DNA of 64,000 bases from assembly GCF_001042675.1 (NCBI RefSeq), contig NZ_AP012333.1, positions 744,001-808,000 on the forward strand, read 5' to 3'. Shown in pieces: positions 1-64,000 of this stretch (within the stretch, counting starts at the first letter, position 1; each line of letters begins with the position of its first letter). The notes under the pieces were generated by a model, which did not search any database, was not told where the DNA came from, and saw only the letters and a program-made list of their open reading frames with translations. The position numbers were made by a program, and so were the translations under genes. The stretch comes from Parascardovia denticolens DSM 10105 = JCM 12538 (GTDB lineage Bacteria > Actinomycetota > Actinomycetes > Actinomycetales > Bifidobacteriaceae).

Positions 1-1
1 C

Positions 2-193
2 CATGATTTCGCCCTCCTGTCCCGCATCGCCCACCGCTGTTACGTCATCGACCAAGGGCGTCTGGTGGAGGAAGGGGCTTGCCAGGGGATCCTGGAGAAT
101 CCGCAGGAGGACGTCACCCGTCACCTGGTGGAATCCGCCCGAGCCTTGTCTTTACGCAAGGACTCAGAGAGAGGGCCGCATGAGCATGAATAA
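2..193 (+). CDS. C-terminal end of an ABC transporter ATP-binding protein (partial, cut by window start)
   Basis: Read in frame 2, the window opens with HDFALLSRIAHRCYVIDQGR and runs 63 residues to a TAA stop. The leading His-Asp is the switch (H-loop) histidine that follows the D-loop in ABC ATPases. The next segment, VIDQGRLVEEG, is the usual end of an oligopeptide/dipeptide (DppD/OppD-type) ATPase domain. The stop codon overlaps the start of the next ATPase gene by 14 bases, the usual arrangement for paired DppD-DppF subunits. The Walker motifs lie outside the window, so the family call depends on this tail and on the neighbour. Confidence 0.75.
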   Translation, partial: HDFALLSRIAHRCYVIDQGRLVEEGACQGILENPQEDVTRHLVESARALSLRKDSERGPHEHE

Positions 194-1049
194 AACGGAC
201 GCCGAGAATGACGGGAATACTGTGAATGGCAGGAATGGCGTGGGTACCGTGAAAGAGGCGGACGCCGGGAATGGTGAGAAGGAGGCCGGCCGTCCCCTCC
301 TGGAAGTGAAAGAAATCGGCAAACGGTACGCTGGCTCTTCCCAGCCGGCTGTTGACAGGATCTCCTTCCGCCTTTTCCCCGGGCAGGCTTTGGCCTTGGT
401 CGGGGAGTCCGGCTCAGGGAAGTCGACGACCCTCCGCTTGGCACTTGGGCTGGACCAAGCCGACCAGGGTCAGGTTTTCTTCGAAGGGCGGAGTCTGGAT
501 CAACCCGCGGTTTCGTCCGATCTGAAGGCGCAGACCGGTCTGGTCTTCCAAAACCCCTTCACCTCCCTCAACCCCCGGTGGACGGTGGCCTCGATTGTCT
601 CCGAACCCTTGCTGATCAAACGCCGGGGGGAGCGAAGAATGGGGAAGGAGGAAGTGCGGGCCCGGGTGCTGCAAGCCTTGACTCAGGTATCTCTGGACCC
701 CCGGGACTTTCTCGGCCGTTTCCCCCAGGACCTGTCGGGCGGCCAGGCCCAAAGGGTGGCCATGGCCCGGGCCCTGGTTCGTCATCCCCGGCTTTTCGTC
801 GCCGATGAGCCGGTGAGCGCCGTGGACGTGGGCGGCCGTTTGAGCGTGGTCCGCGCCTTCCAGGGTCTGAAAGAGGAAGGGAAGTCCTTGCTCTTGGTCC
901 TTCATGACCTGGGAATCGCCCAACAGCTGGCCGACCGGATAATGGTCATGCGCCAAGGGCGTTTGGTCGAGGAGGGGACGGCCGAGGACGTGATCGGACA
1001 TCCCCGGCAGGCTTATACACGTCAGCTGCTCGCCGCCGCTGAATGGTAG
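180..1049 (+). CDS. Peptide/nickel-type ABC transporter ATP-binding protein (DppF/OppF-like)
   Basis: This 289-residue ATPase would power uptake of peptides or similar substrates together with the upstream ATPase. After a polar, low-complexity N-terminal stretch of about 38 residues, it has Walker A (GESGSGKST, about residues 75-83), a Q-loop in VFQNPFTSLNPR, the signature LSGGQAQR, Walker B LFVADEPVSAVD and the H-loop LVLHD. The phrase NPFTSLNPR is typical of the Opp/Dpp branch. The start at 180 is chosen because GAGAGAGGG lies just upstream and the gene overlaps the end of its partner by 14 bases. The substrate cannot be read from the sequence. Confidence 0.88.
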   Translation: MSMNKTDAENDGNTVNGRNGVGTVKEADAGNGEKEAGRPLLEVKEIGKRYAGSSQPAVDRISFRLFPGQALALVGESGSGKSTTLRLALGLDQADQGQVFFEGRSLDQPAVSSDLKAQTGLVFQNPFTSLNPRWTVASIVSEPLLIKRRGERRMGKEEVRARVLQALTQVSLDPRDFLGRFPQDLSGGQAQRVAMARALVRHPRLFVADEPVSAVDVGGRLSVVRAFQGLKEEGKSLLLVLHDLGIAQQLADRIMVMRQGRLVEEGTAEDVIGHPRQAYTRQLLAAAEW

Positions 1050-1109
1050 ATTTCGAATGGTAGATTTGAATGGTCAACCAGGGGCAGACCGCAGGCAAAA
1101 GAGGGTGGC

Positions 1110-2465
1110 ATGACTTTATCGGCAGTGCAATGGGATTTCGCCAGTCAAAAGGCTGAGGATAACTATCGGCGGGCTTTGCGCCGGTATCCGGCCCAGGTGG
1201 TGGTGGATCTGGCCACGTTGAGGGACAATATGAAGGCCATGGTCGATCGGGTCCATGCCGTCAGCCCTTCCACGGCCGTTCTGGGAGTGGTCAAGGCCGA
1301 CGCCTACGGGCATGGCCTCTTGCCGACCGCCCTAGCCGCCTTGGCTGGAGGGGCCACCTGGCTGGGGACGGCCCAGTCCCGCGAAGCCCTGCTCCTGCGC
1401 CAGAAAGGGGTCGGCCCTGATCGGGCCCGGATCATCACCTGGCTCTATAACGGCCGGCAAGACCCCTTCGATCGGCTGATTTCCCAAGACATCGACCTGG
1501 CGGTCGGCTCCTTGGCTGGAATCGACGCCATCGTCCGCGGGGCCCAGAAGATCGGTCGCCCGGCCCGGGTGCATGTGAAAGTGGACACCGGTTTCGGCAG
1601 GAACGGTTTCACCCCGGAAGAGTTTGACCAGGCTTTGACCCGCTTGCGTCAGGGGGTGGATGCCGGCCAGCTGGAAGTGGTCGGCCAATGGAGCCACCTG
1701 TCCGTGGCCGACGCCCCCGAGGACCCGGCCAGCAGACGGGCGACCGACGATCAGATAGCCCTCTTCAACGAATTCACCGACCGCATGAAGGTCGCCGGCC
1801 TTCCTCCTTCCATACGGCATCTGGCAAATACGGCCGCCACTTTCACCCGGCCGGAGATTTATTTCGAGCTGGTCCGCCCCGGGGTGGGGCTTTACGGGTA
1901 CGAGCCGGATCCGGTCATGGGGACCGGGGAGGATTACGGCCTCAAGCCGGCCATGACCTTACAGGCTCAACTGGGGACGGTCAAGAACCTTCCGGCCGGC
2001 CATTCCATCTCTTATGGCCGCACCTATCTGACCGAAGGGGAGACCTCCACGGCTGATCTGCCTTTGGGCTACGCCGACGGGATCCCCCGTTCCGCTTCCG
2101 GTTTCAACCGGGCCGGGGCCTTAGGGGTGGATCATCCTGGCGGCCCCGTCCGGATCATGACCAACCAGGGGCCTCGCCTGGTCCGGGTCAGCGGTCGGGT
2201 CTGCATGGATCAGTGCATCCTGGACCTGCATGGGTCGGCCGAGGATTGGGGGGTGAGCGAAGGCGACACGGTGGAGCTTTTCGGACCTGGTCGGGGAGAG
2301 GCTTACGCCGAGCCGACCGCCGATGATTGGGCCCGGGCAGCCGGGACCATATCCTATGAGATCTTCACCTGCCTGCGTAACCGGATCCCCCGTCTCTACC
2401 TCCATGCCCAGAACGTCCTGTCTGCGGAGGACGTGGGCCTGCTGGACCCGACCACGGTGATCTGA
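1110..2465 (+). CDS. alr: Alanine racemase
   Basis: The enzyme interconverts L- and D-alanine with pyridoxal phosphate, supplying D-Ala for the peptidoglycan precursors made by the dcw genes further on. The cofactor lysine is in VVKADAYGHG (K62). The second catalytic base, a tyrosine, fits the ISYGRTY motif near residue 300. The C-terminal beta domain contains RVSGRVCMDQ. At 451 residues it is longer than the usual 360-380, through an N-terminal extension of about 25 residues and insertions in the C-terminal domain. The start ATG follows GAGGGTGG. It runs in the same direction as dgt and dnaG. Confidence 0.95.
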   Translation: MTLSAVQWDFASQKAEDNYRRALRRYPAQVVVDLATLRDNMKAMVDRVHAVSPSTAVLGVVKADAYGHGLLPTALAALAGGATWLGTAQSREALLLRQKGVGPDRARIITWLYNGRQDPFDRLISQDIDLAVGSLAGIDAIVRGAQKIGRPARVHVKVDTGFGRNGFTPEEFDQALTRLRQGVDAGQLEVVGQWSHLSVADAPEDPASRRATDDQIALFNEFTDRMKVAGLPPSIRHLANTAATFTRPEIYFELVRPGVGLYGYEPDPVMGTGEDYGLKPAMTLQAQLGTVKNLPAGHSISYGRTYLTEGETSTADLPLGYADGIPRSASGFNRAGALGVDHPGGPVRIMTNQGPRLVRVSGRVCMDQCILDLHGSAEDWGVSEGDTVELFGPGRGEAYAEPTADDWARAAGTISYEIFTCLRNRIPRLYLHAQNVLSAEDVGLLDPTTVI

Positions 2466-2522
2466 TTTCCCAAAGAGTTGAAATTCCAAGGAAAATCGAG
2501 CCTTCCCCTTAGAGTTCAAGGT

Positions 2523-3821
2523 ATGGCAGGTCATCTGGATGAATTCGACGCCGAGAAGTCCTTGCGGTCTGAAGGGTATTCGGCTTTTGACGAGGAGCGG
2601 TGGGCCCCTGAAGCGGCCAAGTCGCGCAAAAGGACCGAATTCGAACGGGACCGGGCCCGCATCGTCCATTCATCGGCCTTGCGCAGGCTGGGGGCAAAGA
2701 CCCAGATCCTGGTCGCCGGCACCGATGATTTCGCCCGTACCCGTCTCACCCATACCTTGGAGGTCGCCCAGATCGGCCGGCAAATCGCCCAAATGGTCGG
2801 CTGCGACCCGGATGTGGTCGATTGCGCCTGTCTCTGCCACGATTTGGGGCATCCTCCTTTCGGCCATAACGGGGAGAAAAAGCTGGCGGAGATCGCCGAG
2901 CCCATCGGAGGTTTCGAAGGCAACGCCCAGACCTTCCGCCTCCTGACCCGTTTAGAGCCGAAGATCTTCCGCCCCGACGGCCGCAGCGCCGGGGTCAACC
3001 TGACCAGGACGGCCTTGGACGCCGCCACCAAATACCCTTGGACCAAGGAGGAAGGGGCCAGACATCCCGATGGCCCCCGGGGCAACAAATTCTGCGTCTA
3101 CCCCGACGACCGGGAGGCTTTCGACTGGCTGAAGATCGGGGCCCGACCTTGGGCCAAACCCATGGAATGCCAAATCATGGACCTGTCCGATGACATCGCC
3201 TACAGCGTGCATGATGTGGAGGACGCCATCGTCGCCTCCTCCTTCGACCCCCTGGCCATGAGGGACGCGAAGGTCCTGGACGGGTTCGTGGCCGCGACCA
3301 GGGACTGGTACGGGAGCTCCTGGGATGGGGAGGGGCTCCTGGCGGCCATCGAACGGCTGCAGAAAGACAAGGTCTTCCCCGAATATTTCACCGGGACCCG
3401 GCACTCCCTGGCCCAGCTAAAGAACACCACCTCCCGCCTGATCGGGCGGTTCACGGCTTCGGCCGAAAGGGCTACCAGGGAAAAGTACGGCCAGGGGAAC
3501 CTGACCCGCTACAGCGCCTCCATGATCGTCCCCGAACAAACCCAGTACGAAATCATCGCTTTGAAGGGGATCGCGGCCTACTTCGTCATGGAACCCCGGG
3601 AGCATGAGGCCTTCCACCACGAGCAGCTGACCATCATCGAGGACTTGGTGGACTTGTTCATGAAGGATTCCCCCCACATGAGCGACGCTTTGGACCCCGC
3701 CTTCATCGAGGACTGGGAGGAGGCCACCAACGACGAGGAGCGCTTGCGGGTGGCCATCGACCAGGTGGCCAGTCTCACTGATGGTTCCGCCTTGACCTTG
3801 CATTCGCTTTTCTTCAGTTGA
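2523..3821 (+). CDS. dgt: Deoxyguanosinetriphosphate triphosphohydrolase (dGTPase), HD superfamily
   Basis: The predicted reaction is dGTP to deoxyguanosine plus triphosphate. The metal-binding HD signature is present: RTRLTHTLEVAQIGRQIA (H77) followed by CLCHDLGHPPFGHNGE (H106-D107), and later QIMDLSDDIAYSVHDVEDA. The region SALRRLGAKTQ is also typical of the dGTPase family. From this start the protein has 432 residues. An in-frame TTG at 2478 would add 15 residues but has almost no space for a ribosome site. The ATG at 2523 has AGAG eight bases upstream, so it is preferred, though not certain. dnaG follows after 156 bases. Confidence 0.88.
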   Translation: MAGHLDEFDAEKSLRSEGYSAFDEERWAPEAAKSRKRTEFERDRARIVHSSALRRLGAKTQILVAGTDDFARTRLTHTLEVAQIGRQIAQMVGCDPDVVDCACLCHDLGHPPFGHNGEKKLAEIAEPIGGFEGNAQTFRLLTRLEPKIFRPDGRSAGVNLTRTALDAATKYPWTKEEGARHPDGPRGNKFCVYPDDREAFDWLKIGARPWAKPMECQIMDLSDDIAYSVHDVEDAIVASSFDPLAMRDAKVLDGFVAATRDWYGSSWDGEGLLAAIERLQKDKVFPEYFTGTRHSLAQLKNTTSRLIGRFTASAERATREKYGQGNLTRYSASMIVPEQTQYEIIALKGIAAYFVMEPREHEAFHHEQLTIIEDLVDLFMKDSPHMSDALDPAFIEDWEEATNDEERLRVAIDQVASLTDGSALTLHSLFFS

Positions 3822-3977
3822 GTTTCCCGGGCCGCCGTGTCTTTCATCGCTGTCTTACTTACCGTCGGCCCATTCACCGTCGTGTCTTTCAGGTTGAGGC
3901 TGGGGTAGAATAAAATTCCTTGACTTGGTGCCCGGGCAATCGTCTCAGGCCTGATCGCCAAATCGGAAAGGAGTGCC

Positions 3978-6149
3978 ATGCCTGGCTATATCAGCAAGAA
4001 AAGCGTGGAGCAGGTTCGGGCGGCGGCCGACCTGTACGATATCGTCAGCGCTGATGTCACCCTGAAAAATAGCGGGGCTGGCTCCTTCGTCGGTCTCTGC
4101 CCCTTCCATGACGAGAAGACCGGCTCCTTCCACGTGCGTCCCTCTCTGGGGACCTGGCACTGCTTCGGCTGCGGGCTGGGCGGGGACGTCTTCGGCTATG
4201 TGGAGCAGAAGGAGAACGTCGATTTCGCCCAAGCCGTGGAGCTTTTGGCCGACCGTTACCATATCGAGCTGGAATACGAGGACCAGGGCCGGGGGAAGAC
4301 GGACCGTCAGCGCAAAGGGGCCACCCGTGCCCGGCTGCTCGAAGTCTGCGAACAGACCCAGAAGTTCTTCGCCTCCCAGCTGCCCACCGATGATGCCCTC
4401 CCCGCCCGCAAACTTCTGGGCGGCCGCAATTTCACCCAAAGCGATTGCGAACGATTCGGCTGCGGCTACGCCCCACAAGGCTGGGACACTTTGGTCCGGC
4501 ATCTGTCCTCCTTGGGCTACACCCAGGAAGAGATGGTGGAGGCGGGCGTGGCCCGTCGGGGGCAGAACAATTCTGCCTATGATTATTTCCGAGGCCGGGC
4601 CACCTGGCCCATCCGCGATTCCACTGGCAGGACGGTCGGTTTCGGGGCCCGCCGCCTTTACGATGACGACAAGATCGAAGCCAAGTACATCAACACCCCG
4701 GATACGGCCCTCTACCATAAGAACCAGGTCCTTTACGGGATCGACATCGCCAAGCCCAACATCGTCAAAAAGAGGCAGATCGTCATCGTGGAAGGCTACA
4801 CCGATGTGATGGCCTGTCATCTGGCTGGGGTGGATGTGGCCGTGGCCACTTGCGGCACCGCTTTCGGCCAGGAGCACGCCAAGATCGTCCGCAGGTTCAT
4901 CCGCGACGATTCCCTGGGCGCCGTCCAGCTGGTCGGGCCTACCCATGGGTCCGGGGTCATCTTCACCTTTGATGGGGATGCGGCCGGGCAGAAGGCGGCC
5001 TTGCACGCTTTCGGCCTGGATGACGCATTTCTGACCCAGACTTTCGTGGCGGTGGCCCGCGAGAATCTGGACCCTTGCGATTTACGCATCAAATACGGGG
5101 ACGAAGCCGTCCGCAACCTCATCCATGATCGGGTCCCGCTTTACGACTTCGTCATCCAAGCGGCCATCCGTTCCTTTGACACCCAATTCACGACCGGCCT
5201 GGTCGGCGCCATGAAGGCGGTTGCTCCGGTCATAGCCAAAATCCGGGATGACTCTTTGTTGGATTCCTACACCCGCAAATACGCCGGGCAGATTGGGGTG
5301 AGCGTGGGGGACCTGCGTCGGGAGGTCTTGGCGGAACGCAGGAGGCAGCGGATTGCCTCCGCTGACGCCTACGTTCCGCGGCGGTCCGCTTATGGGACAG
5401 GCTCTTATGAAAACTCTTTCGGCTACGGGGGCGGGGCTGGCAGCGGTCCGGGAGGATTCGAATCGGACCGTTCCTCGGATTCGCAGCCTTTGGATCGCCG
5501 CCTCTTCCAGGAATGGGCCAATAGGAAGAAAGCTATCGACAAAGGCTATTACCGGGTCGATGACACGGTCTTCTCCACCGAACAACAGTTTTTCGGCATC
5601 CTCATCCAATCGCCTCTGGCCTTGACCGGCCCGATGAACGCCGAGCTTTTCTCCCGCTTGACCCGGCGCTGTTTCACCACGCCCGTTTTCCGCAGCATGT
5701 TCGACGCCTTGGAAGTGGCCGGGGGACTCCCGCAGTCCGATACACCTCAAGGGCTATGGATCCATGAGCTGACCAAGGCGGCCGGCCCCGTCCTCACCCG
5801 GGTGATCAATGAACTGGCGGTCCTGCCTCTGCCTTTGTCGGCGAAGAACCGGACTTCGGCCGGGTCCGATCAGACGGCGTCCTCGACTGGTCCCGGACCT
5901 TCTGGTCGTCCTCAAGGACCGGCTCCGGTGCAGCTGGCCCCAGCCACGGAGGCCGAGGTCAAGTTCGCCCATCAGCTTCTCGTAGGGATTCTGGACGCTG
6001 ACGCCATGAGGGCAATAGCCCAGTTGAAACGCAAGATGAATCGCTTGCCTGAAGGCGAGGAGAAGATCCGCCTGCTGGGGACCATGAACACCATTGAAAC
6101 CTGGCGGAAGGACCTGACCGCCCAAGCTTACGGGAACACCAACTATTAA
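3978..6149 (+). CDS. dnaG: DNA primase
   Basis: Synthesises RNA primers at the replication fork. The 723-residue protein starts with a CHC2 zinc finger (C41, H44, C62, C65). The catalytic RNA-polymerase core follows, with a Toprim fold marked by VIVEGYTDVMA and the metal-binding FTFDGDAAGQKAA. The C-terminal half, after a Ser/Gly-rich linker at about residues 465-495, is divergent and should be the DnaB-interaction region. The ATG is preceded by AAAGGAG. The arrangement dgt-dnaG is common in actinobacteria. Confidence 0.96.
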   Translation: MPGYISKKSVEQVRAAADLYDIVSADVTLKNSGAGSFVGLCPFHDEKTGSFHVRPSLGTWHCFGCGLGGDVFGYVEQKENVDFAQAVELLADRYHIELEYEDQGRGKTDRQRKGATRARLLEVCEQTQKFFASQLPTDDALPARKLLGGRNFTQSDCERFGCGYAPQGWDTLVRHLSSLGYTQEEMVEAGVARRGQNNSAYDYFRGRATWPIRDSTGRTVGFGARRLYDDDKIEAKYINTPDTALYHKNQVLYGIDIAKPNIVKKRQIVIVEGYTDVMACHLAGVDVAVATCGTAFGQEHAKIVRRFIRDDSLGAVQLVGPTHGSGVIFTFDGDAAGQKAALHAFGLDDAFLTQTFVAVARENLDPCDLRIKYGDEAVRNLIHDRVPLYDFVIQAAIRSFDTQFTTGLVGAMKAVAPVIAKIRDDSLLDSYTRKYAGQIGVSVGDLRREVLAERRRQRIASADAYVPRRSAYGTGSYENSFGYGGGAGSGPGGFESDRSSDSQPLDRRLFQEWANRKKAIDKGYYRVDDTVFSTEQQFFGILIQSPLALTGPMNAELFSRLTRRCFTTPVFRSMFDALEVAGGLPQSDTPQGLWIHELTKAAGPVLTRVINELAVLPLPLSAKNRTSAGSDQTASSTGPGPSGRPQGPAPVQLAPATEAEVKFAHQLLVGILDADAMRAIAQLKRKMNRLPEGEEKIRLLGTMNTIETWRKDLTAQAYGNTNY

Positions 6150-6171
6150 GACGATTGAAGACGATTGAAGG
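6150..6171 (+). repeat. Tandem 11-bp duplication after dnaG
   Basis: Directly after the dnaG stop codon the 11-base unit AAGACGATTGA occurs twice, head to tail. It lies in the 166-bp convergent gap between dnaG and lexA. No function is evident. It may be a simple slippage duplication. Confidence 0.5.
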
Positions 6172-6315
6172 CTATTTAGGGCTATGGAGTCAGTGGAGTC
6201 TGACCGTTGACCGGGTCTTAGGGAAGTCCTGTGCGCGATCTTACCGGCGTTTGTGCTTGCAGAATGTGGCTTGCTGGAACCGTTTTTGCCAGAGAGCGGT
6301 TTTGCCGGAGATCAG

Positions 6316-7146
6316 CTAGATTTTGCGCAGGACGGTCACCACTTTGCCCATGATCTGGGCATAGGTCCCGTCGATGGGGGAGTAGGCCGGATTGTGAGGC
6401 ATGAGCCAGACATGCCCGCTTTTGTCCCTGCGGAAGGTCTTGACCGTGGCCTCATCGTCCAGAAGGGCGGCCACGATGTCCCCATTCTCGGCCGTCTTCT
6501 GCTCGCGGATGACCACGAAGTCCCCGTCGCAGATGGCGGCGTCGACCATGGAATCGCCATGAACCTCCAACATGAAGAGGGTCCCTTCCCCTGTCAGGCG
6601 TTCCGGCAGGCGCATGACATCGTCCACATGCTGTTCCGCCGTGATGGGCACGCCGGCCGCGATGCGTCCGACTAGGGGGACGTCGTGGGATTGGGCGATG
6701 GATTCGCTTTCGGATTGTGAAGGGAATGGGTAGATTTCCGCTCGTGCGCTGGTTGGCCGTCCGGATCCCTCGTTTTCGGCTGTTTCTCGGTCTTGATTCT
6801 CGTCCTTTGGTTCGAGGTCGGATTCACCGTCTGAGATCTCCTGTTCGGTGATCGACTGGGGCTCCTCACTCGTGATGAGCTCTATAGCCCGCCCCTTATT
6901 GGCGGCCATGCGGATATAGCCTTTCTTCTCCAAGACGTCCAATTGATGTTTGACGGATGAAGTCGACTTGAGGCCCACCAAGGCCGCGATTTCGCGGAAA
7001 GAGGGGATATAACCCTGGCTGGTCGAATAGTGGCGGATGGCCTCCAGAACTTGAAGCTGACGGACCGTCAAGCCAAGGGACCGGGCTGTATCCGGCTGTG
7101 CGGGGGTTCCGTTCGTGGCGTGTGCGCCAAAGGGGACTGTCGTCAT
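6316..7146 (-). CDS. lexA: LexA repressor, SOS response regulator
   Basis: This is the SOS repressor that cleaves itself when RecA is activated. The N-terminal winged helix (LTVRQLQVLEAIRHYSTSQG, then a recognition helix around STSSVKHQLDVLEKKGYI) binds DNA. The peptidase domain contains the Ala-Gly cleavage site in VGRIAAGVP, the catalytic serine in HGDSM and the lysine in ATVKTF. The linker between the domains is unusually long and acidic (about 70 residues), making 276 residues against about 200-240 normally. The ATG at 7146 has GAGGA six bases upstream. The in-frame ATG at 7152 has none and is rejected. Three LexA boxes lie upstream, implying autoregulation. Confidence 0.96.
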   Translation of the reverse strand: MTTVPFGAHATNGTPAQPDTARSLGLTVRQLQVLEAIRHYSTSQGYIPSFREIAALVGLKSTSSVKHQLDVLEKKGYIRMAANKGRAIELITSEEPQSITEQEISDGESDLEPKDENQDRETAENEGSGRPTSARAEIYPFPSQSESESIAQSHDVPLVGRIAAGVPITAEQHVDDVMRLPERLTGEGTLFMLEVHGDSMVDAAICDGDFVVIREQKTAENGDIVAALLDDEATVKTFRRDKSGHVWLMPHNPAYSPIDGTYAQIMGKVVTVLRKI

Positions 7147-7202
7147 AATCATTCCTCACTGTGGGTCTTGTTCTCGATTATAGCGTGAATTCTTTGTAAA
7201 GG

Positions 7203-7216
7203 CAAACAGATGTTCG
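7203..7216. promoter_or_regulatory. LexA box 1 (SOS box)
   Basis: The sequence CAAACAGATGTTCG matches the Gram-positive LexA box CGAAC-N4-GTTCG except for one base in the left half. It lies 57 bases upstream of the lexA start, in the divergent region shared with the LysM gene. Confidence 0.8.
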
Positions 7217-7236
7217 AAAAATGGTCTTGAAATAGT

Positions 7237-7250
7237 CGAACAGATGTGCG
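7237..7250. promoter_or_regulatory. LexA box 2 (SOS box)
   Basis: The sequence CGAACAGATGTGCG matches CGAAC-N4-GTTCG with one mismatch in the right half. Its centre is 34 bp from the centre of box 1. Confidence 0.85.
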
Positions 7251-7256
7251 AAAATA

Positions 7257-7270
7257 AGAACACCTGTTCG
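7257..7270. promoter_or_regulatory. LexA box 3 (SOS box)
   Basis: The sequence AGAACACCTGTTCG contains a perfect GAAC-N4-GTTC dyad. Its centre is 20 bp, about two helical turns, from box 2. This supports cooperative or paired binding in front of both divergent genes. Confidence 0.88.
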
Positions 7271-7393
7271 AAACATCTCTTCGACGATGGTTGGAAAAAG
7301 ACGTAGAAAAGACATGGAAGCAAGAGCTGATGCGGGAATGGGGACAACGTGAACAAGGGCCCGGCGGAAACCGGGCGACTTGAAGGAGGAACA

Positions 7394-7789
7394 ATGACTC
7401 AGGCATATGCAAGGAGCATGAACCGAATTGGTGGCGGCCGGGCCGCCACCATGCGGAAGTCCGGACGGCGTCATCACATCAGGGTGAGGCTGACCCCCTT
7501 GGGCAAGGGTTTCGTCGGTTTGCTTTGCTTTGGCGTTTTCGCCGGCGGATTCGGTCTGGCCCATCGGGCCCAAGCCCAGCCGGAGGATACAAGGCCCCAG
7601 GTCGTCCATTCTTATGTGGTCGGGCCGGGAGACAGTCTCTGGAAATTCGCTCAAGAGAATTTGCCGGAAGGTCAGAGCGTGGACGAGTACATGATTTATC
7701 TGGCCAAACTCAATCATCTGACTTCCACCACCTTGGTCACCGGTCAGAGGATCGTCGTCCCGGAAAGCCAGGACAATCTGACCAAATAG
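7394..7789 (+). CDS. LysM-domain membrane protein, probable SOS-induced division inhibitor (YneA/ChiZ-like)
   Basis: This 131-residue protein has a basic cytoplasmic N-terminus, one membrane segment (LGKGFVGLLCFGVFAGGFGL, about residues 36-57) and an extracellular LysM domain (SYVVGPGDSLWKFAQENL to LVTGQRIVVP), which binds peptidoglycan. A small LysM protein divergent from lexA is the hallmark of the SOS division inhibitors YneA of Bacillus and ChiZ of mycobacteria. The three LexA boxes in the shared promoter support the same role here. The ATG at 7394 has a perfect AAGGAGG. The longer GTG start at 7349 is therefore unlikely. The inhibitor role is inferred from layout, not shown. Confidence 0.85.
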   Translation: MTQAYARSMNRIGGGRAATMRKSGRRHHIRVRLTPLGKGFVGLLCFGVFAGGFGLAHRAQAQPEDTRPQVVHSYVVGPGDSLWKFAQENLPEGQSVDEYMIYLAKLNHLTSTTLVTGQRIVVPESQDNLTK

Positions 7790-7973
7790 TGAACCGAACA
7801 ACCTCCTTGATTGCCACGGACTGCTAGGAACGGCTAGGAAAGCGGATGGGTGAAGGGAAGTGTGCGCGCTATAGATAGTGAGTCATGCCAGATGGGATGG
7901 TCTCCCGTTGCGTCTTCTTCGGGTAGTAACCTGGGAACGCATTCATTTTCGGTATAAAGAGAGATGGATTATT

Positions 7974-9110
7974 ATGACTCGAGAGGACTGGATAGAGTAT
8001 TTTGAAGCGGTGAATTCTCGTACTCCTTCCGAAGAAGAGATATCCCAGGCCTTGGCGGACGGTGAGTTCCAGGAGGGATCTCAGCCGGCTCCGGCCTTCC
8101 CTGCTGCGGCTCAGCCGACTTACGTCCCAACAGCTTATCCTTATACGCAACAGACACAGGCTCAGACGGCTCAAAGTCAGCCGGCTCCGGTTCAGGTGAC
8201 ACGAACCCTGACTCAACCGCAAACACAAGCGCAGCCGCGGGCGATACCGCTTCAACAAGCGGCCGTTAATGGTGGTCAGACGCTACCGAGGGTCTGGCAG
8301 AAGGGTGGCAATTATTTCTCTTGGTTCGCGCATTGCCTGAAAAACCCTCAGGGGATCGCCGGGGAAAGTCGTCCCGGTGCTGGCCTGGTGACCATGGTGG
8401 TCTCCGCTCTCCTTCTCGGGTTCGCCATCGTCAACGCCTTGCACCGCGTCGTCAACTCCTTCTTCAACGGGATCGAGCAATTGATGCGGGCGAGCATATC
8501 CTCCTCCACGGCGGATTTCTCCGCTCTTAATCTCCTGCGTTCCTACCTTGATCAGAACATGGGGTGGGGGCAAGCCTTCCTGTATTCCTTGCTCGTCTTC
8601 GTCATCTATCTGGTGGCTCTGGTCCTGCCGGCAGGCTTCAATCGTCTTGCGACCAAGGGTCAGCCCCAGCAGGAAGGTTTCATTGATTTCTGTGGACGTT
8701 ATCTGACCTTGTACCCCCTGATGGTCATCATCAATCTGGTCGCTCTCATCGTCAGTTTCTTCGTCCCCAGCACCCTTTTGCTGACCACGTCCAGCTTCGG
8801 CGCGCTCACGTCCGTCTTCAGCGCCCCGCCCCAGGATTGGGCGAAGAGAATGGCCGATGCAGTCCCCGATCTCGGGGGCTCTTTGGCGGCCATGTCCATC
8901 ATCATGACGTTGATCGTGATCGGTTTCGTCTGGATCTTGGTCGTCTTCGCCAAATCGTCGGCCAGCTCCCTGGGGAAGGTCAACAACATCTACATGACCT
9001 TCTTCCTCATGCTTCTCCTCATCCTCGTCGCATATCTGGTGGCCCGTTTCGTAGGAGGCAACCTCACGTCGCTCTTCACTGGGATGTCCCAGGTCTCAAA
9101 GAATTTCTAA
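7974..9110 (+). CDS. Polytopic membrane protein with N-terminal W-F-R-P-S module (unknown function)
   Basis: The protein has 378 residues. It begins with a short conserved-looking module, DWIEYFEAVNSRTPSEEEIS, ending near residue 32. A disordered Pro/Gln/Ala/Thr-rich stretch follows to about residue 100, and then about five hydrophobic segments (for example GLVTMVVSALLLGFAIVNAL and AFLYSLLVFVIYLVALVLPA). The start at 7974 follows AAGAGAGATGG. An upstream in-frame GTG at 7878 would add a non-hydrophobic leader and is rejected. The next gene begins ten bases after its stop and encodes a protein with a related N-terminal module, so the pair should form an operon. No enzymatic motif was seen. It sits between the LysM gene and nrdR, which are usually neighbours in actinobacteria. 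Confidence 0.78.
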   Translation: MTREDWIEYFEAVNSRTPSEEEISQALADGEFQEGSQPAPAFPAAAQPTYVPTAYPYTQQTQAQTAQSQPAPVQVTRTLTQPQTQAQPRAIPLQQAAVNGGQTLPRVWQKGGNYFSWFAHCLKNPQGIAGESRPGAGLVTMVVSALLLGFAIVNALHRVVNSFFNGIEQLMRASISSSTADFSALNLLRSYLDQNMGWGQAFLYSLLVFVIYLVALVLPAGFNRLATKGQPQQEGFIDFCGRYLTLYPLMVIINLVALIVSFFVPSTLLLTTSSFGALTSVFSAPPQDWAKRMADAVPDLGGSLAAMSIIMTLIVIGFVWILVVFAKSSASSLGKVNNIYMTFFLMLLLILVAYLVARFVGGNLTSLFTGMSQVSKNF

Positions 9111-9119
9111 GGAGGGAAA

Positions 9120-10817
9120 ATGAACGAGAAAGAACAATGGGTGGCCGCTTTCCAAGAGGCCATGGGGCGCAACCCCTCTCCCCGGGAATTCATGGATGGG
9201 AAAGCGGCTGGCTTTTCTCTTGATAGCCTGCCTGCATCCACACCGCAGGCGTTTGACGAAAGCGTTGACCGCGTCGAAGGCGGCAGCAAGGTTGAGAACG
9301 TCGAAAGCGACGGGCAAGCCGAGGCTCAGACCGGCAGGATGCCGGTTGAAGAGGCGCAAACGGGAAGGGTTGATGAACCGACCGGGCGAATCCTGACCCC
9401 GCAGTCGGCCACTCAGGCGGAGACCACTGTCCTGCCCCCTGTGACCGCCCCAGCAGTCCAAACCGCCCCGGCTCCCGCCGTCATGCCGGCCCGGATTCCT
9501 CCGCAAAACCAGGCGGCATCGGCTTCGGCGACGGCAACGTCAGCAACGGCGACGAAGAAAAAGATGCCGGTCTGGGGGAAGGTCCTCATCGCGGTTTTCG
9601 CCTTCCTGGTCGTTGCCTTCATTGTCTTCTATTTCATCGGTTCCCAGTATTTCTCCCGTCAATCCGTGGTCAACCGGTACATAGAAGCCAGTCATCAGGG
9701 TCCTCAGGCAGTACTCAAATACCAAGTCTGGGCGGACGACAACCGGGGAATCAGCCCAGCCGATTTGGCTTACGCAGATCAGGGCAAGATCCAGATGCCG
9801 ACCCAGAAGGAAGTCTTCGAAGGTTCCGCCATGCGGAACGTCGGCCATACGCTTCTCATCTTCCCCGACTGGAAAGTAGTGGTCAAGCCCGCTTCGGCCA
9901 CGCTCAAGACCAATACCTCCGGTCTGGACCTGACCATCAACGGTCACAAGGTGGGAACCTCGCAGTCCTCCTCCTATCAGAAGATCTTCTCCCACCTTTA
10001 TCCGGGGACTTACGTCTTCGCGGCCAGTGGGAAAGTGAACAACCAGGACATCAACGTGTCCACCAGCAAGGATCTGACTGCCGGCAACCAGGAGATCCGC
10101 CTAGCCGTGCGTTATATCAGTTTCGATGTGCTCAGCAACCTGTCTGACGGAGACCTTTATGTGGGCGGCCAGAAGGTGAGCACCCTGTCGGACGGGACCG
10201 GGTCCGTTACCAAACTCCCCGTGGCCGAAAGCGCGGACGTCTACGTGCGTAAATCCTTCGCCGATGGGACCAGCGTCAAGACCAAGACGACGAAAGCGTC
10301 CGACATCTCCGATGGGGAGACGGTCTATCTGAACGCCGCCCACATCCTGGACAGGGACACGGCCAACGACCTCATGACCAAGGCCCACGGCATGCTCCAG
10401 TACTACGCCGATAATCAGACCACGGCCAGCGACTTGGACGACGTCTTCCTGGGAGGGACGAGCAACAAGTTCTATTCCGACGTGAAGAACAACATCGACC
10501 TCAACATGACCAATGCCAAGAACCGCAAGGCGGACAGCATCACCTTCAGCGACGTCAACGTCACCAAGGTGACCCAGACCGGCAAGAACACCTATAAGGT
10601 CGACTTCACCTTGAAAGAGGATTTCTACTACAGCTACAACTCGGACGATGACAACTCCGGAGACATCATCGAGAATCTGACTTGGTCGGCCAATGTCAAG
10701 TACGTGGGAGGAAGCAGCTCGTACGACGAGAACGGCACCGCCTACGTCAGCGACTTCCGGGTCGTCTCCCCGAACGGCAACGGCAAGGTGACCCATACCG
10801 AGAACACCATCGAGTAA
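9120..10817 (+). CDS. Single-pass membrane protein with large extracellular region (TcaA/YvbJ-like), paired with the upstream gene
   Basis: The 565-residue protein starts with EQWVAAFQEAMGRNPSPREF, the same kind of module as the gene upstream. A polar linker of about 110 residues follows, then one membrane helix (VLIAVFAFLVVAFIVFYFIG, near residue 160) and an extracellular part of about 380 residues. That part includes PEGA-like beta repeats (LDLTINGHKVG ... LYPGTYVFAASGK) and a C-terminal domain resembling the NTF2-like ends of TcaA/YvbJ proteins. The region just after the membrane, VVNRYIEASHQG, also fits that group. The ATG has AAGGAGGG just upstream. A role in envelope stress or wall sensing is only an inference from the fold type. 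Confidence 0.75.
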   Translation: MNEKEQWVAAFQEAMGRNPSPREFMDGKAAGFSLDSLPASTPQAFDESVDRVEGGSKVENVESDGQAEAQTGRMPVEEAQTGRVDEPTGRILTPQSATQAETTVLPPVTAPAVQTAPAPAVMPARIPPQNQAASASATATSATATKKKMPVWGKVLIAVFAFLVVAFIVFYFIGSQYFSRQSVVNRYIEASHQGPQAVLKYQVWADDNRGISPADLAYADQGKIQMPTQKEVFEGSAMRNVGHTLLIFPDWKVVVKPASATLKTNTSGLDLTINGHKVGTSQSSSYQKIFSHLYPGTYVFAASGKVNNQDINVSTSKDLTAGNQEIRLAVRYISFDVLSNLSDGDLYVGGQKVSTLSDGTGSVTKLPVAESADVYVRKSFADGTSVKTKTTKASDISDGETVYLNAAHILDRDTANDLMTKAHGMLQYYADNQTTASDLDDVFLGGTSNKFYSDVKNNIDLNMTNAKNRKADSITFSDVNVTKVTQTGKNTYKVDFTLKEDFYYSYNSDDDNSGDIIENLTWSANVKYVGGSSSYDENGTAYVSDFRVVSPNGNGKVTHTENTIE

Positions 10818-10936
10818 TCAAGTAAGAGGGTGAAGTCCTTGGGCAGTAGCTCTTGAGCAGTCCATGGATAGACCCTGGGCAGAGCTCGGATGGTCCTCGG
10901 GCAGTCCTCAGGTAGGCCTCGCGATAGGGTGAACCT

Positions 10937-11413
10937 ATGCATTGCCCCTTTTGTCAGAACCCTCAGACCAAAGTCCTCGATACGCGCGTCGGCGAGGATG
11001 GTTACGCCATCCGCCGCCGGCGCGAGTGTCTGAAATGCCATAAGCGTTTCACTACCCAAGAGACCATCGTCCTGTCCATCATCAAGCATTCGGGGGCCAC
11101 CGAGCCCTTCGACCGCAAGAAGGTGATCTCAGGCGTCAGGCGGGCCTGTCAGGGGAGGAACATCAGCGATGAGGCCCTCAACCGCTTGGGACAGCAGGTG
11201 GAAGAGAACCTGAGGGCCCGGGGCCAAGCGGAGATCAGGTCCGAAGAGGTGGGCAAGGCCATCCTTCCCCCTCTAAGGGACCTGGATGTCGTCGCTTATT
11301 TGCGTTTCGCCAGCGTTTACCAGCATTTCGATTCCTTGGACGACTACGAGAAGGAAATCGACTCCGTCCGCCGCTACCAAGAGGAAAAGCGCCATGAAGG
11401 GGAAGAGCAGTAA
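10937..11413 (+). CDS. nrdR: Transcriptional repressor NrdR
   Basis: NrdR represses ribonucleotide reductase genes in response to ATP/dATP. The 158-residue protein has the zinc ribbon ([17 protein letters not shown] ... [15 protein letters not shown], with C3, C6, C34 and C37) followed by the ATP-cone domain ([21 protein letters not shown]). Length and domain order are standard. It lies at the end of the lexA region and no nrd genes are in the window. No NrdR box was found nearby. Confidence 0.96.
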
Positions 11414-11561
11414 ATAGGGGAGAGGCCCGATCGTCCCCAAGGTCGAATACCGACGGATCGATCCTCAGCTTGACTTGACTTGGTTTCAGTCTTTATTTGG
11501 CTTTGGCTGCGGCCTTAGCTTCGACGTCTGCCTCGTCATCAGTCTCGTCTTGGTTTTCGAC

Positions 11562-13916
11562 TCATGCTTCTGTTTCTGCTTCGGCGAAGTCGATCGATTC
11601 CTGGTCGTCTTTGGTCTGGATGATGACCAGCCTTTGGGTCGGCCGGGTGAGGGCCACGTAGAGGTCGGAGGCGGCCACGATTCGGGAGGCCGCGTTCTCC
11701 ATGATGAGGCCGGGGTTAGCCACGATGACCGCGTCGAATTCCAGTCCCTTGACCTCTTGGGGTCCATAGACCCGGACCTGCGCTTCCCAATCCGGCTGGG
11801 AGGTGAGCCGGATGAATTCCTCTTGCCCTAAGGCTTGGCTGGACCGCAAAGCGAGACGCAAGGATTTTTCCACCTGGTCGCGGATCTGAGGGTCGACGAT
11901 GATGGCCAGGCGGCCGCTGCCGTCTTGCGAAACGAAATCATGGATGGCCTCGATCGCCTGATCGTTGATGGCATCCAGGAAGCCATGCCGGGGGGAGGCG
12001 ATCCGCCTGACCGAATCGGGGACCTGCCTGGCCGCGCTCACGGTGGAGACATGGAGCCCCTCATCGCTGGCGAAGCGCGAGGAGAGGTCGCAGACCTGGG
12101 CCGGGTTGCGGTAATCGATGGTCAACTCGTTCACGGTCCACCTGCCTTGGCCGAAGAGGGGGTTCATGGTCCTCGCCCAAGAGCGGGTGCCGGCCAAGGA
12201 GGAAGTCTGGGCCACGTCCCCGACGATGGTGAAAGAGCGGGAAGGGCAGCGGCGGATCAGCATACGCCATTCCATCGGGGTCAGCTCCTGGGCTTCGTCC
12301 ACGACGATATGGCCATAGGTCCATTCCCGGTCGTTGCCGGCCCGGGAGGCCAGACTGGAATCATCCCCGCCGGACATGCTGTCAAGCAAGTCGCCGGCGT
12401 TCACCAGGGAGGGGTCCACCCCGGCGATCCGCATGGATTGGAGGGCGTATTCCTCCTCGCGTTTACGGTCCAGGTCCTTTCCGGCCTGCCGGGCTTGTTC
12501 CCGGGGGTCCGGCCCCAAAAGATTCAAGGCCTCGTCCAGCAAGGCCACGTCGGACCGGGTGAAGGGGGCGTCTTTGGACCTGGTCAGCTGGGCGATCTCC
12601 TCTTCTTTGAGCCAAGGAGCGAACTGCCGCATCCGATGGGGCTTGGAGAACATGTCGGCCAGCATCCATGAGGCGGACATGGGGAGCCAGGCGGTGTTGA
12701 GGGTCTTCTTCAGAGCCGAGCTCAGGCGCAGGGTGGCGCGGGCGTTGTCGAGTTCCTCCTGCTCGGGGATGTAGTCCAGCTGGTCCCGGTAAAGGTTGAC
12801 CATGAGGCTGAGCATGGAGTTGATGAAGGTCTCCCGGGCCTGGTTATGCGGCTTCCGGGAGCTGCGGGCGTTCCGCTGGGCCTGTTCCAGGTCGCTGCGG
12901 CGGACGGGGACCTTGACCCCGTTGATCGGGATGGTCGGCAGGAGACTGGGGATGCGAACCCGGGCGGCGATGGCGTTGCGGATCATGGTCACCATGCGTT
13001 TGCTCCCCTTGATGGCGGCCGTGTAAGGGTCGTCTTCGGCCGTCGCCACCAAGCCGGGGATGAGGTCGCCGATGGTGCGGGAGACGACTCCGGTCTCGCC
13101 CAAGGAAGGCAGGACCTGATCGATGTAATGGAGGAAGGTGGGGCTGGGTCCGACGACGAGGACCCCGGACCTTTCCAAGGTGCGCCGGTGGGTATAGAGC
13201 AGATAGGCGGCCCGGTGAAGGGCGACGGCGGTTTTCCCGGTTCCGGGCCCGCCTTGCACGACGACCGCTTGGTTGAGGTCGGAACGGATGATCTTGTCCT
13301 GTTCGGCCTGGATGGTGGCGACGATGTCGGTCATTTTCCCTGTCCGCCGGGAGCTGAGCGAAGCCAGGAGAGCCCCTTCCCCGGTCAGGGTCCCTTGGTG
13401 ATGGGCTTGGGAGACTTGCTGGGAATGGATGTCCAGCACCTCGTCTTCCAAGGCGGCCACTTGGCGCAGGTTCAGGGTGATGTGGCGGCGCATGGTGGCG
13501 TCCCCGTGGTTCTCCGGGGTGGCTTCGTAAAAGGGCCGGGCCGCATCCGCCCTCCAGTCGGTCAGAATGGGCTCATGCCTCTCGTCCGACAGGCCGATCC
13601 GGCCGATGTGTCGCTGATTGCCGTGGACGTCGTCAATGCGGCCGAAGACCAGCCGGTCTTCCACCGATCTTAGCTGGATGAGCCGGTCTTCGTACATGAC
13701 GGCGAAAGAGTCGCGTTCCGACCTTTGGGTGGGGGAGCCGTGGCCACCGCGGGCGCGCACGGAATCAAGCCGTCCCTTGATTTGGGAGCGCAGGTCGTCC
13801 AGGCGCTGGTAGGCCCGGTCGACCACTTCCTGTTCCTGCTGGATTTGGTCGGAATAGTCACTCACGGTGATCCCCTCGTCGTTTTCGCTTGCCTTCGCGG
13901 CTGTTGTTCCCTCCAT
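11562..13916 (-). CDS. helD: UvrD/Rep-type helicase, HelD-like RNA polymerase recycling ATPase
   Basis: The 784-residue protein has an N-terminal coiled coil (QIQQEQEVVDRAYQRLDDLR), Walker A (VVQGGPGTGKTAVALHRAAYLLYTHR), the DEAQELTPMEWRML Walker B motif, GDVAQTSS, and C-terminal helicase motifs (EVKGLEFDAVIV, LYVALTRPTQRLVII). The coiled-coil N-terminus and overall length fit HelD, which releases stalled RNA polymerase, better than UvrD or PcrA. The ATG at 13916 has GAGG seven bases upstream. A GTG at 13940 is possible. Beyond the TGA at 11562-11564 the same frame stays open for 22 more codons of acidic, low-complexity sequence. Confidence 0.85.
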   Translation of the reverse strand: MEGTTAAKASENDEGITVSDYSDQIQQEQEVVDRAYQRLDDLRSQIKGRLDSVRARGGHGSPTQRSERDSFAVMYEDRLIQLRSVEDRLVFGRIDDVHGNQRHIGRIGLSDERHEPILTDWRADAARPFYEATPENHGDATMRRHITLNLRQVAALEDEVLDIHSQQVSQAHHQGTLTGEGALLASLSSRRTGKMTDIVATIQAEQDKIIRSDLNQAVVVQGGPGTGKTAVALHRAAYLLYTHRRTLERSGVLVVGPSPTFLHYIDQVLPSLGETGVVSRTIGDLIPGLVATAEDDPYTAAIKGSKRMVTMIRNAIAARVRIPSLLPTIPINGVKVPVRRSDLEQAQRNARSSRKPHNQARETFINSMLSLMVNLYRDQLDYIPEQEELDNARATLRLSSALKKTLNTAWLPMSASWMLADMFSKPHRMRQFAPWLKEEEIAQLTRSKDAPFTRSDVALLDEALNLLGPDPREQARQAGKDLDRKREEEYALQSMRIAGVDPSLVNAGDLLDSMSGGDDSSLASRAGNDREWTYGHIVVDEAQELTPMEWRMLIRRCPSRSFTIVGDVAQTSSLAGTRSWARTMNPLFGQGRWTVNELTIDYRNPAQVCDLSSRFASDEGLHVSTVSAARQVPDSVRRIASPRHGFLDAINDQAIEAIHDFVSQDGSGRLAIIVDPQIRDQVEKSLRLALRSSQALGQEEFIRLTSQPDWEAQVRVYGPQEVKGLEFDAVIVANPGLIMENAASRIVAASDLYVALTRPTQRLVIIQTKDDQESIDFAEAETEA

Positions 13917-14192
13917 CGATGCGCCTCGGCTATGCGCCACAGGCCGCTCGGAAGGGTCGGTAAAAAGAGCGAATAACAGTTTACACGCTTGCCCCCACCG
14001 TCTGTCCGGCCTGTCGCGGAAAGCGGAGTTTTCTCCCCAGGAATGATTCCCGACAGGATGAGTCCCGGCCTTTCCTGGCAGAGAGGATTTTTGGTAGTTA
14101 ATTTTTTAGCAGCCCTCGCCTCTTCCTTGGCGAATTTGATTTTCCGGTTCTTTTCGATTTCTTCCGAAAAAAGTCCATGAATTTTCGACTTA
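13917..14192. other. Divergent promoter region between helD and mraZ
   Basis: This stretch of about 280 bp separates divergent helD and mraZ. It is much richer in A and T than its neighbours (for example the TTAATTTTTTAG and CTTTTCGATTTCTTCCG patches). No ORF with a ribosome site was seen. It should hold the promoters of helD and of the dcw cluster, but no convincing -35/-10 pair could be fixed by eye. Confidence 0.5.
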
Positions 14193-14228
14193 GTGGGGAG
14201 TTGTGGAGGAATGTGGGGTAAAGTGGTG
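14193..14228 (+). promoter_or_regulatory. MraZ-binding boxes: four GTGG repeats at exact 10-bp spacing
   Basis: GTGG starts at 14193, 14203, 14213 and 14223. The units read GTGGGGAGTT, GTGGAGGAAT, GTGGGGTAAA and GTGGTGATTA. MraZ is known to bind direct repeats of TGGGN spaced by 5 bases (a 10-bp period) in front of mraZ, so these are the expected autorepression boxes of the dcw operon. The last box ends just before the ribosome site TTGGAGG. Confidence 0.88.
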
Positions 14229-14244
14229 ATTAATTGGAGGTAGC

Positions 14245-14757
14245 ATGACAAATCCCACGGAGAATAGCGTCTTCGAAGACGCCGGGATGGCCGACGGAGC
14301 CGTCTCTTCTCCTTTGCCTGCCCTCCTTCTGGGAACCTACGCCCCCAAGATCGACGCCAAGGGGCGGGTGGCCCTTCCTGCCAAATTCCGCTCCCAGCTG
14401 GGGCAGGGCTGCGTTTTGGCTCGGGGACAAGAGCGATGCATCTACCTCCTTCCTTTCGGCGAATTCCGCCGCATCGCCGCACAGATCCAGCGGACCAGCC
14501 TGAGCAACAAGGCCGCCCGTAATTACCTGCGCGTCTTCCTGTCCGGGGCGGTGGATCAGGAGCCCGACAAGCAGGGCCGGGTGATCCTCCCCTCCATCCT
14601 GCGCGATTACGCCCATATAGATAAGGACATCGTGATCATCGGAGTGGGGACCCGGGCCGAGATCTGGAATAAGGCCGATTGGGACGCTTACCTGGCCGAG
14701 CAAGAGGACGGATACAGCGACATCGCCGACGACGTCCTGCCGGAGGTGAGCTTCTGA
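14245..14757 (+). CDS. mraZ: Transcriptional regulator MraZ
   Basis: MraZ is an AbrB-like repressor of the division and cell-wall cluster that it heads. The 170-residue protein has two SpoVT-AbrB repeats, each with the DKGR-type signature: KIDAKGRVALPAKFR and EPDKQGRVILPSILR. An N-terminal extension of about 28 residues precedes the first repeat. The ATG follows TTGGAGG. The stop TGA overlaps the start of rsmH by one base, so the two are translationally coupled. Confidence 0.97.
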   Translation: MTNPTENSVFEDAGMADGAVSSPLPALLLGTYAPKIDAKGRVALPAKFRSQLGQGCVLARGQERCIYLLPFGEFRRIAAQIQRTSLSNKAARNYLRVFLSGAVDQEPDKQGRVILPSILRDYAHIDKDIVIIGVGTRAEIWNKADWDAYLAEQEDGYSDIADDVLPEVSF

Positions 14758-15803
14758 TGACCGACCTCGCTTCCATCCACACCCCCGTGCTTTTGGACGA
14801 CTGCGTCCGTCTGATCACCGACGGTCGCCAAGCCCCCCTGATCGTGGATTGCACCTTGGGCCTGGCCGGGCATGCCAGCGCCTTCCTCCAGGCCGATCCC
14901 CAGGCCCGGCTGATCGGCATCGACCGCGACCAGGAGGCTTTGACCCTGGCGACCGAGCGGATGCGCGACCTGGGCCTGTCCGACCGGTTCACCCCGGTCC
15001 ACGCCGCCTTCGACAGCTTTTCCCAAGTCTTGGATGAGCAGGGAATCAAGACGGTGGACGCGGTCTTCATGGACTTGGGCCTGTCCAGCCTGCAGATCGA
15101 CGAGAACGACCGGGGTTTCTCCTACAGTCATGACGCTCCTTTGGACATGAGGATGGATCCCGGTCAAAGCCTGACCGCCCGCGACGTCCTGCTTACTTAC
15201 GGCAGGCAGGACCTGGCCCGGATCTTCCGCGAATACGGGCAGGAGCGTTTCGCCGGCCCCATCGCCTCCCGCTTGGTCAAGGCCAGGGAAGAGGGGGAGA
15301 CCCCGCGCAGCACGGGGCAATTGGTGGCCTTGGTGGACCAGGTGATTCCCCGGGCCCACCGCGCTCCCGGCAATCCGGCCAAGAGGGTTTTCCAAGCTTT
15401 GAGGATCGAAGTCAACGGGGAGTTGGACAAACTGCGGATGACCCTGCCTCAGGCGGCCTGCCGCCTGAACCTGGGCGGCTGTCTGGTGGTGGAGTCCTAT
15501 CACTCTTTGGAGGACAGGATCACCAAGACCTTCATGGCCTCCGGCATCCATGCCGACGTCCCCGCCGGCCTGCCCGTCATCCCTCAGGAAGCCCAGCCTT
15601 TTTTCGCCGACCTGACCCGGGGGGCGGTCAAGGCGGGCCAAGCCGAAGCGGCCCATAATTCCCGGTCCACTTCGGTCAGGCTGAGGGCGGTGGAGCTGAT
15701 CCGCCCCATCCCTGAAGTCAGGAAGGCCGAAATGATGCGGTCGGCGATGAAGTCCGTGCGAACGGGAGAGGGGCCCCGGCGACGGGGTCGACCGAAGGGC
15801 TAA
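14757..15803 (+). CDS. rsmH: 16S rRNA (cytosine(1402)-N4)-methyltransferase
   Basis: RsmH (MraW) methylates C1402 of 16S rRNA using S-adenosylmethionine. The 348-residue protein has the typical opening HTPVLLDDCVRLI, the SAM-binding VDCTLGLAGHASAFL and GIDRDQEAL, and the family motifs FMDLGLSSLQID, PLDMRMDP and VFQALRIEVNGEL. The ATG at 14757 shares a base with the mraZ stop, which fixes this start over longer in-frame alternatives. Confidence 0.97.
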   Translation: MTDLASIHTPVLLDDCVRLITDGRQAPLIVDCTLGLAGHASAFLQADPQARLIGIDRDQEALTLATERMRDLGLSDRFTPVHAAFDSFSQVLDEQGIKTVDAVFMDLGLSSLQIDENDRGFSYSHDAPLDMRMDPGQSLTARDVLLTYGRQDLARIFREYGQERFAGPIASRLVKAREEGETPRSTGQLVALVDQVIPRAHRAPGNPAKRVFQALRIEVNGELDKLRMTLPQAACRLNLGGCLVVESYHSLEDRITKTFMASGIHADVPAGLPVIPQEAQPFFADLTRGAVKAGQAEAAHNSRSTSVRLRAVELIRPIPEVRKAEMMRSAMKSVRTGEGPRRRGRPKG

Positions 15804-15912
15804 GAGGCCGGAAGCTACAAGGCTGAAGCCGCGGAGGCTGAAAGCAATAAAAGCCGCGAAAAACAAAAAGTCAATACCACCACAAGAATCACCACAAGAA
15901 TGAGGAGTCACC

Positions 15913-16371
15913 ATGGCAGCACAGGCAGCTCAAGTCCGCACAACCCGGCAGCGCATGTCCGAACGGAGCATCCGCAAGGGGTCCGCCGGCGCCCGTCCCA
16001 GCGGCATCACCCGGCCTGGCCTCTCCGTCATCTCCCGGACCGACCAGCGGATCGACTCCGCTTCGCGGACTTCCGGATCCGCGGCCCAGGCCAAGCGGAG
16101 CCTGCGGGGCCGGATGGTCCTGTGGATGGCTGTCGTCCTGGTCGTCGTCCTCAGCTTCCTGGGAGTCCTGGTGGTCAGGGTGAAAATGGCCGAAGACGCC
16201 TTCGCCATCTCGGAGACCCAGCAGAACATCTCCGTGCTCACCCAGGATGTGGAGCAGGAGCAGGCCAAACTGGACAAACTCCAGGCTTCCTTGCCGCAGA
16301 AGGCCCAGAAGCTGGGGATGACCCCTTCGTCCGACTCCTTGACGGTCGATATGGCCGGAACCGGTCAGTGA
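15913..16371 (+). CDS. ftsL: FtsL-like cell division protein
   Basis: This 152-residue bitopic protein has a basic, disordered cytoplasmic N-terminus, one membrane helix (MVLWMAVVLVVVLSFLGVLVV, about residues 69-89) and a short extracellular coiled coil (TQDVEQEQAKLDKLQASLPQ). Position between rsmH and ftsI and this topology are typical of FtsL, which joins FtsQ and DivIC/FtsB in the divisome. Sequence similarity among FtsL proteins is weak, so the call is based on layout and shape. The ATG follows an AATGAGGAG ribosome site. Confidence 0.8.
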   Translation: MAAQAAQVRTTRQRMSERSIRKGSAGARPSGITRPGLSVISRTDQRIDSASRTSGSAAQAKRSLRGRMVLWMAVVLVVVLSFLGVLVVRVKMAEDAFAISETQQNISVLTQDVEQEQAKLDKLQASLPQKAQKLGMTPSSDSLTVDMAGTGQ

Positions 16372-16486
16372 ACCAAGCCTTTCGTTATACTGGAAGGGCG
16401 GACCACCATCGCACGGTCCCGTCATGCAACGAACATCGGGGACACCCTAAAGGAACACGGACGAGAGCAAAGAGCGCCAAGCCATC

Positions 16487-18343
16487 ATGAGCAAGAAAAA
16501 ACAGCCATCACCATTCTCGCGGAAACTATCCCGCTTCTGGGAGACCCTGTCCGCAGATAGCCAGGATGCGGCTTACAGCCGGACCTTTCGCAGGCGGACT
16601 GTGGTTTTCGGCCTGGCCATCGTCGTCCTCATCGTCGCCCTCATCATCCGTTTGACCTTCGTCCAGTTGGTCGAAGGACCGGCCATCGCCCAAGACGCCA
16701 TCCAGATGCGTACGGTGGATTACACCGTCCAGGCCCTGCGAGGGACCATCACGGATGTGAACGGGGTGGTCATGGCTCAAAGTCAGCAAAGGTACACCAT
16801 CTACGCCGACCAGAACGGCGCCCGCAACTTCCAGCCGAAAAAATGCACCGGGGACAACAAGGCTATCTGCCATTCCCTCGACGGCAAGCCCGTGCCTGGG
16901 TCCGGTCCCGGCGCCGTGGCCAAGATGCTGGCCCCGGTCCTCAAAATGAACGTCATGGAGCTGGGGGCCAAGCTGGCCGGGGTCAACTCCTACATCGTCC
17001 TGAAGAAGAACGTGACCCCGGCGACCAAACGAGCGGTCGACAACCTCCACCTGTCCGGGGTCATAGGGTCCGAACTGACCGTCACCCGTTCCTATCCCAG
17101 CGGGGCGACCGCCGGGGCCATCATCGGCGGGGTCAACAACGACGACGTGGGCGTGGCCGGGGTCGAGAAGATGTCGCAGGATTCCCTCAAAGGGGAGAAC
17201 GGCAAGCAGGTCTACCAGAGGGGGGAAAGCGGGGAGAAGATCCCCGGGACCGAATCGGTCACCAAACCGGCTAAAAACGGGGGCAAAGTCCGTCTGACCA
17301 TCGACCGCGACGTCCAATGGTTCGTGGAGAAGTCCTTGCAGGACCAGGAGAATAAGATTCACGCCCAATGGGGGATCGTCGTCGTGCAGGAAGTCAAGAC
17401 CGGCCGTATCCTGGCCGTCGCCGACACCAACCAGTATTCCGCTGGCGGCCCGGACGCCATCCTCAAAGGGTCCCTGTCCATGACGGCCACCTTCGAACCG
17501 GGGTCGGTCGGCAAGCTCATCACCTCTTCCGGCCTGATCCAAGAGGGCTTTGCCAAAGGATCCAGCCGTTACACCGTCCCCTACAGCTTCGTCTACCAGG
17601 GGCAGACCTACCACGACGCCGTCTACCATCCTGTGGAAAGGCTGACCCTGGCCGGTATCATCAACGAATCCTCCAACGTGGGCATGGTCAAATCAGCCGA
17701 GAAGTACCCGGTCAACCTGCGCTACGAATACCTGAAGAAATTCGGCATAGGGGAGCCGACTGGAATCGACTTCCCCGGAATCTCCTCCGGCGTCCTGTCT
17801 CCCGCCTCCTCCTGGGACGACCGCACCCGTCAGACCATCCTCTTCGGGCAGGGATACACCGTCAACGCCTTGCAGCTGACCAACATCGTGGCCACCATCG
17901 CCAACGGGGGAGTGCGTATGGGGCAGAGCCTGGTCGCTTCCTCCACCGATCAGGAAGGCAGGGACACGACCCCCCAGCCTCATGCCCCCACCCGGGTAAT
18001 CTCCAAATCCACCTCGGAGGACATGATGGACATGATGGAATCCGTCATGGACGAGGAATACGCCAACGTCTTCAAAGTCAACGGCTACCGTCTGGCGGGC
18101 AAGACCGGAACGGCGGAAGTCGTGGGTTCCAAAGGAGGCCTGACCCAGATCGTGGGCGACTCCTCGGTGGTCATCCCGGCCGACGACCCCCGTTTCGTCA
18201 TCACCGTGGCCTTCATGGATTCCTCCCAGCACGGCGGTTACGCCACCTCTCCGGTGACCAATCCTATTGGTGAATTCCTTATGCAGAAGTACAAGGTTCC
18301 CCAGTCCACCCCCCGCAAGAATGCTATAAGTACTACATGGTGA
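16487..18343 (+). CDS. ftsI: Peptidoglycan D,D-transpeptidase FtsI (class B penicillin-binding protein)
   Basis: FtsI makes septal peptidoglycan cross-links. The 618-residue protein has a cytoplasmic tail, one membrane helix (TVVFGLAIVVLIVALIIRLTF), a dimerisation domain (RGTITDVNGVVMAQSQ) and the transpeptidase domain. The active-site motifs are visible: SxxK as SVGK (S340-K343) in FEPGSVGKLI, SSN near residue 395 and KTG at about 539-541. The acylation motif reads GSVGK where many relatives have GSTxK, but both key residues are present. It is flanked by ftsL and a MurE-like gene. Confidence 0.96.
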   Translation: MSKKKQPSPFSRKLSRFWETLSADSQDAAYSRTFRRRTVVFGLAIVVLIVALIIRLTFVQLVEGPAIAQDAIQMRTVDYTVQALRGTITDVNGVVMAQSQQRYTIYADQNGARNFQPKKCTGDNKAICHSLDGKPVPGSGPGAVAKMLAPVLKMNVMELGAKLAGVNSYIVLKKNVTPATKRAVDNLHLSGVIGSELTVTRSYPSGATAGAIIGGVNNDDVGVAGVEKMSQDSLKGENGKQVYQRGESGEKIPGTESVTKPAKNGGKVRLTIDRDVQWFVEKSLQDQENKIHAQWGIVVVQEVKTGRILAVADTNQYSAGGPDAILKGSLSMTATFEPGSVGKLITSSGLIQEGFAKGSSRYTVPYSFVYQGQTYHDAVYHPVERLTLAGIINESSNVGMVKSAEKYPVNLRYEYLKKFGIGEPTGIDFPGISSGVLSPASSWDDRTRQTILFGQGYTVNALQLTNIVATIANGGVRMGQSLVASSTDQEGRDTTPQPHAPTRVISKSTSEDMMDMMESVMDEEYANVFKVNGYRLAGKTGTAEVVGSKGGLTQIVGDSSVVIPADDPRFVITVAFMDSSQHGGYATSPVTNPIGEFLMQKYKVPQSTPRKNAISTTW

Positions 18344-18488
18344 TGCGGGGTTGTGCGGCATATGCGGCATATGGTTCAGGGGCGGCCCCGGCGGCAGGGC
18401 AAGGAAACGCGAATGAGGAAATCGAGGAAAGCCGCGTCGGCGGCAAGCGAAGACGGATCGGATTTCCGGCGGAATTCAGGAGGTGGCT

Positions 18489-19730
18489 ATGAGCTTCTTG
18501 GCTGAGGCGACTTCGGTGCACTACCGGGTGGAAGACCTGGTTCTCCGGTTCGGGGCCAAAGCTTTCTTCCCCTATGGGCAGGATGTGACCATCACTTTTC
18601 TGACGGACGATATAGACGCCGTTTGCCCGGGAGCCCTCTACCTAGGGTGGGGGGACTCCTCCAGCCGGCAGGAGGACCTTTACCGCCAGATCCGCCAAGC
18701 CCAGGACAAGGGGGCGTACAGCATCCTCTTCCCTTCGGTTCTCTCCCATCTGGCGACCAAGGACGAGCTGGCGGCCGTGGCCAGCGTCCCCATTCTTTTC
18801 GGCGACCTCAACCAGCATGACTTGGGCCATTTAGCCTTCATCATGGCCGGGCAGCCGACCGATTCCCTGGCGACTTTCGGCCTGACCGGCCCCCAGGCGA
18901 CCTATGCGTCCGATTACCTGGCCCAGCTCTTGCATCTTCTGGGCAATCCCATCGGGGTGATCGATTCCCGCAAGTCCTTCTCTTTGGAAAGGGAGTTGGA
19001 TTGTTCCTATCCCTTGGGGCCCATCGATACGCAGATGATCCTCTCCCAGATGTTGGAGGACGGGGTCAATACGGTCATCCTGACCATGGACGAGGAGACC
19101 TTCGCCCCGGGCGCCCTGAGCCAGGTGAGCCTGGACGTCTGCGGCCGCACCCAGTCGGTGGACCTGGACCAGATCCCCGATACGGCCAAGGTCACCCGGT
19201 CGGGGCAGATGGACGGCGTCCGGCTTTCCGACGAATCAGCTGATGGTGCGGCCTCGGATGGGGAAGGGTCGGGCAAGGTCGGCTCCGGCCAGGGTTCCGG
19301 CTCGAAGACTGGGTCGGATTCCGGGATCGGCTCAGGCAAGCCGGACAGGGACAAGGCCACCAGCCGGTCCTGGTCCCGCTGGAGGTCCTCCTCCCGTAAG
19401 GCGATCATCCATGAAGCCCAGGAGGGCCTGCGCCCCCAGCTGCGGCGGGCGGTCAAGGATTTCGGGGCCGTCATCGATGACGACGCCCATTGCGTGATCC
19501 CCACCTTGGTTTCCCGGGACATCGCCTCCACGGTCGTCGAGACCCCCTTGGACCATCCCGACGAACTCTATCTGGCCGTTGCCATGGCCATGAGCGTGGG
19601 GGTGCGCAAGAACAACGTCCGGTCCGCCCTCCTGCTGGCACAAGAGATAGCCAAGCGGCAGGCGGCCGGTCCCCATCGGTCCGAAACCGATCGGGAAGGC
19701 CGTCCTCCGCATGTCGCCAGGAGCCGGTGA
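18489..19730 (+). CDS. MurE-like protein without ATP-binding loop (probable pseudoenzyme)
   Basis: The 413-residue protein sits where actinobacterial dcw clusters carry murE. Its first 210 residues follow the MurE layout: CPGALYLGWG (MurE: PGxLFVAxxG), QAQDKGAYSILF (AxxxGAxAVV), LAFIMAGQPTDSLATFGLTG (the MurE FYGxPSxxLxxIGITG stretch), then QMILSQMLEDGVNTVILTMDEETF (MurE: LxxMVxxGxxxVVMEVSSHAL). The nucleotide loop GTxGKTTT is replaced by GPQATYA, so ATP binding looks lost. A Ser/Gly-rich stretch at about residues 250-290 follows, and only a remnant of the central domain (HPDELYLAVAMAMSVGVRKNN). The C-terminal ligase domain is absent. AGGAGG lies five bases before the ATG. It may be structural or regulatory. 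Confidence 0.8.
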   Translation: MSFLAEATSVHYRVEDLVLRFGAKAFFPYGQDVTITFLTDDIDAVCPGALYLGWGDSSSRQEDLYRQIRQAQDKGAYSILFPSVLSHLATKDELAAVASVPILFGDLNQHDLGHLAFIMAGQPTDSLATFGLTGPQATYASDYLAQLLHLLGNPIGVIDSRKSFSLERELDCSYPLGPIDTQMILSQMLEDGVNTVILTMDEETFAPGALSQVSLDVCGRTQSVDLDQIPDTAKVTRSGQMDGVRLSDESADGAASDGEGSGKVGSGQGSGSKTGSDSGIGSGKPDRDKATSRSWSRWRSSSRKAIIHEAQEGLRPQLRRAVKDFGAVIDDDAHCVIPTLVSRDIASTVVETPLDHPDELYLAVAMAMSVGVRKNNVRSALLLAQEIAKRQAAGPHRSETDREGRPPHVARSR

Positions 19731-19853
19731 CATGAGCGAAGACAGAGACTCGAGGGTGACCCGCAAGGCGGGAATCCCAGCCGGACCGGTCGGGTCCATC
19801 ATCAGAACCTGCCGGCTTGGAACATCCCGCAGATCCCTAAGAAAGGTGAATCC

Positions 19854-21431
19854 ATGATTTCCATGACCCTGGCCGAGACCGCTCAGGCCATGTCAGGCAA
19901 GCTCCTCGTTTTCGAGTCCGCTTCCGCTTCCATCGATAGTCAGGCCCAGGTCGATTCCGCCGTGACCGATTCCCGGCAGGTCCGCCCTGGCTCCCTCTTC
20001 GTGGCCATCAAAGGGGAACGCGTGGACGGGCATGCCTATCTGGAGCAGGCGGCCGCTGCGGGGGCCGTCGCCGCCGTGGTCGATCATGAAGTCGCCGGGG
20101 CCTCCTTGCCTCAGATTCTGGTGGAGGACACGGTCCGCGCTTTGGGCTTTCTGGCCCGTCATAACATCGAAAAACGCCGGAGCCTGGCCGGCCAGGCTAG
20201 GACCCCCTTCACCATCGTCGGCATCACCGGTTCGGTGGGCAAGACCACGACCAAAGACCTGATCCGCGCCTTGCTGTCCCCCTTGGGGCCGACGATCGCC
20301 CCCCAGGGTTCCTTCAACAACGAGATCGGCCTGCCCCTCACCGCCTTGCAGGTGGGGGAGGAGACCCGTTTCCTGGTGGCGGAGATGGGGGCTTCAGCCG
20401 TTGGGGAAATCGCATACTTGACCACCATCGCCCGGCCGGACCTAGCCGTCGAGCTGAAGGTGGGGGTGGCCCATCTGGGTGGATTCGGTTCCGTGGAGAA
20501 CATCCGCCAGGCCAAGAGCGAGCTGGTGAGGGCCTTGCCCCCCTCCGGCCTGGCCATCCTCAACGAGAACGACGAGAACATCCGCCTGATGCCGGAGATG
20601 ACCGGGGTCAGGAACCTCCTTTGGTTCGGTCTGCACGAGGACCGCCCCGATGAGGACCGCTCTGATGAGAGCGAGACCGCTTATCCCTCGGTCCCCTCCG
20701 CCATGTCCGCCGCCGAGATCTACGGCGACCAGGTGCAGGTGGATGACCAGGACCGCCCGTCCTTCACCGTCCATTTCCCTGACGGGACTGGCTGCCCCAT
20801 GAGCCTGGCTTTGCCGGGGCGGCACAACGTCATGAACGCCTTGGCCGCCATCTGCGTGGCCTACGCCATGGACCTGCCCACCGAGGCCATCGCAGGTATC
20901 CTGGCCCATCAAGGGGCCCAGAGCCCCCATCGCATGGACATCAGGCAGGTGCCCTTCCGTCCGGATTCCGACCTGGCCTTCACCCTCATCGATGACTCCT
21001 TCAACGCTAACCCCGATTCCATGAAGGCGGGCTTGGACGGCTTGGCCGCCTGGCATGCTGAAAGCCGGACCCGGGACGAGCGCCCCTACCGGGTGGCCGT
21101 ACTGGGCTCCATGCTGGAGTTGGGCCCCAACGAGAAGGAGCTCCATCAGCGGATGGGGGCCTACGCCCTTTCCGTCGCCGACATGGTGATCGCCGTCGGC
21201 AGCGAGGAGGAGCCCCATCTGGACGAGCTGGCCCATGACTTCGTTCTCGGAGCCGACCATGACCAAAAAGAGGCCGGGTCCATCCACTGGGTCCATTCGG
21301 CCGAGCAGGCGGCCGACCTGGTCAGGGGTTTGGAAGGGGAGCATAGGCAGACTGTAGTATTGTTGAAAGGGTCCCACGCGTCCGGTTTGCAAGGGCTAGC
21401 GGATTACTGGCTGGGACAGGCACGGAAGTAG
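19854..21431 (+). CDS. murF: UDP-N-acetylmuramoyl-tripeptide--D-alanyl-D-alanine ligase
   Basis: MurF adds D-Ala-D-Ala to the UDP-MurNAc tripeptide. The 525-residue protein has the N-terminal uridine-binding domain (DSRQVRPGSLFVAIKGERVDGH), the ATP loop GITGSVGKTTTKD, the family signature GSFNNEIGLPLTAL, and the C-terminal IDDSFNANPDSMKAGLDGL. An insertion rich in Asp/Glu lies near residues 262-285. The ATG follows AAAGGTG. The gene is 123 bp after the MurE-like gene and 4 bp before mraY. Confidence 0.97.
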   Translation: MISMTLAETAQAMSGKLLVFESASASIDSQAQVDSAVTDSRQVRPGSLFVAIKGERVDGHAYLEQAAAAGAVAAVVDHEVAGASLPQILVEDTVRALGFLARHNIEKRRSLAGQARTPFTIVGITGSVGKTTTKDLIRALLSPLGPTIAPQGSFNNEIGLPLTALQVGEETRFLVAEMGASAVGEIAYLTTIARPDLAVELKVGVAHLGGFGSVENIRQAKSELVRALPPSGLAILNENDENIRLMPEMTGVRNLLWFGLHEDRPDEDRSDESETAYPSVPSAMSAAEIYGDQVQVDDQDRPSFTVHFPDGTGCPMSLALPGRHNVMNALAAICVAYAMDLPTEAIAGILAHQGAQSPHRMDIRQVPFRPDSDLAFTLIDDSFNANPDSMKAGLDGLAAWHAESRTRDERPYRVAVLGSMLELGPNEKELHQRMGAYALSVADMVIAVGSEEEPHLDELAHDFVLGADHDQKEAGSIHWVHSAEQAADLVRGLEGEHRQTVVLLKGSHASGLQGLADYWLGQARK

Positions 21432-21435
21432 CGTC

Positions 21436-22557
21436 ATGATTGCTCTCATTATTGGTTTGGTCGTTTCCCTGGTGGTGATCTTCGTCGGGACCCCCATCAT
21501 GATCCGGGTGGTGGAGAAGTTTCATTACGGGCAGTACATCCGACAGGACGGGCCCCAGTCCCACTTGGTCAAAAGGGGGACCCCGACCATGGGCGGGGTC
21601 GTCATCAACCTGGCCATCCTCCTGGGTTGGCTGGCCTCGGCCCTTTACCGGGTGATCGCCTTCCACGCCCGCATCTCCGTGCCCGCTTTGCTGGTCCTGT
21701 TCACCATGGTCTCCATGGGCCTGCTCGGTTTCATCGACGATTTCGCCAAAGTGTCCAAAAAACAGAACGAAGGCCTGAGCATCCACGGCAAGTTCATCGG
21801 CCAGATCATCTTCGCCACCATCTACGCCGTCCTTTCCCTGGTCGCCACTTCGGCCGGAGGGCCGGCCGCCCATCCGGGCATCTCCTTCGACGAGAACTTC
21901 ATCATCGATTTCCAAGGGCTGGGCTTCATCATCTCGACCGTTCTTTACGTGATTTGGGTCAACCTGCTCATGTCCGCCTGGACCAACGCCTTCAACCTGA
22001 CCGACGGCTTGGATGGCCTGTGCGCCGGGAATTCCATGATCGCCTTCCTGGGCTATGGCCTCATCGCTTTCTGGCAGTCCTACCATAGCGTGGGCCATCC
22101 TCACCATCCGGGGCCTTTCGGCTTCGAACAAGGGATGACCTACACGGTGGCCGACCCCCAAGACCTGACCATCATCGCCGCCTGCGCCATCGCCGCCTGT
22201 TTCGGCTTCCTCTGGTACAACACGAATCCGGCCGAGATCTTCATGGGGGACACGGGCTCCCTGGCCTTGGGCGGTCTCTTCGCCGCCCTGTCCGTGGCCA
22301 CCCACACCGAAGTTCTGGCCGTCATCATCGGGGGCCTGTTCGTGGTGGAGACCTTGTCGGACGTCATCCAAATCGGGGCCTTCAAACTGCGGCATAAGCG
22401 GGTCTTCAAAATGGCCCCCATCCATCATCATTTCGAACTGGAAGGTTGGCCGGAGACCAAGGTCGTCGTCCGCTTCTGGATGGTGGAGATGATCTTCGTC
22501 CTTCTAGGGCTCATCATCTTCTACGGCAGCTGGGTGGTACGTTCCGGTTTGGTCTGA
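21436..22557 (+). CDS. mraY: Phospho-N-acetylmuramoyl-pentapeptide-transferase
   Basis: MraY attaches the MurNAc-pentapeptide to undecaprenyl phosphate, forming lipid I at the inner membrane face. The 373-residue polytopic protein has the MraY motifs KRGTPTMGG, LGFIDDFAK, NAFNLTDGLDGLCAG, EIFMGDTGSLALGG and the histidine stretch KMAPIHHHFELEGWPE. It begins four bases after murF. Confidence 0.98.
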   Translation: MIALIIGLVVSLVVIFVGTPIMIRVVEKFHYGQYIRQDGPQSHLVKRGTPTMGGVVINLAILLGWLASALYRVIAFHARISVPALLVLFTMVSMGLLGFIDDFAKVSKKQNEGLSIHGKFIGQIIFATIYAVLSLVATSAGGPAAHPGISFDENFIIDFQGLGFIISTVLYVIWVNLLMSAWTNAFNLTDGLDGLCAGNSMIAFLGYGLIAFWQSYHSVGHPHHPGPFGFEQGMTYTVADPQDLTIIAACAIAACFGFLWYNTNPAEIFMGDTGSLALGGLFAALSVATHTEVLAVIIGGLFVVETLSDVIQIGAFKLRHKRVFKMAPIHHHFELEGWPETKVVVRFWMVEMIFVLLGLIIFYGSWVVRSGLV

Positions 22558-22642
22558 TGTGGCCGGGTCCGAGACCGGATGGTTCAGGGAAGACGTATAG
22601 ATCAAGAACATAAGATATCAAGAAACATTCAAAGAAGGCATC

Positions 22643-24175
22643 GTGAATTCTCAAATCATCGCTCAGACCGAAGCGGAAGGCAAGACCATCATGGTGGCCG
22701 GTTTGGGAGTGGGAGGGGCCAGCGTGGCCCGGATCCTGCGCGACCGCCAGGCTTTGGTGGTGACGGTGGATGACAGGAAGCCGGCTGATTACCGCTTCGA
22801 TCAAGTCCTGACCGATGATTTCGACTGGTCGCCTTTCGGCTGCCTGATCACCTCCCCGGGTTTCTCCCCCCACAGCCCCTTCCTGACCAAAGCCGCGGCC
22901 CAGGGGCTGCCCATCCTGTCCGAAGTGGAATTCGCCTGGCAGACCCGGGCCATCAATCCTCAGACCGGCCAGCCCGCTGTCTGGGTGGGGATCACCGGCA
23001 CCAATGGCAAGACCTCCACCACCGAGATGACTTCGGAGATCCTTCAAGCCGCCGGTTACCAGGCCCCGGCCGTGGGCAACATCGGGGTCCCCGTCTCCCA
23101 AGCGGCCCAAGACCCGAGCAACCGATACCTGGTGGTCGAGCTGAGCTCCTTCCAACTGCATTACACGGATGACCTCGCCTTGGCGGGGGCGGCCATCACC
23201 AACCTGGCCGACGACCATCTGGACTGGCATGGGGGTTTCGAGAATTACGCGGCCGACAAGGCCAAGGTCTACTCCGGGGTCTCGCAGGTCCTGGTCTATA
23301 ACGCCGACGACCCCCGGGTCAGCGCGAAGGCCCGGGAAGCCAGGCCCGCCCCCGGCTGCCGCAGGGTCGGCTTCAGCCTGGAGGCGCCCCAACCCGGGAC
23401 CATCGGCATCGACCAGGGCTGGATCGTCAACCTCAGCCCGGTCGGTCCCCAAGGCAGGCTGGCCCCGGTGACAGACTTCCCTCACCTGTGCGAACCGGAT
23501 GGGACGGTCTACCCCCATCTTCTGGCCGACGCCCTGACCGCCCTGGCCCTGGCCCTCGGGCTGGGGGTCGATTGTCAGGTCGCCGTGAAGGCCTTGTCTT
23601 CCTTCGCTCCGGGAGGCCATCGGATCCAGAAGGTGGCTTCCTACCAGGATCCCTCCAACGGGAAGATCATCCGCTTCGTTGACGATTCCAAGGCGACCAA
23701 CGCCCATGCGGCCGCGGCCTCCTTGAGTTCTTTCCCCCGCAAATCCGTGGTCTGGATCGCAGGCGGTCTGGCGAAAGGAGCCGAATTCTCCTCCCTGGTC
23801 TCCCGGCAGCGAGAGGTCATCAAGGCCGCGGTCGTCATCGGCCAAGACCAGTCCCTGATGGAAGAAGCCTTGGAAACCCAGGCCCCTGACATTCCTTACA
23901 CCCTCATCGACCCAGCCGACAAGGGGACCGTCATGGCCAGGGCCATCCAGGCGGCGACCGCTTACGTTCACGGAGGCGATGTGATCCTCCTGGCCCCGGC
24001 CTGCGCCTCCATGGACCAGTTCGTCTCTTACGCCGACCGGGGCGACCAGTTCGCCGCCCAAGCCCGCTCCTGGATCCAGGCTCAGGGCCTGGCCGATCAG
24101 GAGGCCGCTTCAGCCGCAACGGAAACTCCACCCGCACCCGCCGTTTCTGATTCGGAAGACCACCCACAAGCGTAG
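22643..24175 (+). CDS. murD: UDP-N-acetylmuramoylalanine--D-glutamate ligase
   Basis: MurD adds D-Glu to UDP-MurNAc-L-Ala. The 510-residue protein has the N-terminal nucleotide fold ([15 protein letters not shown]), the ATP loop [14 protein letters not shown], the [11 protein letters not shown] motif of the Mur ligases and the C-terminal [10 protein letters not shown] ... GGLAKGAEF. The start is a GTG at 22643 with AGAAGG upstream. The C-terminus carries an extra tail of about 30 residues rich in Ala, Glu and Pro. Confidence 0.96.
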
Positions 24176-24185
24176 AGGAGGAGGG

Positions 24186-25562
24186 ATGGCTCGATACGCC
24201 AAAAAGACAGGGAACGACCCCCAGTTGAAAGGCCTGGACAAGGCCGTGGCCATGGTCACCCGGGGCTCTCGGATCGAGGATTCCGGCTCTTCCTCGCGGG
24301 GCTCCCGCCCGGGCTCGGCCTCGGCTTTCGCCCGCCGGGCGTCATCCGGCCCGACGGCCGCCCTGCCTGAAGACAACCAGGTCTACTCGGGTTGGCGGTC
24401 GGTCTTCAATCCGGTCTATTGCTTCTATGGCATGATCGCCTGCGTGGGGATTCTCACCGTCTTCGGCATCATCATGGTTTTCTCCTCTTCCTCCGTGAAC
24501 CTGATTTCCGGGGGCTTTTCCCCCTGGCGGGACGCCTCCCGCCAGCTGGTCTTCGCCTTGGGCGGCCTCCTGGTTGGCGGGGTGCTCATCCTTTTCGCCA
24601 ATCGTTTCGCCGGGCTCTTGAGGATCCTCAGCGTCCTCGCCTTGCTGGGCTCCTGGGGCCTGCAAGCCTTGACCATGACCAGTCTGGGCCGCAGCGTCAA
24701 CGGAAACACCGGATGGCTGGTCCTCGGCCCCGTCCAGTTCCAGCCTGCGGAAGTGATGAAACTGGCCCTCTGCCTGTGGATGCCCTTCTCCGTCACCCAA
24801 GCCTCCGCCCGGGCGGCCAAGGTGAAGGGGACCTGGGACAAGCTCCTCAAGTACGCTCCGCCTTTCTTCTCCTTCCTTATATCCTTCGCCCTCATCATGT
24901 TCGGCAAGGACCTGGGGACCGCCATGATCATCGCCTTGATCTGCCTGACCGCCCTCTACGTGGGCGGTTTCCCTTTGGGGCCTCTGGCCACCCTGACCGG
25001 CCTGGGGGCCTTCGCCGTCGGCTACTTCATGGTCTTCGGGTCCGCCAACCGCCGAGACCGTTTTTCCGCCACCTACAGCGGTTGCACCGGAGGGCCCAAC
25101 CAGTTCGGCTGTTTCCAGATCGTCCACGGCAAATACGCCTTGGCCTCGGGCGGCCTTCTGGGCAAAGGCCTGGGTGGGTCCTTGGAGAAATGGAACTACC
25201 TGCCCGAAGCCAAGAACGACTTCATCTTCGCCGTCATCGGCGAGGAGATGGGATATATCGGGGCCTTGGGGATCATCCTCCTATTCATCATCCTGGCATG
25301 GTGCATGATCAATATCGCCTTGCGCACCCGCGACTGCTTCTCCCAGACCGTCATCCTCTGCGTGGCCTCCTGGATCAGCTTCCAGGCCATCATCAACATC
25401 GGCGTGGTCACCTCCCTCTTGCCCGTCATCGGTCTTCCCTTGCCTTTCATTTCTTCCGGCGGCAGCGCCTTGGTCGTCACTTTGACCGCCATGGGCGTGG
25501 TCATTGGCCTGTCCCGGCGTCAGGACGAAATCAAGGCCGCCACCAGCCGTATCCGTTCATAG
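24186..25562 (+). CDS. ftsW: Peptidoglycan glycosyltransferase FtsW (SEDS family)
   Basis: FtsW polymerises septal glycan strands with FtsI. The 458-residue protein has a cytoplasmic N-terminus of about 75 residues and about ten membrane segments. SEDS signatures are visible: FQPAEVMKLALCLW, GKDLGTAMIIALI, a large extracellular loop ending in LPEAKNDFIFAVIGEEMGYIG, and the C-terminal GLPLPFISSGGSALV. The ATG follows AGGAGGAGGG. Confidence 0.97.
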   Translation: MARYAKKTGNDPQLKGLDKAVAMVTRGSRIEDSGSSSRGSRPGSASAFARRASSGPTAALPEDNQVYSGWRSVFNPVYCFYGMIACVGILTVFGIIMVFSSSSVNLISGGFSPWRDASRQLVFALGGLLVGGVLILFANRFAGLLRILSVLALLGSWGLQALTMTSLGRSVNGNTGWLVLGPVQFQPAEVMKLALCLWMPFSVTQASARAAKVKGTWDKLLKYAPPFFSFLISFALIMFGKDLGTAMIIALICLTALYVGGFPLGPLATLTGLGAFAVGYFMVFGSANRRDRFSATYSGCTGGPNQFGCFQIVHGKYALASGGLLGKGLGGSLEKWNYLPEAKNDFIFAVIGEEMGYIGALGIILLFIILAWCMINIALRTRDCFSQTVILCVASWISFQAIINIGVVTSLLPVIGLPLPFISSGGSALVVTLTAMGVVIGLSRRQDEIKAATSRIRS

Positions 25563-25585
25563 GCGCGTCGCGGTATGCTCAAGCT

Positions 25586-26767
25586 ATGGGAACAACGGAA
25601 CAGCCTTATCACATCGTTCTAGCCGGTGGCGGGACTGCCGGTCATGTCAATCCTCTGCTCAGCATCGCCACGGCTTTGAAGGATTTGGACCCGCAGGTCC
25701 GGCTGAGCGTCATCGGGACCCCGATCGGCCTGGAGGCCCGTCTGGTCCCGGCAGCCGGCTTGGAGATCGATTACATTGACAAGGTTCCCTTCCCCCGCAG
25801 GCCGAATAAGGCGGCCTTGGCCTTTCCCCGTCGGTGGGCCCAAGAGCGGGCCAAAGTGAGGAAAATCATGGAGGAAAGGCGTCCCGACTTGGTGGTCGGC
25901 GTCGGTGGGTACGCGGCGGCGCCGGCTTATTCCGTCGCTCATTCCTTGAAGATCCCTTTGGTCATCCACGAGCAGAACGCCCGGGCGGGCATGGCCAACC
26001 GGCTGGGAGTCCGGTGGGCCGACTTCGTGGGCACGGTTTATGACGATACCGGAATCCGTCCTGGCAAAAAGACCAGGGTCCAAAAGGTGGGCCTTCCTTT
26101 GCGGGCGGTGATTTCCGACATGGCCTCGCGCCTGGAATCCGACCCGGAAGGGACCCGGTCCCAGGCTCGGCGGGAGCTGGGTCTGCGTGAGGACAAGCCC
26201 CTGATCCTGGTGACGGGGGGATCCCTGGGGGCGCTCAGCATCAATGAAGCCGTTTCCGGCGCCGCGGCTGACCTGGTCGCCTGCGCCCAAGTCCTCCATT
26301 TGACCGGGAGAGGCAAGCTGGACCAGGTGGAGAAGACAGTGGCCTCCCTGGTGGGCGGCGACGGTTCGTCGGCCAAAGATTATCGGGCCATCGATTATTG
26401 GGAACGGATGGACCTGGCTTTCGCCGCGGCCGACCTGATCATCTGCCGGTCCGGGGCCGGGACCGTCGCCGAGGTCTCCGCCTTGGGCCGACCTGCCATT
26501 TACGTCCCCCTGCCGATCGGCAACGGGGAACAGAGGCTGAACGCCGAGCCCCTGGTCCGTTCGGGCGGGGGGATCATGGTCGCGGATGCGGCCTTCACTT
26601 CCGACTGGGTGCGTTCCCACGTGCCGGCTTTGGTGTCCGATAAGGACCGGCTGGGGGCCATGGCCCGAGCCGCCTGGAATTATGGGGTCCGGGATGCGGC
26701 GACTGTAATGGCTCGGCGGATATTGGACCTCGCCGCCTCTCACGCCGCCTCCGATCGGTTACAATAG
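25586..26767 (+). CDS. murG: UDP-N-acetylglucosamine--MurNAc-(pentapeptide) pyrophosphoryl-undecaprenol GlcNAc transferase
   Basis: MurG converts lipid I to lipid II. The 393-residue protein opens with the Gly-rich donor fold IVLAGGGTAGHVNPLLSIATAL, followed by GVGGYAAAPAYSVA, HEQNARAGMANR, VTGGSLGALSINEAV and the C-terminal UDP-GlcNAc site CRSGAGTVAEVSALGRPAIYVPLP. The start at ATG 25586 is set by the conserved N-terminus. The same frame is open upstream across ftsW, but that is the non-coding frame of ftsW and not a fusion. The ribosome site is weak. Confidence 0.96.
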   Translation: MGTTEQPYHIVLAGGGTAGHVNPLLSIATALKDLDPQVRLSVIGTPIGLEARLVPAAGLEIDYIDKVPFPRRPNKAALAFPRRWAQERAKVRKIMEERRPDLVVGVGGYAAAPAYSVAHSLKIPLVIHEQNARAGMANRLGVRWADFVGTVYDDTGIRPGKKTRVQKVGLPLRAVISDMASRLESDPEGTRSQARRELGLREDKPLILVTGGSLGALSINEAVSGAAADLVACAQVLHLTGRGKLDQVEKTVASLVGGDGSSAKDYRAIDYWERMDLAFAAADLIICRSGAGTVAEVSALGRPAIYVPLPIGNGEQRLNAEPLVRSGGGIMVADAAFTSDWVRSHVPALVSDKDRLGAMARAAWNYGVRDAATVMARRILDLAASHAASDRLQ

Positions 26768-26865
26768 GCCACAGGAATCAGATGGGTCGGCCGAAGCCTC
26801 CAGCCTCCGGCGGCCTCCAAGGACATTTCGTCATGGCCTTGGCCATGGGAAAGAATGACTGACAT

Positions 26866-28452
26866 ATGGAAAACGAGACCTCACAAGGAACGGGGACGAT
26901 TCTCTTGGACCCCACCAAGCAGGCGGTGGATTACGACCATTTCCCCCTGGAACGGCTGGGCCGCACCCACTTCATCGGCATCGGGGGAGCCGGGATGAGC
27001 GTCTTGGCGGAGATGCTTCTGGAAAAGGGGATTCCGGTCTCCGGGTCCGACAGGGAATCCAATTCCAAGACGGAACGGTTGGAAGCCTTGGGGGCCACCA
27101 TCTACCTGGGGCAGAAGGCTCAGAACGTTGCTCAGGCGGATACGGTCGTCTGGTCATCGGCCATCAAGCCTGACAACCCGGAAATCGTGGCCGCCCACGC
27201 CCAAGGGGCCCTCCTGATGCATCGGTCCGATCTCCTGGCCCTTCTCATGGCTCATTCCCGGGCGGTGACGGTGGCCGGCGCCCATGGGAAGACCACCACG
27301 TCGGCCATGGCCGCGCAGATCCTGGTCTCCGCCGGATCCGGACAGCTGGCCGACCCTTCTTTCGCCATCGGAGGCTCCATCCGCACTTCAGAAGGAACCG
27401 CCGACGGCGGTCATGCGGGCAAAGGGGCCGTCCTTGTGGCCGAAGCCGACGAATCCGATGGGAGTTTCGAGAAATACCGGCCTTTCATCGCCATCATCAC
27501 CAACGTGGAACCGGACCATCTGGATCATTACGGTTCGGCCCAGGCCTTCCATCAGGCTTTCCTGGAGCACGCCGGTCACGCCAGCGGCCATGTGGTCCTG
27601 TGTGGGGACGATCCGGGGGCCTTGGACCTTTTGAAGGCCTTGTCCCCCGAGCAGGCGGCCACGGCTGTGGTCTACTCCACCCAGCCCGACCTGCCTTTGG
27701 GCGGCAGCCCCGCCTCCTTCGTCTACATCGGGGGAGAGAAGGAAGCGGCCTCCGACCAGGAGGTGGATCCGCAGGTCGCCGAAAGTTTCAGCTTGGTGCT
27801 TCCCCCTGGCCTGATGGCTCAGTCCCTGTCGGCCGAGGTCCGCGATTCCAGCTCCGGAAAGTTCAGGGTGAACCTGAGGGTCCCGGGCATCCATAACGCC
27901 CGCAACGCCGCGGCGGCCATCATCGCCGCCGTCTTGCTGGGGGTCTCCCCCCAGAAGGCCTGCCAGGCGGCTTTCGACTTCTACGGCGCGAAGCGGCGTT
28001 TCGAAAAGAGGGGAGAGGTCAACGGGGTGACGGTGGTGGACGATTACGCCCATCATCCCACCGAGATCTCCGCCCTCCTGCAGGCCGCCCACCGCCGCTA
28101 CCCCCAGGCGGCCACCCGCGTGGTCTTCCAGCCTCATCTTTACTCCCGGACCCACTTCTTCGCCCGGGAATTCGCCCAGGCTTTGAGCCTGGCCGATGAC
28201 GTGATCGTGACAGGGATCTTCCCCGCCCGCGAGAAACAGGAGGATTGGCCGCAGGTAGGCCCGGACATAGTCGTCTCCCTGATCGACCAGGAGGGCGGCC
28301 GGGTCAAGGCCCGTTCCGTGGAGGACATGGATGAGGCCGGCCGCCTCATCGCCGCGGACGCCCAGCCCGGTGACCTGATCCTGACCGTGGGGGCCGGATC
28401 CATCACCCAGGTGGCCGATACCATCCTGGACGCTTTGAAGGACCAGGCCTGA
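26866..28452 (+). CDS. murC: UDP-N-acetylmuramate--L-alanine ligase
   Basis: MurC adds L-Ala to UDP-MurNAc. The 528-residue protein has the N-terminal HFIGIGGAGMSVLAEML, the SGSDRESNSKTERLEALGA motif, the ATP loop VAGAHGKTTTSAM, EADESDGSF, NVEPDHLDHYG and the C-terminal DDYAHHPTEISALLQAA. The stop overlaps the ftsQ start by one base. A 98-bp gap separates it from murG. Confidence 0.97.
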   Translation: MENETSQGTGTILLDPTKQAVDYDHFPLERLGRTHFIGIGGAGMSVLAEMLLEKGIPVSGSDRESNSKTERLEALGATIYLGQKAQNVAQADTVVWSSAIKPDNPEIVAAHAQGALLMHRSDLLALLMAHSRAVTVAGAHGKTTTSAMAAQILVSAGSGQLADPSFAIGGSIRTSEGTADGGHAGKGAVLVAEADESDGSFEKYRPFIAIITNVEPDHLDHYGSAQAFHQAFLEHAGHASGHVVLCGDDPGALDLLKALSPEQAATAVVYSTQPDLPLGGSPASFVYIGGEKEAASDQEVDPQVAESFSLVLPPGLMAQSLSAEVRDSSSGKFRVNLRVPGIHNARNAAAAIIAAVLLGVSPQKACQAAFDFYGAKRRFEKRGEVNGVTVVDDYAHHPTEISALLQAAHRRYPQAATRVVFQPHLYSRTHFFAREFAQALSLADDVIVTGIFPAREKQEDWPQVGPDIVVSLIDQEGGRVKARSVEDMDEAGRLIAADAQPGDLILTVGAGSITQVADTILDALKDQA

Positions 28453-29423
28453 TGCCTCGCCGCCTGACCTCCCATCCTGCCCCTGCTTCATCGGACCGGT
28501 CGGCCCAGTCCGGACGTTCCCGCCGGCCCGATGAGCCCCGCAGGTCCGACGGTTTCGCCGACCCCCGCCGGCTGCGGTCCGACGCTTCCCTGTCCGACCG
28601 GCTGGACCAGCCCGAGGCCGGAGGGACGGGCATGGCGGTCAGACCCAAGGTCATCTCTTTCTCCGAAAGGCAGGAAGAGCGCAAAAAAGCTGGTCGCCGG
28701 CACCTGATCAAACGCGTTTTGGTCCTCGTCCTGATCCTGGCCTTGGTCTTCGCCTTGGTTTGGGGGCTTTTCTTCTCCTCCCTCCTGTCTATGCGGGTGG
28801 GGGACGTGACCATCGAAGGGACCAACGCCTGGGTGACGAAGGATATGATCGCCTCCGTGGTCAAAGAGCAGGAAGGCAAGTCGATCCTGTTGGTGGATGC
28901 CAACCGGATGAGCAAGGAAGTGGCTGCCATCCCCGGGGCCAGCGGCATCGACCTGCGTCGGCGCCCCCTTCACGGGTTGACCATCACCGTCAAAGCGCAG
29001 AAGCCGACGGCCATTCTCAAAGACCCCTCCAACCAGATGAGGCCGGTGGACGCCCAAGGCCGGATGATGACGGCCGACAAGGCCTCGGTCCAGGGGATCC
29101 CGGTCATCTCGGTGACGAATTTCGACCTGGCCTTGCGCACCAACGCCGTCAAAGAGGCCATCAAAGTCCTGGCGGGTCTGCCCGAATCCCTGCGGTCCCA
29201 GATAGCCTCGACCACGGCCAAGACCCAGGATTCGGTCACGACCACCTTGACCAACGGCTATATCGTGATCTGGGGCAACTCCTCCCAAATCGCCTTCAAA
29301 ACGGCCGTCGTGCAAAGGACTTTGCAGACCCTGCGGACCACGGACGGGAACACCTACCGGGTCATCGACGCTTCGGCCCCGGACAATCCCATAGTCCGGC
29401 AGTCCTTGGAAACCAAAAAATAA
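28452..29423 (+). CDS. ftsQ: Cell division protein FtsQ
   Basis: FtsQ (DivIB) links early and late divisome proteins. The 323-residue protein has a long disordered Ser/Arg/Pro-rich cytoplasmic part of about 80 residues, one membrane helix (VLVLVLILALVFALVWGLFF), then the POTRA domain (MRVGDVTIEGTNAWVTKDMI) and the FtsQ beta domain. The start shares a base with the murC stop. It closes the dcw cluster here. ftsZ, sepF and murB do not follow and must be elsewhere. Confidence 0.94.
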   Translation: MPRRLTSHPAPASSDRSAQSGRSRRPDEPRRSDGFADPRRLRSDASLSDRLDQPEAGGTGMAVRPKVISFSERQEERKKAGRRHLIKRVLVLVLILALVFALVWGLFFSSLLSMRVGDVTIEGTNAWVTKDMIASVVKEQEGKSILLVDANRMSKEVAAIPGASGIDLRRRPLHGLTITVKAQKPTAILKDPSNQMRPVDAQGRMMTADKASVQGIPVISVTNFDLALRTNAVKEAIKVLAGLPESLRSQIASTTAKTQDSVTTTLTNGYIVIWGNSSQIAFKTAVVQRTLQTLRTTDGNTYRVIDASAPDNPIVRQSLETKK

Positions 29424-29438
29424 AACCGGGAAATGAAA

Positions 29439-29476
29439 AAGGCTGGAACCCTAGTGTTTTCCTGGGTTCCAGCCTT
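29439..29476 (-). terminator. Rho-independent terminator of ssrA
   Basis: A perfect 13-bp stem (AAGGCTGGAACCC paired with GGGTTCCAGCCTT) encloses a 12-base loop. On the minus strand it is followed by TTTTTC, so it terminates tmRNA transcription. It may also act against read-through from ftsQ, which ends 15 bp away on the other strand. Confidence 0.9.
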
Positions 29477-29482
29477 GTAAAA

Positions 29483-29880
29483 TGGTGGAGCCGCGGGGAA
29501 TCGAACCCCGGTCCGGTAACCGTACCCGCTGTCTTCTACGTGCGTAGTTTGCTGGCCGTTTGGCTATCTGTCTGCCCCCGCGCTGACGCAAACCACGCGC
29601 GGCAGGCATAGACGCAATGAAAGTCCCTGAAACGCCTTGAGTCTCAACGCTTCAGGCAAGTCTTCTCATAACGCTCAGCATCCCTCCGAAGACGAGGGGG
29701 AGTGAACGGAGTCGCGAACTCGCTGGTTAGATCCTAGCGCGAAGCTTAGGCAGCAAGGGCGAACTCAGTGCGATTGGATTTAGCACTTGATTTTTGCAGG
29801 AGGACATTAACGAGCGGACCCCTGCGTTCTCGGCACGCTTCCCAGTGACGAACAGATCACCGTCGAAACCGATCGACCCC
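29483..29880 (-). ncRNA. ssrA: Transfer-messenger RNA (tmRNA)
   Basis: tmRNA rescues stalled ribosomes with SmpB. On the minus strand the RNA starts GGGGTCG at 29880 and ends CGGCTCCACCA at 29483. The two ends pair as a 7-bp acceptor stem with two G-U pairs, and CCA is encoded. The T-arm reads GGTTCGATTCC. The internal reading frame encodes a tag ending ALAA. The 398-base length is normal for a one-piece tmRNA. Confidence 0.97.
29746..29784 (-). CDS. tmRNA proteolysis tag peptide reading frame
   Basis: Within the tmRNA the resume codon GCT begins AKSNRTEFALAA followed by TAA. The ALAA end is the usual degradation signal recognised by ClpXP. The 12-residue tag agrees with the tag known from bifidobacteria and supports the genus assignment. 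Confidence 0.92.
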   Translation of the reverse strand, partial: AKSNRTEFALAA

Positions 29881-30013
29881 ATATTGATTTGTCTGACTTC
29901 ATACGCACGGGAAAGGTTGGGCCCTCCCGGCGCCTGCCTTTAAAGACAACTCAACCAGCCTAAATCATATTCCGACCGAATGCAAATCGGCTGGGGGAGA
30001 AACATGGCTCGGA

Positions 30014-30967
30014 TCAGCCGACCGTGGTCTCGCGCAGATGCTGCCAAGTCACGTAGTCGGGGATGCTGTCCGGCAGAGGGGTCCAGTTTTCCCGCTGGGT
30101 GCAGACGTAAGCAGCCACGTTGACCGCCTTCTGATGCCCTTCTTCCATCGGCGCCCCCCGCAGGATCTCCGCGGCCAGGACCCCGGAGAAGACGTCCCCG
30201 GCTCCGACGGAGTTGAGGGCGTTCACATGCGGGGTGCGGATGCGGGAGGCGCGGCCATCGGCGCTCATGACCAGGGAGTAGGACCTGCCGGCCGTCATGG
30301 CGATCATCCGTAGATTGGGGTAATGACGGAAGAACCAGGCGCAGGCCTCTTCGTCGTCCATCCCGTCTTCGTTGGCCTCTTCCATCCCCAGCAGGCTTTT
30401 GAGGAAGGCGAATTCGCTTTGGTTCATCTTGAAATGGGTGGAAAGGCGCAGGAGCTGGTCGATCAGGTCCCTGTCGTAATAGTCCCCTCGCAGATTGACA
30501 TCGAAGAAACGCAGGCAGGAGGTGGGGGCGTCGTCGATCAGATTGAGGATGGTCTGCCGGGATTCGGGGCTGCGCAGGGCCAAGGTCCCATAAGTGATTC
30601 CGTCGGCCCGGGAGATGATCTTCTGGACTTCGTCGGTCTCCCTCAGATGGTCCCAGGCGGCTCCTTCGGTGATGGAATAGGAGAAGGTGTCGTCATCTCC
30701 GGCCATGATCCCGGCCGTGCCGGTGGGGTAGTCATTGCGTTCGAAGTAGTAGGGGATGCCGGCTTTCCTGACGGTCTCTTCCAGCTCGGATCCCAGTTGG
30801 TCGTTGCCCAAAGCGCTGACCGAGTAACCGTCGACCCCGTCCTGCATGGCGTGATAGATGAAATTTACAGGGGCCCCGCCGGCCGTTTTACCTTCGGGAA
30901 GCATGTCCCAGAGGACCTCCCCCAAAGAGATGACCAATGGTTTCCACTCCTGTGTGATTTCAGCCAC
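30014..30967 (-). CDS. PfkB-family carbohydrate kinase, fructokinase-like
   Basis: This 317-residue enzyme should phosphorylate a sugar with ATP. Motifs of the ribokinase/PfkB fold are GEVLWDMLPEG near the N-terminus, GGAPVNFIYHA (the sugar-binding GG motif) and NSVGAGDVFSGVLAAEIL near the C-terminus, whose Asp is the catalytic base and whose GAGD forms the anion hole. The N-terminal motifs resemble fructokinases more than ribokinases. The substrate is an inference. The gene stands alone, with the tmRNA upstream of its end and pepP behind it. Confidence 0.85.
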   Translation of the reverse strand: MAEITQEWKPLVISLGEVLWDMLPEGKTAGGAPVNFIYHAMQDGVDGYSVSALGNDQLGSELEETVRKAGIPYYFERNDYPTGTAGIMAGDDDTFSYSITEGAAWDHLRETDEVQKIISRADGITYGTLALRSPESRQTILNLIDDAPTSCLRFFDVNLRGDYYDRDLIDQLLRLSTHFKMNQSEFAFLKSLLGMEEANEDGMDDEEACAWFFRHYPNLRMIAMTAGRSYSLVMSADGRASRIRTPHVNALNSVGAGDVFSGVLAAEILRGAPMEEGHQKAVNVAAYVCTQRENWTPLPDSIPDYVTWQHLRETTVG

Positions 30968-31201
30968 GCGCGCTCCTTTTCGTCCATCTCATCGCCTGTG
31001 GGAAGGATCTTTCCGATTCCTGAAGAAGGCTATTTCTGCTGGTTTGTCCCCGGTCCGATCGCTAATCGTAGTGGTTGGCCGCAAACGATACCAGTATAAC
31101 CCGAGGGTCAGGATAGGTCGGGTCCGCCCTGCGGGCCGCTCTTAGACAGGGCGGCCCGGCTTCGGGAAGCAGATGTGGGCGGCTCAGATCGCTCAGATCG
31201 C

Positions 31202-32797
31202 TCAGGCAGCGCGATTTGCTTGGGCGGCGCAGTCGGCCATCCACTTCTCCACATCGTCCACCTGCTTGGGGATGCCGATGCTGAGCCATTCGGGCCCTTT
31301 TTCCGTCATGAGGACGTCGTCCTCGATGCGGATGCCGACTCCGCGGAATTCGGGCGGGACCAGCATGTCGTTCTCCTTGAAGTAGAGGCCGGGCTCGATG
31401 GTGAAGATCATGCCGGGGGTCAAAGCGGCGCCCTGGTACTCTTCGTACCGGGCCTGGGAGCAGTCATGGACGTCCAAACCCAGATGATGGGCGACGCCGC
31501 AGGCGTGCCAACGACGGTGCTGCTGGCCTTGGGGGCTGAGGGATTCCTCCACGCTCACCGGCAGGATGCCCCACTGATACAGGGCCTCGGCCAGGACCCT
31601 CATGCAGGCCTTATGGATATCGGAATAAGTGGCGCCGGGCTTGGCGGCTTCGAAACCGGCCTGCTGGGCGTCCAGGACCACCTGGTACATCTGGCGCTGC
31701 AGGTCGCTGAAATGACCGTTGGTGGGGAAGGTGCGGGTGATGTCGGCCGTGTAAAGGCTGTCGACTTCCACCCCGGCGTCGATAAGCAGGAGCTCGCCGG
31801 ACTCGATGGTCCCGGTGTTGCGCATCCAATGCAGGGTGGGGGCGTGCGCGCCGGAAGCCACGATGGTGTCGTAGCCTTCGTTGTTGCCTTGTTCACGGGC
31901 GTTGGCGTTGAACTGGCCTTCCAGGATGCGCTCGCTGCGAGGTCTGCCGATAGCCGCCGGCAGGGCTGTCAACATGCGGAAGAAGCCGTCTTTGGTGGCG
32001 GCGATGGCCTTGCGCATTTCGCCCACTTCGTAGGAATCCTTGAGCATGCGCTGGACGGAGGTGGCCTGGTAGAAGGCGTCGTCATCGGCTTGAGTCTTGC
32101 CGTCGTCGGAGAAGCCATTATCGTGACGGATCAGGTCGACGGATTCGGTGATCTGGGGGTCCACATTGCGCACGACCCGCAGCTGGACGGCCCCTTGCTC
32201 AGGTCCTACGTTCTTGGCGACGGCGTCGTCGAAGTCGGCGATGTCGGCCGTATGCAGGCCGGTCATCACGGCCAGTCCCTTGAGGCCGGGCCGGGCGCCG
32301 ACCCAGTATTCGCCGTAGGAGGCGGATCGGTAGTATTCCTGGGTTGTCTGGTCGCTGCGGGGATGGGTGTACAAGGTGGCCGTATGGGTCTGGCCTTCTT
32401 TGGCCTCCGGGCTGTCCGGATCCACGGGGTTGAGGACCAGTACGGCCCCGGCTTCGTAATCCTGGCCCAGGCCGGTGTAATAGGCGAAGGCGCTGTCCGG
32501 GCGGAAGGCGTAATCGCAGTCATCGTTGCGGACTTTGGCCTGGCCGGCGGGGATGATCAGGCGCTGGCCGGGGAACTTGGCTCCCAAGGCTTTGAGACGG
32601 TCGGGCACGAAGCGGGATGATTCCAAGGGTTCGACCTCGTTGTCCTCTTCCCCCCAGCCGGACAGCATGAACCGCTCGAAAGTGCTGCCGGTCGGCCGCA
32701 GGGTCCGGTTGTGGCTGCGCTGGGTCTGGGTGGACTCGGCGGCCAGGGTGGTCTCGTCCGGGTGGAGCTGACCTTCCGACTTCTGATTATCTGTCAT
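31202..32797 (-). CDS. pepP: Xaa-Pro aminopeptidase (aminopeptidase P, M24B)
   Basis: It removes N-terminal residues next to proline. The 531-residue protein has the aminopeptidase P N-terminal domain (RLIIPAGQAKVRNDDCDYAFRPDSAF) and the M24 pita-bread domain. The metal ligands are in ELLLIDAGVEVDSLYTADITRTFP (two Asp), CGVAHHLGLDVHD (His), FTIEPGLYF (Glu) and GVGIRIEDDVLMTEKG (Glu). The start is ATG 32797, because GGAGG lies six bases upstream. The in-frame ATG at 32809 overlaps that ribosome site. folC is divergent. Confidence 0.93.
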   Translation of the reverse strand: MTDNQKSEGQLHPDETTLAAESTQTQRSHNRTLRPTGSTFERFMLSGWGEEDNEVEPLESSRFVPDRLKALGAKFPGQRLIIPAGQAKVRNDDCDYAFRPDSAFAYYTGLGQDYEAGAVLVLNPVDPDSPEAKEGQTHTATLYTHPRSDQTTQEYYRSASYGEYWVGARPGLKGLAVMTGLHTADIADFDDAVAKNVGPEQGAVQLRVVRNVDPQITESVDLIRHDNGFSDDGKTQADDDAFYQATSVQRMLKDSYEVGEMRKAIAATKDGFFRMLTALPAAIGRPRSERILEGQFNANAREQGNNEGYDTIVASGAHAPTLHWMRNTGTIESGELLLIDAGVEVDSLYTADITRTFPTNGHFSDLQRQMYQVVLDAQQAGFEAAKPGATYSDIHKACMRVLAEALYQWGILPVSVEESLSPQGQQHRRWHACGVAHHLGLDVHDCSQARYEEYQGAALTPGMIFTIEPGLYFKENDMLVPPEFRGVGIRIEDDVLMTEKGPEWLSIGIPKQVDDVEKWMADCAAQANRAA

Positions 32798-32931
32798 CGA
32801 TTCCTCCATATGGTCAAATCATTCCGATGATTCCTGCCCCTATAGTAAGCCATCAAGGCGATGAAGGAGGGGGCCGGAAGTCGTCTGCGCCCAAGGCTTG
32901 AAGTCCTTTGAATGGCTTAAAATCAAGCGTT

Positions 32932-34524
32932 ATGTCTCAAGAATTTCCGGAAAATCATGATGCCGGCCTTTCCCAGGTCTATCGTGAGATAATGTCCCGC
33001 GCCCCCGAACACGATTTCGATCCCTCTTTGGACCGTATGAAGATGGTCGTCGATTACCTGGGACACCCGGAAGAGTCTTTCCGGGTCATCCATGTGACCG
33101 GGACCAACGGCAAAGGGTCCACCGCCCGCATGGCCGAAGCCATCTGCCGGGCTTATGGGCTGCGCACCGGCCTTTACACCTCCCCCCATGTGCAGAAGGT
33201 GACTGAACGCATAGCCATCGATGGGCAGCGCATCAGCGACGAGGCCTTCGTCGACCTTTACTATCAGGTCAAGGGTTTCATCGACTTGGTGGACAAGGAA
33301 TCCCAGGCCCAGGGCGGTCCCAGGATGAGTTTTTTCGAAGTCCTGACCACCATGGCCATCTGGGCTTTCGCCGACGCCCCTGTGGATGTGGCCATCGTGG
33401 AGGTGGGCATGGGCGGCCGTTGGGATGCGACCAACGTTCTGAATGCTGACGCCGCCGTCATCGGCCCGGTGGATATGGACCATATGCAGTGGCTGGGGGA
33501 TACGGTCGAACAGATCGCCCAGGAGAAGGCCGGGATCATCAAACCGGATTCCACCGTGGTCATTGGGCCCCAGCCCCATGCGGAAGCGGTCGAGCTCATT
33601 CTGGAAGACCAGGCTCAGGAAGTCGGGGCCAGGACCCTGCTGCGCGATGGTCAGGAATTGCAAGTCGTCTCCCGGATGCCGGCAGTCGGCGGGCAGGTGG
33701 CCAGTCTGCGGACCCCGCGCGGCCTTTATGAAGACATCACCATAGCCATGTTCGGCCAACATCAGGCCCATAACGCCTTGGCCGCCCTGGCCGCCGCGGA
33801 GACGGTCATCCCCGTTTCCGACCAGCTGGACCCCGACCTGGTGGCTTCGGCCTTGCAAGGAGTGAAGGTGCCGGGCCGCATCGAGGTCATCCGCTCTTCC
33901 CCCACCATCATCATCGATGGGAGTCATAACGTCCAGGCCGTCTCCGCCTTGCGGGACGCCTTGGAGGAAAATTTCGACTTCAAACAGATCGTCGGCGTGG
34001 TCTCCATGATGAAGGACAAGGAGGTGGAGGCCGTTTTGGGCGTGATGGAGCCTGTTTTGGACAAGATCGTGGTCACTGAGAACTCTTGGTCGGCCCGGGT
34101 CATGCCGGTCGACCAATTGGAGCAGATCGCCAGCCAGGTCTTCGGGCCGGATCGGGTCATCCGGGGAGAGGATTTCCCCGACGCCATCCAGAAGGCGGTC
34201 GATCTGGTGGATGTGGACGACGAGACCGGGGTCGGCTATGGGCATGGAATCGTGATTTTCGGCTCCTTCGTCACCGCCGGGGACGCCCGCACCCTCTTGG
34301 AGGAGAAACCCAACGCCGACTTGGCCAAGACCAGGCAGGAGCGGGTCCACGGCCTTCCCGCCGCCTCCGGCTTGGCCCCGCAGGAAGCCGCCGAGGCCGA
34401 AGAGGATGAAAAGGACAAAGAGGAGGGGTTGGCCTCCTACTTACAGGCCGTTCTTCATGATGACTTCGGGAATGAGGGAAGCGATGGAGGATCCGACTCC
34501 GGCCGCGCGGAGGTAAACGAGTAA
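32932..34524 (+). CDS. folC: Bifunctional dihydrofolate/folylpolyglutamate synthase
   Basis: FolC adds glutamate to dihydropteroate and folates. The 530-residue protein belongs to the Mur ligase fold: it has the ATP loop VTGTNGKGSTARMAE, the folate-binding LRTGLYTSPHV, VEVGMGGRWDATNVL and DGSHNVQAVSALRDAL. The last 75 residues form a Glu/Asp-rich extension not needed for catalysis. The ATG at 32932 is preferred over an in-frame TTG at 32908. The stop lies two bases before the smc start, so the two genes are probably co-transcribed. Confidence 0.93.
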   Translation: MSQEFPENHDAGLSQVYREIMSRAPEHDFDPSLDRMKMVVDYLGHPEESFRVIHVTGTNGKGSTARMAEAICRAYGLRTGLYTSPHVQKVTERIAIDGQRISDEAFVDLYYQVKGFIDLVDKESQAQGGPRMSFFEVLTTMAIWAFADAPVDVAIVEVGMGGRWDATNVLNADAAVIGPVDMDHMQWLGDTVEQIAQEKAGIIKPDSTVVIGPQPHAEAVELILEDQAQEVGARTLLRDGQELQVVSRMPAVGGQVASLRTPRGLYEDITIAMFGQHQAHNALAALAAAETVIPVSDQLDPDLVASALQGVKVPGRIEVIRSSPTIIIDGSHNVQAVSALRDALEENFDFKQIVGVVSMMKDKEVEAVLGVMEPVLDKIVVTENSWSARVMPVDQLEQIASQVFGPDRVIRGEDFPDAIQKAVDLVDVDDETGVGYGHGIVIFGSFVTAGDARTLLEEKPNADLAKTRQERVHGLPAASGLAPQEAAEAEEDEKDKEEGLASYLQAVLHDDFGNEGSDGGSDSGRAEVNE

Positions 34525-34526
34525 GC

Positions 34527-37500
34527 ATGTACGTCAAAGAGCTGACCCTGCGGGGGTTCAAATCCTTCGCCAACGCCACCACCTTGCGTTTCGAGCCCGG
34601 CATCACCGCCGTGGTGGGGCCCAACGGCTCCGGCAAATCCAACATCGTGGACGCCTTGGCCTGGGTGATGGGGGAGCAGGGGGCCAAGACCCTGCGCGGA
34701 ACCTCCATGGAGGACGTGATCTTCGCCGGCACCTCCTCGAGGCCTCCCCTGGGTCGGGCCCAAGTCTCTTTGACCATCGACAACTCCGACAGGACTTTGG
34801 ACATCGACTATTCCGAAGTGACCATCTCCCGTACCATCTATCGCAACGGGGGCTCGGAATACGCCATCAACGGGTCTCCGGCCCGCCTTCTGGACGTGCA
34901 GGAGCTGTTGAGCGACATCGGCCTGGGCGCCCACATGCATGTGGTGGTGGGCCAGGGCCGGCTGGATTCCATCCTTCGGGCCACCCCGGCCGACAACCGG
35001 GCCTTCATCGAGGAGGCCGCCGGAATCCTCAAACACCGCAAACGCAAGGAGCGGGCCTTGCGCAAGCTCCAATCCACCCAGGAGAACGTGGAACGCCTGG
35101 ACGACCTGCTCACGGAGATCAAACGGCAGCTAGGGCCTTTGCGCCGCCAAGCTCGGGTGTCCCGCAAGGCTGACAGCATCCAGATCAGCCTTCGCGACGC
35201 CATGAGCCGCCTCTACGCGGACGACGCCGTGCAGGTCATGGCCAGCCGCGACCAAGTCCGTTCCGATCTGGCCCAGATCCGCGGCGACCTGGCCCGGGAA
35301 CAGCAGGAGCTGACCCGGGTCAAACTGCAGATCGAGCGTCTGGAAGACCTGGCCAGCCAATCCTCCCCGGCCATGGAGGCCATCAACCAGACCTGGCACC
35401 AGATGTCCCAACTGGAAGAACGGTTCAAATCCTTGGCAGCCTTGGCTTCCGAAAGGTCGCGGTCCTGGACTTCGCAAATCGTCTCCATAGGGGGAGATGA
35501 CCCTGACATCCTCCTGAAACGGGCCGGCGAGCTGGCCGCCTTGGCCCGCAGTGAGGAAGGCAGGAACCAGGACCAACGGTTGGCCTTCGACAAAGAGACC
35601 GAGTCCCGGGCGGCGGCGGAAAAGGAGCTGGCCTCCATCCGTCAGATGATCACCCAGCTGCGGAAGGACGCCCAGGAACGCGACGCCCACATCGCCTCCG
35701 TGCGGGAAATGATCGCCCGGCAGGAGGCCCGGAAGCAAGGCTTGGATGGGCGGGAGTCCGACCTGGCCTCCCAGAAGGCTTCTTTGGCGACGCTCAGGCA
35801 GGAGACCCAGGCCAGGCTGGATTCCTTGCACGCTCAGGAGCAGGCTCCGGAAGAGGTCGATGAAGACCGGCTGGAAGCCTTGCGCTCGGCCATGGACGAG
35901 GCCCGTGGCCGGCGGGACGAGGCCCGGAACAAGCAGAGGGACCTGCAGTCCACGGTCATCTCCTTGAAAGCCAAGGCCGACGCTTTGGGCGACACTTTGG
36001 AGGCCCGGACGACTTCCACGGATATGGAGAAGCAGGAGGGGGTCGACGTTCGCGGTCGGCTCGCTTCCTTCATCCGGGTCGAGGAAGGGTGGGAGGAAGC
36101 GATCTCCAAGGCCTTGGGGCCGTTCGCCTCCGCCTTGGTCCTGCCGGATTCCACCCATCTTTTGCCGGCCATGGCCCTGGCCCGTCAGGAGAAGTTGGGC
36201 CGGGCCGTCGCTTTGGTCCCAAGGATCAGGCTTTCTGATTCTTTCAAGCTTTCTGATTCTTCTGATCTGGCAGACCGATTGGGCCTGATTTGGGCCGGGA
36301 AGGTCGTGACCCCCAATCCGCTTGCCGAAGATGCCGATTTGGCCTGCCAAATCGCTCAATCCGTCCGTTTCCTTCTTTCCGACGTCTTCCTGGCCGCGGA
36401 CTTGGACCAGGTCCAGGAAGTCTTGACCCGAGCGGACTGGGGTCTGGATGATTGTCCTTTCGGCCAGATAGCCGTGCGGACCGGGGAAGTCATCACCCCG
36501 GTGGGGGCTCTGGGAGGTTCCTCCCAGTCCCCAAGCGACCTGAGCCTGGCCGCCCGCCGGGACAAGGCCCTGGCCCAGGCGGGCAAGGCCCAGGATGAGG
36601 CTGATTCCTGCCAGGAGTCCATCGATTCCAATGACAAGGCTTATACCGATTTACGGGCCCAGGTGGAAGAGACCAAGACCAAGTTGACCGAACTGCGTCT
36701 TCGCCGTCAGCAGGCGGACAGGGACTTGGCTGCCACCCAACAATCCTTGGAGAGCCTGGACCGCAGACAGGCGGATCTGGACCGGAAATTGGCTTCCTTG
36801 GCCGATGAGAGGCAAGGCTTGGATTCCACCTTGACGACTTTGCAGGAAGACCTGCGTTCGGCCCAGACCGTGGAGAAGGCCGACCTCAATCCGGATGACC
36901 TGGCCCGGCAGGAGCATGACCGCGAAGCCAGGCTCGCCTCCCAACGGGAGAAGGAAGTGGCGGCCAAGATCTCTTGGAACGAGTCCAGCCAAAAACTGCA
37001 ATCCTACAAGCGCCAGGCCGACCTCCTGCGTTCCCAGGCCCAGCAGGCGCAAAGCCGCCGGGCCCGGATCGAGGAAGAGAACCAGGAGCGCCGGGCCAAG
37101 GCCGTCCAGGCCGTCCAGGTCGCTTCCCTGGCCACTCAGGCCGCCCAGACCCTGATGGTCCACATGGATCAGGTCAGCGCCAAACGGCAGGAATTGCAGG
37201 CCCAGGCCTCCTCCCATGACGAAGAGTTGACCGTCTTGCGGGCCCGGCGCAGGGATTTGGAGCCCCGGGTCAACGCCTTGATTCAGCGGGAGCATGACAG
37301 CGACGTTCTTCGCGAACGGGTGGCGGCCCAGGTGGGCCAGGTCACGCAGAAGGTCATGGATGATCTGGGTCTGAACCTGGACGAGCTTTTGCACAGCTAC
37401 AGTCCCGATCTTCCGGTCCCGCTTTTGGACGATTACGGGCGGCCGATTCCCCTGGATCAGGCCGTAAACGGCGAAGGGGACGATCGCGAGGAAACCGATG

Positions 37501-38204
37501 ACTCGCAGGGCCGTTTCCGCACGGAGCCTTATGACCGGCAGAAACAGGAGAAACGTCTGGCCCAGGCCCGGCGGGACCTGGCCGCTTTGGGCAAGGTCAA
37601 CCCTTTGGCCACCGAGGAATACGACGCTTTGCAGACCCGTCATCAGTACCTGAGCGAGCAGAGGAACGAAGTGGTCACCTCCCGCGACAACCTCATGAAG
37701 CTGATCAGGGACTTGGATTCCACCATGGTCACCGTTTTCAAAGAGGCCTTCGATGATACCGCCGCCGCCTTCGAAAAGGTCTTCGGCACCCTGTTCCAGG
37801 GCGGGCATGGGCGTTTGCGCCTGGAAGACCCGGATGACCTGCTCAACACGGGGGTCATCGTGGAGGCCAGCCCGGCGGGGAAAAGGGTCCGGCAGTTGAC
37901 CCTCCTGTCGGGAGGGGAGAGGTCTTTGACCGCCCTGGCCCTGCTCTTCGCCATCTTCACGGCCCGCCCCAGCCCCTTCTACATCCTCGACGAAGTGGAG
38001 GCCGCCTTGGACGACATCAACCTGACCCGCCTGCTTAAAGCCTTCAACAACCTTCGTCAGCGCTCCCAGCTCATCATCATCACCCATCAACAGAGGACCA
38101 TGAGCATAGCAGACGCCTTGTATGGGGTGACCATGCGGTCCGATGGGGTCACGGCGGTCATCTCCCAGAAACTCCAGCAGGGGAAGGTGGACCTGGAAGG
38201 CTGA
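34527..38204 (+). CDS. smc: Chromosome segregation protein SMC
   Basis: SMC folds and segregates the chromosome with ScpA and ScpB. The 1225-residue protein has the N-terminal ATPase half (LTLRGFKSFANATTLRF, Walker A GPNGSGKSNIVDAL, QGRLDSIL), two long coiled coils rich in Gln, Glu and Arg, a hinge (VDVRGRLASFIRVEEGWEEAI to about LSDSSDLADRLGLIWAGKV) and the C-terminal half (signature LLSGGERSLTALALLFAIF and Walker B FYILDEVEAALDDIN). The length is normal. A short duplicated segment, CTTTCTGATTCTT, gives LSDS-LSDS in the hinge. Confidence 0.97.
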   Translation: MYVKELTLRGFKSFANATTLRFEPGITAVVGPNGSGKSNIVDALAWVMGEQGAKTLRGTSMEDVIFAGTSSRPPLGRAQVSLTIDNSDRTLDIDYSEVTISRTIYRNGGSEYAINGSPARLLDVQELLSDIGLGAHMHVVVGQGRLDSILRATPADNRAFIEEAAGILKHRKRKERALRKLQSTQENVERLDDLLTEIKRQLGPLRRQARVSRKADSIQISLRDAMSRLYADDAVQVMASRDQVRSDLAQIRGDLAREQQELTRVKLQIERLEDLASQSSPAMEAINQTWHQMSQLEERFKSLAALASERSRSWTSQIVSIGGDDPDILLKRAGELAALARSEEGRNQDQRLAFDKETESRAAAEKELASIRQMITQLRKDAQERDAHIASVREMIARQEARKQGLDGRESDLASQKASLATLRQETQARLDSLHAQEQAPEEVDEDRLEALRSAMDEARGRRDEARNKQRDLQSTVISLKAKADALGDTLEARTTSTDMEKQEGVDVRGRLASFIRVEEGWEEAISKALGPFASALVLPDSTHLLPAMALARQEKLGRAVALVPRIRLSDSFKLSDSSDLADRLGLIWAGKVVTPNPLAEDADLACQIAQSVRFLLSDVFLAADLDQVQEVLTRADWGLDDCPFGQIAVRTGEVITPVGALGGSSQSPSDLSLAARRDKALAQAGKAQDEADSCQESIDSNDKAYTDLRAQVEETKTKLTELRLRRQQADRDLAATQQSLESLDRRQADLDRKLASLADERQGLDSTLTTLQEDLRSAQTVEKADLNPDDLARQEHDREARLASQREKEVAAKISWNESSQKLQSYKRQADLLRSQAQQAQSRRARIEEENQERRAKAVQAVQVASLATQAAQTLMVHMDQVSAKRQELQAQASSHDEELTVLRARRRDLEPRVNALIQREHDSDVLRERVAAQVGQVTQKVMDDLGLNLDELLHSYSPDLPVPLLDDYGRPIPLDQAVNGEGDDREETDDSQGRFRTEPYDRQKQEKRLAQARRDLAALGKVNPLATEEYDALQTRHQYLSEQRNEVVTSRDNLMKLIRDLDSTMVTVFKEAFDDTAAAFEKVFGTLFQGGHGRLRLEDPDDLLNTGVIVEASPAGKRVRQLTLLSGGERSLTALALLFAIFTARPSPFYILDEVEAALDDINLTRLLKAFNNLRQRSQLIIITHQQRTMSIADALYGVTMRSDGVTAVISQKLQQGKVDLEG

Positions 38205-38205
38205 T

Positions 38206-39855
38206 TCAGGCTTCCAAAAGCCGGGAGAGGACCTTGTCGTCGCCTTCATAGGCCACGTGCTTGTTCAGATGCTTGATCCAGCGCTCGTTCCCTTTGCCGA
38301 TGGCCAGGATGACGGTCATCCCCCCTTCTTCTTGGTGCCTGGCGGCGTCGCGGACCGCTTCTTCCAAGGCATGGGTCCTGTCCAGGACGATCCCGTGCTC
38401 CACCTGGGGGTTGGTCACCGCCTGGTCCATCTGCTGGCAGATCTCTTCCATGGGTTCGGTGTCGGTATCCTCTTCGGTGAAGATGAAGCGGGCGATGCGG
38501 TCCTGGGCGGCTTGGACGATCTCCTGCCGGCGGTCGTAGGCCTTATTGCCTGCCGAACCGGTCACCAGGATGATGCGCGGGTCCATCTTCCCATAAGCCT
38601 TGTCCACGTAATCCAGCAAGGCGGTGGTGGAGACCCCGTTATGGGCGTAATCGACCACGGCCAGACTCCCCTGGGGGCTGCTGAAGGTCTCCATCCTCCC
38701 CGAGATGGTCACCTTCTCCATGGCTTCCAAGGCTTGGGCGATGGCCGGGTCAGTCAGGTCCATCCCTAAGGACTTGACAATGGCGATGGCGGCGGCGGCG
38801 TTGGCGTAGTTGAAGTCGCCGGCGATGCTGAGGCGGAAGTCTTTGCTGAATCCCTGCCCATCGCTGATGCGGAACCCCAGCGTCGGATCCGGATCCAGAG
38901 GGCTGGCGGTGACGGTGGGGAGGGAAGCCAGACGGGAGTCTTCAGCCTCTTCGTGATGGGCTGATCCGCTTTCCCCCTGAACCAGGCGGAAAGCGGACAG
39001 GCCAGCCCCATGGGCCCGCGCGTCCTCGGCCACCAAAGAGGCATGGGCCATGGTCGCGTTCATGACCAGATTGTCGCTATTGGCCGCGATCTGGCGTTTG
39101 CAGTAGAAATAATCCTCGAAAGTGGGATGCTCGATGGGGCTGATGTGATCGGGGGAGATGTTGATGAAAGCCCCCACAGCCATCCTCAGACCGAAGACAC
39201 GCTGGACCTTGTAAGCCTGGGAGGAGACCTCCATGACCAGGTATTCCATGCCCGCGTCCACCGCCTGCCGCATCATCCGGTAGAGGTCCAGGGACTCGGG
39301 GGTGGTCAGGTTGGATTCCGTGAAGGTGGTCCCGTCCACGCAGTTGTCCACGGACGACAGGAGGGCGGCTTTGCCTCCGGAGTAGGCGGACAGGATGGCA
39401 TGGGTGAAGTAGGCGGTCGTGGTCTTGCCTTTTGTCCCGGTGATGCCGACCACTTTCAACTGGCTGGCGGGGTCGCCATAGAAGGCGGCGGAAAGGAGGG
39501 CCAGGGCTTGACGGACGTCGGTGACGATGATTCCCAAAGCCTTGGTCGCCGAGCTGAAATCCTCCTGGGCCACGTAGCAGGGCAGGCCGAGGGCGTCGGC
39601 CTGGTCCAGGTAGGAGCTGTGGAAACGGCCTTTGCAGACCAGGAGGCTGGCCGAGTCGATGGTACGGGAGTCATAAGTCAGGTTGCTGAAAACGATGGAG
39701 CTCAGGTCCTTCCCCAGCTGGGAACCCAGGCTTTCCAGGCTGTCCGCCCAGACCTCCCCGGCTATCAGCTCCCGCAGCAGACCATGGGAGGAGAGGATTT
39801 CAACGGCGTGAGAAAGGGTGATTCGGCCCTGAACGTTTTCAGTCATAAGCATCAT
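38206..39855 (-). CDS. murE: UDP-N-acetylmuramyl-tripeptide synthetase MurE (L-lysine/L-ornithine-type features)
   Basis: MurE adds the third stem residue to UDP-MurNAc-L-Ala-D-Glu. The 549-residue protein has a complete Mur ligase layout: YDSRTIDSASLLVCKG, the ATP loop GITGTKGKTTTAYF, NLTTPESLDLYRMM, VMEVSSQAYKVQRV, and the C-terminal VDYAHNGVSTTALLDYV. The specificity loop reads FTEEDTDTEP where DAP-adding MurE has DNPR. Together with TKGK, this points to a lysine- or ornithine-adding enzyme. It lies next to smc, outside the dcw cluster. No ribosome site is evident at 39855, and the ATG at 39846 is an alternative. Confidence 0.93.
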   Translation of the reverse strand: MMLMTENVQGRITLSHAVEILSSHGLLRELIAGEVWADSLESLGSQLGKDLSSIVFSNLTYDSRTIDSASLLVCKGRFHSSYLDQADALGLPCYVAQEDFSSATKALGIIVTDVRQALALLSAAFYGDPASQLKVVGITGTKGKTTTAYFTHAILSAYSGGKAALLSSVDNCVDGTTFTESNLTTPESLDLYRMMRQAVDAGMEYLVMEVSSQAYKVQRVFGLRMAVGAFINISPDHISPIEHPTFEDYFYCKRQIAANSDNLVMNATMAHASLVAEDARAHGAGLSAFRLVQGESGSAHHEEAEDSRLASLPTVTASPLDPDPTLGFRISDGQGFSKDFRLSIAGDFNYANAAAAIAIVKSLGMDLTDPAIAQALEAMEKVTISGRMETFSSPQGSLAVVDYAHNGVSTTALLDYVDKAYGKMDPRIILVTGSAGNKAYDRRQEIVQAAQDRIARFIFTEEDTDTEPMEEICQQMDQAVTNPQVEHGIVLDRTHALEEAVRDAARHQEEGGMTVILAIGKGNERWIKHLNKHVAYEGDDKVLSRLLEA

Positions 39856-39908
39856 GGTAGAAGGTAGGCTAGATGGCCGCGGGCACGACGGACTTCCCCT
39901 CGCTGAAC

Positions 39909-40676
39909 TTACCGATTCCTGGGGAACCAGGAGTCGGTCACCGGCCGCCGCCCGCGGGAGATCAGATAGTCGTTGAACTGGTCTTTCCAGGCTTCATGGG
40001 CCTGACGCTGCCAATCCATCAAAGAAGCCAGGTCCAGCTGGCCCACTTGCGGGTAAAGAGTAACCATGGGGGCCACCAGGTCCACGGCCGCGATCGTATC
40101 CGCTGTGGCGTCGTGGAAGGAACCATGCGGCTGGACCCCGTAATAATAGGTGGTGTCGGTCAAAGTCCGCTTGCCTTTGCGATGGCTGACCGACCGGTCC
40201 AAGACCAGGGGGTCCACAATCAAAAGCTCATGGCCCAGGTCCTGCGTCTGCTGGTTCAGGTTCCTGTCTCCCAGCCGCCGCAAATCCCCATCGAGCATGG
40301 CCACGTCAAAGGGGGCGTTGTAGGCCAGCAGGGGGATCCGCTTGCTTTGGGCCAGGAGGATGGTCTCGGCGATCTGGCCTATGGCTTCGGCCTGGTCCTG
40401 GCCGTGCTCTTGCAGGTAGGCGTCGGTGAAGCCGTTGACTTGGGAAGCGAAGGGATTCATCGGAACCCCGGGGTTGATGATCCACTGACTGATCCGGTCT
40501 CCTGGGAATCCGGCCGCCGGGTCCCTCAGAACCAAGGAGGCGGAGGCGATGGCGTCCGTGCCGTAGCAGGCGCCGGTGGTTTCCGTGTCGAAGCCCAAGA
40601 GGTAAGAGTCTTTCAAAGGCGTATCCCAGGCCTGATCTTCCAAGGAATTCAGTTGGTCCACAATCGTTGTATCCAT
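39909..40676 (-). CDS. DEDD-type 3'-5' exonuclease (DnaQ/epsilon-like)
   Basis: This 255-residue protein carries the three exonuclease motifs: ExoI in LLGFDTETTGACYG, ExoII in PLLAYNAPFDVAMLDGDL and ExoIII in FHDATADTIAAVDL (the H...D pair of the DEDDh group). It could proofread or process DNA or RNA ends. The start at 40676 is chosen because the ORF upstream to 40787 would run through the area next to the 13-bp repeats and lacks family residues. GGAG lies just two bases upstream, which is a tight spacing. An N-terminal leader of about 20 residues precedes the fold. Confidence 0.85.
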   Translation of the reverse strand: MDTTIVDQLNSLEDQAWDTPLKDSYLLGFDTETTGACYGTDAIASASLVLRDPAAGFPGDRISQWIINPGVPMNPFASQVNGFTDAYLQEHGQDQAEAIGQIAETILLAQSKRIPLLAYNAPFDVAMLDGDLRRLGDRNLNQQTQDLGHELLIVDPLVLDRSVSHRKGKRTLTDTTYYYGVQPHGSFHDATADTIAAVDLVAPMVTLYPQVGQLDLASLMDWQRQAHEAWKDQFNDYLISRGRRPVTDSWFPRNR

Positions 40677-40756
40677 GTCTCCATGGTATCGGTCCAAGGG
40701 GAAGAGAGTGGTCGGGCCTTGGGCTGAAGCCGCCCGCAGGTCCGGGAATCGGCCGA

Positions 40757-40833
40757 TGACGTGCCTAAAGACATGCCCAAGTGACATATCTAAGGGACAT
40801 ACCTAAATGCCATACCTAAATGACATGCCCAAG
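40757..40833. repeat. Six tandem copies of a 13-bp repeat upstream of the ECF sigma gene
   Basis: Head-to-tail copies of a degenerate unit, TGACATRCCTAAA, run from 40757 to 40833 (units TGACGTGCCTAAA, GACATGCCCAAG, TGACATATCTAAG, GGACATACCTAAA, TGCCATACCTAAA, TGACATGCCCAAG). One copy is 12 bp and the rest are 13 bp. The array lies between the divergent exonuclease and sigma genes, 45 bp before the chosen sigma start, where promoter or operator elements would be expected. Confidence 0.8.
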
Positions 40834-40877
40834 GGCCGGGAATCAAGAAGGTGTGGAAAAATGGAGGGGTGGAAACA

Positions 40878-41633
40878 GTGGAAACCGAATCGGATAAGGA
40901 AAATGGCCAAGAGTGGAGCCTAGGGCAGAGGCAAAGCCTAGGTCAGGAGCAAAATGCAGGCCAGGGCGCAGGCCAAGAGCAAAGCCCAAGCCAAGAGCGC
41001 GAGGAGGGCCAATCCTTCCAAGAGCTGGCGACCCCGCTCATCGACAGTCTTTACCGCTATGCCATGAAATTGACCAACAATCCGGAAGACGCCCAAGACC
41101 TGGTCCAGGACACGTTCGAAAGAGGCTACAAGCATTTCGATTCCTTCACCCAAGGGACCAATTTCGCCGCTTGGATGACCACCATCGAGCGCAACCTCTT
41201 CTTCAACCAATACCAGAAGGCCAAACGCAGTCCCAAGCGGGCCAATGACGCCACGGGCGAATACAACGATTGGGACATCTACGCCGCCTCGGAGCATCAG
41301 GGGTCAGGCCTCAAATCGGCCGAGCAGACCTATGCCGACGCCTATCCTCCGGAGGAGATCATGGACGCCCTGGCCAAGCTCTCTCCCGAACGCAGGGAGG
41401 TCTTCATCCTGGCTGCCATCGACGGCAAGTCCTATCAGGAGGTGGCCGACGAGCTGGGCATCAAGATCGGCACGGTCATGAGCCGCTTGAACCGGGCCAG
41501 GACTCAGCTGAAGAAGGAGCTGCAGTCCTATGCCATGGAAAGGGGCTATTCCCGGATCCATCTTCCCGGCAGACAGGGGTCCCCGGCCCACCCAGGCCCG
41601 GGCAAGGCCAACAAAGACGGGGAGGAAGGGTGA
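40878..41633 (+). CDS. ECF-type RNA polymerase sigma factor (sigma-70 group 4, SigH/RpoE-like)
   Basis: This 251-residue factor should direct RNA polymerase to stress promoters. A Gln/Glu/Gly-rich N-terminal stretch of about 40 residues (repeating GQ-E/R-Q units) precedes region 2 (ATPLIDSLYRYAMKLTNN to LVQDTFERGYKHFDSF) and region 4 (KLSPERREVFILAAIDGKSY, then the helix-turn-helix VADELGIKIGTVMSRLNRAR). It resembles actinobacterial SigH-type factors. The GTG at 40878 has GGAGGGG at about 8-9 bases. GTGs at 40851 and 40869 have poor spacing. The stop overlaps the next small ORF. Confidence 0.9.
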   Translation: METESDKENGQEWSLGQRQSLGQEQNAGQGAGQEQSPSQEREEGQSFQELATPLIDSLYRYAMKLTNNPEDAQDLVQDTFERGYKHFDSFTQGTNFAAWMTTIERNLFFNQYQKAKRSPKRANDATGEYNDWDIYAASEHQGSGLKSAEQTYADAYPPEEIMDALAKLSPERREVFILAAIDGKSYQEVADELGIKIGTVMSRLNRARTQLKKELQSYAMERGYSRIHLPGRQGSPAHPGPGKANKDGEEG

Positions 41634-41842
41634 TGTGGCTGGCGCTTTCATGGATTTCCGTGGCTGCTGTGGTATCTGTGGCTTCTGTGACCCCTGCGAT
41701 TTCACTGATTGTGAATCATCCTTCCTGGTTGGAAGAATCCGGACGCTGTCCAGTTATCCTTTGCGTAGGAGCGGATTGGGTCCGGTGTAGCCGCCCGAAA
41801 CCGCCATCCCGACGGCTTCGGTTGCGGTGGCGTCGGATGTGA
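41633..41842 (+). CDS. Small ORF translationally coupled to the sigma gene (uncertain)
   Basis: An ATG at 41633 overlaps the sigma stop (ATG inside TGATG) and has a good ribosome site, GGAGGAAGGG. It opens a 69-codon frame with a hydrophobic start (WLALSWISVAAVVSVASV) and an Arg-rich end. Anti-sigma genes are often coupled to ECF sigma genes in exactly this way. The reading frame itself, however, looks like repetitive DNA (GTGGCTGCTGTGGTATCTGTGG) and matches no anti-sigma pattern. It may be a decayed gene or a non-coding coincidence. Confidence 0.3.
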   Translation: MWLALSWISVAAVVSVASVTPAISLIVNHPSWLEESGRCPVILCVGADWVRCSRPKPPSRRLRLRWRRM

Positions 41843-41968
41843 CGAGCCAGGCAAGATAATCCGGACAAGACGATTCAGAGGCAACCCAACAGCAACTCAA
41901 ATTAGACAACCCAGCAACTCGACAACAAAGCGTTAGCGGAAAAGCTAATGGCGACCTGAAGGATAGAC

Positions 41969-42346
41969 ATGGCAAGGTATGTACGAAGCGGATACGCAGT
42001 GGAGGTCTTCCGCGGCTTTCAGACCCAGATCACCTGTGTGCAAAGGGTGAGGGGGCATTTCGACGACTCCGATTTCGCCTATGAGTGTGGCCAGGTGAGG
42101 CACTGTCTGAGGCGGTCGACCGGCCGCGCCTCGACTTCGGTCAGCTATATCCCCACTGTCTCCGTCGTGGAAAGGATCGCCTGCGATTGCGGCGATTGCT
42201 TCTCGGAGAAGGACCTGGATTCTCTGGAGGAAGTGGCCATGCTGGACTGCATCAAACGGACTTTGCGCCCTCAGTCGGCGCCTGACCAGGTGAAAAGCCG
42301 GCTTTTCCAGAGTCTTGAAAGGATTTGTTCCTGCGGTTGTGACTAG
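41969..42346 (+). CDS. Cysteine-rich small protein downstream of ECF sigma factor, possible redox/zinc anti-sigma factor
   Basis: This 125-residue protein starts at an ATG with AAGGA five bases upstream. It contains at least ten cysteines: single ones in ITCVQR, YECGQ and RHCLRR, then a CDCGDC cluster, LDCIK and a C-terminal CSCGCD. The part SAPDQVKSRLFQSLERI resembles the C-terminal helix of RsrA/RshA zinc anti-sigma factors. The position 335 bp after an SigH-like sigma gene suggests a sensor or anti-sigma role. The usual HxxxCxxC motif is not clear, so this is a hypothesis. No membrane segment was seen. Confidence 0.55.
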   Translation: MARYVRSGYAVEVFRGFQTQITCVQRVRGHFDDSDFAYECGQVRHCLRRSTGRASTSVSYIPTVSVVERIACDCGDCFSEKDLDSLEEVAMLDCIKRTLRPQSAPDQVKSRLFQSLERICSCGCD

Positions 42347-42414
42347 GCTCTCCGGATTGTTGACTCATCCGGGTGATTGAACTGCCAAATGAATGGGCTA
42401 CAGGCTGTTTGGGC

Positions 42415-42437
42415 TGCCGGTTGGTTGAATCACCGGC
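42415..42437 (+). terminator. Weak hairpin after the cysteine-rich gene
   Basis: GCCGGT and ACCGGC form a 6-bp stem with an 11-base loop. Flanking GGGC and GCCC bases could extend the stem. No T-run follows, so termination is uncertain. Confidence 0.3.
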
Positions 42438-42476
42438 ATTGCCCTTCCTTCATTACACCTTTTGCACCTTTAAGGC

Positions 42477-42549
42477 GTATACGAAACGAGGTTACAGAAA
42501 AGTGACCGCCATTTCCAATGGTGTTTTTCTGTAACCTCGTTTCGTATAC
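42477..42549. repeat. Perfect 25-bp inverted repeat, 23-base spacer
   Basis: The left arm (42477-42501) begins GTATACGAAACGAGG. The right arm (42525-42549) ends with its exact complement. All 25 bases pair, and the spacer itself contains CCATT and AATGG, which can extend the hairpin. No T-run follows on either strand, so it is not a classical terminator. It could be a mobile-element remnant (MITE-like), a protein-binding dyad or a structured RNA. Confidence 0.85.
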
Positions 42550-42994
42550 ACGTCCGGTTTTTGAAGGTTGCTTTGACCCAAGTTTTGCCCAATTTTGGCT
42601 TCCTCGGCGGTCTTTGCCAAGGCATTTTGATGATTTTTGGGCAATGCGGCATTGTTTTAAGGGTGGTGGGATTGTTCAAGGCGGGCAAAGCCTCCCCTTG
42701 ACTATCATGGTTGGGAGGATGGGATGTCCACAATCTGGGGGGATTCACAATCTAGGTCATTTCAGTCTGAGATGGTGGCCATTTGAGCTGTTGACAATGG
42801 GGAAGGCTTGGAATCTGGTGATCTGGAACTTGCAATCTGAGAGTTTGGATCTGTGTACTCTGGGGGAATCTTGCATTTTAAGGCCGTCTGGAGCTTTGCG
42901 ACCTAGGGATTTTGGAATTTGTAATCTGGGAGGGATCTAGAGAAACTTGGAAAATCTAGGGCCACTTAAGACCAAACGACACTTGGGAAAAGGA

Positions 42995-43019
42995 AAAGCC
43001 CCGCACGTGGCGGGGCTTT
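42995..43019 (-). terminator. Rho-independent terminator of the bL37 gene
   Basis: A 10-bp stem (AAAGCCCCGC paired with GCGGGGCTTT) with a 5-base loop lies 31 bp beyond the bL37 stop. On the minus strand it runs into TTTTCC, as expected for a terminator. Confidence 0.85.
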
Positions 43020-43050
43020 ACGCATTCATTGGGAAGAATGCTAACGAAGC

Positions 43051-43125
43051 TTAAGCATTTGGCCTTTTGCCGTGGTTAGCAGCCTTCTTGCGGCGCTCGC
43101 GACGCATACGTCCACGCTTGCCCAT
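43051..43125 (-). CDS. Ribosomal protein bL37 (24 residues)
   Basis: This very short gene encodes 24 residues that start MGKRGRMRRERRKK and end NHGKRPNA. That is the pattern of the actinobacterial large-subunit protein bL37, first described in mycobacterial ribosome structures (the NHGKRPNA end is the hallmark). A strong AAAGGAGG precedes the ATG, and a terminator follows. Two-fifths of the residues are basic, as expected for an rRNA-binding peptide. It is below the length cutoff of many gene finders. Confidence 0.92.
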   Translation of the reverse strand: MGKRGRMRRERRKKAANHGKRPNA

Positions 43126-43213
43126 AATGGCCTCCTTTAAGAATTTGTACCTTTGGTATTATTCCATAGTCCACAGACGAGTGGATTTCTAGTGGATTTT
43201 GGCAGCTTAGTCT

Positions 43214-44167
43214 TTACTTTTCTTCGGCATGGAAGGAGAAGGTGGTGCTGACTTCGCCGTCAGGCTCGATGCTCAGCAAGTCGATGCCGGTCCGGAAGGC
43301 GTTGGCATAGGCGGTCTGTGGCTCCACGGCCACCCCCTGCGGACGGTTCTGGGGAGCGAATCCCGTCCCGGTGCACACCTGGAAGGAGGTGACGGACCTA
43401 TCGCCGCTCAGGGTGACGGTGATCCCGTCAGGCCTGGTGAAAACGGCGGAAGTCAAGCCCGTGGCGGGGTCATGGTCCACAGAGGTCCAGGCATCATCGA
43501 AAGGCCGGCCTTCCAAGCTGGGGCCTTCCCGCAGGTCGTATGTCGTCCCTTCCACCGGCTCCTGCCCGGTCGGCAGGAGCCGGTCGTTGACGGTCACGTG
43601 GGTGTCGGAGGGGATGGTCAGGTGGCACATCCCGTTGGCCTGGTCCACGGCGTCGCCTTCCGCTTGATCGGACCCATTGAAAAGCCAAGGATGGATGGCG
43701 CAGGCCCAAGGAGCCTCGCGGGAGTCGTGGTTATGAGCGGTCACGGTCAGGCCCAGGCCATCTTCGCTGAGCCGCCAGCAGGCGGTCACGGTCAGGTCGA
43801 AGGGATATCCGGCCAAGTAAGGGGTCTGCCAAGAGAGGGTGACCGACCCGGCGTCCAAGGAGACCAGGTCCCACATGGCCCGATAGCCGTACCCATGGAT
43901 GGCGTTATTCCGGTCATGCTCGTCGATGGGCAGGAGGTAGTGGTTCCCGTCGAAGTCGTATTCCCCATCTTCGATGCGGTTAGGGAAAGGGATGAGGATC
44001 TGGCCGCAGCAGGCATGCACGGTCTGGTCCGTAGGGGAGGGGACCACGATTTTCTTCCCCTGCCAAGTCAGGGATTGCAAGGCGGCCCCTTGCTGGAGGA
44101 TGATGGCCCGGTAGTCGCCGGCCTCGATAGTGTATTCATTTCCCCTATGATGGGTGCGGATGGTCAT
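43214..44167 (-). CDS. Aldose 1-epimerase (galactose mutarotase-like)
   Basis: The enzyme should interconvert alpha and beta anomers of hexoses. The 317-residue protein has the family's ILIPFPNRIEDGEY, the first catalytic-region histidine in NNAIHGYGYRAMW, a second in ACAIHPWLF and the catalytic glutamate in GVAVEPQTAYANAF. It is clearly of the galM/YihR superfamily, but the exact sugar is not known. The ATG follows AAAGGAG. It is not close to other galactose genes. Confidence 0.9.
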   Translation of the reverse strand: MTIRTHHRGNEYTIEAGDYRAIILQQGAALQSLTWQGKKIVVPSPTDQTVHACCGQILIPFPNRIEDGEYDFDGNHYLLPIDEHDRNNAIHGYGYRAMWDLVSLDAGSVTLSWQTPYLAGYPFDLTVTACWRLSEDGLGLTVTAHNHDSREAPWACAIHPWLFNGSDQAEGDAVDQANGMCHLTIPSDTHVTVNDRLLPTGQEPVEGTTYDLREGPSLEGRPFDDAWTSVDHDPATGLTSAVFTRPDGITVTLSGDRSVTSFQVCTGTGFAPQNRPQGVAVEPQTAYANAFRTGIDLLSIEPDGEVSTTFSFHAEEK

Positions 44168-44255
44168 CGGTTTTCTCCTTTGAAAATGAAGAGTGAAAAT
44201 TGAAAGCGAAAGAGGACGCGAACAGTGATATTTTAGGTCAGCCCCTTACCAATCT

Positions 44256-44786
44256 TCACCAAGCGGCGATGTCGGCCTTGGTCGCCGGCTTCCGTTTGTT
44301 CAGGACCGCCAGCAGGTCTTCCGGTTTGATTCCCAGACTGATACCCCTTTTGCCTCCGGAGACCAGCATCTCCTCGTAGTCGAAGGCGGATGTGTTGATC
44401 ACCGTCCGATGGGCGGTTTTCTGACCAAGAGGGGAGATTCCTCCCACCACGTAGCCAGTCACCCTCATGGCCTCGGCCGGTTCCGCCATGGCCGCTTTCT
44501 TCGCCCCGACAGCGGCGGCCAAGGCTTTGAGGCTGAGATGGCCGGTCACGGGAACGACTGCGGTGATGAATTCTCCATCCGCCTTGACCAGTAGAGTCTT
44601 GAAGATCTGACCGGCCTCATGGCCGCTGATCTGGGAGGCCACTTCCCATCCATAGCCTTGGTCCATGTGATCGGCTGAATGCGTATAGGTGTAGACGGCG
44701 AAAACCGCGCCGGCTTTCTCCAGCTCCTGGACCGCCGGAGTGGAAACGTGCTCATTCGTGGGCGTGTTTTTCCGTTTCTTGGACAT
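44256..44786 (-). CDS. ybaK: YbaK/EbsC-family aminoacyl-tRNA deacylase (Cys-tRNA(Pro) deacylase)
   Basis: YbaK hydrolyses Cys-tRNA(Pro) and related mischarged tRNAs. The 176-residue protein matches the family throughout: TPAVQELEKAGAVFAVYTYTH, the catalytic-loop lysine in GQIFKTLLVKADGEF, the VVPVTGHLSLKALAAAVGAKKAAMA segment and GGISPLGQK. A short lysine-rich leader is present. GGAGG lies just one base before the ATG, an unusually tight spacing. Confidence 0.93.
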   Translation of the reverse strand: MSKKRKNTPTNEHVSTPAVQELEKAGAVFAVYTYTHSADHMDQGYGWEVASQISGHEAGQIFKTLLVKADGEFITAVVPVTGHLSLKALAAAVGAKKAAMAEPAEAMRVTGYVVGGISPLGQKTAHRTVINTSAFDYEEMLVSGGKRGISLGIKPEDLLAVLNKRKPATKADIAAW

Positions 44787-44927
44787 GCCTCCATAGTGGT
44801 CCGCCAGCTAGACGAGCTAGACAAGGAAAACAGGAAAACAGGAAGGCGGGTTAGGGGAAAAAGACAGAAACGGCAAGCTAAGCAAGCGAAGCTAAGGAGG
44901 TAGGAGGCAAAAAGACAGGAAAACAAA

Positions 44928-44954
44928 AAGCCCCCATCATGATGACGGGGGCTT
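44928..44954 (-). terminator. Rho-independent terminator of gap
   Basis: AAGCCCCC pairs with GGGGGCTT around an ATCATGATGAC loop. On the minus strand it is followed by TTTTTG. It lies 30 bp beyond the gap stop codon. Confidence 0.85.
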
Positions 44955-44984
44955 GAGCCAATTGGACTTGGCTAAACGACTCCC

Positions 44985-46040
44985 TTACTCGCTGATCTCA
45001 GCGAAGTAGAGGAGGGTACGAATCATATTGGAGGTGAAGCCGTACTCATTGTCGTAGAAGGCCACGGTCTGGACCAGCTGCTTGTCGCCGGCGGTGTTGA
45101 CCACGGTCTGGGTGGGATCGAAGACGCCACCGTGGGTGTCTCCGATGATGTCGGAGGAGACGATGCCGTCGCCATTGAAGCCGTAATACTCGCAGTCGGA
45201 ATACTTCTCTTCGAAGACCTTGTTGATCTCGTCAGCGGTGACCTTCTTGGACAGCTCGACGGTCAGCTCGGTGATGGAGCCGGAAGGCACCTGCACGCGC
45301 TGGGCGTGGCCCTGCAGCTTGCCGTCCACGGAAGGAACGACCTTGCCGATGGCCTTGGCGGCGCCGGTGCTGTGAGGAATGGTGTTCACGGCGGCGGCGC
45401 GGTTGTTGCGTGGCTTGGGATAACGAGGTCCATCGAGGATCATCTGGGTTCCGGTATAGGCATGGATGGTGGTCATGAAACCGACCTCGATGCCCCAGTT
45501 CTCGTCCAGGGTCTGAACCATGGCCGCCAGGGAGTTGGTGGTGCAGGATCCGGCGGAGACGATCTGGTCGGAAGCCTTGAGGATCTCATGGTTGACGCCG
45601 TAGACCACGGTGGGGGTGGTGTCATCCTTGGCGGGAGCGGAGATGAGGACCTTCTTGGCGCCGGCGTTCAGGTGGGCCTGGCTCTTCTCGGCGGAGGTGT
45701 AGAAACCGGTGCATTCGAGCACATACTCGACTCCATCGTTCTTCACCCAAGGAATGTTGTTCGCGTCCTTCTCGGCGTAAACGGGGTATTCCTTGCCTTC
45801 GACCACGAGGGCGGTATCCGTGGAGGAAACCTGCACGGGACGGCCGTCAACGTGGCGGAAGGAGCCCTGGCTGCTGTCATACTTGAGCAGGTAGGCGAGC
45901 ATGGACGGGGTTGTCAGATCATTGATAGCTGCAACTTCAATGTCACCAGCTTCGCCACCCTTTTCCTGCAATTCGAAAATACGGCGGAATGCAAGGCGGC
46001 CGATACGGCCGAAACCGTTGATACCAATCTTTACTGTCAT
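44985..46040 (-). CDS. gap: Glyceraldehyde-3-phosphate dehydrogenase
   Basis: This glycolytic enzyme oxidises glyceraldehyde-3-phosphate with NAD and phosphate. The 351-residue protein has the NAD-binding [18 protein letters not shown], the active-site [12 protein letters not shown] (catalytic Cys) and [20 protein letters not shown]. Length and motifs are standard. In bifidobacteria it serves the lower part of the fructose-6-phosphate phosphoketolase shunt. It is downstream of ptsI but has its own promoter candidate. Confidence 0.98.
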
Positions 46041-46117
46041 ATAATTACTCCCTTAGGGAAATAAGTCATTGATCTGCCTGGTGGCACATCAAAATTGGGC
46101 CTTTGCCAACGCCTTCC

Positions 46118-46145
46118 AGTCTACTGTTGGGGCTGTACGATGCAA
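46118..46145 (-). promoter_or_regulatory. Candidate promoter of gap
   Basis: On the minus strand TTGCAT (46140-46145) and TAGACT (46118-46123) are separated by 16 bases, close to the sigma-70 consensus. The leader to the gap ATG would be about 70 bases. Chosen by eye only. Confidence 0.45.
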
Positions 46146-46306
46146 GACCGTTTGACCCCAGGCTGAAGTTCTTCCAGAGCTTGGAATCAGTGGTCTGCCA
46201 CGGCGACAGTATCAAGACAGGTGCAAGACTGGGCCAAGGTAGTAGGCAGGACAAAGGGTAAAGTGCGGTCGGGAGGGGAAGATGATAAGAAAGTCCACGA
46301 AAAAAA
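46146..46306. other. Intergenic stretch between ptsI terminator and gap promoter
   Basis: This 161-bp sequence is part of the 401-bp gap between gap and ptsI. No ORF with a ribosome site, no repeat and no tRNA was seen in it. Confidence 0.5.
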
Positions 46307-46332
46307 GGCCTCGCGCATGCGCACGCGAGGCC
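46307..46332 (-). terminator. Rho-independent terminator of the pts operon
   Basis: GGCCTCGCG pairs with CGCGAGGCC around a CATGCGCA loop. Seven A residues (46300-46306) give a T-run on the minus strand. It lies 110 bp after the ptsI stop codon. Confidence 0.88.
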
Positions 46333-46441
46333 CGATGTTGTGAATTATTCAGTTTTCCCATATTCAGTTATCGGTTGCCTCTCTTCCTACCTCTTTAAGG
46401 GAGGCAAGGGGTGGGTAGGGTTCAGAGGAGATCCGGCAATT

Positions 46442-48133
46442 TCAGAGAAGATCCAGCAATTGCGGATCGGCCAGTGCGATGACGGCTGCCCGGGCGTCTT
46501 CGGCGGTGCGGGCGTCCAGAGCGTAAGCGGCCATCTGCTGGCAGGTGGACAGGTCATGCAGACGCAAGGCGGCCCGGACTGCGTTGACCTTGGTGGCGGC
46601 CATGGACAGGGAGTTGACTCCCAACCCGGCCAGGACCAGGGCCATGAGCGGGTCTCCGCCGGCCTCGCCGCAGACTCCGACTGGCTTGCCGGTGGCGGCT
46701 CCGCCTTCGCAGGCGAACTTGATCATCCGCAGGACGGCCGGCTGCCAGGGGGTCAGCAGGTTGGCCAGTTCGCCATTGAGCCTGTCGGAGGCCATGGTAT
46801 ACTGGGCCAGGTCGTTGGTGCCCAAAGAGCAGAAGTCGCATTCGGACAGGACCTGGTTGGAGCGGATGGCGGCGGCCGGGACCTCCACCATGACGCCCAC
46901 GGTGGGCAGGCCGTAAGCCTTGGCCTTCTTGACGAACCATTCGGTCTCATCCACGGTGGAGACCATGGGGGCCATGACCCACAGCTCGGCATGGGTCTTC
47001 TCATAGGCCGCGGCCAAAGCCTGCAGCTGGGTGTCGATCAGGTCCTCCCGCCGCATGCTCAAACGCAGGCCGCGCACGCCCAAAGCCGGGTTCTCTTCCT
47101 TCTCCTGGTTGGCGAAGGCCAAAGGCTTGTCGGCGCCGGCGTCCAGAGTGCGAACGACCACGTGGCGGCCGCCGAAGGCTTCCAAGACCTTGGTGTAGAT
47201 GTCGGTCTGCTCTTCCAGGCTGGGGGCTTCCATCCGTCCCAGGAAGAGGAATTCGGTGCGGAAGAGGCCGCAGCCTTCCAAGTCGAAGCTTGCTGCCCGC
47301 TTGGCGTCATCCACGTTGCCGATGTTGGCGTACAAGGCCACATGATGGCCGTCGCGGGTGGCTCCCTGCCCGGAGGACCCGGCCAAGGCCAGGGCCCGGC
47401 GGCGGGAACGTTCGGCCAACTGGTCCACTTCGGCTTCGGTGGGGGAGACGATCACTTCGCCCACGCCCCCATCCAAGGCCACCGTGTCTTCAGGAGACAG
47501 GTTCTCCAGCAGGCCGGACACTTTGACGGCGCAGGGGATGCCCAGTTGGGCGGCCAGAATGGCCGTATGGCTGGTGGGGCCGCCTTCTTCGGTCACGATG
47601 CCCAGAACCTTGTCCCGGTTGAGGGTGGCGGTCTCGGCTGGGGCCAGGTCGCGGGCGACCACGATGGAAGGGGTCTCGATCTGCGGGACTCCGGGGGCGG
47701 GCAGGCCACGCAACTGGGCGATGGTGCGGTCCCGCACGTCGCGCAGGTCGGTCACGCGTTCGGCCATATAGCCGCCCAGCTTCTTGAGTAGGGCGGAATA
47801 GTCCTCCACGGCGCTGTAGACGGCGTGGGTGATGCCTTCGCCCTTCTTGAGCTTCTTATCCACGGCCTTGGCCAGGCCCTTGTCGGAAGCCAGTTGCGCG
47901 GTCGCCTGCAGGACGGCTTTGGATTTTTGGTCTTCCGTCCCCTCGGCACGTTTCTTCAGGCTTTCCGAGACGAGGGCCATGGCCTGGCGAATATGCTCGC
48001 CATCGGCGGCGGGGTCGGAGCAGGGACCTTCGGCTTCATCCACGCCCGGGGCGGCTACCACAAAGGCCAAAGGCCCGTGGGCGGTTCCGGCGCAGACGCC
48101 GATTCCATGAAGTACTTGATGCGTATCAGTCAT
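46442..48133 (-). CDS. ptsI: Phosphoenolpyruvate--protein phosphotransferase (PTS enzyme I)
   Basis: Enzyme I takes phosphate from phosphoenolpyruvate and passes it to HPr. The 563-residue protein has the HPr-binding N-terminal domain, the phosphohistidine in VTEEGGPTSHTAILA (near residue 190) and the C-terminal PEP-binding barrel (LFRTEFLFLGR, AVRTLDAGADKP-like RTLDAGADKPLAF, FCSLGTNDLAQYTMA and GVCGEAGGDP). The ATG follows AAGGAGG. It is the last gene of the cluster after ptsH, and the terminator follows. Confidence 0.97.
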   Translation of the reverse strand: MTDTHQVLHGIGVCAGTAHGPLAFVVAAPGVDEAEGPCSDPAADGEHIRQAMALVSESLKKRAEGTEDQKSKAVLQATAQLASDKGLAKAVDKKLKKGEGITHAVYSAVEDYSALLKKLGGYMAERVTDLRDVRDRTIAQLRGLPAPGVPQIETPSIVVARDLAPAETATLNRDKVLGIVTEEGGPTSHTAILAAQLGIPCAVKVSGLLENLSPEDTVALDGGVGEVIVSPTEAEVDQLAERSRRRALALAGSSGQGATRDGHHVALYANIGNVDDAKRAASFDLEGCGLFRTEFLFLGRMEAPSLEEQTDIYTKVLEAFGGRHVVVRTLDAGADKPLAFANQEKEENPALGVRGLRLSMRREDLIDTQLQALAAAYEKTHAELWVMAPMVSTVDETEWFVKKAKAYGLPTVGVMVEVPAAAIRSNQVLSECDFCSLGTNDLAQYTMASDRLNGELANLLTPWQPAVLRMIKFACEGGAATGKPVGVCGEAGGDPLMALVLAGLGVNSLSMAATKVNAVRAALRLHDLSTCQQMAAYALDARTAEDARAAVIALADPQLLDLL

Positions 48134-48201
48134 ATATGCCTCCTTGAAGCAGGCGCCGCATGTCGGCGACGCCGTGGTCGATACAGATACAGAACCGACG
48201 C

Positions 48202-48468
48202 TTACTCGGCGTCCAGGTCGCGGGCGAGCATCTGGGCCAGTTCGTCCATTTCGGCCTCTTTGCTGTCGTCGTCGCAGGTGATCTCCACCTGGTCGCCGCC
48301 TTTGACGCCCAAGGTCATGATCTCCAAGGCGGAAGCGGCGTCGGCCTCTTCCCCGTTGAATTTCATGGTCACGTCCATATCTTTGTCGTTCACCGCCTCG
48401 GCGAAGAGGGCTGCGGGACGGGCGTGGAGGCCAACGGATGCTCCTACGGTCGCGGTGCGAGAAATCAT
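48202..48468 (-). CDS. ptsH: Phosphocarrier protein HPr
   Basis: HPr carries phosphate from enzyme I to the EIIA domains. The 88-residue protein has the active-site H15 in SVGLHARPAALF and a Ser at position 46 (ADAASALEIMTLG). Ser46 is the regulatory phosphorylation site in Firmicutes, but no HPr kinase gene is in this window. AAAGGA precedes the ATG by seven bases. Confidence 0.97.
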   Translation of the reverse strand: MISRTATVGASVGLHARPAALFAEAVNDKDMDVTMKFNGEEADAASALEIMTLGVKGGDQVEITCDDDSKEAEMDELAQMLARDLDAE

Positions 48469-48556
48469 GGTTGTTCCTTTCGGTTGTGTTTTTGTTTTGG
48501 GATTTTTAATTTTGTTTTTTACTTGGTTGAAGTTGAGGGCCGGCCCCGGCTGACGA

Positions 48557-49462
48557 TCAGGTCAGAGGGGATTCTCCTTCTTGCCTATTCTGTTGTTTGT
48601 TTTCCATCCGTCTCTCCGCTTCCTCCCGCAAGGCCTGTTCATGGACCCGGGCCACGTGGAGGGTCAGGTAGGCCACTTCGTCGGTGGTGATGGGCCCGTT
48701 CAGCCTCAGCTCCAGCAAGGCGGCGATGGTCGACGCGCATTGGAATTCCTGGGGATAGGACTCGCAGATGGCCTTGGTAATCGGCTGAGGGGAGTCCTTC
48801 AACTGTTGGTGCTGGTAAGAACGGACGAAGAGGTAGCGCAGGTGGGTGATGAAACGGCCGATGCTGACCGAGCTTTGATCCACGTCGATGGAGAAGGTCT
48901 CTTCCACGATTTTGAGGATCTGCTGGATCAGACCGGTCATTTGGTAAGTGTAGGAGAGATCCCCGGTGGAGAAGCCCGCGTTCACCAGATGAAGGGCGAA
49001 GGCGACGGATTCCTCTTGGGGCAGGGCCTGATCGAGATGATTATTCAGGTAGGTCAGGAAGGCCTGGGCCTGGATGTATTCATCCGGGTAAAGCGTGGTC
49101 ACTTCGGCCACTAAAGGATAGGTTACATGGATCCCGGCCTTCAGCCGCCTGAGGACGCCCACGACGTGGTCGGCCAAGGCGACTGTGAGGATGGGATTGA
49201 CGGCGCTTCCTTTGGTGATGCCGCAGTCGGTCATGGCATCGGCGACCAAAGAGACGATCTCTGGGGGAATATCAGCCAGCATCATGGCCATGTGGTCGGG
49301 GTCCCGCCCGTCCACGGGGATGAATTCCTTGCTGATGCGAGACTCATCCACGCTCTGCCCTGCCTTCGCTTGAAAGCCCAGGCCGCGGCCGGTCAGGATC
49401 ACTTCCTGGCCTCCATCGCGGGCGAGGATGACGTTGTTATTGAATACTCGCAAGATTTCCAT
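48557..49462 (-). CDS. licT: BglG/LicT-family transcription antiterminator
   Basis: LicT-type proteins bind nascent RNA and block a terminator in front of sugar genes. The protein (301 residues) starts with the RNA-binding domain MEILRVFNNNVILARDGG, then two PRD domains (for example GITKGSAVNPILTVALADHVVGVL and FSIDVDQSSVSIGRFITHLRYL). PTS phosphorylation of histidines in PRDs controls activity. The ATG at 49462 is fixed by the family's first residues and by AAAGG seven bases upstream. The longer ORF to 49513 overlaps the EIIBCA end. The target site is probably the RAT before EIIBCA. Confidence 0.93.
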   Translation of the reverse strand: MEILRVFNNNVILARDGGQEVILTGRGLGFQAKAGQSVDESRISKEFIPVDGRDPDHMAMMLADIPPEIVSLVADAMTDCGITKGSAVNPILTVALADHVVGVLRRLKAGIHVTYPLVAEVTTLYPDEYIQAQAFLTYLNNHLDQALPQEESVAFALHLVNAGFSTGDLSYTYQMTGLIQQILKIVEETFSIDVDQSSVSIGRFITHLRYLFVRSYQHQQLKDSPQPITKAICESYPQEFQCASTIAALLELRLNGPITTDEVAYLTLHVARVHEQALREEAERRMENKQQNRQEGESPLT

Positions 49463-49499
49463 GGGGTCGCCTTTGGTCTCCACCTTGACTATCTGCCTG

Positions 49500-51611
49500 T
49501 CACCGGACGACATCGATGACCGGGTCCCCGGTCTTGACGTCGAAGTCGATGTGGGGGATGACCGAGTTCATCTTCTTGGTGTTGGCCACCGTCATGATGG
49601 TGGTGGTCTTATAGCCGGCTGCGCGGATCTTGGGATAATCCACATCCACCAGTTTATCGCCCGCGTTCACCCGATCGCCTTTGGCCACGGCCACGGCGAA
49701 ACCTTCGCCTTTGAGCTTGACGGTGTCGATGCCCACGTGGACCAGGATTTCCACCCCGTCGTCGGTCTTGATTCCGTAGGCGTGTCCGGTTTCGGCCACG
49801 GTCTTGAGGATCCCGCTGACAGGGGCGTAGACGGAAGGCTTGCTTTCATCAGGCACCAGGCCGACCCCGTCTCCCAAGACGTGGGAGGCGAAGACCTTGT
49901 CTCCGGCGTCTTCCAGAGAGATGGTCCGACCGGTCAGGGGGGAGAAGACGTGCTCGGTTCGCGTCGCCTCGGAGCTTTCAGCCGTTCCAGCGCTCGGAGC
50001 GGTAGTGACCTTATCGATATCGACTGCAGAGGACTTCCGCGAAGCGGAAACGATCGCAGCTTTCTCTTCCGGTGTCCGATAGTCGAAAACGACGATCATG
50101 AATGCGGATACGCAGAAAGCGACGAGAATGGAGACCGCATAAACCCACATCTGGTTGAAGACCGGGATGGTCAGCAGGGAAGTGAAGGCGAAGACTCCGG
50201 TCGTCACTCCGCGGACCGTTCCGCCATGAATGGAAGAGGGGAAAAGCCAACCCAAGATGGCGATGGTGACGCCGCCGGCGCCGCAGCCAACCAGCATGCG
50301 GGAATAGATCTTCTTGAACCGGAGATGGATTCCATACAGGGATGGCTCGGAAACGCCTCCCAGAAGGCCTGCGGCCAAAGCGCCTGCAGCGGTTTCGCGC
50401 ATCCGGACGTCCTTATCCCGAATCGCCAAAATCAAAACACCAAGGGTGGCGCCGAAGCAGGCGAAATTCCATGTGCCCATCGGGCCTTGGATGAAGTCAT
50501 ATCCCAGAGATTGGATATTCGCGAGCATGAGTGCGTTCAGAGGCCAATGAAGCCCCAAGGGGACGAGGAAAGGATAGATGAGAGGTATTGCGATGGCGAA
50601 GAGGAAGGGGACGTGCTGATTCATCCAACCGAACACGAAGCCCAAGCCGTTGCCGACCCATACGCCCAGCGGGCCCAAAAGGAAGGCGGTGACCGGAATC
50701 ATGATGATCATGGACAGGAAGGGCACGAAGACCAGTTGCACGCTGTTAGGAATGATCTTTTGCAGTCCCTTATAAACCAAGGCAAGCACTACAACCATGA
50801 AGAGGGGAACGAAGACGTTTCCTGAGTAATCGTTCAGCTGCAGAGGTAAACCGAAAACCCTGGTGGAGCAATTCTGGGTGCCTGCCACGGTTCCCGCAAC
50901 GCAGTGCAGAACGCCTTTCGCCGCCTTTAAACCATCGCTGTTCCCGAAAACGCTTTTATAGGTGTCGGGTGCGGACAAGGCCATGAACTGAGGGGTCATG
51001 ACCGCCGCCATGACAGCGGTCCCCACCCAGGGATCTACTTTCAGTTTCTTGGCGCCATTGTAAGCGATCATGAGTGGCAAGAAGTAGAAGACGCCCTTCC
51101 ACATGGCCTGGACGAAGATCAAAGTGGGGTTGGCCGTGTCATTTGGTATCAGATGGCAAGCGATGAGGACATTGACGATGGCGATGATAAGGGAGGCGCC
51201 CAAGAGGACGCCGATGATGGGGCGGAAGGAGTCGGACAAAAATTCGAAGAAGGAATCGACGAAGCGATTCTTGCCCTTGACTTTCGCCCTTTCTTGCGCC
51301 TTTACATCGGCATCGGACATGCCGGTTTCACTTTCTTGGGGGGTGCCCTTAGCAACATTATTCATCTCGGGCAGGGCCATGATGTCGTTGTAGACGGCTT
51401 CCACACCGCCTCCGATGACCACCTGGTAGTTGTTCGAACCCTGGGGGATGGCGGCCAAGACGCCGGGGATGTCCTCCAACTTGTTCGAGTCGATATGAGT
51501 CGCGTCCTTGAGGGCGAAGCGCAAACGGGTCGCGCAATGCGTCAGGGTCACGATATTGCCGGGGCCACCGATTTCTTTGATGATGGCTTGGGCGTTTTCC
51601 CTATTTCCCAT
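49500..51611 (-). CDS. PTS EIIBCA transporter of the glucose/beta-glucoside (Bgl) family
   Basis: This 703-residue permease imports and phosphorylates a hexose or beta-glucoside. Its three domains in order are: EIIB, with phosphorylation Cys26 in VTLTHCATRLRF and IGGGVEAVYNDI; EIIC, with about eight to ten membrane segments (FIPND-like loops, GGVSEPSLYGIHLRF substrate motif); and EIIA, with the Bgl/Glc-type site EILVHVGIDTVKLKGEGF (H625). A charged linker (about residues 95-115) separates B and C. The BCA order is that of BglF/BglP-type proteins. Expression should be controlled by licT just downstream. Confidence 0.93.
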   Translation of the reverse strand: MGNRENAQAIIKEIGGPGNIVTLTHCATRLRFALKDATHIDSNKLEDIPGVLAAIPQGSNNYQVVIGGGVEAVYNDIMALPEMNNVAKGTPQESETGMSDADVKAQERAKVKGKNRFVDSFFEFLSDSFRPIIGVLLGASLIIAIVNVLIACHLIPNDTANPTLIFVQAMWKGVFYFLPLMIAYNGAKKLKVDPWVGTAVMAAVMTPQFMALSAPDTYKSVFGNSDGLKAAKGVLHCVAGTVAGTQNCSTRVFGLPLQLNDYSGNVFVPLFMVVVLALVYKGLQKIIPNSVQLVFVPFLSMIIMIPVTAFLLGPLGVWVGNGLGFVFGWMNQHVPFLFAIAIPLIYPFLVPLGLHWPLNALMLANIQSLGYDFIQGPMGTWNFACFGATLGVLILAIRDKDVRMRETAAGALAAGLLGGVSEPSLYGIHLRFKKIYSRMLVGCGAGGVTIAILGWLFPSSIHGGTVRGVTTGVFAFTSLLTIPVFNQMWVYAVSILVAFCVSAFMIVVFDYRTPEEKAAIVSASRKSSAVDIDKVTTAPSAGTAESSEATRTEHVFSPLTGRTISLEDAGDKVFASHVLGDGVGLVPDESKPSVYAPVSGILKTVAETGHAYGIKTDDGVEILVHVGIDTVKLKGEGFAVAVAKGDRVNAGDKLVDVDYPKIRAAGYKTTTIMTVANTKKMNSVIPHIDFDVKTGDPVIDVVR

Positions 51612-51733
51612 AAGGAATCCTTTCTCAACTGTGAGTTTTTCTCCTTCAAGCCGGTTCTCGGGTCGCGAGGATCGGCCAAAGGGATAAGGAGGTTGTCGGG
51701 AGATGATTCCTGCTGACAGCGCTGCCAGCGTAC

Positions 51734-51775
51734 AAAAAAGGCCTGGAGCCAGACTTGACGTCCGACCCCAGGTCT
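51734..51775 (-). terminator. Attenuator terminator before EIIBCA
   Basis: On the minus strand a stem of CCTGG/CCAGG with inner GTC/GGC and GAC/GTC pairs is followed by TTTTTTG. Its base overlaps the RAT sequence (AGACC). Read-through when LicT binds the RAT would switch on the EIIBCA gene. Confidence 0.82.
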
Positions 51776-51797
51776 TGCCTCATCAGAGTAACAACCC
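51768..51797 (-). promoter_or_regulatory. Ribonucleic antiterminator (RAT) site for LicT
   Basis: On the minus strand GGGTTGTTACT is followed, after a short loop, by GGCAAGACC. This matches the known RAT pattern GGATTGTTACT-N-GCAGGCAAAACC of BglG/SacT/LicT-controlled genes. It overlaps the next terminator at the AGACC end, as is required for the alternative structure. The 7-bp hairpin CCTGTTA/TAACAGG just upstream (51796-51813) may be an additional element. Confidence 0.88.
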
Positions 51798-51895
51798 TGT
51801 TATCGCTAACAGGAACCACCATACACCTATTTTTTGGAAAAAGCAACAATCAAAGCCGCGTTTTTTGCTTTCGAGGGCGAACAATCCGGGGAATT

Positions 51896-52540
51896 TTAGT
51901 GCGTGACCTCAATGATGGGGGTTCCGACGTCGACGTTGATGTCCTCCCAGGCGATGACTTCCTCCATCTTGCGGGAATTGGTGACGGTCATGATGGTCAC
52001 GTTGCTGTAGCAGGCCTTTTTGATCGCCCGGTAATCCACGTCGGCCAGTTTGTCGCCCACATGGACGTGGTCCCCGGCCGAGACGTGCTTGCGGAAGCCC
52101 TTCCCTTTCATCTTGACCGTGCCCACCCCGATGTGCAGGAGAATCTCCACCCCGCTTTTGGTCTCGATCCCGTAGGCATGGCCGGTGTCAGGGGCCGTCT
52201 TGATGGTCCCTGACACCGGGGAATAGACGCCTGAGTAGGACTTATCAGGGATGATGCCGACCCCTTCCCCCAGGATATGGGAGGAGAAGACCTTGTACCC
52301 CGTCTCTTCCAGGGCCACGGTATGGCCGACGATGGGGGAGTAGACCTCCTCCAGATCGTGCTCGCCCCTCTTCTCGCCGCTCCCGGCCTTACGGAAGGGA
52401 GAGGAGAAGAAGGATCCCAAGCGGATGAGCAAGGTGTTGATCAGGCGCAGGGTGGTATGGGCCAGGCTGGACCTGCGGGTGGAGCGGGAATGGTCGCGCG
52501 CCTGCTTCTGGCGCTTCTTCAGCTTATCGTGATCGTCCAT
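51896..52540 (-). CDS. Stand-alone PTS EIIA, glucose type, with long basic N-terminus
   Basis: The 214-residue protein ends in a complete EIIA(Glc) domain (residues about 65-214). It contains VYSPIVGHTVALEET, the active-site H136 in EILLHIGVGTVKMKGKGF and VTIMTVTNSRKM. The first 60 residues form a basic, partly amphipathic tail (KKRQKQARDHSRSTRRSS, then TLLIRLGSFFSSPF). This may bring it to the membrane, as the short amphipathic N-terminus does in E. coli. It is the first gene of the pts operon. A ribosome site GAGGAGG precedes the ATG. It could phosphorylate a second EIIBC or serve regulation. Confidence 0.9.
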   Translation of the reverse strand: MDDHDKLKKRQKQARDHSRSTRRSSLAHTTLRLINTLLIRLGSFFSSPFRKAGSGEKRGEHDLEEVYSPIVGHTVALEETGYKVFSSHILGEGVGIIPDKSYSGVYSPVSGTIKTAPDTGHAYGIETKSGVEILLHIGVGTVKMKGKGFRKHVSAGDHVHVGDKLADVDYRAIKKACYSNVTIMTVTNSRKMEEVIAWEDINVDVGTPIIEVTH

Positions 52541-52626
52541 GGCCGCCTCCTCGTCCGTCCTTGCCGGTGTATTCAGGCCTTCCAGTCTACTCGGGCGAAA
52601 GGATAGGGGGGCAGGCGGGGCCGGAT

Positions 52627-52670
52627 GATTGTTACAATATTAAGACTGTTACAATATTCAAGGTTGTTTC
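52627..52670 (+). promoter_or_regulatory. Three direct repeats upstream of the LytTR two-component operon
   Basis: GATTGTTAC (52627), GACTGTTAC (52644) and GGTTGTTTC (52662) repeat every 17-18 bases. The first two are each followed by AATATT. They end 54 bp before the response regulator start. LytTR regulators bind direct repeats of short GTT-containing words with spacing near one and a half helical turns, so autoregulation is plausible. Confidence 0.6.
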
Positions 52671-52723
52671 ATCAGACAAGCGGAAGACCGAAGACGATCA
52701 AGCCCGACAGGCAAGGAGCCGGA

Positions 52724-53445
52724 ATGCTGACAGTGGCGATAGTGGAGGACGAGCCAGACGACGCGCGTCGCCTGGATTCCTGCCTGCAGCGGTACGGGGC
52801 CGAGCGCGGAGTGGACTTCCGCCTTGAGCATTTCGGCCGGCCTTCCGACTTCCTGGATTCCTACAAGGCCCGCTACGACCTGGTCTTCATGGACATCGAG
52901 ATGCCGGGCATGGACGGCCTGTCCGCCGCCAAACGCCTGCGGCAGTTCGACCAGGAAGTGATCCTCATCTTCGTGACCAACCTGGCCCAGTACGCCTCCC
53001 GGGGCTATGAGGTGAACGCCTTGGATTATGTGATGAAGCCCATGGAATACCAGACTTTCGAACGCAAAATGGATCGGGCCGTCCGGGCCTGCCGGAACAA
53101 TTCCGACAGCGTCATCGTGGCCCAGAGGGGTACGCCCAGAGAATCCTCCTGCGCAACATCAAATACATCGAAGTCCACCGGCACGACCTGCGTTATCACC
53201 TGGAAGGCCCCGGCGAAAGGGTGCTCAACTCGGTGGGCAGCATGCAGGAGGCGTCGGACCGCTTGGGGGACAAGGGCTTCCTCCGCTGCGACCGGCAGCA
53301 CCTGGTCAACGTCCGGCAGATCGAATCCATCTCCGGCTCCACCGTGACCTTGGTGGACGGGGACGAGCTGCCCATCGGCCGGGCCTATAAGAAGGACTTC
53401 TTCGCCCAACTGGCCCAGGAGTTGGGGGCCGGCTATGCGGCTTAA
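52724..53445 (+). pseudogene. LytTR-family response regulator with a single-base frameshift
   Basis: The first part encodes a CheY-like receiver (LTVAIVEDEPDD, phosphorylation D57 in LVFMDIEMPGMDG, switch K in YVMKPM). Near 53127-53130 (four G residues in AGAGGGGTAC) the reading frame shifts by minus one, and the LytTR DNA-binding domain continues in the other frame (GYAQRILLRNIKYIEVH ... FLRCDRQHLVNVRQIESI). Adding one G would restore a 240-residue AgrA/ComE-like protein. AAGGAG precedes the ATG at 52724. It may be a real mutation, phase variation or an assembly error. The kinase gene overlaps the end by 11 bases. Confidence 0.85.
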
Positions 53446-54850
53446 CCCCTTCTATGACTTCCTGGCCGCCTCCGGCCAGGGTCTGGTCTCCTTCTTCTCC
53501 GCTTCCGGCTTCGTCTTGGAACTTCTCCTGTCGGTCATCCTTTTCACATGGAAGATCAAAAGGAAAAAAGGATGGGCTTGGAAGGGCCTGCTGTGTCTGG
53601 CCGCCTTGCTGGCCATAGGCAACTTCTGGGCCACCTATGTGCCGGCCAACGCAGCCACGACCATCGTCCGGTGTCTGGTCTTCTACGCCGGCCTCTTCTT
53701 CACCATGTGGGTCTGTCTGGAATCGGACGTCCGCCATCTCCTGCTTTACCTGGTGGCCGGGGTGACGGCCCAGCATTTCATCTACTGCGGGGCCCAGGTG
53801 ACCACTTACGGCCTGGTCAAACTGATCGGTCCGGCGGGGGAGACCTCCTGGCTTTCCTTGGTCCTTTACCCCCTCTGCCTCATTCCCTTCTTCGTCCTCG
53901 CCTACCTGCTTTTCGCCCGCCGCATCGCTTGGCAGTCCCTGGACGTGGTGATCGGGGCCCGGATCCTGGCCCTCGTCATCGGCGTCTTCCTCTGCGTGAC
54001 CATCTTCGCCAGTCTGTATAACGGATCCACGACCGGGGAGCAGGTCAGCCCCCTCATCTTCGTCACTTTCATCATGACCCGCATGATCACCTGCGGTTTC
54101 CTGCTTGAACTCATGACCGAGATCGGAGACCGCTTCGCCACCATCCACGAATCGGCCGTCCTCCAGCAACTTCTCAACGAGCAGAAGAACAAGCTGGCGG
54201 CTGATAAGGAGACCATCGAGCTGATCAACGTCAAGACCCATGACCTGAAAAAGCAACTCAACCTTCTGGGAGGGAAGATCCCCGACGACCAGATCCAGGA
54301 CCTGGGCCGGCTGGTCTCTTTCTACGATTCGTCCCTCCATTCAGGCAATGAGGCCTTGGACGTCCTTCTGACCAACAAATCCCTGATCTGCACCGAACGG
54401 TCGATCCAGCTGGAGAGGATGATCGACGGGTCCAAGCTTTCCTTCATGAAGCCCCAAGACATCTACTCCCTTTTCGGAAACGCCTTGGACAACGCAATCG
54501 AAGCCGTCTCCAAGATCTCCGACCCCTCCCGCCGCTACATCCGCATGACCGTCCGGGAAGACAAGGGGATGGTCATCTTCCATATCGAGAACCCCTACGA
54601 AGGGGTGCTCACTTACCGGGACAACAACAATCGGATCGTGCGCGCCCGGTCGATCAGCTCCCATGCCGACCCCGACCGTCGGGAGAAGCGGGTCCTGCGC
54701 ACCAGCAAGGAAGACAAGCGCTACCACGGTTTCGGGGTCCAATCCATCCGTTTGGTGGCCCAGCAATACAAGGGCTTGGTAACTATCAATGCCCATGACG
54801 GCCTCTTCCTCCTAGACGTGCTCATCCCTCGTTCGGGAGGCTTGGACTAG
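53435..54850 (+). CDS. GHKL-type sensor histidine kinase (AgrC-like)
   Basis: The 471-residue protein has about six to seven membrane segments (residues 1-220), followed by a coiled-coil region and the kinase core. The likely phospho-histidine is in NVKTHDLKKQLNLLGG. The ATP-binding N box is LFGNALDNAIEAV and the glycine box is YHGFGVQSIRLVA. The layout matches AgrC/ComD-type kinases that work with LytTR regulators. The gene overlaps the frameshifted regulator by 11 bases. No agrD/agrB peptide gene was seen nearby, so the signal is unknown. Confidence 0.88.
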   Translation: MRLNPFYDFLAASGQGLVSFFSASGFVLELLLSVILFTWKIKRKKGWAWKGLLCLAALLAIGNFWATYVPANAATTIVRCLVFYAGLFFTMWVCLESDVRHLLLYLVAGVTAQHFIYCGAQVTTYGLVKLIGPAGETSWLSLVLYPLCLIPFFVLAYLLFARRIAWQSLDVVIGARILALVIGVFLCVTIFASLYNGSTTGEQVSPLIFVTFIMTRMITCGFLLELMTEIGDRFATIHESAVLQQLLNEQKNKLAADKETIELINVKTHDLKKQLNLLGGKIPDDQIQDLGRLVSFYDSSLHSGNEALDVLLTNKSLICTERSIQLERMIDGSKLSFMKPQDIYSLFGNALDNAIEAVSKISDPSRRYIRMTVREDKGMVIFHIENPYEGVLTYRDNNNRIVRARSISSHADPDRREKRVLRTSKEDKRYHGFGVQSIRLVAQQYKGLVTINAHDGLFLLDVLIPRSGGLD

Positions 54851-54855
54851 GCCTT

Positions 54856-55719
54856 TCAGGCTTGGGAATTCCAGGCTTGCCGGTTCAGGCGGTCGGAGAC
54901 GGTACGGGCGATGGGCCCCAAGGTATCAGCCGGGGCCAAGCGGGTGACGATGGTGGGGTAAGGGGCTTCGCTGGGATAGGTGACCAGGAGGGTCCCTTGG
55001 TCCAGGCTGATCGTGGCCCGCCTGTCCGGCAGGAACTCGTTGCGGGAACCGAAATCATGGGAATTGTCCACCTGGGCGTGGCTCAGTTCGTATTTGAGCC
55101 CTTCGATGGTCAGGTCGGAGCAGGTGCGGCTGTGGGCGAAGAGGGAGATCATCCGGCGGGGGGACACATAGCCGGCCGGGAAGGTCATGGTCGCCTGGCT
55201 GATGGCGGTCACGATGGTCCTGTCCCCGTGGAGGAAAGCGATGCCTCCGGCTTCGGCCACCAGGGCGATTGCTTTCAGGCTGGCGATGGTGTGGTCGATC
55301 TGCCCGCCCAAGGCTCCATAGATGTCGAACTGGTGGATCCCTTGCTCCCAGCCGTATTTGATGGCGGCGACCAGGTCCGTGTCATCCTTTTGGCTGGGCA
55401 GGGTGATCAACTCGGTGTCCGGATCCAGGCCCTGACACACGGATGGGTCCCGCAGGGAGTCGTCATCCCCGATGACCGCATGGGGGGTGATGCCCAAGGA
55501 GCTGATGTAATCCAAGCCGCCGTCCGCGGCCACGATCAGGTAGGACTTGTCCAGGTAGGGGGGATCTTCGTAGTAGCTGCCGGCGGCGAAGATGGCGCAT
55601 CGGCTGTGCTCGGCCCCCTCCTTTTCCGCTTGCGGCCCCAGGCCGGCGAAGTCGGTGGCGTTGAGAAGATGGTCCACGGATTCGGTCATGAAGACCAGTA
55701 TAGTGAGCCATTCGTCCAT
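54856..55719 (-). CDS. Thiamine pyrophosphokinase
   Basis: The enzyme transfers pyrophosphate to thiamine to make the cofactor. The 287-residue protein has the family motifs: IVAADGGLDYISSLGITPHAVIGDDDS (the usual DGG and GDxDS), SQKDDTDLVAAI and the thiamine-binding C-terminal region. An N-terminal stretch of about 35 residues precedes the fold. The M1 at 55719 has AAAGGA close by. M11 (55689) is an alternative. It converges with the histidine kinase gene. Confidence 0.85.
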   Translation of the reverse strand: MDEWLTILVFMTESVDHLLNATDFAGLGPQAEKEGAEHSRCAIFAAGSYYEDPPYLDKSYLIVAADGGLDYISSLGITPHAVIGDDDSLRDPSVCQGLDPDTELITLPSQKDDTDLVAAIKYGWEQGIHQFDIYGALGGQIDHTIASLKAIALVAEAGGIAFLHGDRTIVTAISQATMTFPAGYVSPRRMISLFAHSRTCSDLTIEGLKYELSHAQVDNSHDFGSRNEFLPDRRATISLDQGTLLVTYPSEAPYPTIVTRLAPADTLGPIARTVSDRLNRQAWNSQA

Positions 55720-55770
55720 TTTCCTTTCGTGGCCGCAGAAAGCTCAAGCGGCCACGGTAGATTAGGGGGT

Positions 55771-56580
55771 ATGACTGTCTCCACCCCCATCACCGCCCTT
55801 TTCTTCGACATCGACGGGACCCTCACTTCCTTCAAGACCAGCCAGGTGCCGGCTTCCACCCGGGCCGCCATCTCCGCCTGCCGGGAACAGGGGATCAAGG
55901 CCTCTTTGGCGACCGGTCGGTCCCCTCATGAATACGAGGCGGTCAAGAAAGTGCTGGGCATGGAATTCGACGGCACCGTCTGCATGACGGGCCAGGTGGC
56001 TTACGACGAGCGGGGGTACCAGAGGCGGGAGCCTTTGGATCAAGGGGACGTCCGCCTCCTGCTCGACTACCTCAAGACCCATCCCGAGACTGGGGTCCAT
56101 TTCTCCGAGCTGGAATACGGTTATCTCAATTTCCTTTCCCCTGAGGCGAAGAAGCTTTATGACAGCTTGAAGGACACGGCCCCTTCAGCGGTCATCGACG
56201 ACCCTTATGAGCGGACCAAGACGCATGAGCTTTACCAGTTCAGCATCTATCTGACTGCGGAAAGGGTGGTTGAAGTGACCGGAATCTTCCACCATACCCG
56301 GGCTCTGCGCTGGCATAAGGATTTCGCCGACTTCATCCCCGCCGACGGAGGGAAGGACAAGGGGATCGCCGCCTTGTTGGATTCCTGGGGGCTTAAGCGG
56401 GAGAACTGCATGGTCTTCGGCGACGGCGAGAACGACATCGATATGATCGACTACGCCGGGATTGGGGTGGCCATGGGGAACGCCAGCGACCTGGTGAAAT
56501 CCCACGCCGACTACGTGACCAGCAGCGTCGATGAGGACGGGATTTATCGGGCCCTCCAACATTTCGGCGTGTTGGGCTGA
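55771..56580 (+). CDS. Cof-type HAD-family hydrolase (sugar/nucleotide phosphatase)
   Basis: The 269-residue protein is a HAD phosphatase of the Cof/YidA group: motif I FFDIDGTLTSF (Asp nucleophile), LATGRSPHEY, the C2-type cap, the lysine-containing GKDKGIAALLDSWG and motif IV MVFGDGENDIDMI. The substrate is not predictable. ATG 55771 follows AGGGGGT. A much longer open frame upstream lies on the opposite strand of the thiamine kinase gene and is not part of the protein. Confidence 0.92.
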   Translation: MTVSTPITALFFDIDGTLTSFKTSQVPASTRAAISACREQGIKASLATGRSPHEYEAVKKVLGMEFDGTVCMTGQVAYDERGYQRREPLDQGDVRLLLDYLKTHPETGVHFSELEYGYLNFLSPEAKKLYDSLKDTAPSAVIDDPYERTKTHELYQFSIYLTAERVVEVTGIFHHTRALRWHKDFADFIPADGGKDKGIAALLDSWGLKRENCMVFGDGENDIDMIDYAGIGVAMGNASDLVKSHADYVTSSVDEDGIYRALQHFGVLG

Positions 56581-56586
56581 ACGTTT

Positions 56587-56602
56587 CCCCGAATATTCGG
56601 GG
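56587..56602. promoter_or_regulatory. 16-bp perfect palindrome in front of the GH3 gene
   Basis: CCCCGAATATTCGGGG is fully self-complementary. It lies six bases before TATAAT (56609-56614), a perfect -10 hexamer. An operator overlapping the -35 region is likely. It could alternatively be the end of a terminator for the upstream gene, but no T-run follows. Confidence 0.55.
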
Positions 56603-56768
56603 CCGGATTATAATGAAAACGGATGCCCGTTTCGTCTTTGGCGAGGATGCCGGGATGAGCAGGCGGCGTTCGGCATACGTCCCTTCGAGTGTTCCCTCGC
56701 CATGACGTCTTCGTCATCCGTGGCGTCATCAAATCATCTTCATCAAGAGCGTCAAGTAAGGAGCTTTC

Positions 56769-59336
56769 ATGACCATTCGTATCAAGAATCCGGACAAACA
56801 GGCCTTTGAAGAGGCCCATGAGGGGACCGTGCGCAAACTGGCCCCCGAATGCATGGTCCTCTTGCGCAACGACGGGACCCTGCCTTTGAAGGATCCGCGG
56901 TCCATCGCCCTTTACGGCAACGGGGCCCGGCAGACCATCAAAGGCGGAACCGGCTCCGGCGACGTGAACGTCCGCCATTTCGTCTCCGTGGAGGAAGGGC
57001 TGACCCGGGCGGGGGTCGCCATCACCACCACGGCCTGGCTGGACGCCTACGACCAGGTGGTCGACCAGACCAAGCGGTCCTTCTACACGGGCATCAGGGC
57101 CGAGGCGGAAAAGGCCGGGATCAACCCGATCCTGGCCACCATGGGCAAGTCCCCGCTGGAACCCGACTATGACATCCCCCTGGAGCCGGAAGGGCAAGGA
57201 GGGGAAGCCGACGTGGCCGTCTACGTCCTGGCCCGCAACTCCGGTGAAGGGTCCGACCGGCGTCCGGTCAGAGGGGACATCAAGCTGACCGAAAGCGAGC
57301 TGCGTGACATCACCGCCCTCAACGAGGAATATGACAAGTTCGTGCTCGTCCTCAACGTCGGCGGGGTGGTTGACCTGTCGGAGCTCGACCAGGTCAAGAC
57401 CATCCTCCTCTTAGGACAGCTGGGAACGGCGACCGGGGACGCCTGCGCCGATGTCTTGCTGGGCCGAAGCTACCCCTCGGGCAAGCTGACCACTACCTGG
57501 GCCCCTATCGAGGATTATCCTTCCACCGAAGGCTTCGGGGACCCGAACAACACCGAATACAAGGAGGGCGTCTTCGTCGGCTACCGGTACTTCGATTCGG
57601 CCGGCCTGTCTCCTTCCTACCCCTTCGGTTATGGCTTGGGGTACACCTCCTTCACGGTGGAGCCGGCGGGCTTCAGCCTGGAAGGGGACCAGGTGACCGT
57701 CGAGGCCGTGGTGACCAACACCGGCGAAGCCCTTGGCAAGGATGTGGTTCAGGTCTACCTGTCCGCTCCGCAGGGGTCCCGCGGAATCGCCAAGCCATAC
57801 CAGACCCTGGTCGATTTCGCCAAGAGCGGCGAACTGCGGCCGGGGGAGTCCCAGACCCTGCGGATCAGCTTCGGTCTGGCCTCCTTGGCCTCCTATGATC
57901 AGGAAGAGTCCGCCTACGTGGTGGAAGCCGGTTCCTACCTGGTCCGGATGGGGGACTCTTCCCGGTCCACCCACGTGGCCGGCGTCCTCACTGTGGATTC
58001 CGACTTCATCACCGAACAGCTCCACTCCATCGGAGGAGATTGCGGCTTCGAAGACTCGGTTCCGGCCGGTCAGCCCATCGGCTACCCGCAGGAAGAGGCT
58101 GAAATCGCCGCCGCCCCGGTAGTGGCCGTTCCGGCTGGAGCCATCCAACCCGCGAGGGTGGAATACCAGGCGGAGCCGCAGGAGCTGTCTGCAGTCGAGC
58201 CATTCTCCTGGAAAGAGGTGGTCGCGGGCAAGAGGAGCGTCGATGCCTTCGTGGCATCCTTGACCGAGGAAGAGCTCACCTACCTCTGCATCGGTTCCTT
58301 CAAGGAATCAGGCGACCTGATGGAAGTGACCGGCAACGCCTCCAGCACGGTGGCCGGGGCCGCGGGGGAGACCACGCATAAGCTGGAAGACCGCGACCTG
58401 CCTGTCCTGGTCATGTCGGACGGCCCCGCCGGCCTGCGCCTGTCCCAGAAGTACTATTTGGATCAGGAAGGCAAGGCCGTCTCCCTCATGCCTTCCATGG
58501 CCGGGGACATCACCTACATGTTCACGCCCGAGGAAAGGGAGACCGTCCTCAGCGGGGGAGCCAAGTCGCCGGAATCGACCTTGACCTACTACCAGTACTG
58601 CACGGCCATCCCCATCGGCACGGAGCTGGCCCAGGCCTGGAACGACGACCTGGTCGCCGACTGCGGCGATCTGGTGGGCGATGAGATGGAGTCCTATGGG
58701 GTGCACCTGTGGCTGGCTCCGGCCATGAACATCCACCGGTCCCCCCTGTGCGGCCGTGACTTCGAGTACTATTCCGAGGACCCCCTGGTAGCCGGCCGGA
58801 CCGCCGTCGCCATCACCAACGGGGTTCACCGCCATCCCGGCTGCGCGACCACAATCAAGCATTTCGCCGCCAACAACCAGGAGACCAACCGCTACTTCCA
58901 GAACAACAAGATCTCCGAAAGGGCTCTGCGAGAGATCTATCTGAAAGGATTCGAGATCTGCGTCAAGCTCTCCCATCCCCGCACCGTCATGACCTCCTAC
59001 AACCTGGTCAACGGGGAGCACACCTGCAACCGCCGCGACCTGGTGACCGAGGCCTTAAGGGATGAGTGGGGCTTCGACGGCTTCGTCATGACCGACTGGC
59101 TGGTGACCGGCGGGATGGGTCCCAAGGGGGACCAATGGCCGTGCGCTTCCGCCGCCGGGGACATCAAAGCCGGCAACGACGTGACCATGCCCGGCATCCC
59201 TTCGGATAAGAAGGACATCCTCGACGCCTTGGCCGACCCGCAGCATCCTTACGCCTTGACCAAGGCCGACCTGCAGCTGTCCGCCAAGCGGGTCCTGTCG
59301 ATGATCCTGGAGTTGACCGAAGCGGCTCAAGGCTGA
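56769..59336 (+). CDS. Glycoside hydrolase family 3 enzyme (beta-glucosidase-like) with reversed domain order
   Basis: This 855-residue enzyme should release beta-linked sugars. The GH3 C-terminal (alpha/beta sandwich) domain comes first (ECMVLLRNDGTLPLKD and IKGGTGSGDVN, then DVLLGRSYPSGKLTTTWA), followed by a fibronectin-III-like part (GKDVVQVYLSAP). The catalytic barrel is last (DLPVLVMSDGPAGLR, HFAANNQETNRY), with nucleophile D776 in GFDGFVMTDWLVTGG. The order is the reverse of common GH3 enzymes. No signal peptide is present, so it acts inside the cell. AAGGAG precedes the ATG. Substrate is open. Confidence 0.92.
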   Translation: MTIRIKNPDKQAFEEAHEGTVRKLAPECMVLLRNDGTLPLKDPRSIALYGNGARQTIKGGTGSGDVNVRHFVSVEEGLTRAGVAITTTAWLDAYDQVVDQTKRSFYTGIRAEAEKAGINPILATMGKSPLEPDYDIPLEPEGQGGEADVAVYVLARNSGEGSDRRPVRGDIKLTESELRDITALNEEYDKFVLVLNVGGVVDLSELDQVKTILLLGQLGTATGDACADVLLGRSYPSGKLTTTWAPIEDYPSTEGFGDPNNTEYKEGVFVGYRYFDSAGLSPSYPFGYGLGYTSFTVEPAGFSLEGDQVTVEAVVTNTGEALGKDVVQVYLSAPQGSRGIAKPYQTLVDFAKSGELRPGESQTLRISFGLASLASYDQEESAYVVEAGSYLVRMGDSSRSTHVAGVLTVDSDFITEQLHSIGGDCGFEDSVPAGQPIGYPQEEAEIAAAPVVAVPAGAIQPARVEYQAEPQELSAVEPFSWKEVVAGKRSVDAFVASLTEEELTYLCIGSFKESGDLMEVTGNASSTVAGAAGETTHKLEDRDLPVLVMSDGPAGLRLSQKYYLDQEGKAVSLMPSMAGDITYMFTPEERETVLSGGAKSPESTLTYYQYCTAIPIGTELAQAWNDDLVADCGDLVGDEMESYGVHLWLAPAMNIHRSPLCGRDFEYYSEDPLVAGRTAVAITNGVHRHPGCATTIKHFAANNQETNRYFQNNKISERALREIYLKGFEICVKLSHPRTVMTSYNLVNGEHTCNRRDLVTEALRDEWGFDGFVMTDWLVTGGMGPKGDQWPCASAAGDIKAGNDVTMPGIPSDKKDILDALADPQHPYALTKADLQLSAKRVLSMILELTEAAQG

Positions 59337-59409
59337 TCTTCCGGGTTCCGGGGCTTGCGGGACTTCCGCAGGTTCCGGATCTATAAGCCGGCCTAGCATG
59401 CGCTGAGCC

Positions 59410-59460
59410 AAGAACGGCTCCTGCTTCTTTCCTGATGCAGGGGTCGTTCTTTATGTTTTT
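59410..59460 (+). terminator. Rho-independent terminator of the GH3 gene
   Basis: AAGAACGGCTCCTGC pairs with GCAGGGGTCGTTCTT (14 pairs with one mismatch) around a 12-base loop. TATGTTTTT follows. It lies 74 bp beyond the stop codon. Confidence 0.85.
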
Positions 59461-59633
59461 ATACATAGAAAGTGGGGGTGATGTTCGCCATCTGAACCTT
59501 GATATTCAGTCGATTCAGGCCGGTGGCAAACAGCTATGCTATGGTTGATAGGAAAAAGAAAGAGAAAAAAGCTTGGATTCCAGAGAAGGGATTCATCAAA
59601 GCCAATAAGGAATAGTACGGGAGGTGCAAGAAA
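59461..59633 (+). other. Upstream region of the gluABCD operon
   Basis: This stretch between the GH3 terminator and gluA should hold the gluABCD promoter. It contains TTGATA at 59499 and TATGCT at 59535, but their spacing (30 bp) is too wide for one promoter. The ribosome site GGGAGGTG is close to the gluA ATG. No other feature was seen. Confidence 0.4.
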
Positions 59634-60566
59634 ATGTCTGATGATATGCAGAAGGACCTTTTGGCTTCCGCCCGGAGCGCGGAAGCGGATGAGCGGATGA
59701 AGGACGCAACGGATACAGCGGATAAAACAGATAAAATCGATATAACCGATAAAACCGATCAAACGACGGACGGGAAAGACACGACCGGTCAAGGTGGCCA
59801 TGCCGGCCAGTCGGACAAGAAAGACCCCACCCACGCCCTGGTCCAGCTCCGGCATGTGGAGAAGCACTACGGTTCCCTCCACGTGCTCAAGGACATCAAC
59901 CTGGAAGTGACCAAAGGCGAAGTGCTGGTGGTCCTGGGGCCTTCCGGCTCCGGCAAGTCCACCATGTGCCGCACCATCAACCGTTTGGAGACCATCGACT
60001 CCGGCACCATCCTCATCGACGGCGAGCCCCTCCCTCAGGAGGGGAAGGCCTTGGCCGGCCTCAGGGCCGAAGTCGGCATGGTCTTCCAGCAGTTCAATCT
60101 TTTCGCCAACAAGACCATTCTGGACAACGTGACCCTGGCCCCCATCAAAGTCAGGCATATGAAGAAGCAAGAGGCTCAGGACGAGGCCATGGAGCTTCTG
60201 GCCCGGGTGGGGGTGGATTCCCAGGCCTCCAAGATGCCTTCCCAGCTGTCCGGCGGTCAGCAGCAGCGTGTGGCCATCGCCCGGGCCCTGGCCATGCATC
60301 CCAAGGTCATGCTGTTCGATGAGCCGACCTCCGCCTTGGATCCGGAGATGGTCAACGAAGTCCTGGACGTCATGACTTCCTTGGCCAACGAGGGGATGAC
60401 CATGATCTGCGTGACCCATGAGATGGGCTTCGCCCGCAAGGCGGCAGACCGGATCATCTTCATGGCCGATGGCAAGGTCCTGGAATCGGCCAAGCCGGAT
60501 GACTTCTTCGAGCATCCGCAGACCGACCGGGCTCGGGACTTCCTCTCCAAGATCATCGAACACTAG
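59634..60566 (+). CDS. gluA: Glutamate-type ABC transporter ATP-binding protein
   Basis: The ATPase powers uptake of glutamate or a related amino acid. The first 66 residues are a hydrophilic extension with repeating [19 protein letters not shown] units that ordinary GluA/GlnQ proteins lack. The ATPase core follows: [15 protein letters not shown], Walker [11 protein letters not shown]-loop [12 protein letters not shown], signature [15 protein letters not shown], Walker [16 protein letters not shown] and H-loop [10 protein letters not shown]. The core length (about 240) is standard. gluB, gluC and gluD follow with short gaps. Confidence 0.93.
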
Positions 60567-60574
60567 GAGGGATC

Positions 60575-61435
60575 ATGACGAACATGAGAACGAAAACGAC
60601 CGCCGGTCCTGGCCGCCTCCTATGGAAAATCTGCTCCCTGATCCTGGCCTTGACCACCGCGGTCGGCCTGTCGGCCTGCGGGGCCGTTCGGGGGAAAAGC
60701 GACCATGTGATCACCATCGGGATCAAATTCGACCAACCCGGCCTGGGCTACAAGAAAAACGGGACCTATTCCGGCTTCGACGTGGACGTGGCCCGGTACA
60801 TAGCCAACAAACTGGGCTATAAGGACTACGAGATCAATTGGGTGGAAGCCCCCTCCAAGCAGCGCGAGACCATGCTGCAAAACGGGGATGTGGACATGAT
60901 TCTGGCCACCTATTCCATCACCGACGACCGCAAGAAGACCGTCGATTTCGCCGGCCCTTACCTGGTCGCCGGCCAGGACCTCCTGGTCCGCAAAGATAAC
61001 ACGAACATCCACGGTCCCCAGGATCTCGACGGCAAACGCCTGTGTTCGGTCACCGGTTCCACCTCGGCCACGGTCATCAAGCAGAAGTATTCCAACAAGG
61101 TCCAGCTCATGGAACAGCCGTCCTACGCTGAATGCGCCACCGCCCTCTTCTCCGGAATCGTGGATGCGGTGACCACGGATGACATCATCCTGGCGGGCTT
61201 GTCCGCCAACGCCCGCGGCCGCCTGAAACTGGTCGGCAGGCCTTTCACCCAGGAATATTATGGGGTGGGCATCCAGAAGAACGCGAAATCCAAGGCTTTC
61301 GCCCATAAGATCAACGCGGCCATCAACGAGATGGTCGCCACCGGGGCCTGGCAGCGGGCCCTGTCCAAAGACACGGATGGCTCCGGCTACCGGCCCGACG
61401 CCCGGTACAACCCGCCCAAAGCGGTCGAGGAATAG
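60575..61435 (+). CDS. gluB: Glutamate-type ABC transporter substrate-binding lipoprotein
   Basis: The 286-residue lipoprotein has an N-terminal signal with lipobox GLSAC (Cys near residue 32), then the type II periplasmic binding fold: GYKKNGTYSGFDVDVARYIANKL, TYSITDDRKKTVDFAGPYLVAGQDLLV, and GKRLCSVTGSTSATVIKQ-like binding loops. These match the polar amino acid family (GluB). It would capture the ligand outside the membrane and hand it to GluCD. It begins eight bases after gluA. Confidence 0.94.
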   Translation: MTNMRTKTTAGPGRLLWKICSLILALTTAVGLSACGAVRGKSDHVITIGIKFDQPGLGYKKNGTYSGFDVDVARYIANKLGYKDYEINWVEAPSKQRETMLQNGDVDMILATYSITDDRKKTVDFAGPYLVAGQDLLVRKDNTNIHGPQDLDGKRLCSVTGSTSATVIKQKYSNKVQLMEQPSYAECATALFSGIVDAVTTDDIILAGLSANARGRLKLVGRPFTQEYYGVGIQKNAKSKAFAHKINAAINEMVATGAWQRALSKDTDGSGYRPDARYNPPKAVEE

Positions 61436-61451
61436 GCAGGAGGTAAACGTC

Positions 61452-62141
61452 ATGTCTGAATTTTTCTCCGGATTCGCGTCCCTTTTCCGCGAATACAACA
61501 TCGTCGGCGCCTTCTGGGTCAACATCGAGATCACTTTCTGGGCCGCCCTCTTCTCCATGATCATCGGGACCATCCTGGTCATGATGCGGATCAGCCCGGT
61601 GGACTCCCTGCGGGGTTTCTCCGCCGCCTACACCGAATTCTTCAAGAACATGCCTTTGACCATCATCATGGTTTTCATGGTCTTGGGTTTCTTCGGTCAG
61701 CTCAAGCTGGGCTTCTCCGATGACTTCACGATCAACTTCTTCTGGCTGGCCGTGACCGGCCTCAGTCTTTACACGGCCTCTTTCGTCTCCGAATCCTTGC
61801 GGTCCGGCATCAACACCATCCCGGTGGGCCAGGCCGAGGCTTCCCGGGCCCTGGGTCTGACCTTCTTCCAGTCGATCACTTCGGTCATCCTTCCCCAGGC
61901 CTTGCGCGGGTCCATCGCCCCTTTGGGCAACACCCTCATCGCCTTGTTGAAGAATTCCACCGTGGCCGCGGCCGCTTCCGTCACCACCGAGACCTCCTCC
62001 CTCATGTCGGAGATGTTGGAATTCCATCCCAGCCAAATCGTCCAGATCTTCCTGGTCTTCGCTTTGGGGTACGTGATCCTCATCATCCCCATTGGCCTTT
62101 TGACCACTTACCTGTCCAATAGATTGGCGGTGCGCCGATGA
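61452..62141 (+). CDS. gluC: Glutamate-type ABC transporter permease
   Basis: The 229-residue permease has about five membrane helices and the conserved cytoplasmic loop GQAEASRALGLTFFQSITSVILPQALRGSIAPLGN, the EAA motif that contacts the ATPase. It belongs to the His/Glu/Gln/Arg family of inner-membrane permeases. GGAGGT precedes the ATG at 61452. The frame upstream is open but overlaps gluB and is not part of it. The stop overlaps the gluD ATG by four bases. Confidence 0.94.
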   Translation: MSEFFSGFASLFREYNIVGAFWVNIEITFWAALFSMIIGTILVMMRISPVDSLRGFSAAYTEFFKNMPLTIIMVFMVLGFFGQLKLGFSDDFTINFFWLAVTGLSLYTASFVSESLRSGINTIPVGQAEASRALGLTFFQSITSVILPQALRGSIAPLGNTLIALLKNSTVAAAASVTTETSSLMSEMLEFHPSQIVQIFLVFALGYVILIIPIGLLTTYLSNRLAVRR

Positions 62142-63397
62142 CATCCTCCTCCCATACCGATACTTCCACCCAGCTTCTTTTCGACGCCCCAGGTCCGAAG
62201 GGGATGAAGAAGATCCGCATAGCCAACGCCATGGGGGCCTTCCTCATCGTCGTCCTGGTGGCCTTGGTCCTCGTCCGTCTGTGGCGGCCTCCCCAAGGGG
62301 AGAACCAGCTTTCCTGGGAGCTGTGGCGGCCCGCTTTGGATTCGGAAGCATGGACCGACTTCTACCTGCCCGGCCTGGTGCAGACTTTGGCCGCCGCCGG
62401 TGTGGCCATCGTGGGGTCCGTCCTCTTCGGCCTCCTCTTCGGAATTGGCCGTCTCATCCCCAACGGTTTCGTCCGCTGGCTCTCCGGCATCGTCGTGGAG
62501 TTCTGCCGGGCCGTCCCCGTCCTCTTGATGATGATCTTCATGTGGCGTTGGTTCGCCTCATTGGACGTCCCCTCCGCCTCCTATTGGGCCGTGACCCTTT
62601 CCTTGGTCCTCTATAACGGGTCCGTGGTGGCCGAGTTGGTCCGGTCCGGGGTCGGCTCCTTGCCCGGCGGACAGCATGAGGCGGCTTTGGCCCTGGGATT
62701 GACCAGGACCCGGTCCCTGATGTTGGTGGAAGTCCCCCAGGCCATCTACGCCATGCTGCCCGCAGCCGTCACCCAGCTGGTGGTGGTTCTGAAGGATACG
62801 GCTTTGGGGTCCATCATCCTGTATACGGACCTACTCCAGCAATCCCGCCGCCTGGGGTCCATGTACTTTAACATCCTGCAGACCCTGTTCATGGCCGGCA
62901 TCCTCTACTTCATCATGTGCTTCATCGTCTCCCGGATCGCCGAGACCCTGCCCGCCCGTATGGCCGCCCGGACCTCCGGCGCTACCGAGCCCGATCCCAC
63001 GGCCCCCATCGCCATCAACGACCCCAGCAACGTGGTCCGCGTGCGGGCCGCCCAGACCCCGCGTCCTCTTGGTGGCGCCCAGCCAGACCTGCCGGACAGC
63101 TATGGCGAATCCGGTTTCACCCCGGACGGATGGATGGGCGATTACCGCGGCTGGCTTCATGAGGATGAAGAGCAGTACCTGCACGGTCGGGAGCGCTACC
63201 ATGAGCGCAACCAGCATATGAGCGTGGAGAAGCTGGCCAGCATGATCAATCAGGATAAGAAGGTCACCCTGGATTCTTCATCCCCGTCCGGCAAACATGG
63301 ACGCAAACACGGCAAACAGGCCAAGCAGACCAGGCAGACCAGGTCGGCCGACAAAGGGGAGAGGAAGGGCAAGCATAAGAAGGATGACAAAAAGTAA
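62138..63397 (+). CDS. gluD: Glutamate-type ABC transporter permease with long cytoplasmic tail
   Basis: The first 275 residues are a GluD-like permease: membrane helices and the EAA loop GGQHEAALALGLTRTRSLMLVEVPQAIYAMLPAAVTQL. About 145 further residues form a hydrophilic tail, with NDPSNVVRVRA, an acidic middle (YGESGFTPDGWMGDY) and a very basic Lys/His/Arg/Gln-rich end (GKHGRKHGKQ). The tail is not part of the usual family length of about 270 and its role is unknown. It is the last gene of the operon. Confidence 0.92.
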   Translation: MTSSSHTDTSTQLLFDAPGPKGMKKIRIANAMGAFLIVVLVALVLVRLWRPPQGENQLSWELWRPALDSEAWTDFYLPGLVQTLAAAGVAIVGSVLFGLLFGIGRLIPNGFVRWLSGIVVEFCRAVPVLLMMIFMWRWFASLDVPSASYWAVTLSLVLYNGSVVAELVRSGVGSLPGGQHEAALALGLTRTRSLMLVEVPQAIYAMLPAAVTQLVVVLKDTALGSIILYTDLLQQSRRLGSMYFNILQTLFMAGILYFIMCFIVSRIAETLPARMAARTSGATEPDPTAPIAINDPSNVVRVRAAQTPRPLGGAQPDLPDSYGESGFTPDGWMGDYRGWLHEDEEQYLHGRERYHERNQHMSVEKLASMINQDKKVTLDSSSPSGKHGRKHGKQAKQTRQTRSADKGERKGKHKKDDKK

Positions 63398-63728
63398 GTA
63401 AGAGCGACCGGTGATTGTCATGGGGCGGTCTTACACTGTAAAAGCTTGAGAAATCAAGAAAGTGGATCTCCCACCTGGGAACCTTTTGAGGCTCCGGGTT
63501 CAGGCTGAAGCCTTGGGCTGCAGCCACGGCCGGTCGTCCGGCCATGCATGAGGAATCATGCTTCCCCGTCCAAGGGATGTTTCAAGCATTCGTCGCCTGC
63601 GAGGGCGAAGCTTTGGGCGGGCGTTGGAAGCCATGTTTCCGATTAGGGTGATTCAAAAGCGATTCCGCTTTCTTCTCCTTGCCATCCCGGCCGGGAACAA
63701 GAAGGCGGAGCAAAGATGAAATGGAGTC
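63398..63728 (+). promoter_or_regulatory. Structured leader upstream of infC
   Basis: This 331-bp region without a gene holds several strong RNA hairpins: GGCCGG-TCGT-CCGGCC (63528-63543), GCATGA-GGAA-TCATGC (63546-63561) and AAAGCG-ATTC-CGCTTT (63656-63671), the last followed by CTTCTCCTT as in a weak terminator. Leaders of infC operons are often attenuated or bound by ribosomal proteins, so a regulatory role is likely. No conserved class could be named by eye. Confidence 0.6.
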
Positions 63729-64000
63729 ATCATCAGCGAACAACGTATTAATGATGAGATTCGCGCTTCCGAGGTCCGTCTGATCGGACCGAACGGTGAG
63801 CAGGTCGGCATCGTGAAGACCTCGATCGCCATGAATCTCGCGCGTGAGGCCAACCTCGACCTGGTCGAGGTGTCCGCGCACGCCAAGCCGCCTGTGGCAA
63901 AGCTCATCGACTATGGCAAGTTCAAGTACAACGAGAAGATCAAAGCCCGTGAAGCTCGCCGTAACCAGAGCACAGCCGAAGTCAAGGAATCGCGTTTCCG
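63729..64000 (+). CDS. infC: Translation initiation factor IF-3 (partial, cut by window end)
   Basis: IF3 keeps the ribosomal subunits apart and checks the start codon. The frame reads ISEQRINDEIRASEVRLIGP, then NLDLVEVSAHAKPPVAKLIDYGKFKYNE, the typical N-terminal domain and linker of IF3. An in-frame TGA at 63717-63719 leaves no ATG, GTG or TTG before the conserved sequence. The likely start is ATC at 63729 (MISEQRIN) or the next ATC at 63732, with GGAG just upstream. IF3 genes are known to use rare AUU/AUC starts for self-control. The protein continues beyond the window. Confidence 0.93.
   Translation, partial: MISEQRINDEIRASEVRLIGPNGEQVGIVKTSIAMNLAREANLDLVEVSAHAKPPVAKLIDYGKFKYNEKIKAREARRNQSTAEVKESRF

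Follow-up and report, generated by a model that had tools for sequence, protein, structure and literature searches.

Organization of the Locus

The window, the whole stretch analyzed here, comprises 64,000 nucleotides of Parascardovia denticolens DSM 10105 = JCM 12538 (positions 744001-808000 of a single 1,890,857-base contig) and carries a cell-wall and division cluster in the order ftsI, psE, murF, mraY, murD, ftsW, murG, murC, ftsQ. The ftsI, murF and murG genes are named by family match, and the others we take to be mraY, murD, ftsW, murC and ftsQ partly from the usual order of such clusters. The gene that separates ftsI from murF is here named psE. The features are as follows:

16487..18343, + strand: ftsI, division transpeptidase, upstream neighbour of psE (Pfam PF00905)
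18478..18483, + strand: ribosome-binding site AGGAGG, ending 5 nt before the psE start codon ATG at 18489 (sequence)
18489..19730, + strand: psE, 413 aa, putative MurE-derived pseudoenzyme gene (open reading frame, MurE profile, predicted fold, family-wide presence)
18516..18854, + strand: psE residues 10-122, MurE domain 1, with the DSR and HG-loop motifs lost
18855..19163, + strand: psE residues 123-225, first part of MurE domain 2
18888..18908, + strand: GPQATYA, psE residues 134-140, remnant of the ATP loop GTNGKTT
18930..18950, + strand: LHLLGNP, psE residues 148-154 (family consensus LHMLGNP), near-invariant loop
19056..19064, + strand: EDG, psE residues 190-192 (EEG in the reduced genus), another near-invariant loop, putatively on the back
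19164..19397, + strand: psE residues 226-303, low-confidence linker rich in Ser and Gly and also in Asp
19398..19682, + strand: psE residues 304-398, end of MurE domain 2; domain 3 absent
19854..21431, + strand: murF, downstream neighbour of psE (TIGR01143)
38206..39855, - strand: catalytic-type MurE, Lactobacillales-like, beside smc (sequence comparison)

Domain 1 of MurE is the UDP-binding domain. The AGGAGG motif bears out the strong ribosome site that a sequence-only reading of this DNA had described. The psE and murF genes are separate open reading frames with a gap of 123 nt in the window, and they do not form a MurE-MurF fusion polypeptide. Across the family, the length of psE ranges from 280 to 414 aa with a median of 295 aa; 87 of 135 homologues lie between 275 and 299 aa, and six reach 400 aa.

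A MurE-Derived Protein Lacking the Catalytic Features

The sequence-only reading had aligned psE with MurE by eye, and both profile and structure agree with this origin. The psE protein matches TIGR01085 with 19.2 bits (E=4.5e-4), a score that does not reach the curated cut-off of 257.3 bits, and structure prediction gave the fold of MurE domains 1 and 2, with a significant structural match. Among the Foldseek and VIA matches listed, there are only Mur ligases and their relatives (FPGS and cyanophycin synthetase). The structural alignment stops near residues 372-382 of Mycobacterium tuberculosis MurE, and the C-terminal ligase domain Mur_ligase_C (PF02875) has no Pfam match in psE, so the absence of this domain, claimed before, is seen in both profile and fold. 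Pfam scans of the window psE and 95 members gave no usable family.

The replacement of the ATP loop by GPQATYA is a family-wide feature. The pattern G[TSA]xGK[ST] occurs in none of the 135 psE homologues and in 61 of 61 MurE rows (60 distinct), which were first picked by requiring the letters GK and still gave 61/61 without this filter. Only 8 of 37 MurE-invariant core columns are kept in psE and 29 are gone, and the alignment shows a shorter loop following the DSR strand. With homology to an enzyme family, family-wide loss of catalytic motifs and purifying selection, psE has the features of a pseudoenzyme and, judged by its sequence, would be catalytically inactive.

Retention and Selection in Bifidobacteriaceae

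A search found psE in 177 of 189 Bifidobacteriaceae genomes and in each of the 161 that meet the quality limits of 90% completeness and 5% contamination. After removal of nine duplicate or partial loci, 135 loci (one per genome) were examined, and all 135 frames are open with no frameshift; the stops inside a few psE matches are the gene's own stop codon where coordinates were compared (G131, G071). The murF gene lies downstream in 135/135 loci and ftsI upstream in 128/135. In two loci, the neighbours are split over two overlapping or successive frames, perhaps by assembly errors (ftsI and mraY in L098, ftsI and murF in L109), and psE is open in both. The gene is also retained in reduced genomes of 0.6-0.9 Mb.

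The median dN/dS of psE is 0.122 over 44 independent pairs, as calculated with our own Nei-Gojobori script on pairs of 62-99% identity and dS 0.05-1.6, filtered before pairing. This value lies between those of ftsI (0.105, 41 pairs) and murF (0.148, 44 pairs), both of which were delimited by a stop codon at either end, and some of these frames extend upstream of the gene. Open frames, family retention and low dN/dS are signs of a working protein. The MurE origin, the disarming and the retention put forward by the sequence-only reading have thus stood, and the scaffold or regulator role that it proposed for the Mur/division machinery is one that we infer.

A scan of genome contigs with the single psE protein as query found one relative, a Scardovia wiggsiae homologue 58% identical to the window psE. 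A protein search with the psE alignment gave at least 17 proteins, scored among the 7997 candidates sharing most words, and this low number does not speak for rarity. Order-wide, the psE profile matched in 208 of 297 genomes, with 89 lacking a match at E<=1e-8; outside the family, among the matches listed (to about 2e-12), the frames are of at least 431 aa, the ordinary MurE size, with a best E of 3.3e-27; a truncated relative may still exist elsewhere in the order.

In two other Actinomycetales (G222, G223), murE lies outside the cluster, ftsI is directly beside murF and no remnant is present. Within the family, six genomes of lower completeness (G013, G167, G168, G169, G170, G188) have ftsI beside murF with nothing between, and their MurE, where found, belongs to another lineage; the other six family genomes without a psE match are G010, G011, G012, G162, G163 and G166. 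Because six family genomes have ftsI beside murF, the role of psE is not needed by all. Loss of the old MurE copy is possible, and its retention in the remaining genomes is telling. In deep family members (L121, L206, L207, L208, L218, L219), ftsI was seen directly before murF, and L206-L208 carry a MurE of another lineage a few kb past murF on the opposite strand.

The Catalytic-Type MurE Beside smc

The second murE, described before as catalytically intact, is intact by sequence: it has GTKGKT and domain 3, and its score against TIGR01085 (242.7 bits) is just below the 257.3 cut-off. All 161 good-quality genomes of the family carry it. In 14 genomes (G072, G094, G082, G070, G043, G030, G041, G111, G078, G065, G086, G019, G059, G073), the Lactobacillales-type gene is accompanied, 1.6-1.7 kb away, by a second copy that shares 48-52% identity with the window MurE.

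The best resemblance of the smc-side MurE is to the enzymes of Enterococcus faecalis (271 bits) and Latilactobacillus (254 bits), in a Lactobacillales comparison that drew solely on plasmid records (34 of them matching) and does not pin down the donor. Scores were 184 bits against the coriobacterium Collinsella and 81-110 bits against actinomycete records. An actinobacterial assignment, suggested by Mycobacterium as the best among the PDB matches, was rejected as the Lactobacillales scored far higher. In a 69-row tree made by a quick method with midpoint rooting, long rows and uneven composition, ten family MurEs group with Enterococcus and Latilactobacillus (SH-aLRT 93) and are split from 41 actinomycete rows (SH-aLRT 100); the MurE of deep family members is unsurely placed in it, and one gene was entered twice (L183 = L193).

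The DNPR motif is given as a mark of diaminopimelate MurE enzymes in the accessible part of PMC3829189. Because DNPR is absent from the smc-side MurE, its use of Lys/Orn is likely. Bifidobacterial walls contain Lys/Orn, and an old transfer, the likely origin of the gene, would suit such walls.

The psE gene has other affinities. An Actinomycetales MurE profile is the best of four for 127 of 135 psE homologues and passes E<1e-3 in 128, and a mixed Paenibacillus/Bacillus/Monoglobus/Parabacteroides profile is the best for 8 and passes in 89. An Enterococcus/Latilactobacillus/Vescimonas/Collinsella profile passes in one, and a profile of the family catalytic-type MurE with two Lactobacillales passes in none; the four differ in depth (34, 4, 4 and 6 rows). 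The position of psE is also that of MurE in 26 of 30 Actinomycetales loci, between ftsI and murF. Both psE and the smc-side MurE occur in 175 genomes, neither in 11, psE only in two and MurE only in one, the three odd genomes being 76-82% complete and the whole pattern amounting to one or very few evolutionary events. The smc-side MurE likely does the chemistry, and the simplest history would be a displacement, in which the imported MurE took over and the resident copy lost catalysis and stayed.

Shift of Conservation Within psE

Per-column conservation was compared over 204 core columns between 34 Actinomycetales MurE and 95 psE rows, limited to residues 10-225 as the joint alignment is unreliable near the C-terminus. 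Conservation in the two sets is uncorrelated (r=0.007). For segments chosen by the analyst after viewing the alignment, percentiles fall from MurE to psE at the ATP loop (88th to 33rd), FTNL (90th to 7th), EVSSHAL (78th to 51st), TTPE (81st to 63rd) and DSR (68th to 46th), and QRTL is nearly constant (63rd to 60th). The greatest rise is at two helix-to-strand loops, LHxLGNP (35th to 88th) and EDG (48th to 80th), and the GAY loop also goes up (64th to 79th). Over the 135 psE rows, N153, P154, E190, G192 and D216 are invariant and H149 varies once.

A parallel alpha/beta fold has its helix-to-strand loops on the far edge from the ATP loop. Loop 148-154 would therefore face away from the old active site, and the risen loops are placed on a putative back face by strand order in the model rather than by coordinates. 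A binding role would be in keeping with conservation on loops distant from the former ATP loop, and the newly conserved loops may form a protein-binding face. Against this reading, not all newly conserved positions are on the back loops: the hairpin 163-170 also rises (39th to 62nd percentile), and positions R168, P175 and T204 hardly vary.

Possible Roles of psE

We consider it fairly probable that psE is the old resident MurE turned pseudoenzyme, acting as a scaffold without catalysis now that a Lactobacillales-type MurE has taken over the chemistry. In this scheme, the resident MurE of the division cluster would have lost its ATP loop and ligase domain, the imported enzyme would have taken over catalysis, and psE would persist as a structural subunit for the docking of cytoplasmic Mur enzymes or of division proteins that all carriers retain. 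Its binding might hold together MurF, MurG or the new MurE, or the division proteins SepF and FtsZ, and the partner should be one kept in every carrier genome. A scaffold that links Mur to Mur is opposed by the finding that M. tuberculosis Mur ligases, which were scored as binding FtsZ, FtsW, FtsQ, Wag31 and the SepF orthologue, showed no binding among themselves, according to the accessible text of PMC3605390 (a correction exists as PMC10965061). More tentative is the proposal that MurE has been split, with the imported enzyme catalyzing and the native psE serving through its new face as a dedicated, essential hub for the precursor and division machinery. For Bifidobacterium breve UCC2003, TraDIS gave 453 essential genes, 53 of them hypothetical, and no words beginning with 'mur' were counted in the main text as available (PMC5514069).

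An unlikely alternative makes psE an FtsI-coupled divisome adaptor, linking precursor supply to the septal synthase FtsI/FtsW. It draws on rate covariation, in which FtsI is the strongest partner of psE in 11 of 11 settings. With 12 genes and 37 of 41 taxa that had all genes, psE-FtsI is 0.34 in one run and 0.24-0.58 over nine settings, and FtsI-FtsW, known partners, give 0.27-0.38. With four genes and 76 taxa (4 of 80 loci omitted: L098, L109, L114, L115), its partial rho is 0.43-0.47 vs 0.21-0.35 for the other five pairs. The shortest branches were dropped save in the q=0 settings. The equally adjacent murF is no standout (-0.14 to 0.16 in the 12-gene runs), and the values for psE and the catalytic-type MurE are negative (-0.05 to -0.35). 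However, other pairs in the 12-gene matrix covary similarly (murC-murD 0.35, mraY-ftsQ 0.33), the p of 0.013 is uncorrected for multiple testing, 80 FtsI tails hold no conserved motif, and FtsI occurs without psE in six genomes.

The reduced genus of 0.6-0.9 Mb genomes (L137, L142, L143, L145, L148, L151, L153; L312-L317, L332-L337) also speaks against the FtsI adaptor. All seven genomes keep psE, with rsmH directly before it and with H149, N153, P154, E190, G192 and D216 unchanged, and FtsI and FtsW orthologues were found in none of the seven. Judged against the other copies in the window genome, the sole class B transpeptidase match in six is PbpA-type (253-274 bits to the window genome's PbpA) and the sole FtsW-like match is RodA-type, with more than 400 bits to a RodA and 56-90 bits to FtsW; in the seventh genome (G177), which is 87% complete, a class A transpeptidase is the only one seen. 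Matches to SepF, FtsZ and MurG are present in 7/7, with MurG below the curated cut-off in all, FtsZ in pieces in G176, G177 and G178 and below cut-off in G176 and G177. FtsI as the sole partner was rejected on these grounds; because psE persists where neither was found, FtsI/FtsW alone is not the whole answer, and either the covariation signal does not reflect binding or the role of psE is wider.

A ligand sensor, with UDP-MurNAc-peptides still bound and with control over MurE, MurF or the cluster, is improbable: domain 1 is predicted to be folded and its residues T34, T36, S37, G48 and Y77 are invariant or nearly so, but DSR, TTPE and FTNL, which bind substrate in MurE structures, are less conserved than in MurE, and the DSR strand is followed by a shorter loop. 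We hold an activity of a new kind, unrelated to Mur ligation, to be just as doubtful; the near-invariant polar residues H149, N153, R168 and D191 differ from those of MurE, yet the most clearly conserved pair of clusters sits on loops inferred to lie across from the usual catalytic edge, and the listed structural matches are confined to Mur ligases and their relatives. The loss of 29 of 37 MurE-invariant columns and the spread in length (280-414 aa) could suggest a slowly decaying relic or an operon spacer. That reading is already disfavoured and very improbable, given 161/161 good genomes, 135/135 open frames (the absence of decay in the sequence-only reading also holds, with 0 of 135 sister genes frameshifted), a dN/dS of 0.122, retention in genomes of 0.6-0.9 Mb and the lack of a remnant in the two other actinobacteria whose murE is not in the cluster.

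Comparison With Known Systems

The psE protein belongs to the division cluster of a bacterial family that is prominent in the human gut, and it has no Pfam family. The literature searched, which covered papers outside subscription, yielded no account of such a MurE-like pseudoenzyme from Bifidobacteriaceae, and the accessible parts of the precedent papers (M. tuberculosis Mur ligases, Bordetella fusion, plant MurE) do not describe psE. Naming is inconsistent, one relative being a 'hypothetical protein' in NCBI and 'UDP-N-acetylmuramyl tripeptid...' in UniRef. If the scaffold reading is true, psE would separate catalysis from complex-building, roles usually fused in one enzyme, and the long-debated cytoplasmic Mur-enzyme complex would become testable, as a structural MurE could be removed with MurE catalysis untouched.

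The Actinomycetales and Mycobacterium MurE (2wtz/2xja, 8g6p) has the ATP loop and domain 3, whereas psE is without both and is conserved elsewhere. The smc-side MurE shares superfamily and genome with psE and differs in its GTKGKT, its domain 3 and its lineage. In the Bordetella MurE-MurF fusion (8f5d) and PRK11929, the MurE part is next to MurF, as psE is beside murF; however, the former is a bifunctional fusion enzyme and psE is a separate open reading frame without the ATP loop. The Bordetella fusion binds MurG with a KD of 0.57 uM, and an apparent 0.97 uM for the oligomer, in the accessible part of PMC6420597. In plants, MurE became part of plastid transcription, as the available text of PMC9434261 and PMC9456514 describes. 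The PAP11/MurE-like protein (8r6s, 8r5o, 8xzv) is a longer plant protein and a subunit of the plastid-encoded RNA polymerase, and most seed-plant forms of this protein keep DNPR or DNPK in the source as available, whereas psE is bacterial; no common recent origin is implied. If the scaffold reading holds, psE would be a bacterial counterpart of PAP11, a MurE fold serving as a subunit of another machine.
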